From Phyto melanocephala (taxonomy: Eukaryota > Arthropoda > Insecta > Diptera > Rhinophoridae), in assembly GCA_941918925.1 (NCBI GenBank), contig OW799233.1, positions 10,036,001-10,100,000 on the forward strand: a DNA stretch of 64,000 nt, given 5' to 3'. Position 1 is the stretch's first letter. Each line of letters starts with the position of its first letter. Positions 1 to 64,000 of this stretch are shown here, piece by piece. The translations under genes and the position numbers were made by a program. The notes under the pieces are model-generated. The model saw only the letters and a list, made by a program, of their open reading frames with translations. It ran no database searches and was not told where the DNA came from.

Positions 1-19
1 TATAAAATAAAAAAAAAAA

Positions 20-897
20 CAAGTAACCGTGCTATATTCGGCCGTGCCGAATCTTATATACCCTTCACAACGTGTAGTCATGCAATAACAATTGTTTGTA
101 TCACCGTATATATACGTATACGTATGTATGTACATGTAAAAAACATATAAAAAAAAATACAAAAAAACAAATATATTAAAAAAAATAATAATAAAAAAAA
201 ATTACAAAAAAAAATTAAAAAAAAAATTAAAAAAAATTTTAAAAAATTTTTTAAAAATTTTTTTAAAAAAATTTAAAAAAATATAAAAAAAAATAATAAA
301 ATATAAATAATATATTAAATAAAATAAAATAAAATTTGTTTGGCTCAGCTGAAATCCGATGCCACGTTTACTTTAATCAATATGTATGTAGGTTGTAAAT
401 AATTAAAAAAAATAAAAAAATAAAAAATTGAAAAAAAATAAAAAAATAACAAGAATATAAATAATATATAAAATATATAAAAAAAAAATTTTTTGGCTCA
501 GCTAGGATTCGATGCCGTGTTTACTCTCACCAGTATACCACGTTTGTATGTATGTATGCTGTTGTTGTTATTGTGAAAAAAACAAGGTGGTCGTGGTCTT
601 TTCCTCATATTTCAGTTGTTTATATAGCGATTTTTCTGATTTTCAATACCGATCTACTCCCGAATATTTCCAATATTTTAATACCACACATGGGTCCAGG
701 CGATATCGGGGGCCTTTAAAAAAGTTGATTTCAACACACAAACAAACAGACGGACAGACTGACAGAGCTTAGTCGACTCCCCTATATAAGCTTTCAGAAA
801 ATATATACTTTATGGGGTGGGAAATGAAAATTGTAGAAATTTCACACGGAATGACAAATCTATATATACCCTTACACTCACTGTGAAGGGTATAAAA
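20..897 (+). repeat. Family-A dispersed repeat, copy 1
   Basis: The head carries a small palindrome (TTCGGC-CGT-GCCGAA) followed by TATACCCTTCACAACGTG. A long A/T-only tract follows, then a unique body starting GGCTCAGCTG. The tail contains a short CAGACGGACAGACTGACAG run, ACTTTATGGGGT and a terminal hairpin built on GTGAAGGGTATA. The same head and tail occur in at least five other places in the window. The open frame at 512-772 lies inside the body and is not preserved between copies, so I do not call it a gene. I cannot name the family; it is probably a non-autonomous element. Confidence 0.85.
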
Positions 898-3800
898 ATC
901 ATCAATGCTTTTTATTGTTGCATAGTGATGACAAATGTCTACCAGCAGCTGAGTGTAGTAAAAGAAAAGTTTAGTAATTAATAAATAAATGTGCAACGCG
1001 ATTATTTAATACAGTGTGTGTTTCACGAATAATGAATGAATAAACGAATGAATAAAAGCATAATCAGCTGCCGCTTCGAGACCATCCAGTATATTATTGG
1101 TTTTATGTAATTATTGGAAGTCAGCCTATATGCTAGCTGGGGTAATACTGATCCGACCTATGCAGGAAACAACACAGAGATTTTTTTTGTTCCATGAAAA
1201 GCATTTATATACTACATTTTTCTTTGTAAGCATTAAGGTGAAATTTGGTTGTAGGAATTAAATAGGAGGTTGAAGAAATAACGAACCGAACATTGCGAAA
1301 TTCGACAAGTACAATTACTTTAACTAGTAGTCGCCTTTGTACTTAAATTTAGTTTGAAAGATATAACTTATCCATCTGTACGCAACAGTTAAAATGGTAT
1401 TACCTTTCCAATTCTTGCATCACGATCATCTGTCTATGTCTTGGGTATAAGACAGTACACAATTCCAGCACTTATATTTTAAAAATACTGAACTCATATC
1501 AACAAAATATTTCTACCAATTTTGTCAACCAAGCGTAAATCCAGGGGAGAGTAATAAAGGATATTTAACACAAAACAAAAAAAACACATTTCCTCTTTTG
1601 ACAACGAATAGTTTTGGCAGCCTTTAAATAACAATTTATGTGTTTTAATAAAAACTTAGCCCCCAAACGTGTAAGATGGATCAGCGACTAATTATCACCA
1701 ACTTCAATGGATTTTGTTTTTGTTTCTCTAAACGATATTTGTAATTTCGATTCGTTAGTTGACTTTAAAGCTCGTTTGCCGGCAAACATGTGTGTAATGA
1801 CGGAGTGATGAATGGTCATCGTATAACTGCTCAGAAGCTGAGTCAGTATACTTTAGATGCTGAACTAGTTCAAGTGAACAAAAATTTATATTGAGTAAAT
1901 ACACTCACAATCCAAGTTGTTCACATAAGTATTTATTGTGCGTTTCATTAAATTCGATAAAATGATTTTTTTTCTTTATTTAACTCCGATTAATCTCTGG
2001 CTTATGTTTTGTTCGAAAAAAAAAACCTAAAATTCAACGCAATAAAAAATAAACTGAGAGATAGATCAAAAACACGTATGTACCAATATAATAAAAGAGA
2101 GGGTGATGAAAGAAATGAAATACAACACCAGCAATTCAGATTTGCAAAAGTGTAACTTATGTAACTTCTCCAATTTGCCGACTAGAAACAAATTAAAGAA
2201 TATGCTCGTTAACCAAAGTGTTTTTGTATAGTTAAATGAGCATCAAGAAGAATTTTTAAAGATGAATAAGTCAAAATATATTTTTTTAAAAACTATGCCA
2301 TTCTCCAGTAGACTATAAAGTGAGTGCGGGTGGGACACTTATTATTATAATTTCAACACATAGCTTCGCAGCCTTCACTGCAATCGTATAATGTAAACTA
2401 TAGTAAGGGGCTTAAGAGGAAGACGTTGTTTTCTTAAAACAATTTTTATTTTTAATTTGCTCTTTCTTTATATGTATTTGCTTTTAGAGTATTTTTTTCT
2501 TTTAATAAAATATTTTTTTTTACTTAAAAAATATTTTTTAAAAAATAATTTTATTTTAGAAAAATTTAAAAAAAAATTAATTTTATGAAGAAAAATACTG
2601 CAATAAATTCTGTATTTAAAGATGTCTATCAACTGAATTTTATAACAGAACATTTCACTGTAAAGTCCATTTTACTATTCCATGGGAAAATCTTAAGGCG
2701 TCTCTTTGATATTTTGTTTTTAGTTGATATTTGTTTGTTGTTGCATTTTTGTCATTATTATTTATAACACAATTCTTCACACATATTTCGCGCTGAGTAA
2801 TTGCACTTTAAAAATTTATTGATGATGTGACAAGATGTGGTGTCGCATATTAAAATCTATCGCCATTAATGTAGCAGAATCTCTCAGATGCAACACACTC
2901 GCACATGGATACACTTTATAACGGTATCATATAAAAGTTGCATACGTCAGTGTGTGGATAAATATCAGTTCCTGCAATTGATATAAAATTCATATTGTTG
3001 GCATTGTGGTTGGTTGCTGATGGCTTGCTACAATTGCTGGTTGACTGCAACACATGCAACCTGAATATTAATTTTGTTGATTTTTGTTTGTTTTTTGTGT
3101 TACACATACACAGAAATTCCCAACTGTTGGATTGGCAACATTATTTGCTATTTATTATACTTCTCCACTTTCTTTTCCTTGGAGTCTGTGTGTCTGGCTC
3201 AGGTCATTAGGGAAACACTGCTTTGTTGCTTCCTTCTTTTTTTTTTTATAAGTGACACAGATTTTTGTTTAAAACAAACAAGCTCAGATATTCTGTTTTG
3301 TTTTATTTTGTTTTTTTTTTCAATTTGTCTAGTTTATGGTCAAAAAGTCCAAACTCATGGTGTTCTTAGGCTGGTGGAAATATGTTTCATTAATTTAATG
3401 AAAAGTTTTACTCCTGCTAAGGAATTAACACACACCTGGGTATCGATTCTCGTTTTATAAACCTGTGAAATGATAAGTTTTTATGTATGATATCGTAGGG
3501 GCCACTATACTCTTTGCTTTAGAAAAAACTTTTCATATCAGAACGAGAATTGAGCCCCTGTTTGTAAGTTTTTAGCAATTAAGAGGAGAATCACTCATAT
3601 TTATTGGTGGCCCCCCACATTAGACTATTTCACAAACTTTTAAACACCTTTTGCATACACTACAATGCCAGTACATAAAAGTAAACGTTTTAAACAACTG
3701 CCTGATTTTTTTTAAATATATTTTCGTTTTAGCTTCAAAAATTTCTAATATTTTTTAAATTTAAAACACAATTTATTTCAACTTCGAAACGTTCAAAATG

Positions 3801-4320
3801 TGTATAATGTAATGCAGGGAAAATGAGATTATTTTAATAAGCTTTATTGACAAAAGAATTAAATCTTAATAAGAAGAGAAAATGAAAATGGTTTCTTTTT
3901 ATTACATCATTCAGAAAACTGAAAGTATAATTAAATAAAGTTTGTTTTTTTTCAAATCAACTTTTCCTCTAACAAATACCTGTATTTGTTTAGAAATAAG
4001 AATATGAATACTTAAACAGGCTGACATGAATTGTATCGTATAGCTCTTTTCATTCTGCGTTAGAAAATGGTAACGAAGTCTTGAAGTATTTAGCACACAT
4101 ACATATTTAATGTGCAAGTACCCAGCAAAAATTGTCGTTATCAACAAAAAATACTGTAACATGATATACATGTATAAAAACTTATTATTTTTAACGCTAT
4201 AACAGGCAAGTACTTACCTTGACTTATTAAAATATTTATATTTAGTTATAGTTTTTATGACAATACGAATTGACAGCACATCTTGTGAATTGGTCATTTG
4301 TATTTACGTTCTTATGACTA
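898..4320. other. Non-coding stretch, no gene recognised
   Basis: AT-rich sequence with stop codons throughout in all frames apart from short chance frames such as 3074-3460, which is T-rich and resembles no protein I know. At 3444-3575 a weak inverted pair (GATTCTCGTT against AACGAGAATT) suggests an old foldback element. At 4121 the motif CCCAGCAAAAATT occurs, and at 4204 GGCAAGTACTTACC; both recur near 63 kb. Confidence 0.6.
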
Positions 4321-4321
4321 A

Positions 4322-5033
4322 TGCTCGGCGCACAATTGGGACAAACGATGAATTTCGCCCAACACGACGAATTCGTCGGCAAAAATTCGGTGTGTAAATT
4401 TGACGTGTGAAGCACAATAACGACCAAAAAGTCACATCTTTTATAGTTGAAAAGCTCATATACTGTTTGTGCAAAGAAAGAACAAAAATAACAGAAGAAT
4501 TTAAATTAATCTGAAACTCAACAAAATAATAAATATAATTTCTGTCCTAGTAAAAACCTTTTTACGTATAAGTTTACGTTTGCAAAGAATGTCGTGGGTA
4601 CGTGCAGTAAACAGTAATAAAAATGCTGTTGTTGTATAACAGCTAATAGTGTGACCATATGAAAATAAGATCACTTAATAAACTTAAACATTTGCAAAAA
4701 CACAAATAAAAACAAATTTTTGTACTTAACATTTTTATACTTATTTTAAATGTTTTAAAATAAAAAAAAATAAAAAAACAATTATTAAAGTAAAAACTAA
4801 ATTTATTTTCTTATAAAGTTGAGAAGTAAACCCAAATTTAATAAAAAATGGTCACCTTGTACCAATTTGTTCGTTGTTCGCCGGCGTAAGAACTACAAAT
4901 AAATCTAATGCAGAGTTCGCCGCGTTTCGACTGACGCCACAATTGTATGCATTCTCATATACACAAATGTGTTTTATTTTTGATGACGAATATTCGCCAC
5001 GAAAAGTTCGTCGTTCGTCCCAATTATGCGTCT
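4322..5033. mobile_element. MITE with degenerate terminal inverted repeats
   Basis: The left end (CGCACAATTGGGACAAACGA) and the right end read in reverse (CGCATAATTGGGACGAACGA) match over about 35 bases with a few substitutions. The interior has no long open frame. I could not define a clean target-site duplication, so the exact ends are uncertain. It is most likely a non-autonomous DNA transposon of unknown superfamily. Confidence 0.55.
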
Positions 5034-5402
5034 AGTTCGAACATTTCATAAACTACTTTAATAAAGGGTGGGCCAAAGTTCAACATAAGATTTAAAAATA
5101 AATAAGTTTTTCGTTCAAATATAACTTTTTTCAGTATATATAAATAACAACTGGAGAATAGACAAGAAAGAGAGAGAGATTTACAACTAAACAAATATTC
5201 AGAATAAAAGATTTTTATTGTTTAAGTCAACGAGCTATTATTTTAACACAAAGAGTATATCGTCGACATTTTAAGGTCAGAATTTCGCCTCTGAAGCAAT
5301 GATGTGTTGCTTAGTTTATCGTCATAATGTTCAAACTATTATTCTTGTTTCATTTACTTTGTATCATAAAATAAGTTTCACTTCTTTACTTTTATTTAAA
5401 TA

Positions 5403-5782
5403 CTAGAACAGTTAGGTGCGCGTTGCTACGCCTATTAATGAATAAAATTGTATTCTGAATTTAAATGGAATATCAAGTGCCAAAAGCTAAAAATTATAAC
5501 TTTTTTAATGGGCGTGGCACTGCCCACTTTTATAATCACAAAATTATTTAGTCATGACAGCTCAATATGTGTGCAAAGTCTCTGAAAAATCGGTCAAGTG
5601 CAAGTAGCTAAAACTGATAACTTATTTTTATGGGCGTGGCCCCGCCCACTTTTTTTCACCCATAAACACTCCCTGGTATGTGTGCAACAACTTGCCAAAG
5701 TTTGAGTCCAATCGGTTTTACAGTTTCGGAGTCTGTAGCTAACACACACACACACACAGAGTTTCACTTTTATATATATAGA
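5403..5782 (-). mobile_element. Non-autonomous Helitron, copy 1
   Basis: Read on the minus strand it begins TCTATATATATAAAAGTG, runs through a GT microsatellite and ends with a GC-rich region followed by CTAG and then T. TC at the start, CTAG at the end, no inverted repeats and no target duplication are the Helitron signature. The interior carries repeated blocks around GGGCGTGGC-CTGCCCACTTT. The same sequence recurs at 47530-48021 and 63498-63868. No Rep/helicase coding sequence is present. Confidence 0.8.
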
Positions 5783-6730
5783 AACATAGAAGATAGAAGA
5801 AGAAGATATATAAGTACGTAAATGTTTACTTTACATAATATGCGATAAAGTAGCGATAATTTGTTTACAAAATTTGATATGATAGTTAATTTTTTGCAGT
5901 TCGCTGCAAGATTTAAACTGAACCAAAAGGGTTGGCTACTAAAATTTTACATGGCGAAACATGTTGGCTGAAACAAGATTCAGTGTTGAACAGTGGAGGA
6001 GAGAGCAAGCCAGGAATTTTGCTGTCAGTGTAAAAATAGTAGATCAGAAGAAAATATGCTCTGAAATTAAATTAAATTCCATTTCGCAACTGTATTCTAC
6101 GACATATATTTAAATACCAATTTGCACAGAGAGTTGCGTTACGACGAAATGCTTTTATCTCTTCTAAATAATTGTGTATAGTATGGCTATGTGGGATGTA
6201 TTGAAGTTGCAATCTAAATAATAAATAATTAGGCTTCGCACAGTAGTTGATGCTAAAGTACGGTACGGCCATTTTAATAAATAATGACGATTAAGGTATT
6301 GTCAAGTTTTTGCTGGGTATGTCAGTATTCAGGTCCTTATTTTTTTTATTTAAATAAGTTGTTTTTAAATGAAATGACGAAAGGTGGGCATGTAAGGAAA
6401 TAGTAGAACAACCACTGTTGCCGAGCTTCGTGTAATTTCCAAAATATGAACTCAAATATGAGTAGCAAAATTTAAATAAAAATTTGATTCTTTGAAAGAT
6501 TTGAAGAAAGATTTTTCGAGATATTAAGTTTTATTACAATTTTTTATTCAAAAGTTTGCAAATAATTTTTATTGGTAATAGAAAATTGATAATTGAAAAT
6601 TGAAAGTTTTATAAATTCTACCACAACTGAATACATTTTTAGTTTAAAGGTTACAAAAGTTTCACTCTCAGCGCTAAATAATATCTACCTTGCTTATTAG
6701 AAATTAAAAAAAAACAAACTATAAAATAAA
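5783..6730. other. Non-coding stretch
   Basis: No gene recognised. TTTTTGCTGGG at 6307-6317 is the inverse of the CCCAGCAAAAA motif at 4121, so the two may be opposite ends of one old, repeatedly interrupted element. Confidence 0.45.
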
Positions 6731-7895
6731 AGTAACAGTGCTATGTTAGACCGTTCCGAATCTGATAATACCCTGCACCATTATGTACATAGGTATACTA
6801 TTGCACACCATTTTGTTTTATTATTTTCGACGCCATATTTAATTTGAACATCTTACATAGTTAGCGGTATTCTACTGGCCAAGCCCTTTTATATGAAACC
6901 CATAATGGCTGGGCTAAAAAAAATTATCCGCCATTTTGTCCCAGACGTCATCTTGCAGTTTACACTTCTTCATAGCTTATACATTCTACAGGTTTAGCCC
7001 TTTTATTTGATACAAATATCTTGGGGATTGAGAGTACAAATGTAATTATTATATTTGACCCATTATTTTGCATTTAGTTTAGAACTTCAAATTGGATTTT
7101 AACTTTTTCGTAGCTTGCGTTAATCTACTGGTCAATTTTTTTCATACCAATATTGAGGGAGTTGAAGTGGGTTTATTTTAAAAGTGTATATTTTACCCAT
7201 ATATAAATTTATTATAATCTATTTTGATGGCGGCCATCATGGATTTTTAATTTTTGTGTTTTATATTTTAATAGTCTGTCCATTGACTCTCATTGACTCT
7301 CTTTGTTATCTAGAAGCTGTAAAAAATTATTTTAGTTTATAGATTTAAGAAGAAAATACATCGAAGCAGTTGTATTTTGGTGTTTATATCTCGGTTAGTT
7401 TCAAACTGATTTGTAAATTTTTCTCAGAAATAATTTAAAGGGCCATTTTCTGTTGTTTGGTGTCACAAGTTTGCTTAAGAGCATGAGAAATTTAAAAGAA
7501 ATAAATATTTTTCCAAATAATTTTTTGCCTATAACTTTGCCGGTAAGAGACCGGTAATATTTTACGAATAGCCCTAGAGTCATATGATGTACATAAATAA
7601 ATACTATGTGTCCATTAATTATTCTCGGGCTAATTTTTGTGGATACATTATGGGAAGAAACAGCCACAGTCGTGTTTATTTGCTCATATCTCAGAAACTT
7701 ATGAGGCGATTGTGCTGGATTTCTATAGCGCTTTATTCTCGAATATTTCCAAAAGAGCGATATTAAAAACAGGTCTGAGCAACATGTGGGTCCTTTAAAA
7801 GCTTGTTTTAGACAAAACGCGGACAGATGGACTTTCTGAAAATATACAATAATTAATGGGATCGGAAACCAATATCGAAGAAATCATATAAATTT
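6731..7895 (+). repeat. Old family-A relic with long body
   Basis: The head (AGTGCTATGTTAGACCGTTCCGAATCTGATAATACC) is a diverged version of the family-A head, and the tail keeps GACAGATGG, CTTTCTGAAAATATA and GGGATCGGAAA. Between them the A/T tract of copy 1 is replaced by about 800 bases containing GGCGGCCATCATGG, TTTGATACAAATAT and repeated TATCTCGGTTAGTTT phrases. The same body is seen at 8960, 27490, 28975 and 31640. There is no coding capacity. Confidence 0.7.
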
Positions 7896-8959
7896 TATCT
7901 ATCTTTATTTGATCTCGTATAAATACATCATGAAAGGTGGAAGAGTAAGTTCTTTCGCCGTTTTACATCAATGCGACAGGTTGTGCATTGAGCAAAACTT
8001 TTTTAATTTTAATGATTAAATCAATTTTCAATATTAAACAGCATCTTAATCCACTAAAAAATTACAAACACGAAGAATCTCTAAACTTTGCTGACCACAG
8101 ATAAATATTACCTACTTATTAACCAGTCGTGTTATACAGACGAAGGCAACATCAGTGTTAAAGTCAGAAACTCACTAACATAAACGTACGATGTACCCAT
8201 ATATTACGAAACATCTGTTACGTTTTGCTCGGCAAACGGTACGTGCAAATAAACACTGTTTCGTAAATGTAACGTTCAGTTCCGGCTTGAACTGATAAAA
8301 TTTTATTATTTCTACGTGTTTAACTGAGAGCTAAGCACAAACTTCAAGTTGGTTAATACTTTTACATTTAGCAGCATTTTTTATACATTTACTCATATCA
8401 TTGACATTCAGTTGATGAAGAAGAATAAAAAAAAATTAATTGTTCACTAGTAATTATTTTTATTACCATTTATGTTTATTTTATTCGCTTAGTCATAAAA
8501 TTTTGTCTCTTTAAAGGTTAAAAAAATGAAGTAAAATCTTTTATTAATTTTTTTTTATTGTTCCATTAAATCCGTATTGGGGACTGACTGCGTTAATATA
8601 TTGGCGCCAGTTTATTTACTTTTTCTTCTTCTTCTTCATTTTTTGACTACGTTTTTCATCTTATTGTTTAAAGATAATTTTATTTTTATTTTATTACAAG
8701 GTTAATAAATTGTCTGCCGTTACTTGAACATAAATAAAAAGAAATTTTATTAATTAATGTTTGAATTTTAATTAAATCACCTCGACGCCAATTAATTAAT
8801 ACAGTTTTCTCCCTGGTAAGTATGTATGAATGTATGTATGTGTGTTTGCAAAAGGTTTAATTGTTATTTATTTTGTAAATTTAATGGATAACTTTAAAGG
8901 CAAATATAATAGTTTTTTTGTTTAATTATTTATTGTAATTTTAATTGTTTAATAGCTAG
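7896..8959. other. Non-coding stretch
   Basis: No gene or repeat boundary identified. It contains a short CTTCTTCTTCTTC run near 8626 and a GTATGTATGTATG microsatellite near 8822. Confidence 0.6.
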
Positions 8960-9335
8960 ACACCCTTGTTACTTGTTGTAGACGTGAAAAGTCTTTAGAA
9001 ATATTCGTGACAAATTTTGGACAAATCAGTCATTAATCGGTAAAGTTGTAGACAAATTTTGTTATTTTTTAGAAAAACTTATATTCACAAAATTTACCAA
9101 CGTCAATCAAATTTTTTCAGCTTCTAGACAATCATCAAGAGAGTCAGTATGTGTATCAAATTTAATGGCGCCCTAAATAAAATGGCAGATATATGGGTCA
9201 AATATGGTAAATTGCGGCTTTGTAAACTTTAACTCCCCCTACAATATTGGTATCAAATGAAAAGCTTGCATCAGTAGTAAACAGTAAATTATTGAAAAAG
9301 TTTAAAATCTAAGATGGCGTCTAAAACAAAATGGC
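8960..9335 (-). repeat. Fragment of the long-body family-A relic
   Basis: On the minus strand it matches the body of the relic at 6731-7895: the CGGTAAAGTTGTAGAC block, the CAGCTTCTAGACAA block, then ATGGCGTCTAAAACAAAATGG. Neither the head nor the tail is present. Confidence 0.6.
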
Positions 9336-9808
9336 GGAAATTTTTTTCCCTTTTGTAGTTAATACAAAAATAGTTAATTATGATTGTGAAGTTTGGCCGC
9401 TATTCTTAGGTCGATTTTTTCAATTTGGAATTAGTTAAAGTTAGGATTTAATCGGCCGGATAAACAGTTGTCCATTATTAAATTTTCATTTTTATCTAAA
9501 GTAAGTGGTAAGGGTTCAAAGGTTATAGTAAGGGTTAAAAATAAATTTTTAAGAAGGGTAGACTGTATATTCCTGTGACAAAATCCAACCTTTAACTAAC
9601 GCCAAGTTGTTGCTGAGAATATAAATTTAAAAGTCAGTTTTGAGCCGGTTGAAATTTGATCTTTTTTTTAAATTTTTAAAACTAAGCCAAAGATGTTGTC
9701 AATACAACAAATTGAAATCCAATTATATTGAAATAATCAAAAAATAATAATTAAATATCTACCTGGCAAAATATTAAGCCGTTCCAATACTAACATGTGT
9801 GTATGTAG

Positions 9809-10893
9809 TAGGGTGATCGACTCGGTTTTATAACCGGTTGAAAACCCGGTTTTTTTTCCTCTTTCAGCTGGCGGTTTTTTTTCTAAATGTTGATTTTTCG
9901 AATATCGAATACACCGATTTTGTTTTATCCGAAAAAGCCGGTTTTTTTGTTTTTTTTTTAAGTTTATTTTCATATATCTTTGTAACCAATCGTACCATAG
10001 TATATTTAGTACGCGAAAAGTTTCCAAAAATCGGAAAATAAAAGCTACTAAATATTCTTCCATAATATTGTAAGAAATTTATTTGTTGTTTAAAAAACAA
10101 ATGTAAAATAATTGATCTTTAATATTATTTTTTTATAGGATATAAACCTAACGTTAAAAGTTAAAGGTAATTGAAGCATAAAGTTAGCTGATCGATTACT
10201 TTTAGGTAAAAAATGTAGTTAAAATAAAGAAAAACCAATAATCTCTCTTTCCAGATCCCAATTTTAATTAATGGCATTGAGTGTCTGTCAACTTAAATTT
10301 CAATTGAACCATCGAACAAACTAGCTTATGCCTATATTTGTATGTCTGTCAGGGGTATAAGAAAGAATTTTTAAAATAAAATTTTAAGGATTTTCTACCT
10401 AGCCTTTAAAATATACTTCAAATTGCAGAAATAATTTCAAACAAAATACGTTAGTGCAATTTAGTTTAAAAGATCTATTTAACATTTGAAAAATGTACAG
10501 AAGGAGACACAAAAATTTATAACAGCCTTATAAAAAGTTTTATTTGTTTATTTTTTAATTTATTGTATTTGTTTATTTTACTTGTAAAGAGTACCTTTTG
10601 TCTTTAAATTCAACTAAACCAAAAACCAAATTCATTCAGTCAGTTATTGCGTAATTGTGCAGCCAAACGTATATAAACTGTAAAAATTTCATATTTATAT
10701 ATTAATATAATTATAATCTTTTTTTTGCAATATTTGTTGATTTTTACTTTAAATATTATATTTTATATATTCGAACCGGTTAACCGGTTTTTTTTCTTAA
10801 TTTTCAAAATAGCAACCGGTTTTTGTTTTAATTTTAAATTTCAAACTATTTGAAAACCGGTTTCTTAAACCAGTCGAATAATCGTTCACCCTA
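9809..10893. mobile_element. hAT-type non-autonomous element with perfect 8-bp target duplication
   Basis: The element starts TAGGGTGATCGA and ends TTCACCCTA, so the outermost bases TAGGGTGA are inverted repeats. It is flanked on both sides by GTATGTAG (9801-9808 and 10894-10901), an exact 8-bp duplication as hAT transposases make. Both subterminal zones are crowded with the palindrome AACCGGTT or its halves (near 9832, 9846, 9938, 10774, 10783, 10816 and 10856). In hAT elements such repeats are typical transposase binding sites. No transposase reading frame is visible; the open frames here are chance. Confidence 0.85.
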
Positions 10894-11178
10894 GTATGTA
10901 GTTAAAAAGTGGGCAGGGGCTTAGTCATTTCTATAAGCCGGTCGGATTATTCGTTCTAATATTGTACGTTCTCTCATATACATACAAATAAATATGTGGC
11001 GAACACTTTACGTACATTTATGCTAATATCATTGTAAAGAAGAGGACCGCACAGAAGACTTAAATGTGTAATATGTACAGCCAAAAAATCCCTTATTTTT
11101 CATATCTTAGAATCACACGTCTAAAACGTTGACAGTGACCGCCAAATTGATCAGATATGTACAAAATAGACAGAGATA

Positions 11179-12611
11179 TAGGGTGGACCAAAAGTCACCT
11201 TGGGGTTTAAAAATTTAATAACATTTACGTTTATATATTTTTTATTTAATAATTATTAGTTTCTTTCGCCTATTTTTAATTTGTTAATCAAACTAAAAAT
11301 TAAACGAAACAAACATCAAGACACTAAACAAAAAAAAAAAAATAAATACTCGTATCCTGATGATGCTACACAAAGGAGTAGCAAAATATAGATAAAATAT
11401 TATAAAAATAAAAACAAAAAAAAATTTTTTATTATTTAAAGGACTAAAGCTTAAAAAGCTATTACATGTTTTTTATTTTTTAAATTATAATATATATTCA
11501 AAATATAAATTTTTTTACTCCAGTATGGAAAATATTATTTCAGCTTCGCAATGATGAGCTTGTTGTATGGCATTTTCTCTAACATTTTAAAACATTGAGG
11601 CTGTAACGCTTGAATTTCTGCATCATTATTGGCCTTGAGTTTAAGAATTTTTTCGGTTTTGTTCACATGCGTTCAATATGCGCTTCAAATAATCCCAAAG
11701 GAAATAGTCTGATACTGACAAATATGGGCAATGAATTTTCGTATTTCTGAAAATTATTTTCTATTAAAAAATTTTACTTTAAAAGTTATGGTGTCTCGGG
11801 CAGTGGCCTCTATCCTATTGCAACCATATCTCAGGTCTGTTTTTAGGAAGACGTAAAAAATATTCTCTCACAAACCGATTCCGCTCTCTATTTACGGTTA
11901 CAGCACTTCCATGAGTCTTTGATTTTCAGAACCCCAACAGTTACAGTTCTGCATATTAATAAAGACATTCAAATGAAAATGAGCTTCATCACTGCTAATC
12001 AGACTTTCATTGAAGTTAATTTAATTTCCGGGAAACTGTTGAAATTAAACAGTTTTTCCACTAATTGCACCTGATGTGGGATTACCAATAAATTTTTTTT
12101 TAGACTCGGCCGTAGTGACTTATGAGTCATGTCTAGCTGAGTAGAAAGCCACAGTGCGGCATCCAATCACACACTTTTGTTGCGATTTTCTCATGAAGGA
12201 CAGAACTCAAACAAATTTTTATTTGATATAATCGCGCGACTTTGTGGGCTAGTCAGTCATGGCCTTTAATACCTAGCTCTACACGTTGAATATTTTTCGC
12301 AAGGCGAATTAAACGTGGTCTACGTGGTTTGAGGAAAGTTTCTTGCGGTGCCATGTTGATGGTGATGATGAACTACGCAACTAATCATTGCTTATGTCAT
12401 TTAAACGTCGCCTATATGCTTTTTACGTTAAAATAATTGATTGCTGATTTAAATCATAAAATTCTTATATTCTAGTTCTTTCTTCAGTTATGAATCTCTC
12501 CATTATTTGTTATCCAGGTTGTATTTATATTATTAGAAAAAAAGAAAATATATATAAACGAAAATGTTATTAAATTTTTAAACTCCAAGCTGACTCTTTT
12601 GGGCCACCCTG
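11179..12611 (-). mobile_element. Mariner-like element, nearly full length, decayed
   Basis: Inverted ends AGGGTGGACCAAAAGTCA (left) and AGGGTGGCCCAAAAGAGT (right, reversed) extend imperfectly for more than 60 bases through TTTAAAAATTTAATAACATT. TA dinucleotides flank it at 11177-11178 and 12612-12613. The length of 1.43 kb fits a complete Tc1/mariner element. The minus strand encodes a broken transposase. Confidence 0.8.
11530..12365 (-). pseudogene. Mariner-like transposase, multiply frameshifted
   Basis: Conceptual minus-strand translation, switching frames, gives SSDEAHFHLN followed by INMQNC, the block containing the first catalytic Asp of this transposase group. Downstream come VTVNRERNRF and EIWLQ*D (second Asp block). 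The C-terminal part reads AEIQALQPQCF and then pieces related to the usual GGH-EIIF end. Stops and frameshifts are frequent, so it cannot be functional. By family knowledge the product would cut and paste the element at TA sites. Assignment to the DD41D (rosa) group is inferred from motif wording, because the third Asp cannot be placed safely. Confidence 0.7.
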
Positions 12612-12613
12612 TA

Positions 12614-14157
12614 AATATATACATACATACATACATATTTACACTTATGCATATGTGTTCATAATTAACAAAGACTTATGTATAGATAATGTAACCGAGA
12701 CATTAGAAAAATTGTATGAAAATGAAACCCTACCCTGTTGTTATATTGTTGCTGTTGTTTTTGTTAATTCACCATATGTTAACTTCCTGAAAAACATATA
12801 TTTTGTAAACAATGTATGTATGTACGAACAACAACAGTAGAACATAGAGCATTAATAGCAAAAACAACTACATATTAACAACAGCTAAATACATTACTAC
12901 GTCAGTTCATACTTACATAAATAGCTTAGCCGAGAATTATGTGTGTTAAGGTGTGTATGTAAAAATATTGTTTACTAAAAGGTATTTAATGTTAATTGTT
13001 GTCATTGTTAAAATGTTTTTTTTCTTACGAGTTAGATTAACCCGATCGGCATAAAATTTAGAATAAATTCTTGTTATTTTATAATCAAGTTGATATAAAA
13101 TGTTTAAAGGTACCCTGCAGCCAAATACTAGTGAACTAGCCCAATAGTAAGTAAAACTATTGGCTGGGAATCACTTTCTTAATCGAAAAAGCGATGTAAT
13201 TTTATCCATCCGCCTGTCTGTTTATTCAAAGCTTACTCTTAGTAGTTAAATTAGGATGTTCTTCGATGAATTTCAATACACAAAATTAATTTTGTGTACA
13301 CATGTAAGTGATCTATAATTGCAGCTGTAAATATATTTAATATAAAGTATATTTAAATATAATTAAACAGAAGTCTAATTTATATTAACACAAATACCAC
13401 AAATCACGTCATGTTCGGTTCGTTATTTATAAAACCAAACCTTATAAAACCAAAATACAAAAATGATCTTAATGATAATGATAACCATGTAAGCTGAGTT
13501 CTTGTTCCGAAATCTGAAATTATCAGGAATCATAAAATAAATCTCTATTGTTTGCTAAATTTGTTTATCTTGGTTGTGTTGTGCTTTGTTGTATTGATGT
13601 TTTCATATGACACGTACAAGTACAAGCAATTTATGAAATTATTTAAATAAAAATTTCCAAAAATGTAAAATTATATTATTACAATATTTATATTAATCTT
13701 ATTAAAAATTACTCAAATAAACAAGTGAATTGTATTTAACACCAGCTGTTCTACTTGGTCAAATGCTGGTTTCAAGGCAACACTGGTACTGTAATCGTTG
13801 CAGAAAAATCGAGTAGATTTCTGTACCTTTCTTCAGGCAGAATGTTTCAACAATGTTTTTTGACATCAAAAAAACAATTATCTACTCTTTTAAATAGAAT
13901 ATTTGAATACGAAAAATTATTTGATGAATTTACAGGTCTTGAAAATTTTTAACCACCATTTCGATGATCACCCAAATCTGTCAGAATTTCAGAATCCAGT
14001 CTCATGTTTTAAAGCACTTTTTTGCTAGCTCAAACAAGATAAACCTTTCTTCAAATTCCAACTTTTCCACTGTTGCAAAAGACAATACTTTAATGATTGC
14101 AGTAAAACCGGATTGAATTTTAAATATTGTATAAGAACTTTTCTAGATAAAGTAAAA
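12614..14157. other. Non-coding stretch with one unexplained short frame
   Basis: There is a CATACATACATACATAC microsatellite near 12620. An open frame at 13755-13952 (65 codons, starting MVKCWFQGN and ending at a stop) has a more balanced composition than its surroundings. I do not recognise it, and it could be a transposon or gene fragment. Nothing else is supported. Confidence 0.5.
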
Positions 14158-15170
14158 AAAAACAAGTAAAAGTGCTATATTCGGCCGTGCCAAATCTTAT
14201 ATACCCTTCACAACGTGTAGTCATGCAATAACAATTGTTTGTATCACTATTCATCTCATATGAAATACGTACATACATATAAAAAATATACCTATATAAA
14301 AACATCCCAATGTAAAATTATAAATTTACGTATGTATGTTAAAAAAAAAATAAAAAAAAATTTTTTTAAAAAATTAAAAAAAAAAAAAAAAATTTAAAAA
14401 AATAATGAAAATATAAATAATAAATATAAAACAAAAAATAAATAAAAAATAATTAAAAAAAAAATTAAAAAAAAAAATAATAAAAATATAAATAAAATAT
14501 AAAAAATAAAAAAAAAAATAATTAAAATATAAATAATAAATATAAAAAATAAAAGAAAAAATTAAAAAATTAAAAAAATTAAAAAAAAATAATAAAAATA
14601 TAAATAATATATTAAATAAAAAATAAAAAACAAAATAAAGAAAAATTAAAAAAAAAATATTTAAAATATATATAATAAATATAAAAAAAAAATAAAAGAA
14701 AAAATAAAAAAATAAATTAAAAAAATTAAAAATATAAATTATATATTAAATAAAAAAAAATATAAAAAAAAAAATAAAAAATTTATTTTTGCCTCAGCTG
14801 GGACTCGATGCCACGTTTTCTCTAACCAGTATACACGTTTGTATGTATGTATATTGTTGTTGTAATAATGTTTTTGTGAAAAAAAATCGAGGTGGTCGTG
14901 GGTTTATGCTCATCTCTCAGTTGTTTATGTGCCGGTGTTTCTGATTTTCAATACCGATCTACTCCCGAATATTTCTGATATTTTAATACCTCACCCGGGT
15001 CCAGGCGATATCGGGGGGTTTCAAATAGTTGATTTCAACATACACACGGACAGACGGACAGACTGACAGAGCTTAGTCGACTCCCCTATTCATAAGCTTT
15101 CAGAAAATATATACTTTATGGGGTCGGAAATGAAAATTGTAGAAATGACAAACCTATATATACCCTTTTT
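14158..15170 (+). repeat. Family-A dispersed repeat, copy 2
   Basis: Complete copy: head with the TTCGGC palindrome region and TATACCCTTCACAACG, about 450 bases made almost only of A and T, body from GCCTCAGCTGGG, and the tail with GGACAGACGGACAGACTG, TTATGGGGTCGGAAATG and TATATATACCC. It is joined tail-to-tail with copy 3, so 14158-19530 is a large inverted repeat. Confidence 0.85.
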
Positions 15171-15277
15171 ATACCCTTCACACAGTGAAAAAGGGTATAT
15201 ATAGGTTTGTCATTCCGTGTGAAATTTCTACAATTTTGATTTCCGACCCCATAAAGTAAATATTTTATGAAAGCTTA

Positions 15278-15793
15278 CACAGTACAACACATGATTTGCC
15301 AACTCAATTCTGTTAACTGTATGTGAAATTAGACCCAAAAAGAAGAATTTCTGCATCATTCGTTTTGTCTTCTTACCTGCGATTTGAAGTTAGTATCGAT
15401 TTGAAGTTAGTACTATCGTATAGGGGAATTTATCACGTTTTAGGCCCTGTTGTTTGACATAGCTTGACAACCACTAGCCCAATTGAGTTGAAATAAATTT
15501 GAAAAAATTAAGAATTACAATTCCCTTAATCTGTTCATATATTATTTTCCTATACAAGTAACACTTTCGAAGTTAAAAATGAATGTATGAAGGGAAAAAA
15601 TTATTTTTTGCCTAAAAATTTAAATTTTTTTTTTTAAAATACATAAAAAATCCAAAATGGAAAAAAGTTTCAAGTCTAGTTATTTTTTCGCAAAGTCACA
15701 TAACCTATGAGCAAAATGAGACAAAGATCATAAAAATCGATGCACGCGTTTCGCTTTTATTCGCAATTGAGTAAATGTATGAATTTCAAAAAT
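15278..15793. repeat. Left terminal inverted repeat of the 3.63 kb element
   Basis: Matches the right TIR in reverse complement from the outer CACAGTACAAC to the inner GAATTTCAAAAAT. Only scattered substitutions are seen, plus one small length difference just inside the terminus. Confidence 0.9.
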
Positions 15794-15944
15794 CAGTTAT
15801 AGCCACCACCCTTAAAATAAAAATATAAATTAAAAAATTATCATGCAAAAAAAAACTTTATTTATAAAAACTTAATGAAAATAAAATAATATGCAATTAA
15901 TACGCAATTATAATATGCATAAAAACAAAATTTAGAACATTTTT

Positions 15945-17907
15945 TCAATTATTGGCAATATCCATCCTTGTAGAAGTTGACGCTTGTGATTCTGATGATC
16001 TTGTTTTCTTCGTAGGTTGTTCATATTCATGGTCTGAGTCTGTATCGTCATCCGAGATACACATACTATTCAAGGGCGTGTTTCTTTCACTGTGTCCACC
16101 AATTTCAATGTCTTCATCTTCGGTGCTTTCTTCAAACTGCATAATTGTGGAACTCCACCAACAAACCTCCGCAAGCAATGCATCCAATTTTTTGCTTTTG
16201 AACTGCTTTTCAAATGGCATGGTCACCTGGTGGAACCTCTCTCCTTGTTCGTCTGATTCCTGAGGTGATTGTGCCAAAAAAGTATCGAGGTGGTGGTGCA
16301 AGAAATGCAATTTCAGCGTCATGGATGCACCGATTTTTTCGAAATAAAACAGCAACCTGTCCACTCGTTGCTGTATCTCTTCTCTCTGGACACGGTTCTT
16401 TCCTAGGACGCCTTCTATTACTTCTTTCAATGCGTTCCATGCATGTTGGTGGTCGTGATGCTCTGAAAGCAAATGTGTGAAAGAATCACTTTTGATCAAT
16501 TTCCGAATATCAGGTCCATTGAGAATACCTGTTTTAAATACATAAGAAAAACGAAAAAATTATTGGTAATGCGAATGTATAGAAATTAACAAATTTAGAT
16601 ATGACAATATTGAAATACAGAGTACGATACGTACCGTTTTTAATTTTTTCATCACTGAGTTTCGGAAAGATGGATTTCAAACAGCCAAAGGCGCCGTTAA
16701 CTTTTTTGACCACCACTTCAACGAATTTCCCAGCTATTCCCAGTTTCATGTGGAGCGGTGGCAACAAAATATCATCCAGGTCCTTTATCATAGGTTCATT
16801 GCGTAATTTTAATTGTTTGTTGAGCTCGGGAGTTCTTCCTTTCCAATCTTTACATTGATATTGATTTACTTTGTATCGTGAATCCCAATTACAAAGGAAG
16901 CAGAAGTATTTTGGATATCCGCCCTTTTCTATAATCCCTTGTAGTATGTTGAACACCTTCAGATCGCAACAAATGTTCCATTTGTGTTCATCGTATTTGA
17001 TTTTCTTCAAAATTTCGCCCAATGCTTCATACGTTTCCTTCATAGTTGTGCTGAATCCCAATGGAATGCATGGTTTTTTATTTTTTTTGTGCAGCAGCAC
17101 AGCCTTCAAACTAGTAACTGAACCATCGATGAATAAACGCTAGTCGCCAGCGATATAATCCATTCCCAATTTTTTCACTAAACCTGGGATATCATGGCCG
17201 TACGTGAACGTATTTGCTTCGTCAACGGAATAAAATTTCTGAAAATCAGCTTGGCGTTGTCGGTATGGTGTTGCGCTGACATTTTTCTGTGTGAGTTTTC
17301 TTCTCTTCAAAAATGATGTCAGCCATTCGGAGTCGTGTTGTGATAGTCCCAGCTTGGCCACAATGTAATCCATTTCGATTTGTGGTAGCGGTTGTGGTGC
17401 ACTATTTTCAACATCGGGTATCCAATCAGCATCATCCAAATCGGTCGGATTGGTGAAAACGGTTGCGGCTAGCAGGGACACAGTATCCGCACTCGGAGGT
17501 TTAGGTGCATCGGTATCAGCAGGGCGTTGCACTGGAAGTGTGGCAGTAAATGCAGCAGTGTATACTTTTGTTTTCAATTGTTGTCTGTTTAATCCAGGAC
17601 GAAAATTTATGCATGCATAGCACCTGGATTCATCATGTCCAGTTGTGTCTTCCACCCAAATTACTGGCTTCATAAAAGATAACTTTCTACTTTTTCCGTG
17701 AATCCATTTTAGAAGGGTAGTATAACAACTGTTGCACACTGTGTTCGGCGTAAAATTTGCTCCACTTAAATCTGCTTCATCGAAATAATTACAATACGCG
17801 GTTTTGCTCAGTAAACAAATTTGTTCGATCTTTTTTCTGTATTTTCGGACGATATGACCACAAACGTAACAATATTCATCCAAATATGGGCACTTGTTGT
17901 TTTCCAT
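15945..17907 (-). pseudogene. Transposase-like gene with one intron and a single nonsense codon
   Basis: The start ATG is at 17907. A 106-nt intron (16529-16634, GTACGT...AACAG) joins two exons of 1273 and 584 nt, 619 codons including the stop, with the frame kept exactly. N-terminal CxxC pairs at 13/16, 58/61 and 96/99 suggest zinc binding. The core has FIDGS (Asp261), CCDLK (Asp315), a CFLCNWDSR zinc pair (Cys336, Cys339), PPLHMKLG (His386) and SDEQGERFH (Glu518 or Glu521). These are plausible RNase-H-fold D-D-E residues with a C2/H insert. The C-terminus is acidic, then basic and Ser-rich, which suits nuclear localisation. Codon 256 (17142-17140) is TAG where the family has Trp in the D-W-R-L-F-I-D phrase, a one-base change from TGG. 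I recognise the family as common, usually uncharacterised proteins of Hydra, arthropods and fish; transposase function is inferred. Confidence 0.85.
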
Positions 17908-18381
17908 ATTGATATATTTTATGTTTTGTTGTTATTCACTTTTAAAAAACTGGAGAAAAATCACTTTTACTGTTCGCGTTCGTCGGCACTGGCTGAATGC
18001 CAAAAATCGATCAATGCACACCTATAAATACTACGTATTTTTGAATATTTTACTTCCAGGTACTTATAAATGGGCGCATATTTTAAGGGCGGCTGGCTAT
18101 ATACCTGATTCAGCACTTGTACGTTTCAAACTGTGCAAAACTTTCAAAATAATGACCACCCTTAATTGTGGGTGCAATTTCTGTAAAAAAATCATATAGG
18201 TAGCCACCGGAAAAACCAAAATAATAAAAAGGTCCACTTTCCGTTTAATTGTCCACGTACATTTATTACCGCAATCATAAAAATCAAATAACCTTTTGTT
18301 TATTCCTTTTTTTTTAATTCTCAGAATCATGAAAAAGGTGTCAATGTTTTCTCCAAATAATGTTGTGCATATCTCGAGCAA
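17908..18381 (-). promoter_or_regulatory. Upstream region of the transposase-like gene
   Basis: This 474-base stretch between the right TIR and the start codon must hold the promoter and 5' leader. Several TATAAAT-like or TATATA-like strings occur on either strand, but I cannot choose one. The open frame on the minus strand at 18097-18435 crosses into the TIR and has no recognisable protein. Confidence 0.3.
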
Positions 18382-18909
18382 ATTTTTGAAATTCATACAT
18401 TTACTCAATTGCGAATAAAAGCGAAACGCGTGCATCGATTTTTATTATCTTTGTCTCATTTTGCTCATAGGTTATGTGACTTTGCGAAAAAATAACTAGA
18501 CTTGAAACTTTTTTCCATTTTGGATTTTTTATGTATTTTTAAAAAAAAAAAATTTAAATTTTTAGGCAAAAAATAATTTTTTCCCTTCATACATTCATTT
18601 TTAACTTCGAAAGTGTTACTTGTATAGGAAAACAATATATGAACAGATTAATGGAATTGTAATTCTTAATTTTTTAAAATTTATTTCAACTAAATTGGGC
18701 TAGTGGTTGTCGAGCTATGTCAAACAACAGGGCCTAAAACGTGATAAATTCCCCTATACGATAGTACTAACTTCAAATCGATACTAACTTCAAATCGCAG
18801 GTAAGAAGACAAAACGAATGATGCAGAAATTCTTCTTTTTGGGTCTAATTTCACATACAGTTAACAGAATTGAGTTGGCAATCAATTAACTGAAAAATGT
18901 TGTACTGTG
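18382..18909. repeat. Right terminal inverted repeat of the 3.63 kb element
   Basis: Reverse complement of 15278-15793. It is about 12 bases longer, mostly because of extra sequence (TTTTTCAGTTAATTGA region, reversed) directly inside the terminal 12 bases. Confidence 0.9.
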
Positions 18910-19530
18910 TTATGAATAGGGGAGTCGATTAAGCCCTGTCAGTCTGTCCGTCTGACCGTCTGTCCGTGTGTATGTTGAAATCAACTTTTTGAAGCCCCCC
19001 GACATCGCTTGGACTCGGGTGAGGTATTAAAATATCAGAAATATTCGGGAGTAGATCGGTATTGAAAATCAGAAACATCGGTACATAAACAACTGAGATA
19101 TGAGCAAAAACATACGACCACCTCGATTTTTTTTCACAAAAACAACATTACAACAACAACATACATACATACAAACGTGTATACTGGTTAGAGAAAACGT
19201 GGCATCGAATACCAGCTGAGCCAAAAAAAATTTTTTTTATTTATTTTATATTTTCTTTTTAATTTTTTTTTTATTTTTTATTTAATATATTATTTATATT
19301 TTTATTATTATTTTTTTTTTAATTTTTTTTTTTTTTTAAATTTTTTTTTTTTTTTTTTTGTTTTGTATTCATTATATATATTTTAATTATTTTTTTTTAA
19401 AAAAAAATTTTTTTTTAAAATTTTTTTTTTTTTTAATTTTTTTTTTAATTTTTTTTATTTTATTTTTTTTTAACATACATACGTAAATTTATAATTTTAC
19501 AATGGGATGTTTTTATATATGTATGTTTTT

Positions 19531-20310
19531 ATACCCTTCACACAGTGAAAAAGGGTATATATAGGTTTGTCATTCCGTGTGAAATTTCTACAATTTTCAT
19601 TTCCGACCCCATAAAGTATATATTTTCTGAAAGCTTATGAATAGAGGAGTCGATTAAGCCCTGACCGTCTGTCCGTCTGTCCGTCTGACCGTCTGTCCGT
19701 GTGTATGTTGAAATCAACTTTTTGAAGCCCCCCGACATAGGTTGGACCCGGGTAAGGTATTAAAATATCAGAAATATTCGGGAGTAGATCGGTATTGAAA
19801 ATCAGAAACATCGGTACATAAACAACTGAGATATGAGCAAAAACCCACGACCACCTCGATTTTCTTTTCATAAAAACAACATTACAACAACAACATACAT
19901 ACATACAAACGTGTATACTGGTTAGAGAAAACGTGGCATCGAATCCCAGCTGAGGCAAAAAAATTTTTTTTTAAATTTTTTTAAAATTTTTTTTTTTAAT
20001 TTTTTTTTTATTTTTTTTTTATTTTTTATTTAATATATTATATATATTTTTATTATTATTTTTTTTTATTTTTTTTTTTTAATTTTTTTTTTATTTTTTT
20101 TTTTGTTTTATATATATTATATATGTATATAATAATTTTTTATTTTTTAATTTTTTTTTTAAATTTTTTTTTTTTAAATTTTTTTTTTATTTTTTATTTT
20201 TTTTTTGTTTTTTTTAACATACATACGTGAATTTACTGTTATTGCATGACTACACGTTGTGAAGGGTATATAAGATTCGGCACGGCCGAATATAGCGCTT
20301 TTACTTGTTT
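19531..20310 (-). repeat. Family-A dispersed repeat, copy 4
   Basis: Complete copy on the minus strand, starting with the tail hairpin ATACCCTTCACACAGTG and ending with the head palindrome and TTACTTGTTT. The middle is a T-rich tract. The 107-codon minus-strand frame at 19635-19958 is shared almost residue for residue with copy 5, as expected for recent repeat copies, and does not show a gene. Confidence 0.85.
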
Positions 20311-20448
20311 ATATGTATGTACGTATATCATATGGAATGGTGATACAAACTACTGTTATTGCATGACTACACGTTGTGAAGGGTATATAAGATTCGGCAC
20401 GGCCGAATACAGCGCTCTTATATGTTCACTGTGTGAAGGGTATAAAAA
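20311..20448 (-). repeat. Short head-plus-tail fragment of family A
   Basis: A second head (TGCATGACTACACG, then GGGTATATAAGATTCGGC and the palindrome) follows directly on copy 4. It passes after a few bases into the tail hairpin TGTGTGAAGGGTATA. Body and A/T tract are missing, as if the element had collapsed between head and tail. Confidence 0.7.
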
Positions 20449-21125
20449 CTAAATTTGGAAGTAAGTTTGCCTTTAATATGACGTAGAAACCTCCGTAATT
20501 TCATCAATTAAAAAGAATTGTGAACAATTAACGAAGCAAAACAATGACCTTAAATACAAATTCGTTTATTAAATAATTTTTTAAAAGCCATTAAGAAGTG
20601 AAAAACTATAAAAGAAGATGTGTATGGGTATTTTGAGCTCTAAACTTTAGCCTATTTTCAAGGAAATTTTATTTTCGAATAAAAGCCTTTTAGAAATATT
20701 TTTAATTCGAAAACATAGTTCTTCAATTTTATTCGTTAATCTGGAAATTTTAGAAATACGACTTGGAGGCATAAACATTACGTATTATCGAGGTTTACCT
20801 GTACCTGACTTTACTTAAATTATGACCATCTTTGATTGATAAAAAACTTTGCTTTTAAAGCGTCGAAATTTATTTTATTTTTTTGTGATTACGCATATTA
20901 AGTCGAATATGTGCTTAATGTGAACACAAGTAACTTTAATAAAAATTATATTATTTTGTGATTTTTTTATCTCACTGACTTGTACTTTTTTTTTTTCTTT
21001 ACAGGTATGTTAAACCATTATTAAATCTTGTTTGCATTTACATCTGAGGGTAAGATAATAATTTACAAAATTAAATACTCGTTTTAATTAATATTAAAAT
21101 ACAAAACAATCAGCGTTCCACTTGT
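20449..21125. other. Non-coding stretch
   Basis: AT-rich single-copy-looking sequence. No gene or repeat end seen. Confidence 0.6.
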
Positions 21126-21950
21126 TATACCCTTCACACAGTGAAAAAGGGTATATATAGGTTTGTCATTCCGTGTGAAATTTCTACAATTTTCATTTCC
21201 GACCCCATAAAGTATATATTTTCTGAAAGCTTATGAATAGGGAAGTCGATTAAGCCCTGTCAGTCTGTCCGTCTGTCCGTCTGTCCGTCTGTCCGTCTGA
21301 CCGTCTGTCCGTGTGTATGTTGAAATCAACTTTTTGAAGCCCCCCGACATAGGTTGGACCCGGGTAAGGTATTAAAATATCAGAAATATTCGGGAGTAGA
21401 TCGGTATTGAAAATCAGAAACATCGGTACATAAACAACTGAGATATGAGCAAAAACCCACGACCACCTCGATTTTTTTTTCACAAAAACAACATTACAAC
21501 AACAACATACATACATACAAACGTGTATACTGGTTAGAGAAAACGTGGCATCGAATCCCAACTGAGCCAAAAAAAATTTTTTTTTAATTTTTTAAAAAAT
21601 TTTTTTATTTTTTTTTATTTTTTATTTAATATATTATTTATATTTTTATTATTATTTTTTTTTTTAATTTTTTTTTATTTTTTTTTTTATTTATTTTTTT
21701 TTTTATTTTTTTTTGTTTTATATATGTATATTATATATATAATAATTTTTTTTTTAAATTTTTTTTTTAAATTTTTTTAAAAATTTTTTTTTACAATTTT
21801 TTTTTTTTTTTCGTTTTTTTATTTATTTATTTTATTATCCCGTATTTTATATGGGATGAATGGTGATACAAGCAACTGTTATTGCATGACTACACGTTGT
21901 GAAGGGTATATAAGATTCGGCATGGCCGAATATAGCACTCTTACTTGTTT
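21126..21950 (-). repeat. Family-A dispersed repeat, copy 5
   Basis: Complete minus-strand copy. The GTCTGTCC unit in the tail is expanded to several tandem GTCTGTCC/GTCTGACC repeats (about 21261-21310), more than in the other copies. The head palindrome reads GGCATGGCC with one change. Confidence 0.85.
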
Positions 21951-22165
21951 TAAATTTAAAATGATTTTTTTTAATAAAACTCATATTATGTATGTTTGTA
22001 TGTATGTGTTTGATGGACGCTCACATATAAATAAATGACATCGCCCACAAACAGCAATTTTTATATAAATTTTTTTATTTGCAAACATAAATAATTGTAA
22101 AATATATTTATGTATAAATTGCTTTAAAGTTTAATATAAAAAATAAATTAGAAATACTTATTGTA

Positions 22166-23059
22166 AAGGGGTTTCAAACAGGCACGCTACAAAAGTAGAC
22201 CGATAGGGACAGCAAACGACGCCATATTTTTTGCCGCTCATTTGACATTTCTCTTCAGTAAGGTTTGCCATTTCATGATGGAAAGATATACGCGCCAATA
22301 AATAGTCGAAATAATTAAAATTTACTACCGAAATTCGGAGTCAGTGGCCTCAACGTTAAGAGCGCTACGTCCAATTTATGGTCATTTCTAATTTCTGGCT
22401 GAATGGCTTCGTCAATAACCAAAATATGCGTTATTGGTCAGACAGCAATCTACACGTATTCCATGTGTCATCATTGCATTCCAAAAAATTACGGTTTGCC
22501 GCGGTTTATGGGCCGGTGGCGTCATTGGGCCGTACTTCTCCCGTGATGATCAAGACCGGCACGTTACTGTGAATGGAAATCGCTACCGTTCAATGATAAC
22601 AGACTATTTTTGGCCCCAATTGGATGATATAAACTTGGAAGACATGTAGTTCCAACAGGATGGCCACAACCACACAGCGAATGTCACAATTAATTTATTG
22701 AAAACCAAGTTTGAAGAACGTGTTATTTCACGAAATCCAGTCCAGTCGAACGGCGCCGTTAGACTATTTCCTGTGGGGCTACGTCAAGTCTATGGTCTAT
22801 GCCAACAAGCCAGCGACGATTTATGAACTTCGTACGAATATGGAACGTTAAATTGCAGCAGTATCGCCCGATTTATGCTGAAAAACCGTTGAAAATTAGG
22901 TTCAGCGTCTGGACTTCTGTAAACGTGCCCATGCAAAGGAAATCGAGTTCCATACATAATGGCATCGAACGTACTTTCACAGGAATAAAGAATTTCATTG
23001 ATTTTATTGTGTTTTATTTAAAAAAAAAACTTTTGTAGCGCTCTTATTGAAAAACCCTT
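22166..23059 (+). mobile_element. DD41D-type mariner, internally deleted (copy 1)
   Basis: Inverted ends AAGGGGTTTC...GCTACAAAAG and AAGGGTTTTTC...GCTACAAAAG (reversed), with TA on each side. At 894 bp it is about 0.4 kb short of a full element. The interior is a transposase whose N-terminus is joined directly to the first catalytic block. Confidence 0.85.
22278..23025 (+). pseudogene. DD41D mariner transposase, internal deletion plus stops
   Basis: Starts MERYTRQ, then a stop, then IVEIIKIYYRNSESVASTL and ALRPIYG. It jumps straight to HF-WLNGFVNNQNMRYW, so most of the DNA-binding region and the stretch before the first catalytic Asp are missing. Further on are RHVTVNGNRYRSMI, FQQDGHNHTAN (second Asp) and, in another frame, PLDYFLWGYVKSMVYANKP (third Asp), ending EIEFHT. 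The first Asp position is Asn here. The Trp codon before FQQD is TAG. It is clearly non-functional. By family knowledge the intact protein transposes DD41D (rosa-type) mariners. Confidence 0.85.
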
Positions 23060-23061
23060 TA

Positions 23062-25271
23062 CATTTATTAAAACAATTCAAAAGCAAATAAAACAACACC
23101 TTCACCTGAATTTGCAGTTGTCGTTTTTACATAAACAAACAAACAAATAAACAATAAAACTATTTGTTTGATTAGCAACAAATATAAAAATAAATTACAT
23201 TTATTTAAATATTCATTTAGAACTAATGATGCAGTAACGGCCGCCAATCAAAGCTACGAACATCGTGCAACAAACACAGAAACACCGCACAATTACAACA
23301 ACATCCATCTATCAGTGCCAGCAAACACCGGCAACAAGTTGGATGGTGTTGTCTTATTCATGCGAATAACAGAAAACAAATTTGTATGCATTTGCATACC
23401 CAGCAAACAAAAAGGTTTGATTTTGAATGTGAGGGTGTTTAAAAATTAATGAATTGAAAATTGTTTCTTAATAATAGTTTTTTGAAATAAACACAAAATG
23501 AGCGAGAGCCTTGAATTTGCCAGAATTTGTGTTGTATTTAATATAATATTGTTGAACAACATTTTAAAAATTCTAAAAGTTTAAAGATTTCGTGCAAAAT
23601 ATTCTCGGAATATTGATCTAAAAATTCAAATTTTAATCGTCTAAAGACAGGCCGTTTTAATTTAAATAAATAAGTAGATCCAGAAATTATTTTTTCCTAA
23701 ACTTAATACTAAAGATTTGAGATTAATAGTAGAACCTCATTACCTATAATGTGCATTTGTTGACGACGGGCAGCAGGAATTTTGAATTTCACTTTCTGAA
23801 CACACATACAATTTTTGACATATCGAACGACTAAATCTGATAGTCAATCATGGCCTTAACTAAGCGCCTATATTTATCTTTTAAAAACGACTGCATTTGG
23901 AGATCAAGAAACCCAATGTTGTTTTATATTTTTATAAAATAATTCTTTGCAAATAAGTCAGGTCAACTAGTAACTATCACTAGTTTACACTTCAAATTCA
24001 ACACGAGGAAATATTTTTCTAGAATCCAACAAAAGAGAAATATTTTTTGTAAATTTTAAAGTAGTTGTGGGAATGTAACTTTAAATTAATAAAAATTTTT
24101 TAAATGTTATTAAAAACATTAATGGGGCTCTTTAACAAATCTTAGCATATTGAGCACGATTTGAGAAAAACCGGTACACGCTTATTCTAAACTCTATTAC
24201 GGTAACTTAAATGGTAACAAATTTAACTTAAGTATCAATTCTCATAGAAAATTTTAAATTTTTCAATTTTATTAGATTCTATAGTTCTAATTTTATTACA
24301 AAATGCACAATAAGCGTTTTAATAACAAATTTTAAATTATCTCATTTCAAATGTTTACTTTTATGTTTGTTGGGTTCAAAAATATTTATGTGCCCTACTG
24401 ACTGAATGGATTATTAATGCTGCACACATGTATAAATGACATAATTTTATACACATTGTTGATGCACAACGATAAATATATTTGTGTCATGTAAAATATG
24501 ACATTTTGAAATGCTAAATACATTGTGCAAATATTAACCAGTTTGTTTTTTAATCCACTTTAAACGATCGCTTTAACCCATTAAGGAGTGAACCTTAAAC
24601 ATTGATACAGTTATTGCAATACTTAAAAAAAAATGAATTACACCCAAATTATATTGTTCAAAAACAATTAAATTATTCACTTTAATACAAATTATCTTTA
24701 ACTAATACACACTTAAGAACTGTTGCACTAATAAAAGTGCATTGTGACAGAAGATGAGCTGAACACTATAAATTATTGTACAAGGTAAAGGCCAGTTAAA
24801 GTATTTGTGCAAGGTTAGGCATAGGAAGTGACAATAACAAAAACAAAACACTTTAAAGATACATAATAAGTAAAGGTGTTCAAAAAGGTAAAAATGCAGA
24901 GAAGCTTTAATATTTAGCAGCTTTTTGTAGGTTTTAATGTTAACGAAATTATCTTGGCGATTTCTTTATGTTTTCGAATTATGTAGCCAATACATTTCTG
25001 CTATAAATCTGCATTCCTTTATATACAAACAGACCTTATGCTTTAGGAAGTTGCTAAAATATTTTTAGAATTAACAGCGTTTTATTTCAAATTATGATAT
25101 TAAGCTTCTATGTTTTTGTTTATTATATAATGAACGGTTGGAAGACGTTATTAAATAATTTTGATTTTTATGTAAATTTATTTTTTCATTTACAATAAGT
25201 TCAATTTAATAACGGGGAAAATACCTAAACATTTTTCCATTTTTCAATACTCGTATTACTCAACCGTCTAA
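23062..25271. other. Non-coding stretch
   Basis: Mostly AT-rich with no recognisable gene. The open frame 23168-23449 has a CAACAACA-rich, more GC-balanced portion (23221-23345) behind a TTTAG acceptor-like site. That composition is common in fly exons and UTRs, but I see no donor site and no known domain, so it stays unassigned. A CCCAGCAAACAAAAAGG motif lies at 23399. Confidence 0.5.
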
Positions 25272-25587
25272 AGCAGCTAATACACGGTAGGTTTTTTACA
25301 TCTGACTTGTAAAATTCCCCACTGCTAGAAACGTACATGTCGTGTGTTAGCAATAACACTTACTTAACTTCTGTAAAACACATGTGCTAAGTCATCTGAC
25401 AACATTTCAATTAGAGCGTGTTCTAACTAGTTCTGATAAGCCACCTGACATCATCTGTTGGTAGAAATCTCTGAAGCCAGAAAACAGTCAGAGGCGGTTA
25501 AATAACAATTTTGAAAGACATAAGCAATTACATATGGATACCAATTTACCAAGTCAGATGTATAAAACATGCCGTGTATTAGCTGCT
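25272..25587. mobile_element. MITE with TAA target duplication (Harbinger-like)
   Basis: Ends AGCAGCTAATACACGGTAGG (left) and AGCAGCTAATACACGGCATG (right, reversed), with similarity continuing through TTTTACATCTGACTTG. TAA is present on both sides (25269-25271 and 25588-25590). A 3-bp TAA or TTA duplication is typical of PIF/Harbinger elements. There is no coding capacity in the 316 bp. Confidence 0.8.
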
Positions 25588-25590
25588 TAA

Positions 25591-26185
25591 GATATGTAAA
25601 GGCATGTCTTTATTAATTCTATTTTTAAAAGCAGCTTTAGCATCGTCGTGTTTCTAGAAGTAATCACCAGTTTTCTAAGGTGTCGCCATTTAATATTATA
25701 GCTGTTGTGTTCTTAGTTGCAATCATTAGTCGACTTTCTAATATTAACTGTTAAAGTCTTGCCTTAACTAAATTCTTGTATATAAGTAATGTTTCTTGCA
25801 TACCGCTCTGCATACCTCCAATTCAGGCGTTGATTTAAAATCTCGGAAATCTATTTTTATGATTTTAGTTTTACTTATAATCGGTTTAACTTCTTTATTT
25901 GTTCGCTCGTATTTATAACAATTAAAATTTATTCTTTTCAATTTTATAAAAAAATTGAGACTTTTTTGAATTCAATGTGATGTTTTTCTACCCCGTTTTC
26001 TTCTCTGCCCTTCTCTTCCACGTCGTGACTCTTCAGTCATCGTGTAAATCGAGTGATACTTTATCGCAACAGACAATACTTATCGTTATGTAGTAAATAT
26101 GCGATTTATTTCAGACTAATAATCATGTATAGGCCAAAGCCAAAGAGTTAAGTTGAATTATCTCCTCTGTTTTCCAACTGATTTG
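25591..26185. other. Non-coding stretch
   Basis: No gene or repeat boundary identified. A CT-rich patch lies near 25995-26025. Confidence 0.6.
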
Positions 26186-26864
26186 AACAAAGTAAGAATG
26201 CTATATTCGGCCGTACCGAATCTTATATACCCTTCACAACGTGTAGTCATGCAATAACAATAGTTTGTATCACCATTCATCTCATATGAAAATCGTACAT
26301 ACATTTAAAAATTATACATATAAAAAAAATAAAAAAAAAATTAAAAATAAAAAATAAAAAAAAAATTAAAAAAAAAAATAAAACTGATATAAAAAAAATA
26401 AAAATAATAAATATAATAAAAAAAAAAAATATTAAAAAATTAAATTAAAAAAAAAATAAAAAAAAAAATAAAAAAAATAATAAAAATATATATAATATAT
26501 AAAATAAAAAATAAAATAAAAAAAAATTTTTTTTTTGGCTCAGCTGGGATTCGATGCCACGTTTACTCTCACCAGTATACCACGTGTGTTGTTGTTGTAT
26601 ATTGTTGATGTGTTAAAAAAAACGAAGTGGCCGTGGTTTTTTGCCCATATCTCAGTTGTTTATGTACCGATGTTTCTGATTTTATATACCGATCTACTCA
26701 CGAATATTTCTTAAATTTCAATACCTCGCCCAGGCCCAGGCGATGTCGGGGGCTTCAAAAAGTTGATTTCAACATACACACGGACAGACGGTCAGATGGA
26801 AATTTCACACGGAATGACAAACCTATATATACCGTTTTTCATTGTGTACCATTTGAAAGGTATT
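26186..26864 (+). repeat. Family-A dispersed repeat, copy 6, tail deleted internally
   Basis: Head and body are as in copy 2. The tail jumps from CGGACAGACGGTCAGATGG directly to AATTTCACACGGAATG, so the CTTTCTGAAAATATA and TTTATGGGGTCGG blocks are lost. The terminal hairpin is changed (ACCATTTGAAAGGTAT). Confidence 0.8.
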
Positions 26865-27489
26865 ACCTTCAATTACTGTAGCAGCTGTTCAGTGTTAAAA
26901 TAGGTTAAGTATTTTATTAATTAAAAGCTTTAGAATATTTTGCTATCCCAAATGCACATACTGAAACTGTTAACATCCTTCACCATCATGTCCATAAGTA
27001 TTGTGACAACATCGTAGCCTAGCCCAGATTTAAGTTTTAAGACTTCAGTAGCCTTTAATTTCTGTTTTCGTTTAGTGACGTTTCATTCGGTTGTTTAATT
27101 GTTGTAGTAACTTCTTCTGTAAAAACTTATCTGCATTACTTTAGAAGGTAGCCTTACCGAAACATTTATTATAGTTTTTGTATATTTTTTTCTTTAAAGT
27201 GCGTACATAAAAAAACGAATTTGTAGTGTCAAACTTCAGTAGGGGCAAAGAAAGTGTCTCTGTTGCATCCACCTTTATAATAAAGACACTTTAATATCAG
27301 CTGTTTCTCTCTCAATGGCGGTCACTTAATGTTGAATTCTATTTTCTATAAATTTGTCCGCAACTAAACATAAAGAAAACGGAACAACAACCCACATATG
27401 CAGATTTTCAATTGAACAGAAACAAAATGGCTGATTAATAACAACACAGAACGTACAAACTAATTCTGCCTTTAGTGTTTTTATTTTAA
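26865..27489. other. Non-coding stretch
   Basis: No gene recognised. Confidence 0.6.
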
Positions 27490-28262
27490 ACGCAATCTTT
27501 TATTTTGAATTTTGACTTGATATTGAATGTATTCTACTGGTCAAGCCCCTTCATTTGATACAAATATTGTGCAGGATGAACGGGGGGCGGGTTGCATTTT
27601 TTTAAATTACAGGATTTGACCCACATATGAATTTATTTTAAGCCATTTTATAGTGGCGGCCATCATAAAATTTAAATATTTTATAGTCGTCTTTAATCGA
27701 CCCTTCTGGTAGCACAAAAGATAAAAAATAATCGATTTTCGCTTGTAAATTTTGGGAAAACCACCAACGCAGTTGTATTTTAATGCTTATATCTCAGTTA
27801 GTTTCAAATCGATTTGTTACTATGGCTTACAATTTAATATCTTTATCGTGTTATAGAATTTAGTAAAAGCTTAAGCACTGTGATATATTTAAAAAATAAA
27901 AATATGTTTCAAAATTATTTTTGCGTATAACTTTGCCAATTAGTAACAACTGATTTTTTCAAATTCTTTTAGGAATAGGTTTCCAGGTATATCATCTATA
28001 TAAATGTTAACAAGCCTGCCTAAAAATATTCCTACAGCTGAAAAATATTAATTTTTGTGGTAAAGTTTTTGTGGATTTCAATAGCGATTTATTCCCGAAT
28101 ATTTCCAAAAGGTTGTCACCTCATACAAATCTGTGCAATATCTTGGGGTTTCTAAAATTTTATTTCAACCAACGCACGGACAAATCGATAACCGAACATT
28201 GCTCAAGCGACTTCCCTATACATAAACTTTCAGAAAACATAAATAAATATGAAATGTAATGC
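27490..28262 (+). repeat. Old family-A relic with long body
   Basis: Contains CTACTGGTCAAGCCCCTTC, TTTGATACAAATATTG, GGCGGCCATCAT and the TATCTCAGTTAGTTTCAA phrase, then the tail wording CGAATATTTCCAAAAGG, ATCTTGGGG and CTTTCAGAAAACAT. It matches the body at 6731-7895 in the same orientation. The head is missing. Confidence 0.65.
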
Positions 28263-28974
28263 AAGTAGTTCTACATAAATCTTTATATTTATCGTGCTAT
28301 TTTTTCTGTTTTACTGTAAGTTTTCTATATTAAATTAAATAACAAAAAAATAAAAAAAAATCGTAAACTCTTTTAACGTAACGTTAAAAAAATGTTAATG
28401 GTTGTTGGCAAATCGCAATGGCAACAACAATAAAAATAAATGTAAGGAAGTACATACATACATTCATACATACATGCAAAAACAAATAAACAAAATTAAA
28501 AATAGCACGTTTATCGATTGAAAATTTAGTGCATTTTATTGAAAAAATAGTTGTACTGCTCATAAGTATGTCAAGCAATTTGACGCTACCGTTTTTTGCA
28601 ATTGGGCCAAAATTGTTGGGATTTCACAATGCCACAAGCATTAGAATATTAAAAATCTACTTTTCTTTGCTCTATATAAGGGCAGTTAAAAGGCAATTGA
28701 TGACTTCTGTTTTACATCCCATTACAAAATAATGAGTTAAAGGAACTTAAAAGGAAGCAAGCACTTACCACACTTGCTTATTTATATGTAGGGATCAAAT
28801 AATTTCTTATCACCCTCGCTTATAAATAGGCATTCGCATAAGTATTTACTTTTATAGCATTAAATAAAAAATTGATTTAATTTCACAAATAACCCATTAA
28901 TTTTATAGACCTACAGAAGTGGTTCAGTTTTTTAAAAACCAAAATTCAGTTTCTTTATTCAGCGATACGTTTAA
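28263..28974. other. Non-coding stretch
   Basis: Contains a CATACATACATTCATACATAC microsatellite near 28452. No gene recognised. Confidence 0.55.
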
Positions 28975-29985
28975 TTTCTATAATATTCATTTCCGACACC
29001 ATAAAGTATACATTTTCTCAAAGCTTATAAATAGCGTAGTCGAAATTTTTGTGTTGGTTGAAATCAACTTTAAGAAGCCCCCACCTGTTGAAAAGACCGG
29101 TATGTGGTATTAATATTTTAAAAATGCTAGGGAATGAATTGTTATTAAAATCCAGCATAATCGTTCCATAACTTTTTGAGATATGAACTAGTAAACATGA
29201 CCGCCTCGTTTTTCCCATATTTTTACCACAAAAATTATAACGTTTCAGCTCTACAACAATATATAGACTTGTTTGTTACTATTTGTAGGTACGATATTCC
29301 TCTAGGGCTATTAGTAAAATATTTTGGAAAAATCGGTTAGTAACCGGCAAAGTTATAGGCAATAATTATTTAGAAAAATATATTGTCTTTAGTAATCATG
29401 TTTCTAAAGCTGCTAATTAGCTTTTTGTTAATGCTAGCAATCTAAATTTGAAACCTCGAAACTCGAAAATAAAAAAAAAACTAGCAAAAAGGTTTGAAAA
29501 TAACTGAGATATAAGCACCAAAATACAAATTATTCGGTATTTTTTTTTTTCAAATTTACCAAAAAAAATTTTCAGCTTTTAGAGAGGTTCAATAATGAAA
29601 TCAAATAAAAATACTGGATTAGCAGAATACAACATACTAAAGTAGTAAAATCGTGACCGCCTATACAAAATGGCGTAAATTAATGCATATGTTGATCAAA
29701 TTTAATATATCAAAAATATAGCCCCATCAAATTATATTCTACATTGGTACCAGACAATAGGACTTGAGCCGTATAATGCAGTAAACTATGAATCAACTGA
29801 AATCCAAGATGTCCTCTTAAACAATATGGCGAACAATATGGGTCAAATATAGTTATTATGGATTTTTTCTATTCAACCCGGACATTATTTGTATCAAATT
29901 AAAGGGTTTAAACAGTAAAATACGACATGCTGTGAAATGTATAAAAATCCAAGATGGTGTCCGAACCAAAAAGGCGGATTAATTT
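28975..29985 (-). repeat. Old family-A relic with long body, near complete
   Basis: On the minus strand the tail is at 28980-29110 (ACACCATAAAGTATACATTT, GAAATCAACTTTAAGAAG), followed by TATCTCAAAAAG-type phrases. The body blocks GGTTAGTAACCGGCAAAG, ATGGCGTAAATTAATGC and AAGATGGTGTCCGAACC come next. A foldback element begins about 35 bases beyond. Confidence 0.65.
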
Positions 29986-30019
29986 TTTTTCTAATACCAT
30001 CAAAAACAAAAGAATGCAG

Positions 30020-30148
30020 GGGCCGAATTACGGTATTCGATATCGATCGAAATTTTACTCGAACGATCGAGTTCGCTGTGCTTTAGGTATAGAGATTCTA
30101 ATAAGAATTTTAAAATTTCGATCACGTTCGAATGCCGTAATTCGGCCC
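30020..30148. mobile_element. Short foldback element
   Basis: The 129-base stretch pairs end to end: GGGCCGAATTACGGTATTCG at the left, and the reverse of the right end gives GGGCCGAATTACGGCATTCG. CGATCG-rich arms continue inside. It is probably a small MITE. I found no convincing target duplication. Confidence 0.75.
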
Positions 30149-30519
30149 AGTTAAATATTTAAAAATTCAAATCAAAGTTACCGTCGCATATAGCAAAGCA
30201 AAATAGCGTATGAGATTTAATCTGAAATCTAGGTTACGCTGCAAAAGGCATTTGAAGATTCGAAGCGGCCTACTGTAGCATTATTAGTTATTTGAGTAAA
30301 AGACTTAATTAAGTGTTATAGTATGAGAAATGAAAGATTATAAATACTTTAAAGGAAAGTCTTATAGATGTAACCCCCTAGGAAATGTTTATTTGGACTT
30401 TTTGTTAAATATGATAGCGATCATGTGAAAATCATCTTCATTAGTAATGACCTTTTAGATTCTTTTTACAGAATACTGCAATTGTTTTGGCCAGAATGCT
30501 TTGCTTGTAAGGTCTGTTA

Positions 30520-30694
30520 CAAGGCATATTTATTCATCAGGTAATTGCAGTTCGGAGAGAATTTTTTTGTTTATATTTTTTATATATGAAGTTTGACATT
30601 TGAAATAAATTAGAAAAGAGAGAAAATTGTTTTTTATTTATGCATTTTTTTATTTATGTCGAATCAAGAGTACCTGATGAATAAATATTCCTGG
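30520..30694. mobile_element. MITE with 9-bp target duplication (Mutator-like), copy 1
   Basis: The ends CAAGGCATATTTATTCATCA (left) and CCAGGAATATTTATTCATCA (right, reversed) are near-perfect inverted repeats. GGTCTGTTA occurs at 30511-30519 and again at 30695-30703, directly abutting both ends. Duplications of 9 bp are characteristic of Mutator-like elements. The 175-bp interior is non-coding. Confidence 0.8.
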
Positions 30695-30703
30695 GGTCTG
30701 TTA

Positions 30704-31639
30704 TTGATTTACACACGAGATTTCAAAAAAATTCAAAGGCAAAAAAAGGACTTTTAAAGTTGACTGAAAGTTTAAAATTCGCATCTCTCTACCAAATGTT
30801 CAGCAAATTCGATCATTTGAGTATAATTTCGATAGTGATCGATTATAGTTATACATCATGACAACAAAGCTTGTACATCCAGCAACATGAAATGATGTAC
30901 GAAAAACAAAAATTATTTTTGATTTTATTTCTGTATTTCCAATTTAACTTTTAAACAAAAGAAAATAATAATATTTCAGTGATATATTGTCATTATTGTT
31001 GTCGTGATATGTCATTAATTGTTGGTTTAACTTTTGTTTTAAAACTTTTTTTTTGGTTGACAAATGATGACATTGTCGTTGACAGCACTAACGTTGATAA
31101 TTATGATGTTAATGTTGTTTGTAATTGTGATGATTTTGCACATGTCCATATTCGATACAAGTGTGGAAAAAAATTGGCAACCAATTGACAAGTAGTGATT
31201 TTAGTACTATTATTATATACATGTAAGCGAATAATAAAATATTTATAACAATGAAAAAGATTTTTTAAAATTCCAAAGGAACTATTTTAAAAAAATTTTA
31301 TTTTTTAACAAAAGTTAATATTTTCAAAGCTCAAGTTAATCAACCTAAAGAGCATATAATGAGGAAGGAATACAAAAAATCAAAAGTTATATGGAGAATT
31401 TAAACAAAAAAAAAAGAGCTGAGCTGCAATTTAAGCTGTATTGAAGCCATATGCTATATGTTACTATTGGAATTAAAATGGCAAAGTGATTCATAAAAAA
31501 CAAAATGGAAGGCGTTTTGAGTGTGGTAAAAAATTAGTAATTTAAAGTTGAAATTAATTAGCTTCATAATGGCTATATAGTGCTTTGAAAAGAAATGGTT
31601 ATTAGGTAGAAGGATCCAAGATATCATAAATCAATTCAC
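30704..31639. other. Non-coding stretch
   Basis: The frame at 30979-31188 is open for 69 codons and rich in GATGA/GTTGTT phrases, with no known domain. No gene supported. Confidence 0.5.
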
Positions 31640-32230
31640 AAGTTGTGCTTTTATATCTTAAGAATAGGGTAGTCGATTGTATAATGTCCATCTGACCTTG
31701 TGCTGATTGAAATACACTTTAAGAAGCACCCACATGTTGAACAAATCTGTATGTTGTATAAAATAATTTTTAAATACTGGGAAATTAATCGTGATTGAAA
31801 TCCTGCACTATAGCACCATAACTTTCTGAGATATAAAAAACCAAACATGACTGCTTCTATTTTTGTTCCATATTTTTACAAAAACTTAATTAACATTTTC
31901 CATTGTGTGTTACTATTTGTAGAGATGATGTACCTCTAGGCTATTCTTAAATAATCTTGTTCACTAATCGGCAAAGTTATAGGCAAAATATTTCCAGAAT
32001 AATATATTTTTTTTAATTTATTCATTTTCCCAGTTTATAAAATAATTTTTAGACACGATAGTGGCACCATATTGAAAATTATTCTTGGGAAAAACTAACA
32101 GTTCGGTTTGAAACTTACTGTGATGTAAGCAACAAATTACAAGTACTAAACGATTTTTTTCTCAGCTGCTAGACAACCGAGTCCATCAATATGGTTATCA
32201 AATGAAAGGGCTTAACTCACAGAATGTTAT
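31640..32230 (-). repeat. Old family-A relic with long body
   Basis: Minus-strand tail wording (GATTGAAATACACTTTAAGAAG, GAAATCCTGCACTATAGC) followed by body phrases (ATCGGCAAAGTTATAGGC, CTCAGCTGCTAGACAACCGAG). It is parallel to 28975-29985 and more eroded. Confidence 0.6.
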
Positions 32231-32282
32231 ACACAATCAAACACTTAATATGTTTTATTTAGCATAAAAAAACAAAGTCTTA

Positions 32283-32932
32283 AGGTGAATTCACCCATTT
32301 GTTCTGAACAAAAATTTTTCCGGAGAATAACATTTTTTACTGAGAGTTTTCTGAAGAACGATTCACCCATTTCAGAAAATTTGTCCGAAAAAACAAAGCT
32401 GCCATATAATATAAAAATGCAAACAGTTGTACAAAGTGGCAGCACCGCTAGCAAACTATGTAAACAAATACAAACGTAAATTATTTCATTTAAATATATG
32501 TGAAGAAAATGTCGGATAGAAGAAAACTAAAATTATTATTTTTAATTGAAGTGCATAAAGTCAATTTGTTTGCAAAAGAAATTTATAAAAAAAAATCGAA
32601 AATAAAAAGAGTTTTTTTAATTCTTCTATTAATTTTTGAGCAATATTTTCATTAAATTCCATTTTAATTGTTAAATTTCGGCAAAAACAATTTTTGTATA
32701 ATAAATGTACTGACACTGTGTGATGTGGCAACCAAATTCAATTTTCATGTAAATATTGAAAAAAAGTGGCATCCCAATTCAGTTTCTTCTGAACAAGAAA
32801 TAAAATTAAACCAAGAAATTCAAGAAAAAACTTTCTGAACAAAATAATCTCTCTCTCTCTCAAAAGTAAAACGTGAAACTCAATATAAAAAAAAATTTGT
32901 TCTGAACTAAAATTTTATGGGTGAATCCAGCT
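32283..32932 (-). mobile_element. PIF/Harbinger-like MITE, copy 1
   Basis: Ends AGGTGAATTCACCCAT and AGCTGGATTCACCCAT (reversed); TTA precedes the left end (32280-32282) and follows the right end (32933-32935). The same 650-base element lies inverted at 34707-37143. On the minus strand an ATG at 32662-32660 begins the same MEFNENIAQKLIEELKKL reading as copy 2, cut off after 18 codons by a deletion. Orientation is given for that residual frame. Confidence 0.8.
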
Positions 32933-32935
32933 TTA

Positions 32936-33310
32936 AAAGAGCTGAGTTTTTTAAATATCATTGTCTATTTGACGGGGTGTACTGTCAACGTCACGAAAAT
33001 AAGAATGATATACCAGGGCTAACAGTCCTTAAGGGAACTAGTTCGGTCTTCTAGTTCAATCAGTCTTCAAGAACGATCGCGGTTTCAACATAATCTTGTT
33101 GAATTGGTCTTCTAATTTAATTTTTTTCTATTTCAATCGGTCTTTCAGTTCAATTGTTCTTTTAGTTTGATGGGTGATTTTTATTTGCAGTTAAACTATG
33201 TGACAGCTGAGCGGTTTATATTTGTTTACAAATATTTTTTTCTTAATTTTTTTAAATGTTGTAATTTAAAGTTTATTTGAATTTATGTATGTATGTAATT
33301 ATGAAACTAA
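32936..33310. repeat. Degenerate direct repeats around GGTCTTCTAGTTCAAT
   Basis: Between about 33040 and 33175 the phrases CGGTCTTCTAGTTCAAT, AGTCTTCAAG, TTGGTCTTCTAATTTAA, TCGGTCTTTCAGTTCAAT and TGTTCTTTTAGTTTGA recur irregularly. It looks like an eroded short-unit tandem array. The rest of the interval is plain AT-rich sequence. Confidence 0.5.
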
Positions 33311-33319
33311 CGCATACCA

Positions 33320-33513
33320 CAAGGCATATTTATTCATCAGGTGTCTTAATTCGTCAGCTGATTATTTTTTTCTTCACTTATTTTAAATTTCAGATGTCAA
33401 AGTCCATAGATAAAAAAACATTTTCTCTCATTTATTTCAAATGTCAAACTTAACATATAAAAAATATAAAAAAAAAAGTTTTCTCCCAACTGCAATTACC
33501 TGATGATACCTTG
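33320..33513. mobile_element. MITE with 9-bp target duplication (Mutator-like), copy 2
   Basis: The left end CAAGGCATATTTATTCATCA is identical to copy 1, and the right end reads CCTGATGATACCTTG. Flanks are CGCATACCA (33311-33319) and CGCACACCA (33514-33522), a 9-bp duplication with one difference. Interior phrases (CATTTATTTCAAATGTCAAA) match copy 1 in the opposite orientation. Confidence 0.8.
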
Positions 33514-33522
33514 CGCACACCA

Positions 33523-34703
33523 GTAAATATAAAGAAAAAAAAAATTTTAAAGAAAAAAGCAAAAAAAAAAAATAAAAAAAAAAATAATTAAAAAATAAAA
33601 AAATTATTAAAAATAAAAATAAAATATATAAAAAAGCGGTTGAAATATTTATTCAACCGGTCAGTAAAAACAATCGGTTAATAGAACGTAAACACTCATG
33701 AGCGCACAGTTCTTGTATTGATGGAACACCTTAAATAAAACTGAGTCAACAATCTCTTTAGATTCGGTCAATAGGCCAATAATTTTTATTGCAAACGTTC
33801 CTCAGGTTTAATATATATTTTGAATTTTTAAACCTTTTTGCTAACGAAATAATTAATTAAACACTTTTTTTAAATAAAGCTCTTCTTGGTAAATCCTAAC
33901 CAACAATTTAAGAAACACTGCTCTTACCTGCTACATAAAGTTCTAAGAACTACTAAGCAGTAAGTTTTTACCATGCGAATATTTAACAAATGACAACTTA
34001 TGTAAATTATCAAGTGTATTTGTATTTAAATATTAAAATATAAAAGACGAAAAGAAAACACAAAAAAAACACTCAAAGAGAAATTACTTTTGATGTTAAA
34101 TGAATGTTTAAATGTTAAAATAATAGAACAAACGAATGGAGGTAATCTTAGATGAAAGTGCTATTAACCAGCCGGTTCATTTGAAAATACCTAGAAATTT
34201 TACTTTGAAATTTAATATTTAATGCAGTGGAGGAAAAAAAAGAAACTAACGGAAACCAAAGACATTTAGATACAATGTTAATATGACTTATTAATACACT
34301 CAAAGGAAAAGTTAAATATATAAAAATGGCAACAAAAACAAATGAAGTAGCAGTTTTTTTTTATAATAAAGATAGAGAATAGAGGGAAAGTGTTGCCAGT
34401 TTACGAAATTTTTAACGTTACAAGGATTGGAAATTTTTAACAGAGGATCGGAGGAATTTTCAAGATAAAATTATAATAATTCTAAAAATATAAACATTTT
34501 TTAATAAAAGTTATATCTATCATGTTATTAAAGAAGAAATCTACTGAATATTGACTGGTTCAATAGATTGTTCACAGCTGTAAGAAATTCCTTTCAAATG
34601 GTAAAATATTTTTTTTAAATCGCTTGTATAGTGTGAGAGCAAGTTAACTGTGTAACAAGAAAACTTCCAAAAATGCACAAGCTCAATTGCAAGCTCATGC
34701 ATG
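33523..34703. other. Non-coding stretch
   Basis: An A-rich low-complexity patch at 33525-33640 is followed by AT-rich sequence without recognisable features. Confidence 0.6.
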
Positions 34704-34739
34704 TAAAGCCGGATTCACCCATAAAATTTTAGTTCAGAA

Positions 34740-36451
34740 CAGTGATGGAAAAGTTGTTACGACCGTACTTTTTTTGATACTATTTCATTTGAAAAAATAC
34801 CGTGTTACTCCTCTGTAACATTTGATACTCTCAGTGATACGTCTAAAATTTAAAACCATTGATTTCTTAAATTCATCTGTTTTAGCATTTCCCCTTCATC
34901 ACTTGTATTTTAGAAAATGGCAACTCTAGTTCTTATTATGTCTTCTTATTTTGTTTAATTATTACCGATATTTCTGATTTTTGTAAAATGAATTATTTTT
35001 CGATAGTGCTTGATGAGAGCACTGATATAAGCATCAACTAAAACTTGGTGATTGTTATTAGAACTTTTAATGGACAATGTCGTGATCGATTTTTAGGTTT
35101 AATTAATTTATTAGATTTAATTAATTATTTAGATGTCAGCTCATCAAGTGACTAATTTGAAAGTACTTTAAAATTTTTAGAGCTATGCAATATACCTTTA
35201 AATAATATAATCGTTATTACAACCGACAACTGTGCGGTCATGATGGGCTCCTTGAATGGTGTGCATGCAAAGTTTTAAGAAAAAATTCCTCACATTTTTA
35301 CAAACGATTGCATTTGCCACATACTAAATTTAACATCATCCGCTGCATCGAAATATGGAATACCGATTAAAATTGATAAATTTATAAAAGACAAATTTCC
35401 ATTTTTGCAATAGCTCAAGTATAAGGGAGAAGTTCACAACATTCCAAGAGTATTTCGGTGCAGCAACCAGGTGGCTTTCACGGGAGGTAGTAGTTAATAG
35501 AATTTTGGGGCAATGGGAGCCGTTGAGGTACTATTTTAAGTTAAACGATTATGAAAGGGATTCAAGAAATGAAAGGATCGAATTTATAAGATCCGGATTT
35601 TTTGATCCAGTATTCAAAATGACCTTTTTATTTCTTCAACACGTTTTAAAGATCATAAGTTCTTTTATTCTATTAAACGTTTTGTCTGGTAGAACTAATA
35701 ATATTGTACCACTTCTGTTAAAAATGTTTCCAAATGAAAGGCAAAATTTTGAAAATATATACTCTCAGTACAGGGCATTGGCGGATGTTGAAGGAGCTTA
35801 AGCCTTTGGTAAATGAAAATATTTGTAGTTTTTGGTCTAAAGTGGCTAAAACTAAAAACTCTTTGGGCGAGTATATGTTTTCCGACATTTCGAAAATTGC
35901 AAATGGAATTTTATCTTTTCCTCACTCCTCTGCAAATGTAGAGAGGATTTTTTCATATCAAAATCTAATAAAAACCAAACAAAGAAATAGGCTTAATGTT
36001 GATACTGTATCAAGTCTCATTCAGACCAAAGATTTATTGAAATCTAAAGACTCCTGTTGTTATAACTTTGACATATATGTATAGATATATCTAATAAAAC
36101 AATGTCAAACAAATTGTAGTTGCTGTAAACTTTATTACTTTTGATCGCGTATTATAATTATTTACTTATGTTCCTGTTCAATTGGCGCTATTTATCTAGG
36201 GGCTATTTCAGTTTAAAGTGATATACCTTAAAAAGTACAAAAGAAATTTAAAAAATGTTTTGTTTATAGGTAAAATTAACTTTCTATGTATTGATTTATG
36301 GTTTTTGTTAACTTTTTGTTTTCATAAAGATTTTTTTACTCTTTAATGAAAATTTAAAAAAAGAAATAACGATTTGTTACTCTTGAGGTTAAAAAAGTAC
36401 TCTCAAAAAAATTTGTTGATACCGAAATGAAAATCTCATTTCCCAACACTG
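34740..36451 (+). mobile_element. hAT element, 1.7 kb, with decayed transposase
   Basis: Terminal inverted repeats CAGTGATGGAAAAG and CAGTGTTGGGAAAT (reversed) show the CAGTG-TGG start usual in hAT elements. GTTCAGAA is duplicated exactly at 34732-34739 and 36452-36459. It sits inside the Harbinger-like MITE and is therefore younger than that copy. Confidence 0.92.
34988..36084 (+). pseudogene. hAT transposase, frameshifted and interrupted
   Basis: Readable blocks in order: SIVLDESTDISIN (first acidic catalytic block), NLVIVIRTFN, ITTDNCAVMMGSLNGVHAKF (second), NDCICHILNL (C/H motif), NRILGQWEPLRYYFKLND, then in a second frame the C-terminal dimerisation region with ILSFPHSSANVERIFSYQ and IKTKQRNRLNVDTVSSL. 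Stops lie near 35037, 35153, 35277 and 35412, and a frame change occurs near 35780. The two longest open pieces are 35505-35801 and 35734-36084. The family's role is cut-and-paste transposition; this copy cannot supply it. The N-terminal BED-type zinc finger is absent, so the element is also 5'-deleted internally. Confidence 0.88.
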
Positions 36452-36692
36452 GTTCAGAACAAATTTTCTTTATATTGAGTTTGATGTTTTACTTTTGAGA
36501 AAGAGAGAGAGATTATTTTGTTCAGAAAGTTTTTTCTTGAATTGGTTTAATTTTAATTCTTGTTCAGAAGAAACTGAATTGGGAGGCCACTTTTTTCAAT
36601 ATTTACATGAAAATTGAGTTTGATTGCCACATCACACAGTGTCAGTACATTTATTATACAAAAAATGTTTTTGCCGAAAATTAACAATTAAA

Positions 36693-36830
36693 ATGGAATT
36701 TAATGAAAATATTGCTCAAAAATTAATAGAAGAATTAAAAAAACTAGGAAGAGAATGTTTGTATGACATGAGCAATAGTGCATACAAAAAAAATTATTTA
36801 AAACAGGGTTTTCGATTTTTTTTTGTATAA
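36693..36830 (+). pseudogene. Residual N-terminus of a lost Harbinger-type accessory protein
   Basis: An ATG opens 45 codons reading MEFNENIAQKLIEELKKLG and then RECLYDMSNSAYKKN before entering non-homologous sequence. The pattern of an initial Leu-Ile helix, Cys-Leu-Tyr-Asp and then Tyr-Lys is like the beginning of MADF/Myb-SANT-like domains, which accompany PIF/Harbinger transposases. That resemblance is judged by eye on a short piece. Copy 1 has the same first 18 codons. Confidence 0.45.
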
Positions 36831-37146
36831 ATTTCTTTTGCAAACAAATTGACTTTATGCACTTTAAAAATTAAAAATAATAATTTTAGTTTTCTTCTAT
36901 CCGACATTTTCTTCACATATATTTTAATGAAATATTTTACGTTTGTATTTATTTACATAGTTTGCTAGCGGTGCTGCTACTTTGTACAACTGTTTGCATT
37001 TTTATATTATATGGCAGCTTTGTTTTTTCGGATAAATTTTCTGAAATGGGTGAATCGTTGTGCAGAAAGCTCTCAGTAAAAAATGTTATTCTGTTATGTT
37101 ATTCGGAAAAAATTTTGTTCAGAACAAATGGGTGAATTCACCTTAA

Positions 37147-39055
37147 GTTACCGGTATTGTTTCAAACTTTTTACATTGTAGTTAAACAATTTAGGCATTA
37201 TAGCTGCTGGCTGTGATAAATATTTTTTTTTTTACAAATAAGATAAAACCTAATAAATGATTTGAATTATGTCTTAAAGAATATGTTGAAATGTCAATCA
37301 AAATTTGCGGTTAATGTGCACATCTATGAGAAAAACAAAAAAAATAATAATTTTTCAAAAGCTTTTAAAATTATAATCAGTTTAAAGAAATAATAACTAG
37401 AAGTATTTGTTTTAATTTGTTGTATGTTTTTAAATTGTCTGGTGGTAATTTTAGTTTAAAATTTTAATTTAAAATTTTAATATAAAATTTTGTATGATAA
37501 TGTTTGTAAATGAATGTTAACCACAAAAATATATTTAAACAATAATTACGTACAATAAGAATTTAAATTGTTTATTTGGATGTTTTCCACAACCACACAC
37601 AATTCTAGATAATAATTAAGGACATTCACTTACAACCATTTATGTTATCAAGCTAACCACATAACACATATACACATGACGAGTAATTAAGGACATTCAC
37701 TTACCAATTTTTATTTATCAAAAAACAATGAAATTGTAATAAAAAAAAAAATTGTTTGTGGTTTTTTTTCAAAGTAATTAATTTTATGTTAAAGCATTGC
37801 ATAACAATTGCTTATTTTTTTATCTTCAAGACTATAAACTATTTCTCATTAGTTATACAATTAAAAAAAATAGAAAAAAAGAACAATAATTACTGATATC
37901 TTCGAGGTTTCTTAGTGTCTTAACCAAGTGTTAATGGTGCATATTGTGGTAATGAAAAATGATAAATGAGTTTTGCCGGTCGACATTATAAATTATTAAC
38001 AAAAATCTAATGCTTTCACTCTTAGTTTAATTCCAACTCACTGTACAGTGTACGTACTACACCGTATTTAACAAACATAAATAAATACACACACAAATGC
38101 ATATGTGTTATTGTGTGCCTATTTTATGAAAATATTATTATGTTGAATTGATATCTCTCACGTAATAATTTGTACAAGAAAAAAAAAATAAAGAAATAAA
38201 TCAACAAATAATTAAACAGACAGTAGTTGTGGTTGTTAGCAATGCTAACAATGAATGCACTAATAGAATAGAGTCTAATTAAGACTAGAAATATAATAGA
38301 AAAACTGTATTTATGTATGTGCAACCTCGCAGTCATAATTAAGTCTGTTCTTTTTTTTTTTTTTTTTGAAGATTTGATAACTAAAACAAGGAAAACCCAC
38401 ATAATTGCTTTACTTTCATCGTGTTGGTTTTTCTCTCACTTGCAGTGTTGCCACAATTTTAATTTTAGTTAAAATGATAAGCTTTAAAAACATTAGTTCA
38501 TTTGATTACTCGAAAGTTTTTACAATTTTTTTTTACTGAACTTTACAGAGAAATAGATAGGGAATAGAGTAAAAGATTTCCATAAGCGTAAGGTCTTGGG
38601 AAGAAGTTAAAAAGTATGCCAGGCAAGTAAAAATTAATTTTTTTTTAACCGCAATTCATTTGATATGCAATTTCTCTAAAAAGCATAAACTCCCTCCATA
38701 TCCCATAATTTATCAGTCTTTTTATATACAACCTTAAATCTTGTTTAATGCGAATACACCTCGCTAAGGAGCTGGGGCTATCTATATCTTATTCCCTGGT
38801 TTTTGCTATGAGAATTTGTAAATAATCAACGACAGATTGGAATGTGCGGTCTAAGGAGTCCCTTAGATTTGCTTTTAGACAAGCACAATAACGTTTCAGT
38901 CTGTGGCTGTTCCTCTGCTAATCTCTAGAGCAGCATTAGCGCAGATTATTTACCCTGGTTTAACAAAAAATGGCTCTGGTACAATTGAAAAGCGATTCGC
39001 AGTATGACCCAGATTCTAAAGCATTGTTGCCTCTTACCATGCCTTAGTCGATTAC
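37147..39055. other. Non-coding stretch
   Basis: Contains a direct repeat of TAATTAAGGACATTCACTTA (near 37613 and 37684, about 71 bases apart). No gene recognised. The last 350 bases are less AT-rich and may belong to the retrotransposon remnant that follows. Confidence 0.5.
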
Positions 39056-39059
39056 AGTC

Positions 39060-39500
39060 TTGAAGTCAATTAGAAGTCGAACTGTCAAGCGGGAGCTGTA
39101 TGACACCATTTTGACAAGATCACATCACTTGCCGGATTTGGTGTCTCTTTGAGTAAGGCCACGAAGGAAAGGGGACGAACCAGATCGTTTAGGCGGCTTG
39201 CATATTGCCATCAATACTGCCAGCAACCTAGAGATGTCGTTTCGACCATAGCTCGTAAGTTGCGATGTATGCCTGATATCAATAGAGGGCCACGTATGCT
39301 TAGCCGCTCTGCATGTATCCAGGCGACGCCATCTGTTTTTGGCTTTTTCAAGAAAATGTCTGGAGATCTTGCTTTTGATAGTGCCCAACGAGATTGCTAC
39401 TGCAAAGCAGATCCGCTCGTTACCATAGTAGCCCCTATGTAAAGGACCATAACTAAAGCAATGTCATTCACTTTACCCAGCACTGATAATTCTTTCCTGC
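39060..39500 (-). pseudogene. Non-LTR retrotransposon ORF2 C-terminal remnant, copy A
   Basis: The minus-strand frame (39388-39125 open) reads GTIKSKISRHFLEKAKNRW, DTCRAAKHTWPSID, NDISRLLAVLMAICK. This is the segment that follows RNase H in several insect non-LTR retrotransposons (I, LOA and R1-type clades). It aligns with copy B (ETIKSYIFRHFF, DKCKEAKLTW). Nucleotide similarity to copy B also holds at 39070-39150, the presumed 3' part. The RNase H core itself is missing here. The plus-strand frame 39149-39442 is a shadow. Confidence 0.65.
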
Positions 39501-41575
39501 ATTGACCGATACAATTGAATGTGGTGGTGTATGAACTGACTATCGACAAATCATAAAGTTTTAGTTTGCTGTCTTTTGTCAGTATAATGACTGCAGCTAA
39601 ATATTAATTTTAAACGCATTTGTGACTTATCATTGTTGGACTCCAAACAAACATAACTGGCTCTTGAATATCCAATCTATTTTTTCTACCCATTTTTATG
39701 CTTCCGCAATTTGAAAATAGTTTTAACGCTTTATTTTTGATCTCTATTGGCATTGCTTTATATTCAATCCTATTTAACTTTATGGTTTATATCAAAGATT
39801 GCACTGTGTGGTTTATCATGGATTAAAGGGAGCGAAAATTGTTCTCTAAATAGAGCCGGCAATTGGGAGAGATTATATCGCTGCTAACCAGAGTCCTCTA
39901 TCGTAAAACGAGAATCAGTAATGCCTCTGGTTATTAATGAGGCCTCTCCGCGACCATACTCTGGCTTCAGTTGTTGCCTAAAGAGAGAGATATAGACTGT
40001 CGATTTAACGGCTGTTGCTCGTGCTAGTGACTGACTTAAGGCAGCCATTAGCTTCCCTTGAAGCTGTTGCTTTTCAGTAGTGCAACTTGTTTGTTTGGTT
40101 ATTCGTCCTCTTATGATGTGTGGGACTGGGAGTTCAGTTTGTGTTTTTCACCAAACTAGATTTGATGTCGCTAATTGACTCTAGGCCCTGTTACGAGGAA
40201 TAAGATGAAATGAGCACTCAACTGATTACGTGAGGTTCTTATACAAAAATTGGCCACCAGTATGTTATATTCAGAAAACTTAAATTTGAATTTAGGGGCG
40301 GAGGTTGAGCGTCAGCAATTTAATTCAGCTCTACGACTACCGGTAGATACGTAGCCACCACAATCACTGTATTAACCAGCATTATATATCTATTTGACGG
40401 ATAGAAATTCGATGATTCTTTTTGCACAAAAATATCATCATATCATAAACACGTACATAGATGTTAAGAGAGCAATACAACAGTAGAGAAGATTTACGCT
40501 CACAATCGCATGTTAAAGAGGGCTATGAACAGAAGGAAATTAACGAATACCGAACTAAATCTTAAACTTAAAATATGAACAAAACTTTAATGGGTTCAAT
40601 TAAACCATGTCAATGAAAATTTTGCATCAACTATTTTAAAAGACTGACGAAGAAAGTGTTGAAGTGTATTAACTGCTAAAAGTGAACGAGTAACAAAATG
40701 CTTAAATTCGTTAATAAGTTTTGTTTTTTGTTAATTTTGTTTTCTTTATTTTCATACAAAATTGCAACAATTGCTCCGTATGTATTCATGCGTATGTAAA
40801 TTCATGCAAATTGAATTTTTTTTATTTTTCATTCTTTGCCAATGATAACCCCAGATGTTTGCAAGAAGTCTGAAACGTGTATTGTCTGCTTGTAATTTGT
40901 TTTCATAGTTTTGGTCTGTTGAAACAAAAGCAATGTCTCTGTTAAAGAGCGTGAGATGTATGGTACGTGATATAGAAATTGGGCTAAATGTTGAAGAACA
41001 TGGTACGCAGTCTTTCAATATAATTGTTGCAAAAAACGCAACAATACCAGCAATTTAATACTTTGTTGTAGAGTTTATTGTATTTTTATTATTTTAAACA
41101 CTAAGTTTATTACGCATATTCAAATTGAAATTAATCTAGGAATTTGCTAGTGATCTAAAGGGGTAATTAGGATTATTAAAGAAAATTTTATAGGCAAAAA
41201 CCTTAATATTAATTAAAAACAGTTTTTCTTTATATAAAGTTAATCGAAGTAGAATAAATTTTTATAATATTTTTAAAATTTCGAAATATTTAGTTAATGG
41301 CTGTTGAGAAGTATCTTTAACAATAGATTATGTGTGTATGTATGTGTTTCTTTTATATTTCAAACACAATATTAATTAGTGTTTTATTATTAATGAATTA
41401 CGAAAAAATAAATATTTTTTAAACAATTCCATGTACGGTTTTTATTTTAATTAATTAGCCGTCTACTGAATTCATGTTTTTTAGCTGCTCGTAATTACAC
41501 AGATCGACAAAATTAAGTAAAATATACTGGCTCTAGCTGAGAGTACTTTAATGGTTGGTTGGTTGTCTTGATAGT
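39501..41575. other. Non-coding stretch
   Basis: No gene recognised. The part at 39800-40400 has a more balanced composition than its surroundings and could be further remnant of the retrotransposon, but I found no readable motif. Confidence 0.45.
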
Positions 41576-41579
41576 TCCC

Positions 41580-42900
41580 TACGCGCGAACTGTCAAGTGA
41601 CGTCTGTCAGATACAGTTTTGACAAGACCATTTCACTTGCCATATTCGGTGCTTTTTAGAGAAAGTATAAGAGGGGGTGCTACTAGAACCATATGTAGAC
41701 CCAGCAGTTCGTTAATTGTAACCTCAGAATCTAAGAGAGCTTATTTATTTAAGGTTGGGTAGAAAAAAAGGATTATTAAAAGCCCAAATCTAGGTCAGGT
41801 ATACACGAATGCCTAATTGGCTTTATATGGAAATAAAATTCTTCTAATAAAACCATAATCCTAATTCCCCAAGAACGCAACTAGGTCAAGAGCTAGTCTC
41901 CTTAATTTAATTCCTTATAACTAGCCAATTCGAATTCGATATTCCAAGTTCAGCGTAGCTTTTACGTTGAAGTTTTCGCCTATAATACGGCCTAATTACG
42001 CCAAGGCAAAGCAATATTCCACCGTCTTGTCATTTTCCTCGCATGCTCCACATGTCGATACCTCTGACAATCCCATGCGAGCTAGATGAGTTTACATTTC
42101 CGTGTAGACTGTTATTACACTAGTTAATCTCAACTCAAATTCAGAATCTCCTTCGATTTCTCAAGATTTAAGAGCATTTATTTAGTATATGCTTGTATAA
42201 GATTCTATGTCTCTTGGTAGCGAGGGCAGAACATTCACAGAGAAGGTAGAAAACCGATATTTTCTTTTCCAAATTCAAACAACTGCAACAATGGTTGTTT
42301 TAGGGGAAGTCCAAATGGGCTTTCTCTTTTATATTTCTTATATCTAGAGCCCGATCAACACCGCCAGCAGTCTAGAAAGATCCACGTAAGCTTAGCCTCT
42401 TTACACTTATCCAGTTCACGTCATCTGTTTTCGTCTGTTTGAAAAAAGTGTCTGAAGATGTAGCTTTTGATAGTCTCTAACGCGATTGCATTTGCGTTGG
42501 AGTTATCAAAAGCAGATCCCCACCCATCTGCCCGCTCATTATCATAGTGGCTTCTATGCACAGTTACCCAAACTAAAGCAAAGCAAGGCAGTTAAGCAAA
42601 CCTTGACACCTCTTTCTTGCCCTGGCGGGTTTTTTTAGACATGGGTAACAACAGTACCGCTTGACTGTCAAGAAGACTACTCATATTCCCGTGATTATTC
42701 TTGTGATTGAGTTTCCTACATGGAACATCCTAAATGGCGAAAATTTCTGCCTTAAATACGTTGCATTCATCCGGAAGGCAGAAAAGCAACAAATACTACC
42801 CCACAGCTGATCCTAGAACTGTCTGTATAAATGCTGGCGTCAAAGCTGTCTACAAGGCAAACCCTGTCCGACTCACTCTATAAAATAATGAGAATTTTAA
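41580..42900 (-). pseudogene. Non-LTR retrotransposon remnant with RNase H domain, copy B
   Basis: Minus-strand translation with frame changes gives the RNase H landmarks: DASIYTDSSRIS (first Asp, near 42838), RLPDECNVFKAEIFAI-like reading (Glu, near 42760), LLDSQAV (Asp, near 42675) and NERADGWGSAF (Asp, near 42555). Then come ETIKSYIFRHFF and CKEAKLTW. Nearer the 3' end, CGACEENDKTVEYC (near 42050) is the zinc-knuckle-like CxxC...C motif that ends this class of ORF2. The reverse transcriptase domain is not visible, so the copy is 5'-truncated, as is usual for target-primed integration. Many stops; not functional. Confidence 0.75.
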
Positions 42901-43124
42901 ACGCCCTATCAACTCGAAATACGATGTGATGTGATAGAATCAGAAGATTGGTCGAGATCTAAGGCAGCCTGGCCAAAATTTTCGCATGATCATATTATTT
43001 TGATCTCCAACGTCCAGATTTTTTAAGTAGATAAGACCATAATATGACGGTTAATGGAAACGAAGTGCAATTATGCTACATTTATTAAAACTTTCACAAT
43101 TTTCTCACAATCTGAAGGTATAAA
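42901..43124. other. Non-coding spacer
   Basis: Nothing recognised. Confidence 0.5.
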
Positions 43125-43241
43125 GGTCCGTATTCATAAACAATATTTAAGGTCTATTAAAGGCTTATTTGACAGATGTTTTAGCGAAATTTGTCAAATA
43201 AGCCTTCAATAAACCTAAAATATTTTTTATGAATACGGCCC
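43125..43241. mobile_element. 117-bp foldback element
   Basis: GGTCCGTATTCATAAA at the left pairs with TTTATGAATACGGCCC at the right. The inner arms GGCTTATTTGACA and TGTCAAATAAGCC also pair, leaving a loop of about 18 bases. A worn relative lies at about 57559-57640. Confidence 0.8.
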
Positions 43242-43843
43242 AAAGAATATATTTCTTTTTATTCTCTATCGCTACCCACATTTGTTTAAGAATACGCTTT
43301 TTTCGTAGCACCGTGTTATTAATGTTTTGCCTTTATTTTAACTAATATGTAGTTTTACTTTCATCATTTTAAATCGCTTGAGTACTTAAAAGTAGTCATA
43401 AAAACTTAAGCATTAATTAATTATAAATCATTTAACATAATTTCTGTAAAGTTTACGCGTTAAAAACATTTGTTAACGTCTGATTAAAATGTGTTTGAAA
43501 CATTTAATTTATTACATTCAATTGCTTAACTCTGCGCATTGTTGTAAGACCCCTGTTCTATATTTGCTATGAAGTGTGAAATTAATTTTATAATCTTTTA
43601 ATTTAAATATCAAAATTCACTTTACCCAGCAACACAACATTTTGAAAAGCTTTTCACAGAATCACATCTTCATTACAGCAACGTGATGGTTGCCAAGGAA
43701 AAGGAACTAATTTTAAAGAATTTTCGAAAAATTCATTTTAAATATTTTTACAACTCGAAACGTAAAGCAATAACTTGAGACAGCTTTAAATATTTCAACA
43801 ATTTCTGTAGCAGAACAAAAATTAGGAAATTGTTTTCATTGTA
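43242..43843. other. Non-coding stretch
   Basis: No gene recognised. TTTACCCAGCAACAC occurs at 43622. Confidence 0.55.
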
Positions 43844-44345
43844 AAGGGTGCTTTTTAGCGGACTAATTACAATTAATATAAAGCACGAAAAAAGTTTTTA
43901 CGAATATAAAAAAATACTCAATTTGAGAGATAATTTTATTGTATTAAATGTTGAATATGTTTGTAGGCATATGGAAGCTGCTTCTGGTTCGGCTACAGTG
44001 CATTCTAGATGTACAATTTGAGACTATTTTTAGGCATTTTGGGCCATGTCTGTGCGAGGTCCGTATAATCGTCCAAAGTTGCTAGTTTGTTAGCATAAGC
44101 CATTGACATCATGTGATTTTAGAGAAAATAATCGACAGGTGTTATATCGGATGATGTAAGGTGTGATTTCACTAGAACCTTTCGTGAAACAAGGCGTCCA
44201 CAAAATGTTTCCTTTAGTCAATTGAGTGTTCGATGCGGTGTATGGCATGTGATATCAAACTGCCACAGCAGCATATTTTTAGCTTATAATGCATCCAATT
44301 AGGGATCAGAATGTTTACTAATCAGTGCTGTAATCCGCTTGGTCT
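43844..44345 (-). pseudogene. DD41D-type mariner transposase, C-terminal part
   Basis: The terminal repeat AAGGGTGCTTTTTAGCGG at 43844 is preceded by TA and resembles the end of the mariner at 55645. Minus-strand reading gives MLLWQFDITCHTPHRTLN (second Asp block, near 44240), LKETFCGRLVSRK, then SSDITPVDYFL (third Asp) and MMSMAYANK-ATLDDYTD. The spacing between the two Asp blocks fits 41 residues if one residue is missing. Stops and shifts make it non-functional. The 5' part may extend to about 44700, but I could not read it. Confidence 0.7.
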
Positions 44346-44727
44346 TAATGGCAAGCATTTTTCAAGTCTTGCTTTGAAAGAATTTACCCTGAAGTTAAAA
44401 AAAAAAATGGAACAGTGTAGTTTATATTACAGTCTTTGATATTTTTATATCATCGTCGTCAAGGCCATATAATTGTATTCCATATATTCGTCAGCGACAG
44501 TGTGCGATGGAGCCACAGTTTTCGTCCCCGGAGTCACATTGAATATTATGATGACACACTCGCCTACCATAAAATCATTTTGCGAAATATCATAAAATCG
44601 AAAATATTGTAAAAATGTTATCAGTTAGTCGTTGGGAAAAAGCCGAGGAAAATCTATCTCTAACCAACATAGCAATTTTTAGATCTCTCATCAACTAATG
44701 CGGCTCTATTGAGACTCCTTTTATATC

Positions 44728-45632
44728 GGGTATCCCAACTAGAACGCAATTTTTAAATTTGGCGCCATTCGAAGTGTCATTGTTTGACATTTGAACAATT
44801 GTTATTGTTTGCTAGTACAAGGTACGAGGTTAGTAAAAATGGAGCGCTACACGAACGACGAATGAATTTCTCATTGTGAAATTGTTTTACCAAAATGGTG
44901 AAAGTTTTGCGGCTACAGTTCGCAAATTGCGATCATCCCATTTCCATCTTGATGGCTTCGTCAATAGGCAGAATTGTCGCATTTGGAGTGAGGAAAATCT
45001 TCGAGTGATTCACAAGAAGCAAATGCATCCTCAACGTGTCACTGTGTGGTGTGGTTTTTGGGCTGGAGGAATCATTGAACCTTTTTTTTTTATGAAAATG
45101 AGGCAGGTCAAGCGCAAACAGTCAATGGTGTTCGGTATCGTGAAATGATAACCAGTTTTTCTTGCCTAGAATTAAAGAAATAAATGTGGAGGGCATGTGG
45201 TTTCAACAAGATGGCGCCACATGTCATACAGCCAGAGAAACAATTCAATTGCTGCATCAGTCATTTCCCGGTCCTGTTATTTCGCGTTTTGGAGACCAGA
45301 ATTGGCCGCCTAGATCGTGTGATTAAGTACCTTTAGATTTTTTTGTTTTTTGAAGTCGATGGTTTACGCGAATAAGCCGACGACGACTCAAGCCTTAAAA
45401 GAGGAAATTGGACGCTGCATTAATGAAATACCGCAGTATTTATGTAAAAAGGTCATTGAAAATTGCATTAAAAGATCGCGTGTGTGCCAGCAAAGCCGCG
45501 GCGGCCATCTATATTGTTCCATACATAACCTCATTCTGTCTAATTTACGATATAATAAAGTTTCACGATTTTTTTTTTTAAATATCTGTGTTTTATTTAA
45601 AATTTAAAAATTGCGTTCTCGTTGGGACACCC
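44728..45632 (+). mobile_element. DD41D-type mariner, internally deleted (copy 2)
   Basis: Inverted ends GGGTATCCCAACTAGAACGC and GGGTGTCCCAACGAGAACGC (reversed), each followed by AATTTTTAAATTT. TATA borders the right end and TATATC the left. The 905-bp size reflects loss of about 0.4 kb. Confidence 0.88.
44839..45530 (+). pseudogene. DD41D mariner transposase, internal deletion
   Basis: Begins MERYTNDE followed by a stop. In another frame FYQNGESFAATVRKLRS is fused directly to SHFHLDGFVNRQNCRIW (first Asp). HPQRVTVWCGFWAGGII follows, then MWFQQDGATCHTARETI (second Asp) and NWPPRSCD-PLDFFVF (third Asp). The gap between FQQD and PLD is 41 residues, which is the DD41D signature. The end reads VCQQSRGGHL. 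One stop interrupts the last catalytic block (CD-stop-VPLD). The missing segment is the helix-turn-helix region and its linker, as in the copy at 22166. Confidence 0.88.
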
Positions 45633-46429
45633 TATAGAAGATACTCAATGTCATCACTTTCGATTCCTTCAAAATGTGCCATATCGTTCGATAGCTGGCT
45701 GTTTACTTATGACTCAGGCAGTTAGACAATTTGCGCCAGAAAACTAAAATCCTACCTGTTCATCGCCATAATAAACTTTGCACCAAGCAATATTTATTGA
45801 CTTGTCACTAACTAGATCACTCGACTAAATCAATTATTAAATAGTTTTTACCGCCACATGCCATTTGTAAATTTATAAGATGTTTGATGGATGATACTTT
45901 TCTTGTTACCAACAACTTTGATCCTTCCAGTTGGCACTTGAAGTTCTACATTGTCAAATTAATAATATAAGACGTCCACTACCTTGTAGAGAGTTATAAG
46001 TAATTTCAGTGTAGCTTCGTCGAATCCTGAGTGACAAAATCGTATCGACTCAAACATCTCGGGTGTCTGGCCTGAATATAGGAATATAATGTTATTACAA
46101 GAGCAATACATTTCTTACTTGCTGTCACAATCATAGCATGCACGGCCATTTCACTTACCTTGCCATGTATGATTTAGGTTCCCTTTTGTTCGAAAAAGTT
46201 GTAAATTTTTTACTTAAACTGTCGACAATATTTCGACAAAAATTTACAATGTGTTGCGAATGCTGATGTTGGCTTACCAACTGGGCTTAAACCGAGTAAA
46301 TTATTTTGACTTTCTTTTAGTCCTTGTCGTTTATATTTAAAATTGTTTTTTAATGTAGATTATACTTACAAAAGGGTTAATTGTGAAACGATCTGTCATC
46401 ACTTTCACTTTCTGCTCACTTTCCAAATC
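45633..46429. other. Non-coding stretch with a partly open minus-strand frame
   Basis: On the minus strand from 46081 a frame reads LYSGQTPEMFESIRFC and DEATLKLLITLYKVVDV, a stop, and then 36 further codons (VELQVPTGRIKVVG). The composition looks protein-like, but I do not recognise it; it may be a decayed gene or transposon fragment cut by the mariner insertion at 45632. Confidence 0.35.
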
Positions 46430-47425
46430 ATAGTGAATAGATGGTCGCTTGAACAAGGCTATCGAGTTATCCAAATTTGCTTTGAAAATCAATCATTGAT
46501 TAAGGCAACTTAAAGGCAGCTCCGTGATTGTTGTGGCACAAATAATCATTGTTCTTAGCAAGTGATCCTTCGAACTGCGAATAGATGTTATACCACATAC
46601 GCTGCAAATGATACCAATAATACCAAATACGTCGAAGAAATGTGCGTTTTGAAGAGAATAATGCTGTTCTAAACGTGTATATAATAGAACTTCATCGATT
46701 CTTAATTGACGGCAGAAATTGGTAATCTGCCTGTCTAGTACGTTCAGCATCCATATAAGACCTAGTAGGTTCTGGGATTAAAGCCTCAAGGCCATCATAT
46801 ATGATCTCCTTTTGCCAACTAAGCTCTGGAGCGATTGAAAACTGACCAAATGTTTTATAAAAAATATTGTGTTTATCGTTAAGGCTCATTTGTGACCTCA
46901 CGGATTCGTTAGTAAAAAAAATTTTCGCATATGGATTCAGACCAATTCACAACTGATCTTACAGACTTTATAACATTCAGAATATGCACCGTTAGATGTG
47001 GTTTACACGCTGGTGCCTTCATCAAAAAATAAAGCCATAGCTCGAGCTAGGCTCAATGGAGATCGTTACCGCATCTAGATAAAAAAATTTTTGTACGAAA
47101 AAATATATGTAGACGACATTGGTCCGGGCGAGATAAAATTTCAATAGAATGGCTCTAACTGCAACAATAGATCTGATGAAATCAGAAAAATTGTCAACAA
47201 GTTGATTTCGAAAAATAGACATTTCAATTAGATTCCATGGTCATGTGATTTGACACCTCTGAATTATTTTTTTTTGTCCTTGTAAGGTCGCTGACGCAAG
47301 GCTAACAAGGCTAACATTGTATTATGCGTGACATACGGTCAATAATGTTCGAGGAAGTAGACCAAATATGTCCGTCCAGAATGCGCTATTGGCAGAACAG
47401 CTACGTTGGTCATATCCTTAAAATT
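46430..47425 (+). pseudogene. DD41D-type mariner transposase, full length but heavily decayed
   Basis: With frame changes the plus strand reads RWSLEQGYRVIQICFENQS and LIKAT-RQLRDCCGTNN (N-terminal DNA-binding region). Then come RRNVRFEENNAVL, FIVKAHL-PHGFVSKKNFR (first catalytic block region), ARARLNGDRYR, KFQ-NGSNCN (second block, catalytic Asp now Asn) and IPWSCDLTPLNYFF (third block, Asp also Asn). Unlike the two deletion derivatives it keeps the whole N-terminal half. I could not find its terminal repeats. The minus-strand frames at 46493-46901 are shadows of this relic. Confidence 0.72.
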
Positions 47426-47529
47426 AGTTTCAAATTTTAATGTCATGTCTCTTATGTTTATGTCATGTCATGTTTATGTCATGTCTCTTAAACGATAAAT
47501 TATTTTTTTTTTACTTTTTATTACTTTAA

Positions 47530-48021
47530 CTAGAAAAGCCCGGCGCGCGTCGCTACGCCCCTTAATGAATAAAAATGCATTCTGAATTTTAATTGAATAT
47601 CAAGTGCAAAAAGCTAAATATTATAATTTTTTTAAATGGGTGTGGCACTGCCCTAATCACGAAACTAAATAGTCACGACAGCTCAATATGCGTTCAAAGT
47701 TTCAGAAAAATCGGTGAAGTTTAAGTAGCTGAAAATTATAATTTTTTTTATGGGCGTGATACTGCCCACTTTTCTAATCAAGAAATTGTAAAGTCATGAC
47801 AGCTCAACATGTGTGCAAAGTTTCAGAAAAATCGGTCCAGTGCAAGTACCTCAAAAATATTACTTTTTTTGTGGGCGTGGCCCTGCTCACTTTTTGCCAC
47901 CCATAAACACTCCCTGGAATGTGTACAACAACTTTCCAAAGTTTGAGTCCGATCGGTTTTACAGTTTCGGAGTCTATAGCTAACACACACACACACAGAG
48001 TTTCACTTTTATATATATAGA
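47530..48021 (-). mobile_element. Non-autonomous Helitron, copy 2
   Basis: Minus strand begins TCTATATATATAAAAGTG, continues through the GT run and the GTTAGCTATAGACTCCG block, and ends CGCCGGGCTTTTCTAG followed by T. It contains three GGGCGTG-type repeated blocks, one more than copy 3, and is about 120 bp longer. The frame at 47804-48040 is a by-product. Confidence 0.85.
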
Positions 48022-49689
48022 GAGATAGATAGATCGTCATTGAGCTTAAGAAACCTTTTACTTCAAGAGCGCAACGTGCTTAAACAGAAATAGAAATATT
48101 TCTTCTTCACAATGCAAATTATAAATTAATTTATTTTTATCATCAAATAAATATTACGTTATTCATTTGATTACTTGGCCAACAGCTCAACTATTGATTA
48201 ATATACTTCACTTTATATTCCAAATTGAGTTCTTAATAGATTTTCCAAACAATATCTCAACTTCCTGCTAAAAAAAATTTGACATAATTTTCTACATTTC
48301 GATAAGAATTATCCCCACTAACAGTCAGATACTTTATCTAGTATGATATAAAATTCTTAATTGAATTTTGATTTATGCAGCTAAAAAATTTATTCATTTT
48401 CTAAATACATATTAAGCTCTGGCAGCAGCAAAAGACTTTAACTTATTTAAATTAAAACTGCCGAAAGGCTTAAAATTTGCCCACAAACTACAGCGAATAG
48501 AAAACGATAAACTCTAACAGATATAAATTGATTTTATTATTATTTTGCTGGCAAATAAAATAAGTAAAATTGAGTTAGATAAAAATTAGCAGCAACAGGT
48601 TTCGTCATTAGAGAAACAGAGTACAACTAAGGATGTGAAAATGATTAAGCTTCGATAGAGTGGTTTTATGTCAAAAAGAACATTGGCCAAAAGCTTTTAT
48701 ATATATATTAGTGGTAACAACAGCGGTCAGAACAACAACAGGCAGCACATGTAGAGGCAACACACAAGACGGCAACAACCAGTGAATATTTTAGCCAACA
48801 AATGAGCTGAAAATAATAATAAATGATGAAATAATTTTGTTGCCTGATATTTATCACGTAGCAACATGTGTAAGTAAGTAACCCCCAGCAGCAACAATGA
48901 ATACTTATCCACATGAGTATGAGTCAATGTTGCAAATTGCAAAAAAAAAAACAATATCGATAACACTTGATATCGAAGTTTTAAAAAAATATGAACAGGA
49001 AATTTCTACTTGTTTTATTTTTCTCGTAACCAGCAACAAGTCAAGTTAACACATAAGAATCGCTTTTATAATGTGCCACATATAAATCATTTTAATGCAG
49101 CTACCGGGCTTCGGTATCTAGACACATGTGTGCAAACTAATAAAAACAATTTAATGCACGAGATTGAGTTTAATTTTGTATAGAGATGAAAGTTAAAAAA
49201 AAACAGTGTATTTTAATACAGTTCGTATCCGTTAACAAAAACGGCTAAGGAGTGACAACGAATTAAATAGTGAAAAGGCGTGACACAAAAAATTAAGTAT
49301 TTTAACATTGTTACAACAAATGTTGGTATTTCCAAACCTTTTCTACGGAATTCAATACATTTTTTTTCTATTGACTGAGAGTTTCCTTACTTTTTGATAA
49401 TTTTTTGGAAGATCAAGGCTGTCATATGAAATATTATTCATGCTTAAATAAACTTCCATGAAATAAAGTCCTATTTACTACTTTACCATAATGGTTTTTT
49501 TTAAGTCAGTTCAATTTTTCAGTTTCTAAAAACAAATGCTACAACAATTTTGCTTTACAGACACTGTATGATATGGCAACTCAGCACATCTTTTTCATTT
49601 CTCCCTCAGATCGAGAGATGCCAAACTACAAATGAAACATTTAAGGGCGCTAATAATAAACTTCACCACTATATTCATAGTAATAATGA
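48022..49689. other. Non-coding stretch
   Basis: Contains CAACAACAACAG-rich sequence at 48715-48790 of the kind common in fly non-coding DNA and UTRs. No gene supported. The minus-strand frames at 48708-48966 are chance frames across it. Confidence 0.55.
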
Positions 49690-50339
49690 CCTACATCTTA
49701 GCGTAGCCTAGATTTTTCATTCAATGTTATACGCCATTTTGCTTTACGATATCCGATGCCATTTTCGATTTTGAATTTTTACATAACAAACTGTATTCAA
49801 CAACAGCATTCATTAATACCAATATTGATGGTGTTGAAGAAGGTGCATTTTTAAATGATTTGACCCATATAAAAGGTGTTTTTTATAGAGGTATAGACTT
49901 TGAATTTTTTAAAATGCCATGAAATATACAAAGTGATAATTGTTTCAGGCTTATCGGCGTAAACTAGCGACTTTATACACATATCGCGATAGCGGCGTTA
50001 AATCGCACGATATTGGAGGTTTATACACGGATTTAAAGCGAGAAACCATGCTGTTGCCAAACGTTTCCTTCAATAAATCAATTATGTCCCGAGCAGTGTG
50101 ACATGTTGCACACCAAACCACAAACCACAAAAAACAGACAGTTAAGTTTTTTGCTTACATCTCAAAAAGGTCAAAAGCGAGTGTTCAGGATATCAATAGC
50201 ATTTTCTGATTATTATAAAAAAAATATTCTAAAAGTTGATTTCAAACAACATAAGGACATTCAGACAACGCTTAATCGACTTTTCTATTAATAAGATTTC
50301 AGAAAACATAAACTGTAAGACGTCGCATATAAAAATCAT
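49690..50339 (+). repeat. Fragments of the long-body family-A relic
   Basis: Body phrases (ACGCCATTTTGCTTTACG, AATATTGATGGTGTTGAAG, GATTTGACCCATATAAA) run to about 49875. Unrelated sequence containing AACTAGCGACTTTATACAC follows. The tail resumes at 50150 (TTACATCTCAAAAAGG, AAAAGTTGATTTCAAACAAC, ATTTCAGAAAACATAAACTG). Confidence 0.5.
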
Positions 50340-50663
50340 GGGTTATAGAAACGCTTTGTGAAGCGGTTAATCACTATTTAAACAAATTAAAAAGTGTCTT
50401 TTAGTAATAAAGGTTTTTTTGTAAAAAAAAGTTTGGGAAATTCTGTTGGGTTATAGAAACGCTTTGGGAAGCGGTTAATCACTATTTAAACAAATTAAAA
50501 AGTGCTTTCTAGTAATGAAGGTTTTTTTGTAAAAAAAAGTTTGGGAAATTCTGTTGGGTTATAGAAACGCTTTGGGAAGCGGTTAATCACTATTTAAACA
50601 AATTAAAAAGTGCCTTTTAGTAATGAAGGTTTTTTTTGTAAAAAAAGTTTGGGAAATTCTGTT
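50340..50663 (+). repeat. Tandem repeat, three units of 108 bp
   Basis: Units start at 50340, 50448 and 50556 with GGGTTATAGAAACGCTTT and end GGGAAATTCTGTT. They are nearly identical, with changes such as TGTGAAGCGG/TGGGAAGCGG and TAATAAAGG/TAATGAAGG. The spacing is exactly 108. The first unit directly follows the tail of a family-A relic. No open frame spans the array. Confidence 0.95.
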
Positions 50664-51048
50664 GGGGGTTTTTTTTAATATTGCCTCCCTTTCTATTTTA
50701 CCGGAAATGTTAGCTGCAAGAAACTGCAAATTTGTAAAAATTTTGATTTTTATTCATTCACTTTTAGGTGTTTTCTGTTCTGAAACAAAAAATATTTATT
50801 TTTATACTCGTACTCGTAACAAATCAAAAGCAACACACACATACATACATACACCCATGATATAAATTGTTTAAGTGTGTAATTATTTATTATGCATGTT
50901 TCCAAGCGCTTTTTTATAACAATTTTTTTTTTGCAATTGTTATGTCACATTGCACATTGAAATTAAATGCAAAATTGATTCACCTTGATGTGGGGTTTCC
51001 ACTTACACAGTGATTATAAGCAATTTGTGCAACAAACATTGTTAACAA
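50664..51048. other. Non-coding stretch
   Basis: No gene recognised. A CATACATACATACACCC microsatellite lies near 50842. Confidence 0.6.
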
Positions 51049-51068
51049 GGGGGGGGGGGGGGAGGGGG
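51049..51068 (+). repeat. Poly-G tract
   Basis: Fourteen G, one A, five G. This is conspicuous in an AT-rich window and could form a G-quadruplex. It is also a place where sequencing length errors are likely. Confidence 0.9.
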
Positions 51069-53984
51069 ATTAACTCAACTCGAATAACAGAATGACTGAT
51101 GTTGCTAATGTGAATATTTGGAGAAAAATAAAACAGAATAACAACAACAACAACTTATTTAAATACTACTATTTGTTGTAGTTTAATATTATTGTCAGGT
51201 TTGACTGCCAAAAAAAAGATTGATTTTACTTGATATTTGGGTTTTATGTACTTTAAAATACTTTTTATTTTTAAATGTTTGAAATAAGGGTTTTCCTAAG
51301 TCGTTCTTTATTTAAAAATGTATTATGATTTGGAAAAAAATTTAAACATCGTTTTTATATTGTACGACACAAAATTTATTGAAGATGTTGTTTGATAATT
51401 ATAAAATTTTTTTATATTTTTGATAAAGCAAACAATGTGTGAAAAAATATTCCAAAAGAAAAAAAAAGTTTTTCCTCAATTATATGTTTTTCATTATTAA
51501 AGGCACCTGCGCTAAACTTTGGGAATCTCAGATTTCGATAGTAAATTGAAAGCAAAACTTAAAATGTCTTTAAACCATAAATAACGTGTTTTTTTGAATT
51601 TTGCTCATCAGAAACTTAACCAGAAAACCATTTTAAATTGATCAGCTGTCACATAATTGTCATGCAATTGTCAAACGTGCTTTTGTTAAACAATTCTTCT
51701 TGTTTATTTTGTTTTTGTTTGTTTTTTGTGATATTGTTGAAAAAAAATTTATGTATGATTAAAATATTTTGTTAAAATGTTAATTTGGCACATTTATAAT
51801 TAAATAAGTGTTTGCTGAGCTTGCATTGGATATTAAACGATTTATGCTTTTAAATGTCAAATGATTAGGTCTTTCTTTGCCTGTCGATTTTTTTGACTGA
51901 ATAAGACTATTAGGAAATTTTAAATCGCTATTGCGGTATTGTTGTTTTCAACAACAATGCTATGACAATTTCAAGCAATTGATTTTTTTTTGAAATACAG
52001 AACTGGGAGGAATAATTTCCAAAATACCCTGTAATATTAAATGAAGCCTTATCATTGTGAGCATTGATTATTCGTGTTCCAATTAAGCGGAAATTTAATT
52101 TTCCGTTCAAATAAATCTGGGATATTAAAATATTTATTTTACAAGAATGGTTTTCAAATGAATTAGCCACACTAAAATCATTCTCTCAATTCACAACCTG
52201 TCTTAGGAGTTGGAGGTTGTAAGAAATTCACTTCTTTATATAAAGAAAAGCGGCGATAGTAATTACTTTTCCAGCTACGATGAATTTGTACGACATTCTA
52301 TAAACAGTTGTAAAATTTTTGTTAGTTTTGTATAAGAAATTAATGTAGAAATTGTCAACAAAATGTGTAAAACTACTACGACGTACAACACCTACGGCAG
52401 GCTGTAAATTGAGCAATTATGTGTGTGTTAATCGAGATAGGGAAACCCCCTTTGTTGGCGTAGATAAGTTGCGTTCGTAATTGGAATAAGTAATTGTACA
52501 CATGTAAAGAGGACTTGACATACATCAAGCATTATGGTAGGCTTCGTAAAAATGTGTTTTTTTGTGCTTCACCGACGGAGATTGATGGAAAATCAAAAAC
52601 TTTAGATTTTTCGGTTTACCACATACAAATACTACTAAAAGGCTTGACATGAATTTGGATAGTGTCCAGTCCCCTTCAAAGCCCTACATAAACATTTTTT
52701 TTTTGTGTTTAAAGAGATAGAAAACAAAATAAAACGTTGTATATACCTACTTCACTTTTGTTAATTACATAGACCATTTTAGCCGCGGCTAGCGCTCACC
52801 ATTCTGCTTAATGTCTTTTTAATTAAGGCATGTTTATATTGGGCTCATTATTTACTGTAACATGCTGGCCATCGTTGTTTTTGAAGACATATAGACCAAT
52901 GATACCACCAGCTCATCGGGCAAGTTTTTATAGACTTAACGATCTTTCAACAATGATGTATGGACTACCATGGCTCTATTTAACTAAAAGAGAAAAAAAT
53001 TTGCAGGATACACTTATACACGTAGCGGTGCCAGCCCAGCTGATTATTTTTTTGTGTTCCAATGTTTGTGAATAAAAAAGGGATTCAGTCCCGTCAATAT
53101 CCATATATAAAAAAGAGAGACAACAAATACTCTCTTTCTGCCTTTATGATTACACCATGGTTGTGGGCCCATCTCAATATTTTCTTTGGCTTATTCATCA
53201 AATGTACAGCACGAGTGATGAGCATGAGAATATTTATTATGAATTGTGAAACCAGAAAAAAGTCAAGAATATAGAAATCAATATACACAGAGAACAGTGC
53301 AGCCAGTTTAAAGTTCTTTGTCTCAAAACAAAAATGGTCCGGATTTTTTATTTCTTATTTTACCAGCCGACAAATTTCCTATTGGTGCTTTTTAAAAGAC
53401 CTAAATTTTAATAACCACTTTTGTGTTTATTTATTTTTTAAATACCAAGTTTAAATTTTGTTGTTGCATTTGTTTCTTACCACTTTATTTTTTAGAGTTT
53501 GTTGTTCGAATATTGAAAACAACCACAAAAATTGCGTGCTGCTAACAAAATGTCAAACGATTATTTATAGTGTGCAAAATTGTGTTTAAAGAAAATTTAG
53601 AAAAAAAAACAGTTATTAAGACAAAAATTAAAAATTATTAAAAATAAAAACTACAGGTAGTTATTAAGACAATTCATTGAAATATTGAGTTAAATACTTG
53701 ATGTTTACTTACATACAAGATTTGCAGTACTGATGGAAGAGTACTGATCATGATGAAACATTAGCTGGTTCCGAAAATGCATTTCACTCGGCTGGTAGCG
53801 GATACATAATTTTTTTCCAGATATTCGGTCATTATCACATTGAACTTATAGTCTAATATGAGTTTAATATAAATTTAAAAAAATAAAAACAACAACAAAA
53901 AATGAGTTTTTTACTTATTTGGTCTTTGCGAAAAATAATAAAATAACTTTTGTATTGCGATATTTCTTTTTTCGAATTTTTAAT
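51069..53984. other. Non-coding stretch with an unassigned short frame
   Basis: The frame 52830-53075 (MFILGSLFTVTCW..., 81 codons) has a hydrophobic start, a central Arg/Lys-rich part and a second hydrophobic segment. I do not recognise it. Nearby frames (52500-52650 and 53062-53274) are also open, so 52.5-53.3 kb may be a decayed coding region. Evidence is too weak for a gene call. Confidence 0.4.
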
Positions 53985-54885
53985 ATTTTTTTTGAATCCT
54001 TTGTACAATATAAATTTATTCTTAGTATTGGCCGTTGTTAGCTGTGATCCCTTTTACATATTTCTGGAACTGCTTAACTTTTGAGACCAAACACTTATCA
54101 GGCGAAATTTTGCTACGCTATGCTGAACTCAAGCCATCGAAACAAATAGTTGTTGAAGGGGCACGATCTAGACGATATGGGTGGCGAAGCAAAACTTTCC
54201 TTAAATTCCTTTAACTGGCGAAAGTCAAGCGATCGTAACAAATAAGAGTCGAAAGTGTCAAGATCTAAAGAATGTGGCGAGGCAAAACTTTCCAACTTTT
54301 TATTTAAAAAAATTTAACAACTATTGTAACAGGTGGCCCAGCGTTGTCATAGTATGATAATACGGTTTCTTGTCTGGCCATTCATTCTGGGCATTGCTTG
54401 TTTAATACTCACTTCAAACGTAATGCTAACGTTAGCTACAGGTCTCTTGCGGTGGTGTGCAAATATTTCAGCCGCCTATAATAGATCGGACCCTTTTGGT
54501 CCCATTAAATACAGAGCTTTAGCTTAATGGCATTAATATTTTTGCCGGACTTCACAGACGAATTCTTGCGCTTTTGAATAAATCGGCTAAAACGGCTTTT
54601 AAGGACTCTCGGCTTTATTTTATATAGTTTCTCTTGAATAAATCGTGTTGCACGCGAAAAACTTTAAATTACTGCTTAAATGGTTCTCAATGAATTTGCA
54701 AGCTGTTGTTGAGTTTCGCAACATATTTCTTGGAATAATGCCTCCAATTCTGGCCTGGCCTGATTTTGTCGTCTGTATCAAGATCACCACTTCTGAAACG
54801 CATTAACCATCTCTAACACAAATTGACCAAAGGCTTCGTTGAGCAATCGGTATGCTGCAGGGAATATTTTTGCAAATTAAAAAAA
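53985..54885 (-). pseudogene. Irritans-type mariner transposase with internal duplication
   Basis: Minus-strand landmarks in order, with frame changes: LNEAFGQFV, RFRSGDLDTDDKIRPGQ, ELEALFQEICCETQQQLA (N-terminal DNA-binding half, 54880-54650), WDQKGPIYYRRLKY (near 54510), VLSYYDNAGPPV (second catalytic Asp region, near 54350). The block usually reading PPYSPDLAPSDYHLF is present twice in decayed form (SFASPHSLDLDTFDSYLLRS and SFASPPISSRSCPFNNYLFR). The end ITANNGQY matches the family C-terminus. Stops and shifts abound. The family excises and inserts at TA; this copy cannot. Confidence 0.78.
54120..54300. repeat. Two-unit degenerate tandem duplication inside the mariner relic
   Basis: Two units of about 85 bp, each containing TCAAG-GATCG-AACAAATA and ending GGCGARGCAAAACTTTCC, cover the third catalytic block of the mariner. 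The duplication is part of the relic and not a separate element. Confidence 0.7.
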
Positions 54886-54919
54886 TAAATCAAAACTTTC
54901 CGCATGTGAAGCTTTGTTG

Positions 54920-55645
54920 GCACAAAGTTCGGTATTTTCGAAGCACAAAAGGGTTGCTGTTTTCTTATATAATGCTCGATAATGCTCTATAATATTAGAA
55001 CAACGCTGAGAATCAACTGGAAGTTTAACAAGATTTTTGTTGTCCTATTATTTGCAGCGATGATGTTCAAGGCTTAGCGGGTATGTAAGCAAGCAAAATT
55101 GTAATTTTCTAAGAGAGTACAAAGCTTTTAAAACTCCACTACACCCCGAAAAGATTAATGTTTGGTGGAGTTAACATGTCGAAGGTATCATCGACCCATT
55201 TGTCTTTAAGTCCAGAACCGATGACAAAATTACCGTGAATGGAGAAGACTACAGGCAAATGATTTGTACAACTTACCATAGAGCGCGTAAAACCATCACT
55301 TGGCCCAAACGTTTGGTAACCGAATTATATCGAGAAATTTATCTGTAAATTGGCCACAATGTTCGTTTGATATAAAACCTTTGGAGTACGCCAATTCCTT
55401 GGTCTATGATGATAAACAAGCAACCATTGATCTTTTCAAAGACAACATTCGATGCACTTTTACCAAATTAAGACCGGGCATGATCGAAAAACTGAATCGC
55501 CATTATGGCATTCATAAGGAGCAGCCATGGAGGCCATATGCCAGAAATTATTTTTAAATATTAAATGCCAGAAAACTTGTAAGCAAATGAAGCCAACAAT
55601 TTTGGTAATTTCATTGAATTTTTTTTACCTCTAAAAAGCACTTTA
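54920..55645 (+). pseudogene. DD41D-type mariner transposase, C-terminal two thirds
   Basis: Reads with frame changes ICSDDVQGL, SKQNCNFLREYKAF, TPLHPEKINVWWS, HVEGIIDPFVFKSRTDD, KITVNGEDYRQMI, then ISRNLSVNWPQCSFDIKPLE (third catalytic region, Asp replaced by Glu) and MIEKLNRHYGIHKE. The region with the second Asp is largely deleted. CCTCTAAAAAGCACTTTA at the end is the inverse of the terminal repeat of the copy at 43844. It lies back to back with the irritans-type relic. Confidence 0.75.
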
Positions 55646-55649
55646 TAGC

Positions 55650-56849
55650 AGGGATTTGTTTCTCCAAAATGGCCTCTATTGTATACTTTAAGACCACATT
55701 TTCAAAACCGTAAAATATATTTTTTAATCATTTTGGACGTTGTTCATTATCCATGCAATCTAATTCATTAATTTGTAATTTTTTGCTGGGATATGTATGG
55801 GGATATTTATTTAAGCTCCAACTAATTAATTAAACAAAAATTATTACAAGAATTTCTGGTCTTAATCTGCAAAAAAGCACAGACCGAATTTAAATTTAAA
55901 ACCAACTGGTTTAAAACTAATAAAATTATGAATATTTTAACGGCAATTGTGTTTGAATTAATTTTATTTTATTTGTTTTTGAAGGAAAAAACAAATGAAA
56001 CCTACAACAAACTTATGAATTTTGATTTATTAAGTGAATATTTAGAAGAAAAAACATGCAAAGACTGGTTAAATTAAGCCAAGGTGCACCACACACAAAA
56101 ATATTTCTGCTCACATCTAACACCATTGATCAAAAACCGTTTAAACTTGTTAACAATTTTATTTAATTCACAGCCAAACACTTGCAACTTAAATCCACCA
56201 AATACTTCGTGGTGGGTAACAGTGGGATGGAGGTAAAAATCGTTCAGTTAATAGATTTGCATTTGATTGTAAATTAGTAAGATATTGTGTTGTCTCTTTT
56301 CTCTTTTTTTTTAATATGTCAATGTTTTACGATAGATATTGCCTAAACAGTAACATGTTTTATTTATGTAACAGATTTCGTCAGCTGATTTGTAGCATCT
56401 CGATGCAAATCTACCAGCTGACTCATAAGATTTTTATATTTTCCGCGCTGTGCTCTATGTTGGAATAAATGGCTACATTTCCTTAAAGAATGGGTATAGA
56501 GGAAAGAGTGTTTAAATCTGCTTATATATTTCAGAAATTTTTCTTTCCGCCACTAAAAAAACTTAATTACCAAAAAGTGTTTCTTAAATCGCTTACTTAT
56601 TGCTGACCTACTTCCGAGAGCTTTTGTTAAAGGCATTATGTTCATATTATTTATCAAACTTCGTAGCTCTCTTTTGTATAATTAAAAAGCGGTAATTGCA
56701 CTTTCACCAAAAGCAACTTAATCGTGCCTTAATCTTTAGGCTCCGGTGAAAATGATTGCGGGAAAAAAGGGAGGTTAGATAAAAGAGGCTGATCATCTAA
56801 AGATCATCACACTAGGGTCCATGACTGATCCCTTTGTCTAACGTTAACC
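55650..56849. other. Non-coding stretch
   Basis: TTTTTTGCTGGG at 55779-55790 is the inverse of the CCCAGCAAAAA motif. At 56371-56432 an imperfect hairpin pairs CAGCTGATTTGTAGCATC with GATGCAAATCTACCAGCTG. No gene seen. Confidence 0.5.
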
Positions 56850-57470
56850 CAGTGAAGAACTGTTATTAAAATTTATAACGAACCCTCCTTTTCCTAATAT
56901 CAATGAAATTCACCTACTATATCGTTAAGAATACTCTCCAATATTCTCCAGAGGTGTGAAATGAAATAGATTTTGCTCAATCTCTCCCTCCTCCTTATCA
57001 AGACAATACTGGCAGAAGTTATTGAAATGGATATTAAACTTCCTGGCGTGTATTCCAAGACATAGTAGTTAGAGCGTTAACAACATCCCTGAATTAAGTG
57101 CGCAAGAGTCGAAAAAGTGTCCTTCTTCGACGCCTACCTTGTAATCTCAGAAGTAGCAGCCTGCGCAGACCCACTGTGCAGATCTATAAAAGTCCTGCTT
57201 GAAAAGTTTCTTGCAGGTTAGCAGCTGTGAACTTGTAAATGTGTCAATATCTTCAGAGTGAAGAAGAATTATTTTATCTGTAAGTCCTTCCGCAATGCGG
57301 TTTCATGACTCACCCGAATGGCCAAATACCCATCTGAGCTAAACATTGGAATATCTCGCCATCTCATTTACAGATCAGCCTTCCATAAACAAAATGAATG
57401 TTGTAAAAACACCCGCTAGCGACTTGCTAGCAGCCTTATTGTCAATTATTATACAGATTTGGGTATAATA
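56850..57470 (-). pseudogene. Non-LTR retrotransposon ORF2 C-terminal remnant, copy C
   Basis: Minus-strand reading LCLGIHARKFNIHFNNFCQ followed by YCLDKEEGEIEQNLFHF matches the HAR--GI----CR-C---EE-ETIEH-LC region that closes ORF2 in insect non-LTR elements carrying RNase H. The flanking sequence is less clear, and the first half (57330-57100) is only loosely readable. It is related to copies A and B by position in the protein, not by overlapping sequence. Confidence 0.5.
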
Positions 57471-57558
57471 TAGTATACCCTATAGTATCTCAGCCAGTTT
57501 ACTGCCCTTTTGATCACCGATATCCTCAAAAATGAGTAAAAAGAAGTTGCCGCCTATA

Positions 57559-57640
57559 TGACATATTTGACAGATGTGGTACAGAAGTTTGTCAAATAAG
57601 TCTTCAATAAATCGAAAGAATTTTTTCTAAATACGGTAGT
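57559..57640. repeat. Worn copy of the 117-bp foldback element
   Basis: CATATTTGACAGATGTGG, TTTGTCAAATAAGTCTTC and AATACGG keep the order seen at 43150-43240. The outer left arm is gone. Confidence 0.6.
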
Positions 57641-60115
57641 AAATCTTTATTATTTTATCTAATTTCCCTTCCGTTTCACTGTGCAGTATTAAGAGATTTT
57701 GAGTGAAGGCGGCTATAAATTGCTTATTTTCTGCTGTTCGACTTTTGTATCTTGTATGAACATGAGTACGTAAAATACATGATTAATTAATAGTAGTGAG
57801 AAAAATTATTAAATATTATTTATATTAGAACAGTCAAAATAGTTAGTTAGTTACCCAATAGAAAATATTTCATATAAATAAAACTTTTTGCAAAATTTTC
57901 CAGCAATAAAATGTAAAAAATTTAAATATGCATATTTAAGCAAATCCTTAATACAACTATTTAATAAAAATCTTCTATTATAATTTCAAGTGGTTCGGAA
58001 AGGGGTCTTTAAAAGTTTGGATAAAGAATGACATTATATTGTATGTCCTTTATTTATTTTAAAAATAGTTATACAAGATGCATATCAGTGATCGGCTTTG
58101 AGTCGTTTTTTCAATATTCATAGGAGTCATAAAATTTGAGTATAAGTGCGTTTAAAACATTAAAATTTAACTGAGCTGACGTACGCATAGACACAACAAC
58201 GTTGACTCAATGAAGATAAGTACTACGGCGTACTTATATTTATAGCGTCCCATATTTATATGATTTGCAAGACTATTCACGTTGATTCGTATTTTTAAGA
58301 AACTACTTATCCTAATAGAATGATGCAAATTGATTCAACAACAAACACATTAACAGCTCTCATTTGTATGAAGTCGTCGGAGAGTGCAAGATAGTTTTTG
58401 GCAACCAGAAAATTTGCCATTTTACAATGTGTAATAAACAATTTTTGCAAGTATGTATCACTATTTAATTTTTAAATAAATGCAATTGATTATGGCCTTT
58501 AGGCTAAGTTTTGATTGGCTTCTATAAAAAGAGGTAAAAAATAACAAATTTTTTGCAGCAAATTAAAAAACTGCGTTTTTAGGTACTCACTTAAATTTGA
58601 AAGATGATACGCAAAAACAAAATCTAAATCTCTTAAACAGACATCAAAGTAAGCACTTTATTTTTGCTTGTTGTTTTTGTATTATTTTGTTAAATTTAAA
58701 TTGTCTTTTTTTAACAATCCACAATTATTATGGTGAATGTCAAACTGTAATCTGGCAAGCCTAGTTAAAACACACAACTTCATAATGAGTACGCGAGTCT
58801 TACGTGCTTTTGGTCGTCTTTTTATCTTGCGTGAACGACAATAGCAATCAACTGAGTCATACGTGTTGCTAAATATGAGTACTATAAGTACCTTAAATTT
58901 AGAAGTGCGTATAAGTAGTAAGGACTTTTCATATGAATGCGTATAAAGCAAAAAAGAAATGAATAATGATTCAAGTTGACTTACCTCATTAGTATTCGTT
59001 GCAGATCTCTGGTATGGACATAAAAGTTTTTGACAGCTATAAAACTTTGGTCGCTCTTGTTTCAGTTTGTCTGTCAAAGGGGGAGTTCCCTTTCCAAAAA
59101 TGTCCACAAAAATGTAATTACAAATTTTCATTTAAGAAATGAGAGTATTGTTTGGTGCAGTATCAATAAAAATAAAATACATTTAGTGAATTCATATAGT
59201 GTGCTAAGTGTCGTATTGTCATAATCTAATAATTTTTCAAAATTTTAAAACGGTTGAACGTTTTACAATGAACATTAGAAAAAATATGTCAATATGCTAA
59301 TACGGCACGTTGGTCTTCTAGTGAATACATATGTATAAGAAAAATAAAATTAGAAAAGCTGTTATTAGGGATGAAGGAATTTTAAGTTTTTAACAGATCG
59401 AAAAAAGAACTAAATTTCCTACAAGGTATTTACTGAATTCTGAATACATTTTCATACATTTATTGTATTGCCTTTTTGCCAGCCACCACTTTTGATTTTG
59501 TATTATTAATTATATGGTATAACCACTATGCAAGAAAAGTGGGTGTTATATAAAGTATTCAATTTAAAAAATTATTTTGTTGTTTTTGGAACCCATTTGT
59601 TTACCGCATAAAATAAAATCCTTGAAATGGTCTTAAGTCTTGTGTCACTTGATTAATTTTTAATTCTATTTCAATCAAGTCATTTAAATTTTTTAGAAAG
59701 GTGTTGCAATAAAATCCTAAATATTAAATGCTTAAAAATGCCTTGAATTTCAGTTTTGTTTTTACGCAAAAAAAATTTAAAAACAAAACAAAAAATGGAA
59801 TAAAAATTCATACTTTTTGCTGAAACACATCTGACGCATAATAATCATTTGTCAATGCCAATAAGAATTCAATGCAGGCCTGCAGACTGGCAGACAACGG
59901 GAGAGATTTCGAATGTAAGAATGGTTTGGTAGAAAACACAACCAACTTCTAGCGTAACACGCGTGTATCATGGAAACATAAAAACAGTCAGACGACATTG
60001 TTGCCATCATTGACAGTCAGTTGTGAACAACAGCTAACGGTACCAGCACCAGCAGTCACTTACAAATTGAGACTTTTTTTGAGTTTTTATTTATTTCATT
60101 TGTTTATTTGGAACC
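57641..60115. other. Non-coding stretch with one longer unassigned frame
   Basis: The minus-strand frame 58682-59131 is open for 149 codons, the longest outside transposons. It begins MKICNYIFVDIFGKG and has a basic stretch (RSRKIKRRPKARKTR). No domain is recognised and its composition follows the local base content, so I leave it as possible chance. Confidence 0.4.
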
Positions 60116-60290
60116 AAGGGAAATTTATGCATCAGGTAGTCTTAATTTGACAGCTGTTTTTTTCTCTACTTTTTTTTTTAAACTTCAGCTGTCAAATTCT
60201 ATAAAGAAACAAAATTACCTCCTTTCTCTTATTTATTTTAAATGTCAAATTTCATATCTAACATAACATAAACAAAAAAACAGCAGACAA
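60116..60290. mobile_element. Mutator-like MITE, copy 3, right end lost
   Basis: Starts CAAGGGAAATTTATGCATCA and shares the GTCTTAATT-GACAGCTG and TTATTTATTTTAAATGTCAAA phrases with copy 2. The closing inverted end is absent, so the copy is truncated. Confidence 0.6.
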
Positions 60291-61319
60291 CTGTCCCTGC
60301 CGGCTCTGTCAGAGACACGGCCATTAAGTTTAACGTAGAATACTAAACGTCAACTGTCAGCTGCTGTCAGCAGCATTGTTATTTTGCTTACTTGGCAGCA
60401 CTTTCATTTAACATAAAAATGTATGAATTAATTTTTTCATATTTTTATAATTATATATCCATGTTAAATTCAAATTCACATTTTGTTTCACTTAAATACA
60501 TAAGTAATTATACGAAATTTCAATATTTCATCAATCAAAACAACAGCCGAAGGTTTGTGTCCACACTGAAACAGCAGCATAGTTTGTGTTCACGCTACAA
60601 ACTCAAACACTCAACCAAACACCACACATATGTTTGAGTGTATGTGTTTAAACAATTTTCATTTGAGAAATTTAAATATTAGGAAGATATCAACCAATAT
60701 GAAATGTATATCAAACGAAAGATAACATCATCATTTACCTACAAAAAAAATTTAAAAAAAAGTTATCTTGCCGTTTCCTTATAATCAATGAAATAAAGAT
60801 TACAACAATAACAATCTGACATGACTCCCTATACCGTAAGGTAAGACGTATTCTACGCGAAACACTTTAATTATTTGAGGAAAAATATTCCTTAAGTTTA
60901 AACTAAATACATATCGTTGGTCGCCATCAGAAAGGCCCCAACTCATATGCTGATAGCTTTACAGTAGAAGGCAAAAACGTAATAGAAACTGTTTTATCAT
61001 AATGTAATTCCTTTTGTAAAATTTCTTGTAAAACTTTTTTTTTTTGTTTAATACAATTGAAATATATTTTTATTTATTTATTTTCATCATAATAAAAAAA
61101 ATGTTACGAAAAATTCTAAAAGTAGCAAATCTATCCCTGATTAGAAAAAAAAATATTTTATAAATAATAAAAAGCAAACGACAGTTAGTGTCTGTCGAGC
61201 AGTGTAAAACTATAAAAAAAAACTTAAGCGAAAAAGGTACCATCAAGCAGCAAATAAAGAAACTTAAAAGTAGCCCAACCAACCGTTCTGTTCGGGCTTA
61301 GTTTCGTTTTTATTTTATA
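60291..61319. other. Non-coding stretch
   Basis: Less AT-rich near 60290-60390 and 60540-60640, with CAGCTGTCAGCAGC and CAAACACTCAACCAAAC phrases. No gene recognised. Confidence 0.5.
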
Positions 61320-61996
61320 CTAGATTACCCGGTGAGCTTCGCTACACCCAACAGGAAATTTGTTTTGTTTTTTATATGTCTACGTATTTGTGTATGTGTA
61401 TATCTATGTATTCTTCTTTTTAGATAGTTGTTATAATATTATACTTTTCATTCATTAATATTAAAGCTGTATAACCAAATTTAAAAATTTTTACTTTCAC
61501 CATTCGTTAAATATTATATAATTGTGACAGAAAGCATTTCATTAATGGGGCGATAAAACTACCTCTGCTCCTATCGTAACCATTTTTTGTTTGTTATAAA
61601 GAAATCGTCGTGAAAAGTTGCTCGTACAAAGTTTCAACTAAATTTTTCTATGATACATGCGTGTTTCCTATACATTGCATCAAATGTATTTTTTGTATGG
61701 GGGAATACCATAACCCCTGCTCCGATTCTTTAAATTTTTTTTCTCGAATAAAGGAGTTGTTATCAAAGTAAAATTTTGAAGGGAATAGCTGCTATAATTC
61801 TTAAAATATGTTATTAAATGTGTTCAATTTGTATGGGAGGAAACATGCCCGCCTAAAATTCAAAACTAAAACATGGCCTATGTTCATTCGGTGAATAGAC
61901 CTACAGCACTGATGAAAAAAAATGTTAGAAATTGAGTAAGTAGTTTCAAAGGAAACTGATAACATACAAACACACATATTCTTTTTATTATATTAA
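61320..61996 (-). mobile_element. Helitron-like element, second subfamily
   Basis: The minus strand ends with GGTGTAGCGAAGCTCACCGGG and TAATCTAG. A GC-rich region close to a terminal CTAG is the Helitron 3' pattern and parallels the GCGACGCGCGCCGGGC end of the other family. The proposed start, TTAATATAATAAAAAGAA before a TGTGTGTTTG run, is less typical, so the 5' boundary is uncertain. Confidence 0.5.
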
Positions 61997-63497
61997 GTAC
62001 AGCTGAGCAGAAATATTTATTTTTGCACCGATGTTGTTATTGTACTTACTGTCACAAAAATTGTATGTGCCTTCATAACATAAGCATTGATGTCTGATAG
62101 CTTATTTGTAAATAATAACCCAGCAAACATTTTGTACAATAGTAGTGAGATGTAGATTTTTGAAATTAAGAATATTTTTATTATATATATGGCTAAATCA
62201 GAAAATGATTAACAGTTATTACAGACGGACTACTAAACAAAATCGAGTACGTCGTTTCAAAGTTACGACAAGATGTATGGAGCAGCCTCTTCAGAAATCT
62301 AAAATTTAATAAAAAAAAAAATATTAATGATATTTTTGCAGTAAGGTGACTATAATGATAAAAAAAATAGTGAATATTTAGGAAAAAACAAAAACTAAAA
62401 TTTTGTTGCATAGTGTTGTCCACAGTCTGTCGGTTTTTATTTTATTCTAATTTTAATGATATCAAAATTTTTGAAATGAAAATATTTAATATAATTGTTT
62501 ATGTGCTAAATATACATATAAATTTGAAAAAAAAAAATATTATGAAAATAAGTTTTGTGCCAATGTTCGAAAGTTCCTACTTAAATTCGAAAAAAGTTTT
62601 AATATCGAACATTTTATATGAAATGAAGCCTAACAATTTGAAACGTTTGATTTTTTTGTTTTGTTTTTTTTTTTTTAAATTTCATTTATGTATGTATGTG
62701 TTTGTATATAAATGTAAAAATTAATGTAGTTAATAAAAAAAATCCAACCTAAGTATATGTCAGGGTAAACTTAACAAAGAACCTGTAAATTATCAGCTTT
62801 CTACTATCAAGTCAAATTCTATAAAAAAAATATATAAATTCGCCTTTAGATAAATTTTGACATTTAAAGGAGACAGATAATTGAGTCGTGCTACATATAT
62901 TTATTTAAAAAAAAATTAACTGTTAAAATTTTTTATAACTTAAACAATGTTCTGTATGTGAATTTTTGAAATCTTTAATAAAAGACAGATGCTTTAATAA
63001 CATTCAAGATTTTAATTTCCAAACTTACTTTTATTATCATTAAATTGTTTACTGGCTTACTACCCAGCAAAAACTAGGTAATGACTTGCACTTACTATAC
63101 AACATACATTTTAATGACTATTACAGACAGACGATAGTCTTATTAAGAAGTATTTTAGTAATGACTTGATTTATAATGTGATAAGTAAGTACTTATTTTC
63201 AGTCAATTTAATTTCTTGTTACGAAATTTGCTAGAAGCCATTCAAATACACAACTTTTTACAATTCTCATTTTGTTTAACACGCTTGGGATATACATAAG
63301 TAATAATTATTTTGACAACAGCAGCAAAGCATTTCATTAACAAAGTGATGACTTATTGATTTTCACTGATTTTTAAATTTCAAATTAACGTATCGCAGAA
63401 TAATCTAAACGAATTTTCGTCCTTAGAAGAACCGAACGACTTCTGTAAGTCCACAATAGTAATGGGTTATATAGGCTATTAAAATCAAGTACTTATG
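61997..63497. other. Non-coding stretch
   Basis: ACCCAGCAAAC at 62117 and ACCCAGCAAAAACTAGGTAA at 63062 repeat the motif of 4121. From 63062 on, phrases such as GTAATGACTTG and AAGTAAGTACTTA recur, suggesting a MITE that is interrupted by the next Helitron and may run off the window. Confidence 0.45.
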
Positions 63498-63868
63498 TCT
63501 ATATATATAAAAGTGAAACTCTGTGTGTGTGTGTTAGCTATAGACTCCGAAACCGTAAAACCGATTGGACTCAAACTTTGGCAAGTTGTTGTACAGATTC
63601 CAGGGAGTGTTTATGGGTGGTAAAAAGTGGGCAGTGCCACGCCCAAAAAAAATAAGTTATAATTTTTGGCTATTTGCACTTGACTGATTTTTCTAAAACA
63701 CATATTGAAGTCTCATGATTATATAATTTCGTGATTAGAAAAGTGGGCAGTGCCACGCCCATTAAAAAAAAATATAATTTTTAGCTTCTTGCACTTGATA
63801 TTCAATTAAAATTCAGAATGCATTTTTATTCATTAAGGGCCATAGCAACGCTCGCCGGGCTTGTCTAG
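63498..63868 (+). mobile_element. Non-autonomous Helitron, copy 3
   Basis: Begins TCTATATATATAAAAGTG and ends ACGCTCGCCGGGCTTGTCTAG followed by T. It carries two GTGGGCAGTGCCACGCCC blocks. Its 371 bp make it the most compact of the three and, with its ends intact, the best reference copy here. Confidence 0.9.
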
Positions 63869-64000
63869 TATTGCTAGAAGAGTAGTTACTTAGTTAAGTC
63901 CCTTTTTAAAGGCAACCGTAATAAGTACTTTAACGAGTCCCTATTTTTAAGCGAGCGTGGTAAGTACTTGCCTCCAATGATATCGCCATTTTAAAATAAT
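63869..64000. other. Non-coding end of window
   Basis: Contains GGTAAGTACTTGCCT, the inverse of the phrase at 4204-4219, so the repeat seen before the Helitron continues here. Confidence 0.45.

What the first reader, a model, noticed from the sequence alone, without database searches (positions are those of the whole stretch)
15278..18909. Near-intact DNA transposon with half-kilobase TIRs and an unclassified transposase-like gene
The element is fully delimited: TTA duplication, CACAGTACAACA termini, TIRs of about 0.52 kb and one spliced gene. The protein family is widespread yet, as far as I recall, usually annotated as uncharacterised. D261, D315 and E518/E521 with a CxxC...H insert look like a DDE catalytic core. 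I suggest a Chapaev3/CMC affinity, but TIRs this long would be unusual there. It may be a described or a new lineage.
Basis: partly seen in the sequence, partly recalled or inferred. Interest (0 to 1): 0.85.

Follow-up and report, generated by a model that had tools for sequence, protein, structure and literature searches.

The report
Chapaev3 jumping gene, long inverted ends
This is a complete-looking but disabled copy of an animal jumping gene of a known group (Chapaev3), recognisable by its ends, its insertion scar and the conserved residues of its enzyme, with an unusually placed intron and long mirrored ends but no sign of a new kind of mechanism.

Summary
The element spans 15278-18909 (3632 bp), with TTA on both sides, CACAGTACAACA...TGTTGTACTGTG ends and inverted repeats of 516/528 bp (98.2% over 504 bp). 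Two sister copies of the host repeat in the same window, and the repeat's own left arm, are empty sites with a single TTA, so the TTA is a real target duplication. The minus-strand gene has two exons, but codon 256 is a stop upstream of the catalytic residues. The protein has 868 homologs among 7094 candidates and no convincing Pfam match. The D, D, C(2)C, LH, H(4)H, E set is kept in 161 of the 164 homologs with letters at all anchors, of 200 aligned. Small novelties: the intron lies in codon 425, not after residue 75-78 as in Merrow/Garfield, and marks a sub-clade. Not tested: other genomic copies (genome search did not complete), fold (switched off), a tree with named Chapaev3 proteins.

The parts
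15275..15277 (.). left target site duplication TTA
   Evidence: read directly; single TTA in empty sites
15278..15793 (+). left terminal inverted repeat, begins CACAGTACAACA
   Evidence: 98.2% identity to the right arm over 504 bp
15380..15412 (+). tandem pair of CGATTTGAAGTTAGTA inside the TIR, 17 bp apart; possible transposase binding site (inference)
   Evidence: positions 103 and 120 of the arm
15945..16528 (-). transposase exon 2, with LKLHFLHHH (H(4)H) and E518/E521
16529..16634 (-). intron, GT...AG, 106 bp, inside codon 425 (inferred from sequence, no transcript seen)
   Evidence: same site marked in a group of relatives
16635..17907 (-). transposase exon 1: Cys-rich N terminus, D261, D315, C336/C339, L385-H386
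17140..17142 (-). in-frame stop codon 256, upstream of the catalytic residues; this copy is disabled
18382..18909 (-). right terminal inverted repeat, ends TGTTGTACTGTG
18910..18912 (.). right target site duplication TTA
14522..15277 (.). left part of the palindromic host repeat into which the element inserted
18910..19473 (.). right part of the same palindromic host repeat
19526..20235 (+). sister copy of the host repeat: empty site, junction 19637/19638
21121..21838 (+). second sister copy: empty site, junction 21233/21234

Best explanation
A full-length but coding-defective copy of a Chapaev3-type (CMC group) cut-and-paste DNA transposon, inserted into a palindromic repeat of an animal (probably fly) genome. 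A working relative's transposase would bind the inverted repeats through its N-terminal cysteine clusters (inferred). It would cut at the CAC/GTG ends with a DDE RNase H-like core whose C(2)C...H(4)H insert forms a zinc site as in RAG1/Transib (inferred from motif order), and join the element to a 3-bp staggered TWA target, giving the TTA repeats (the duplication is shown; the chemistry is inferred). This copy cannot supply its own enzyme because codon 256 is a stop, but its ends look complete, so it could be moved in trans (inferred).
For: Ends CACAG...CTGTG, 3-bp TTA duplication and TIRs. Single-TTA empty sites at 19637/19638, 21233/21234 and the repeat's own left arm. D261 and D315 in 200 of 200 aligned homologs. 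All ten catalytic/zinc/LH anchors in 161 of the 164 homologs that have letters at all of them, of 200 aligned; only 2 of these 164 belong to the window's own sub-clade, in which 29 of the 30 rows with letters at the six exon-1 anchors keep all six. PMC4079192 gives Chapaev hallmarks (3-4 bp TSD, CAC/GTG termini), C(2)C, LH, H(4)H motifs, TWA TSDs for all Chapaev3 examined there, and full transposases of 554-562 aa for Garfield and Merrow; 130 of 200 fetched homologs are 550-567 aa.
Against: The base 5' of the TSD is C, whereas PMC4079192 reports A for all Chapaev3 examined; the 3' base T agrees. The intron site differs from Merrow/Garfield (after residue 75-78 there). No named Chapaev3 protein could be compared; none of the names shown for the 200 fetched homologs is such a name. 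No significant match to RAG1 or any solved structure by profile. The D-to-Cys spacing of the window (21) differs from RAG1 (19), though 160 of 164 complete homologs have 19.
Confidence: 0.9

Rival explanations
1. A member of another CMCT lineage (EnSpm/CACTA, Mirage, Plavaka, ESTA, Transib) that shares CA..TG ends and the C(2)C and H(3-4)H motifs.
For: PMC12730594 (passages seen) states that these motifs, CA..TG ends in most cases and 2-5 bp TSDs are shared across the whole CMCT clade. One of 79 homologs matched the Pfam model RAG1_imp_bd (not the catalytic core) at E 0.0064.
Against: TTA fits the TWA rule of Chapaev3; LH and H(4)H are the Chapaev set. No transposase-core model was among the matches: 11 proteins at E up to 10 and 79 at E up to 0.01 (the 10 homologs are among them). 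That Pfam holds CACTA and RAG1 core models is recalled.
Confidence: 0.07
2. A lineage sister to Chapaev3, with its own TIR architecture and intron, not yet named (overlaps with the best explanation, which is worded as Chapaev3-type).
For: TIRs of 0.5 kb, an intron in codon 425 that marks a well supported sub-clade, C instead of A before the TSD.
Against: Ends, TSD and motifs fit Chapaev3; the intron clade joins a continuous family with single-ORF members of 550-567 aa. PMC4079192 says most Chapaev3 transposases other than Merrow and Garfield appear single-exon, so intron differences occur inside the group.
Confidence: 0.12
3. A host gene family, not a transposase, that happens to lie between inverted repeats.
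For: The homologs listed are mostly unnamed and have no precomputed Pfam domain; no other copy with TIRs was available for comparison.
Against: A precise insertion with a 3-bp duplication, TIRs at the boundaries, a DDE-type conserved set and many diverse homologs.
Confidence: 0.01

Closest known systems
Chapaev3 group: Garfield and Merrow families (PMC4079192)
   Same: CAC/GTG ends, TWA target duplication, C(2)C/LH/H(4)H motifs, two-exon transposase
   Different: Intron in codon 425, not after residue 75-78; element 3632 bp against 2289-2455 bp for the full-length Garfield and Merrow listed in Table 1 (Conan_AC is listed at 3363 bp); C, not A, before the TSD; 618 residues against 554-562; TIR lengths of those families not seen
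Chapaev3-1_CV and Chapaev3-2_CV of Calliphora vicina (PMC3630058, passages and one section seen)
   Same: Chapaev3 elements listed for a fly genome
   Different: Only pieces up to 1075 bp are listed there; sequences not compared
RAG1/Transib (CMCT clade)
   Same: D...D...C(2)C...H(4)H...E order of catalytic and zinc residues (RAG1 numbering from PMC4914335, passages seen); D to Cys spacing 19 in 160 of 164 complete homologs as in RAG1
   Different: D to Cys spacing 21 in the window; D-D spacing 54 against 108; shorter Cys to His stretch; RAG1 H942-E962 is 20, here 14 (E518) or 17 (E521); no significant sequence match

Membership tests
Chapaev (CMC) | 3-4 bp target site duplication | tested here: met
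   TTA on both sides; single TTA in three empty sites
Chapaev (CMC) | 5'-CAC...GTG-3' termini | tested here: met
   CACAGTACAACA...TGTTGTACTGTG
Chapaev (CMC) | DDE residues with C(2)C, LH and H(4)H motifs | tested here: met
   present in the window; kept in 161 of the 164 homologs with letters at all anchors, of 200 aligned
Chapaev3 | TSD of sequence TWA | tested here: met
   TTA, rule from PMC4079192
Chapaev3 | insertion between A and T (reported regularity of the target, not named there as a hallmark) | tested here: inconclusive
   one insertion only: 3' neighbour T as reported, 5' neighbour C, not A
Chapaev3 | transposase groups with named Chapaev3 sequences in a tree | not testable with these tools
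   no named Chapaev3 protein among the 200 fetched homologs; no Repbase held
Garfield/Merrow families of Chapaev3 | exons of about 78 + 478-484 aa | tested here: not met
   here 424 complete codons + 194 residues (against Table 1)
Any family in Pfam-A | match above curated cut-off | tested here: inconclusive
   window protein: 0 matches at E up to 10; 10 homologs: none above its cut-off, best zf-AD at 20 bits against 28; 79 homologs (these 10 among them): zf-AD in 5, best E 0.00049, and three models in one member each; bit scores and cut-offs not shown there

The most novel reading that the evidence does not exclude
The codon-425-intron clade is a distinct Chapaev3 sublineage with half-kilobase TIRs whose N terminus (C-x2-C-x40ish-C-x2-C, weakly ZAD-like, plus a further CxxC) is a ZAD-type zinc module, linking insect ZAD domains to a transposase family.
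Probability: 0.2. Interest if true: 0.45.

Novelty: new member of a known kind. Interest (0 to 1): 0.25.

Why it matters
It gives a cleanly delimited Chapaev3-type element with in-window empty sites, and points to a large transposase family for which the Pfam scans made here (80 different proteins) gave no convincing match, so that related insect proteins are likely to stay unlabelled. The intron offers a subfamily marker. The biology is otherwise expected.

Tried and rejected
Sequence search of solved structures with exon 1 gave nothing; with the 79-member profile, only chance-level matches (best E 0.2, Scarecrow-like; a RAG1 chain at E 2.6 against profile positions 34-107). Relatives in viral contigs (exact DNA pattern) and in bacterial/archaeal genome contigs: none confirmed. 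A second homolog search, made to reach a named bracovirus Garfield protein, showed none in its best 120 of 2385. Single-strand folding of a sister host repeat was not informative. Papers on long TIRs in Chapaev: two listed, passages of one seen, not informative. ZAD with transposase: four listed, none opened. No Rfam family and no tRNA in the window. Row e5 was placed off the junction and dropped; row e3 (junction 786/787) has the TTA but an altered right side and is not counted. The intron labels are crude: 38 rows lacked the downstream motif, 3 of them with long continuations were taken out, and 3 rows with inserts at the site were added; some ORFs may end for other reasons, and P0033 shows a probable retained intron but was labelled continuous.

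Full report
What is there. The element lies at 15278-18909 (3632 bp) between two TTA copies (15275-15277, 18910-18912), with ends CACAGTACAACA...TGTTGTACTGTG. Its arms are 516 bp (left) and 528 bp (right) and match at 98.2% over 504 bp; the outermost 12 bp match as well, and a short stretch between does not align. Each arm carries a tandem pair of CGATTTGAAGTTAGTA (for the left arm; seen in both arms), a possible binding site by inference.

The insertion is shown inside the window. The flanks form one palindromic repeat (arms 14522-15095 and 18910-19473; inner hairpin 15093-15277). That repeat has further copies in the window. Two of them run straight through the site with a single TTA (19637/19638 and 21233/21234), as does the repeat's own left arm read in reverse. 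A fourth, at 786/787, has the TTA but an altered right side. So the boundaries and the 3-bp duplication do not rest on the inverted repeats alone.

The gene. On the minus strand, exon 1 (17907-16635), a 106-bp GT-AG intron (16634-16529) and exon 2 (16528-15945) give 618 residues with the internal stop counted as one. The intron is inferred from sequence and from relatives, not from a transcript. Codon 256 is a stop just before the RLFID motif that holds D261. A short stretch near residues 23-34 is out of frame: another frame of the same DNA gives residues like those of P0001, a protein without organism name that is 93% identical over 69% of the query. The copy is therefore disabled; relatives without this stop exist, P0001 among them.

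The protein family. A search found 868 homologs among 7094 candidates, and a second with a moth homolog found 2385 among 6805; only the best 120 of each were listed, 200 different proteins in all. Organisms named among them are a beetle, two gall midges and two moths. Pfam gave nothing for the window protein at E up to 10 and nothing above a cut-off for 10 homologs. Of 79 homologs, 5 matched zf-AD at E up to 0.01, best 0.00049; single members matched Nop52, RAG1_imp_bd and EntA_Immun. In an alignment of the window with 200 homologs, D261 and D315 are kept in 200 of 200. All ten anchors (D261, D315, C336, C339, L385, H386, H499, H504, E518, E521) are kept in 161 of the 164 homologs that have letters at all of them; the 36 others lack letters at one or more. 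Those 164 hold only 2 rows of the window's own sub-clade, because most of its ORFs end at the intron; there, 29 of the 30 rows with letters at the six exon-1 anchors keep all six. Conservation does not choose between E518 and E521 (163 of 165 and 164 of 166). Six N-terminal cysteines (13, 16, 58, 61, 96, 99) are kept in 186 of 187 rows with letters there.

Comparison with RAG1. PMC4914335 (passages seen) gives D600, D708, E962 and zinc residues C727, C730, H937, H942. C(2)C and H(4)H are shared in order. The D-to-Cys spacing is 19 in RAG1 and in 160 of 164 complete homologs, but 21 in the window and in 21 of the 34 sub-clade rows counted, with 19 in 9, 15 in 3 and 24 in 1. The D-D spacing (54 against 108) and the H-E spacing (14 or 17 against 20) differ. 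This supports a CMCT-type core by motif order, not by a significant sequence score.

Comparison with Chapaev3. PMC4079192 (abstract, sections 7, 14, 15 and passages seen) describes CAC/GTG ends, 3-4 bp TSDs, C(2)C, LH and H(4)H, and TWA TSDs between A and T for all Chapaev3 examined there. The element fits these except for the A: the base before the TSD here is C. The intron differs: Garfield and Merrow with both exons listed are split after residue 75-78 (Table 1). In my set, 38 of 200 homologs were labelled as ending or carrying an insert at the window's intron site. An 87-row tree was built from columns upstream of the intron only (window, the 38 labelled rows, 28 close unlabelled rows and 20 random ones; 87 of 201). 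In it, 35 of the 39 labelled rows, window included, fall in one 36-row clade with 99% SH-aLRT; four lie outside (P0041, P0061, P0080, P0120), and one member of the clade, P0012, reads through. The tree needs five label changes against a shuffled mean of 28.8.

Novelty. Chapaev3 is a described group and is listed for a fly (PMC3630058, passages and section 21 seen). In six searches with Chapaev terms I saw nothing on Chapaev3 TIR length, but most of the listed papers were not opened, and Repbase reports and most subscription papers are not held. I file it as a new member of a known kind, with an intron position that marks a sub-clade.

Limits. Whether the long TIRs and the TWA duplication hold for other copies is therefore untested. 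That the host is a fly is my inference from the style of the repeats (recalled).

Noticed in passing
397-902, 14522-15277/18910-19473, 19526-20235, 21121-21838, 26186-26847, 28974-29043: A family of palindromic, AT-rich repeats with a GTCTGTCCGTCTGTCCGT-like part, 73-97% alike between aligned pieces. PMC3630058 describes an unclassified 488-bp palindromic repeat (Unknown 6) in Calliphora; its sequence was not compared.
   Followed up: partly
32279-32907 and 36452-37147: A second pair of long inverted copies (92-94% alike in pieces) flanking a region with a hAT C-terminal fragment. Each arm seems to start CTTAAGGTGAATTCACCC and to end near GGGTGAATCC, so these may be two copies of a MITE in opposite orientation rather than TIRs of the hAT.
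   Followed up: partly
35722-36081: hAT dimerisation domain fragment (PF05699, E 3.5e-08, above cut-off), among short open frames.
   Followed up: partly
50339-50666: 108-bp unit repeated three times in tandem at 96%.
   Followed up: no
47529-48021, 5399-5782, 63498-63872: Another dispersed repeat with inverted copies at 83-87%, overlapping a 121-bp tandem duplication at 47653-47894.
   Followed up: no
17907-17611 (transposase residues 13-99, exon 1): C-x2-C-x40ish-C-x2-C module with weak ZAD (zf-AD) similarity, E at or below 0.01 in 5 of 79 relatives, plus a further CxxC at 96/99; all six Cys kept in 186 of 187 rows.
   Followed up: partly
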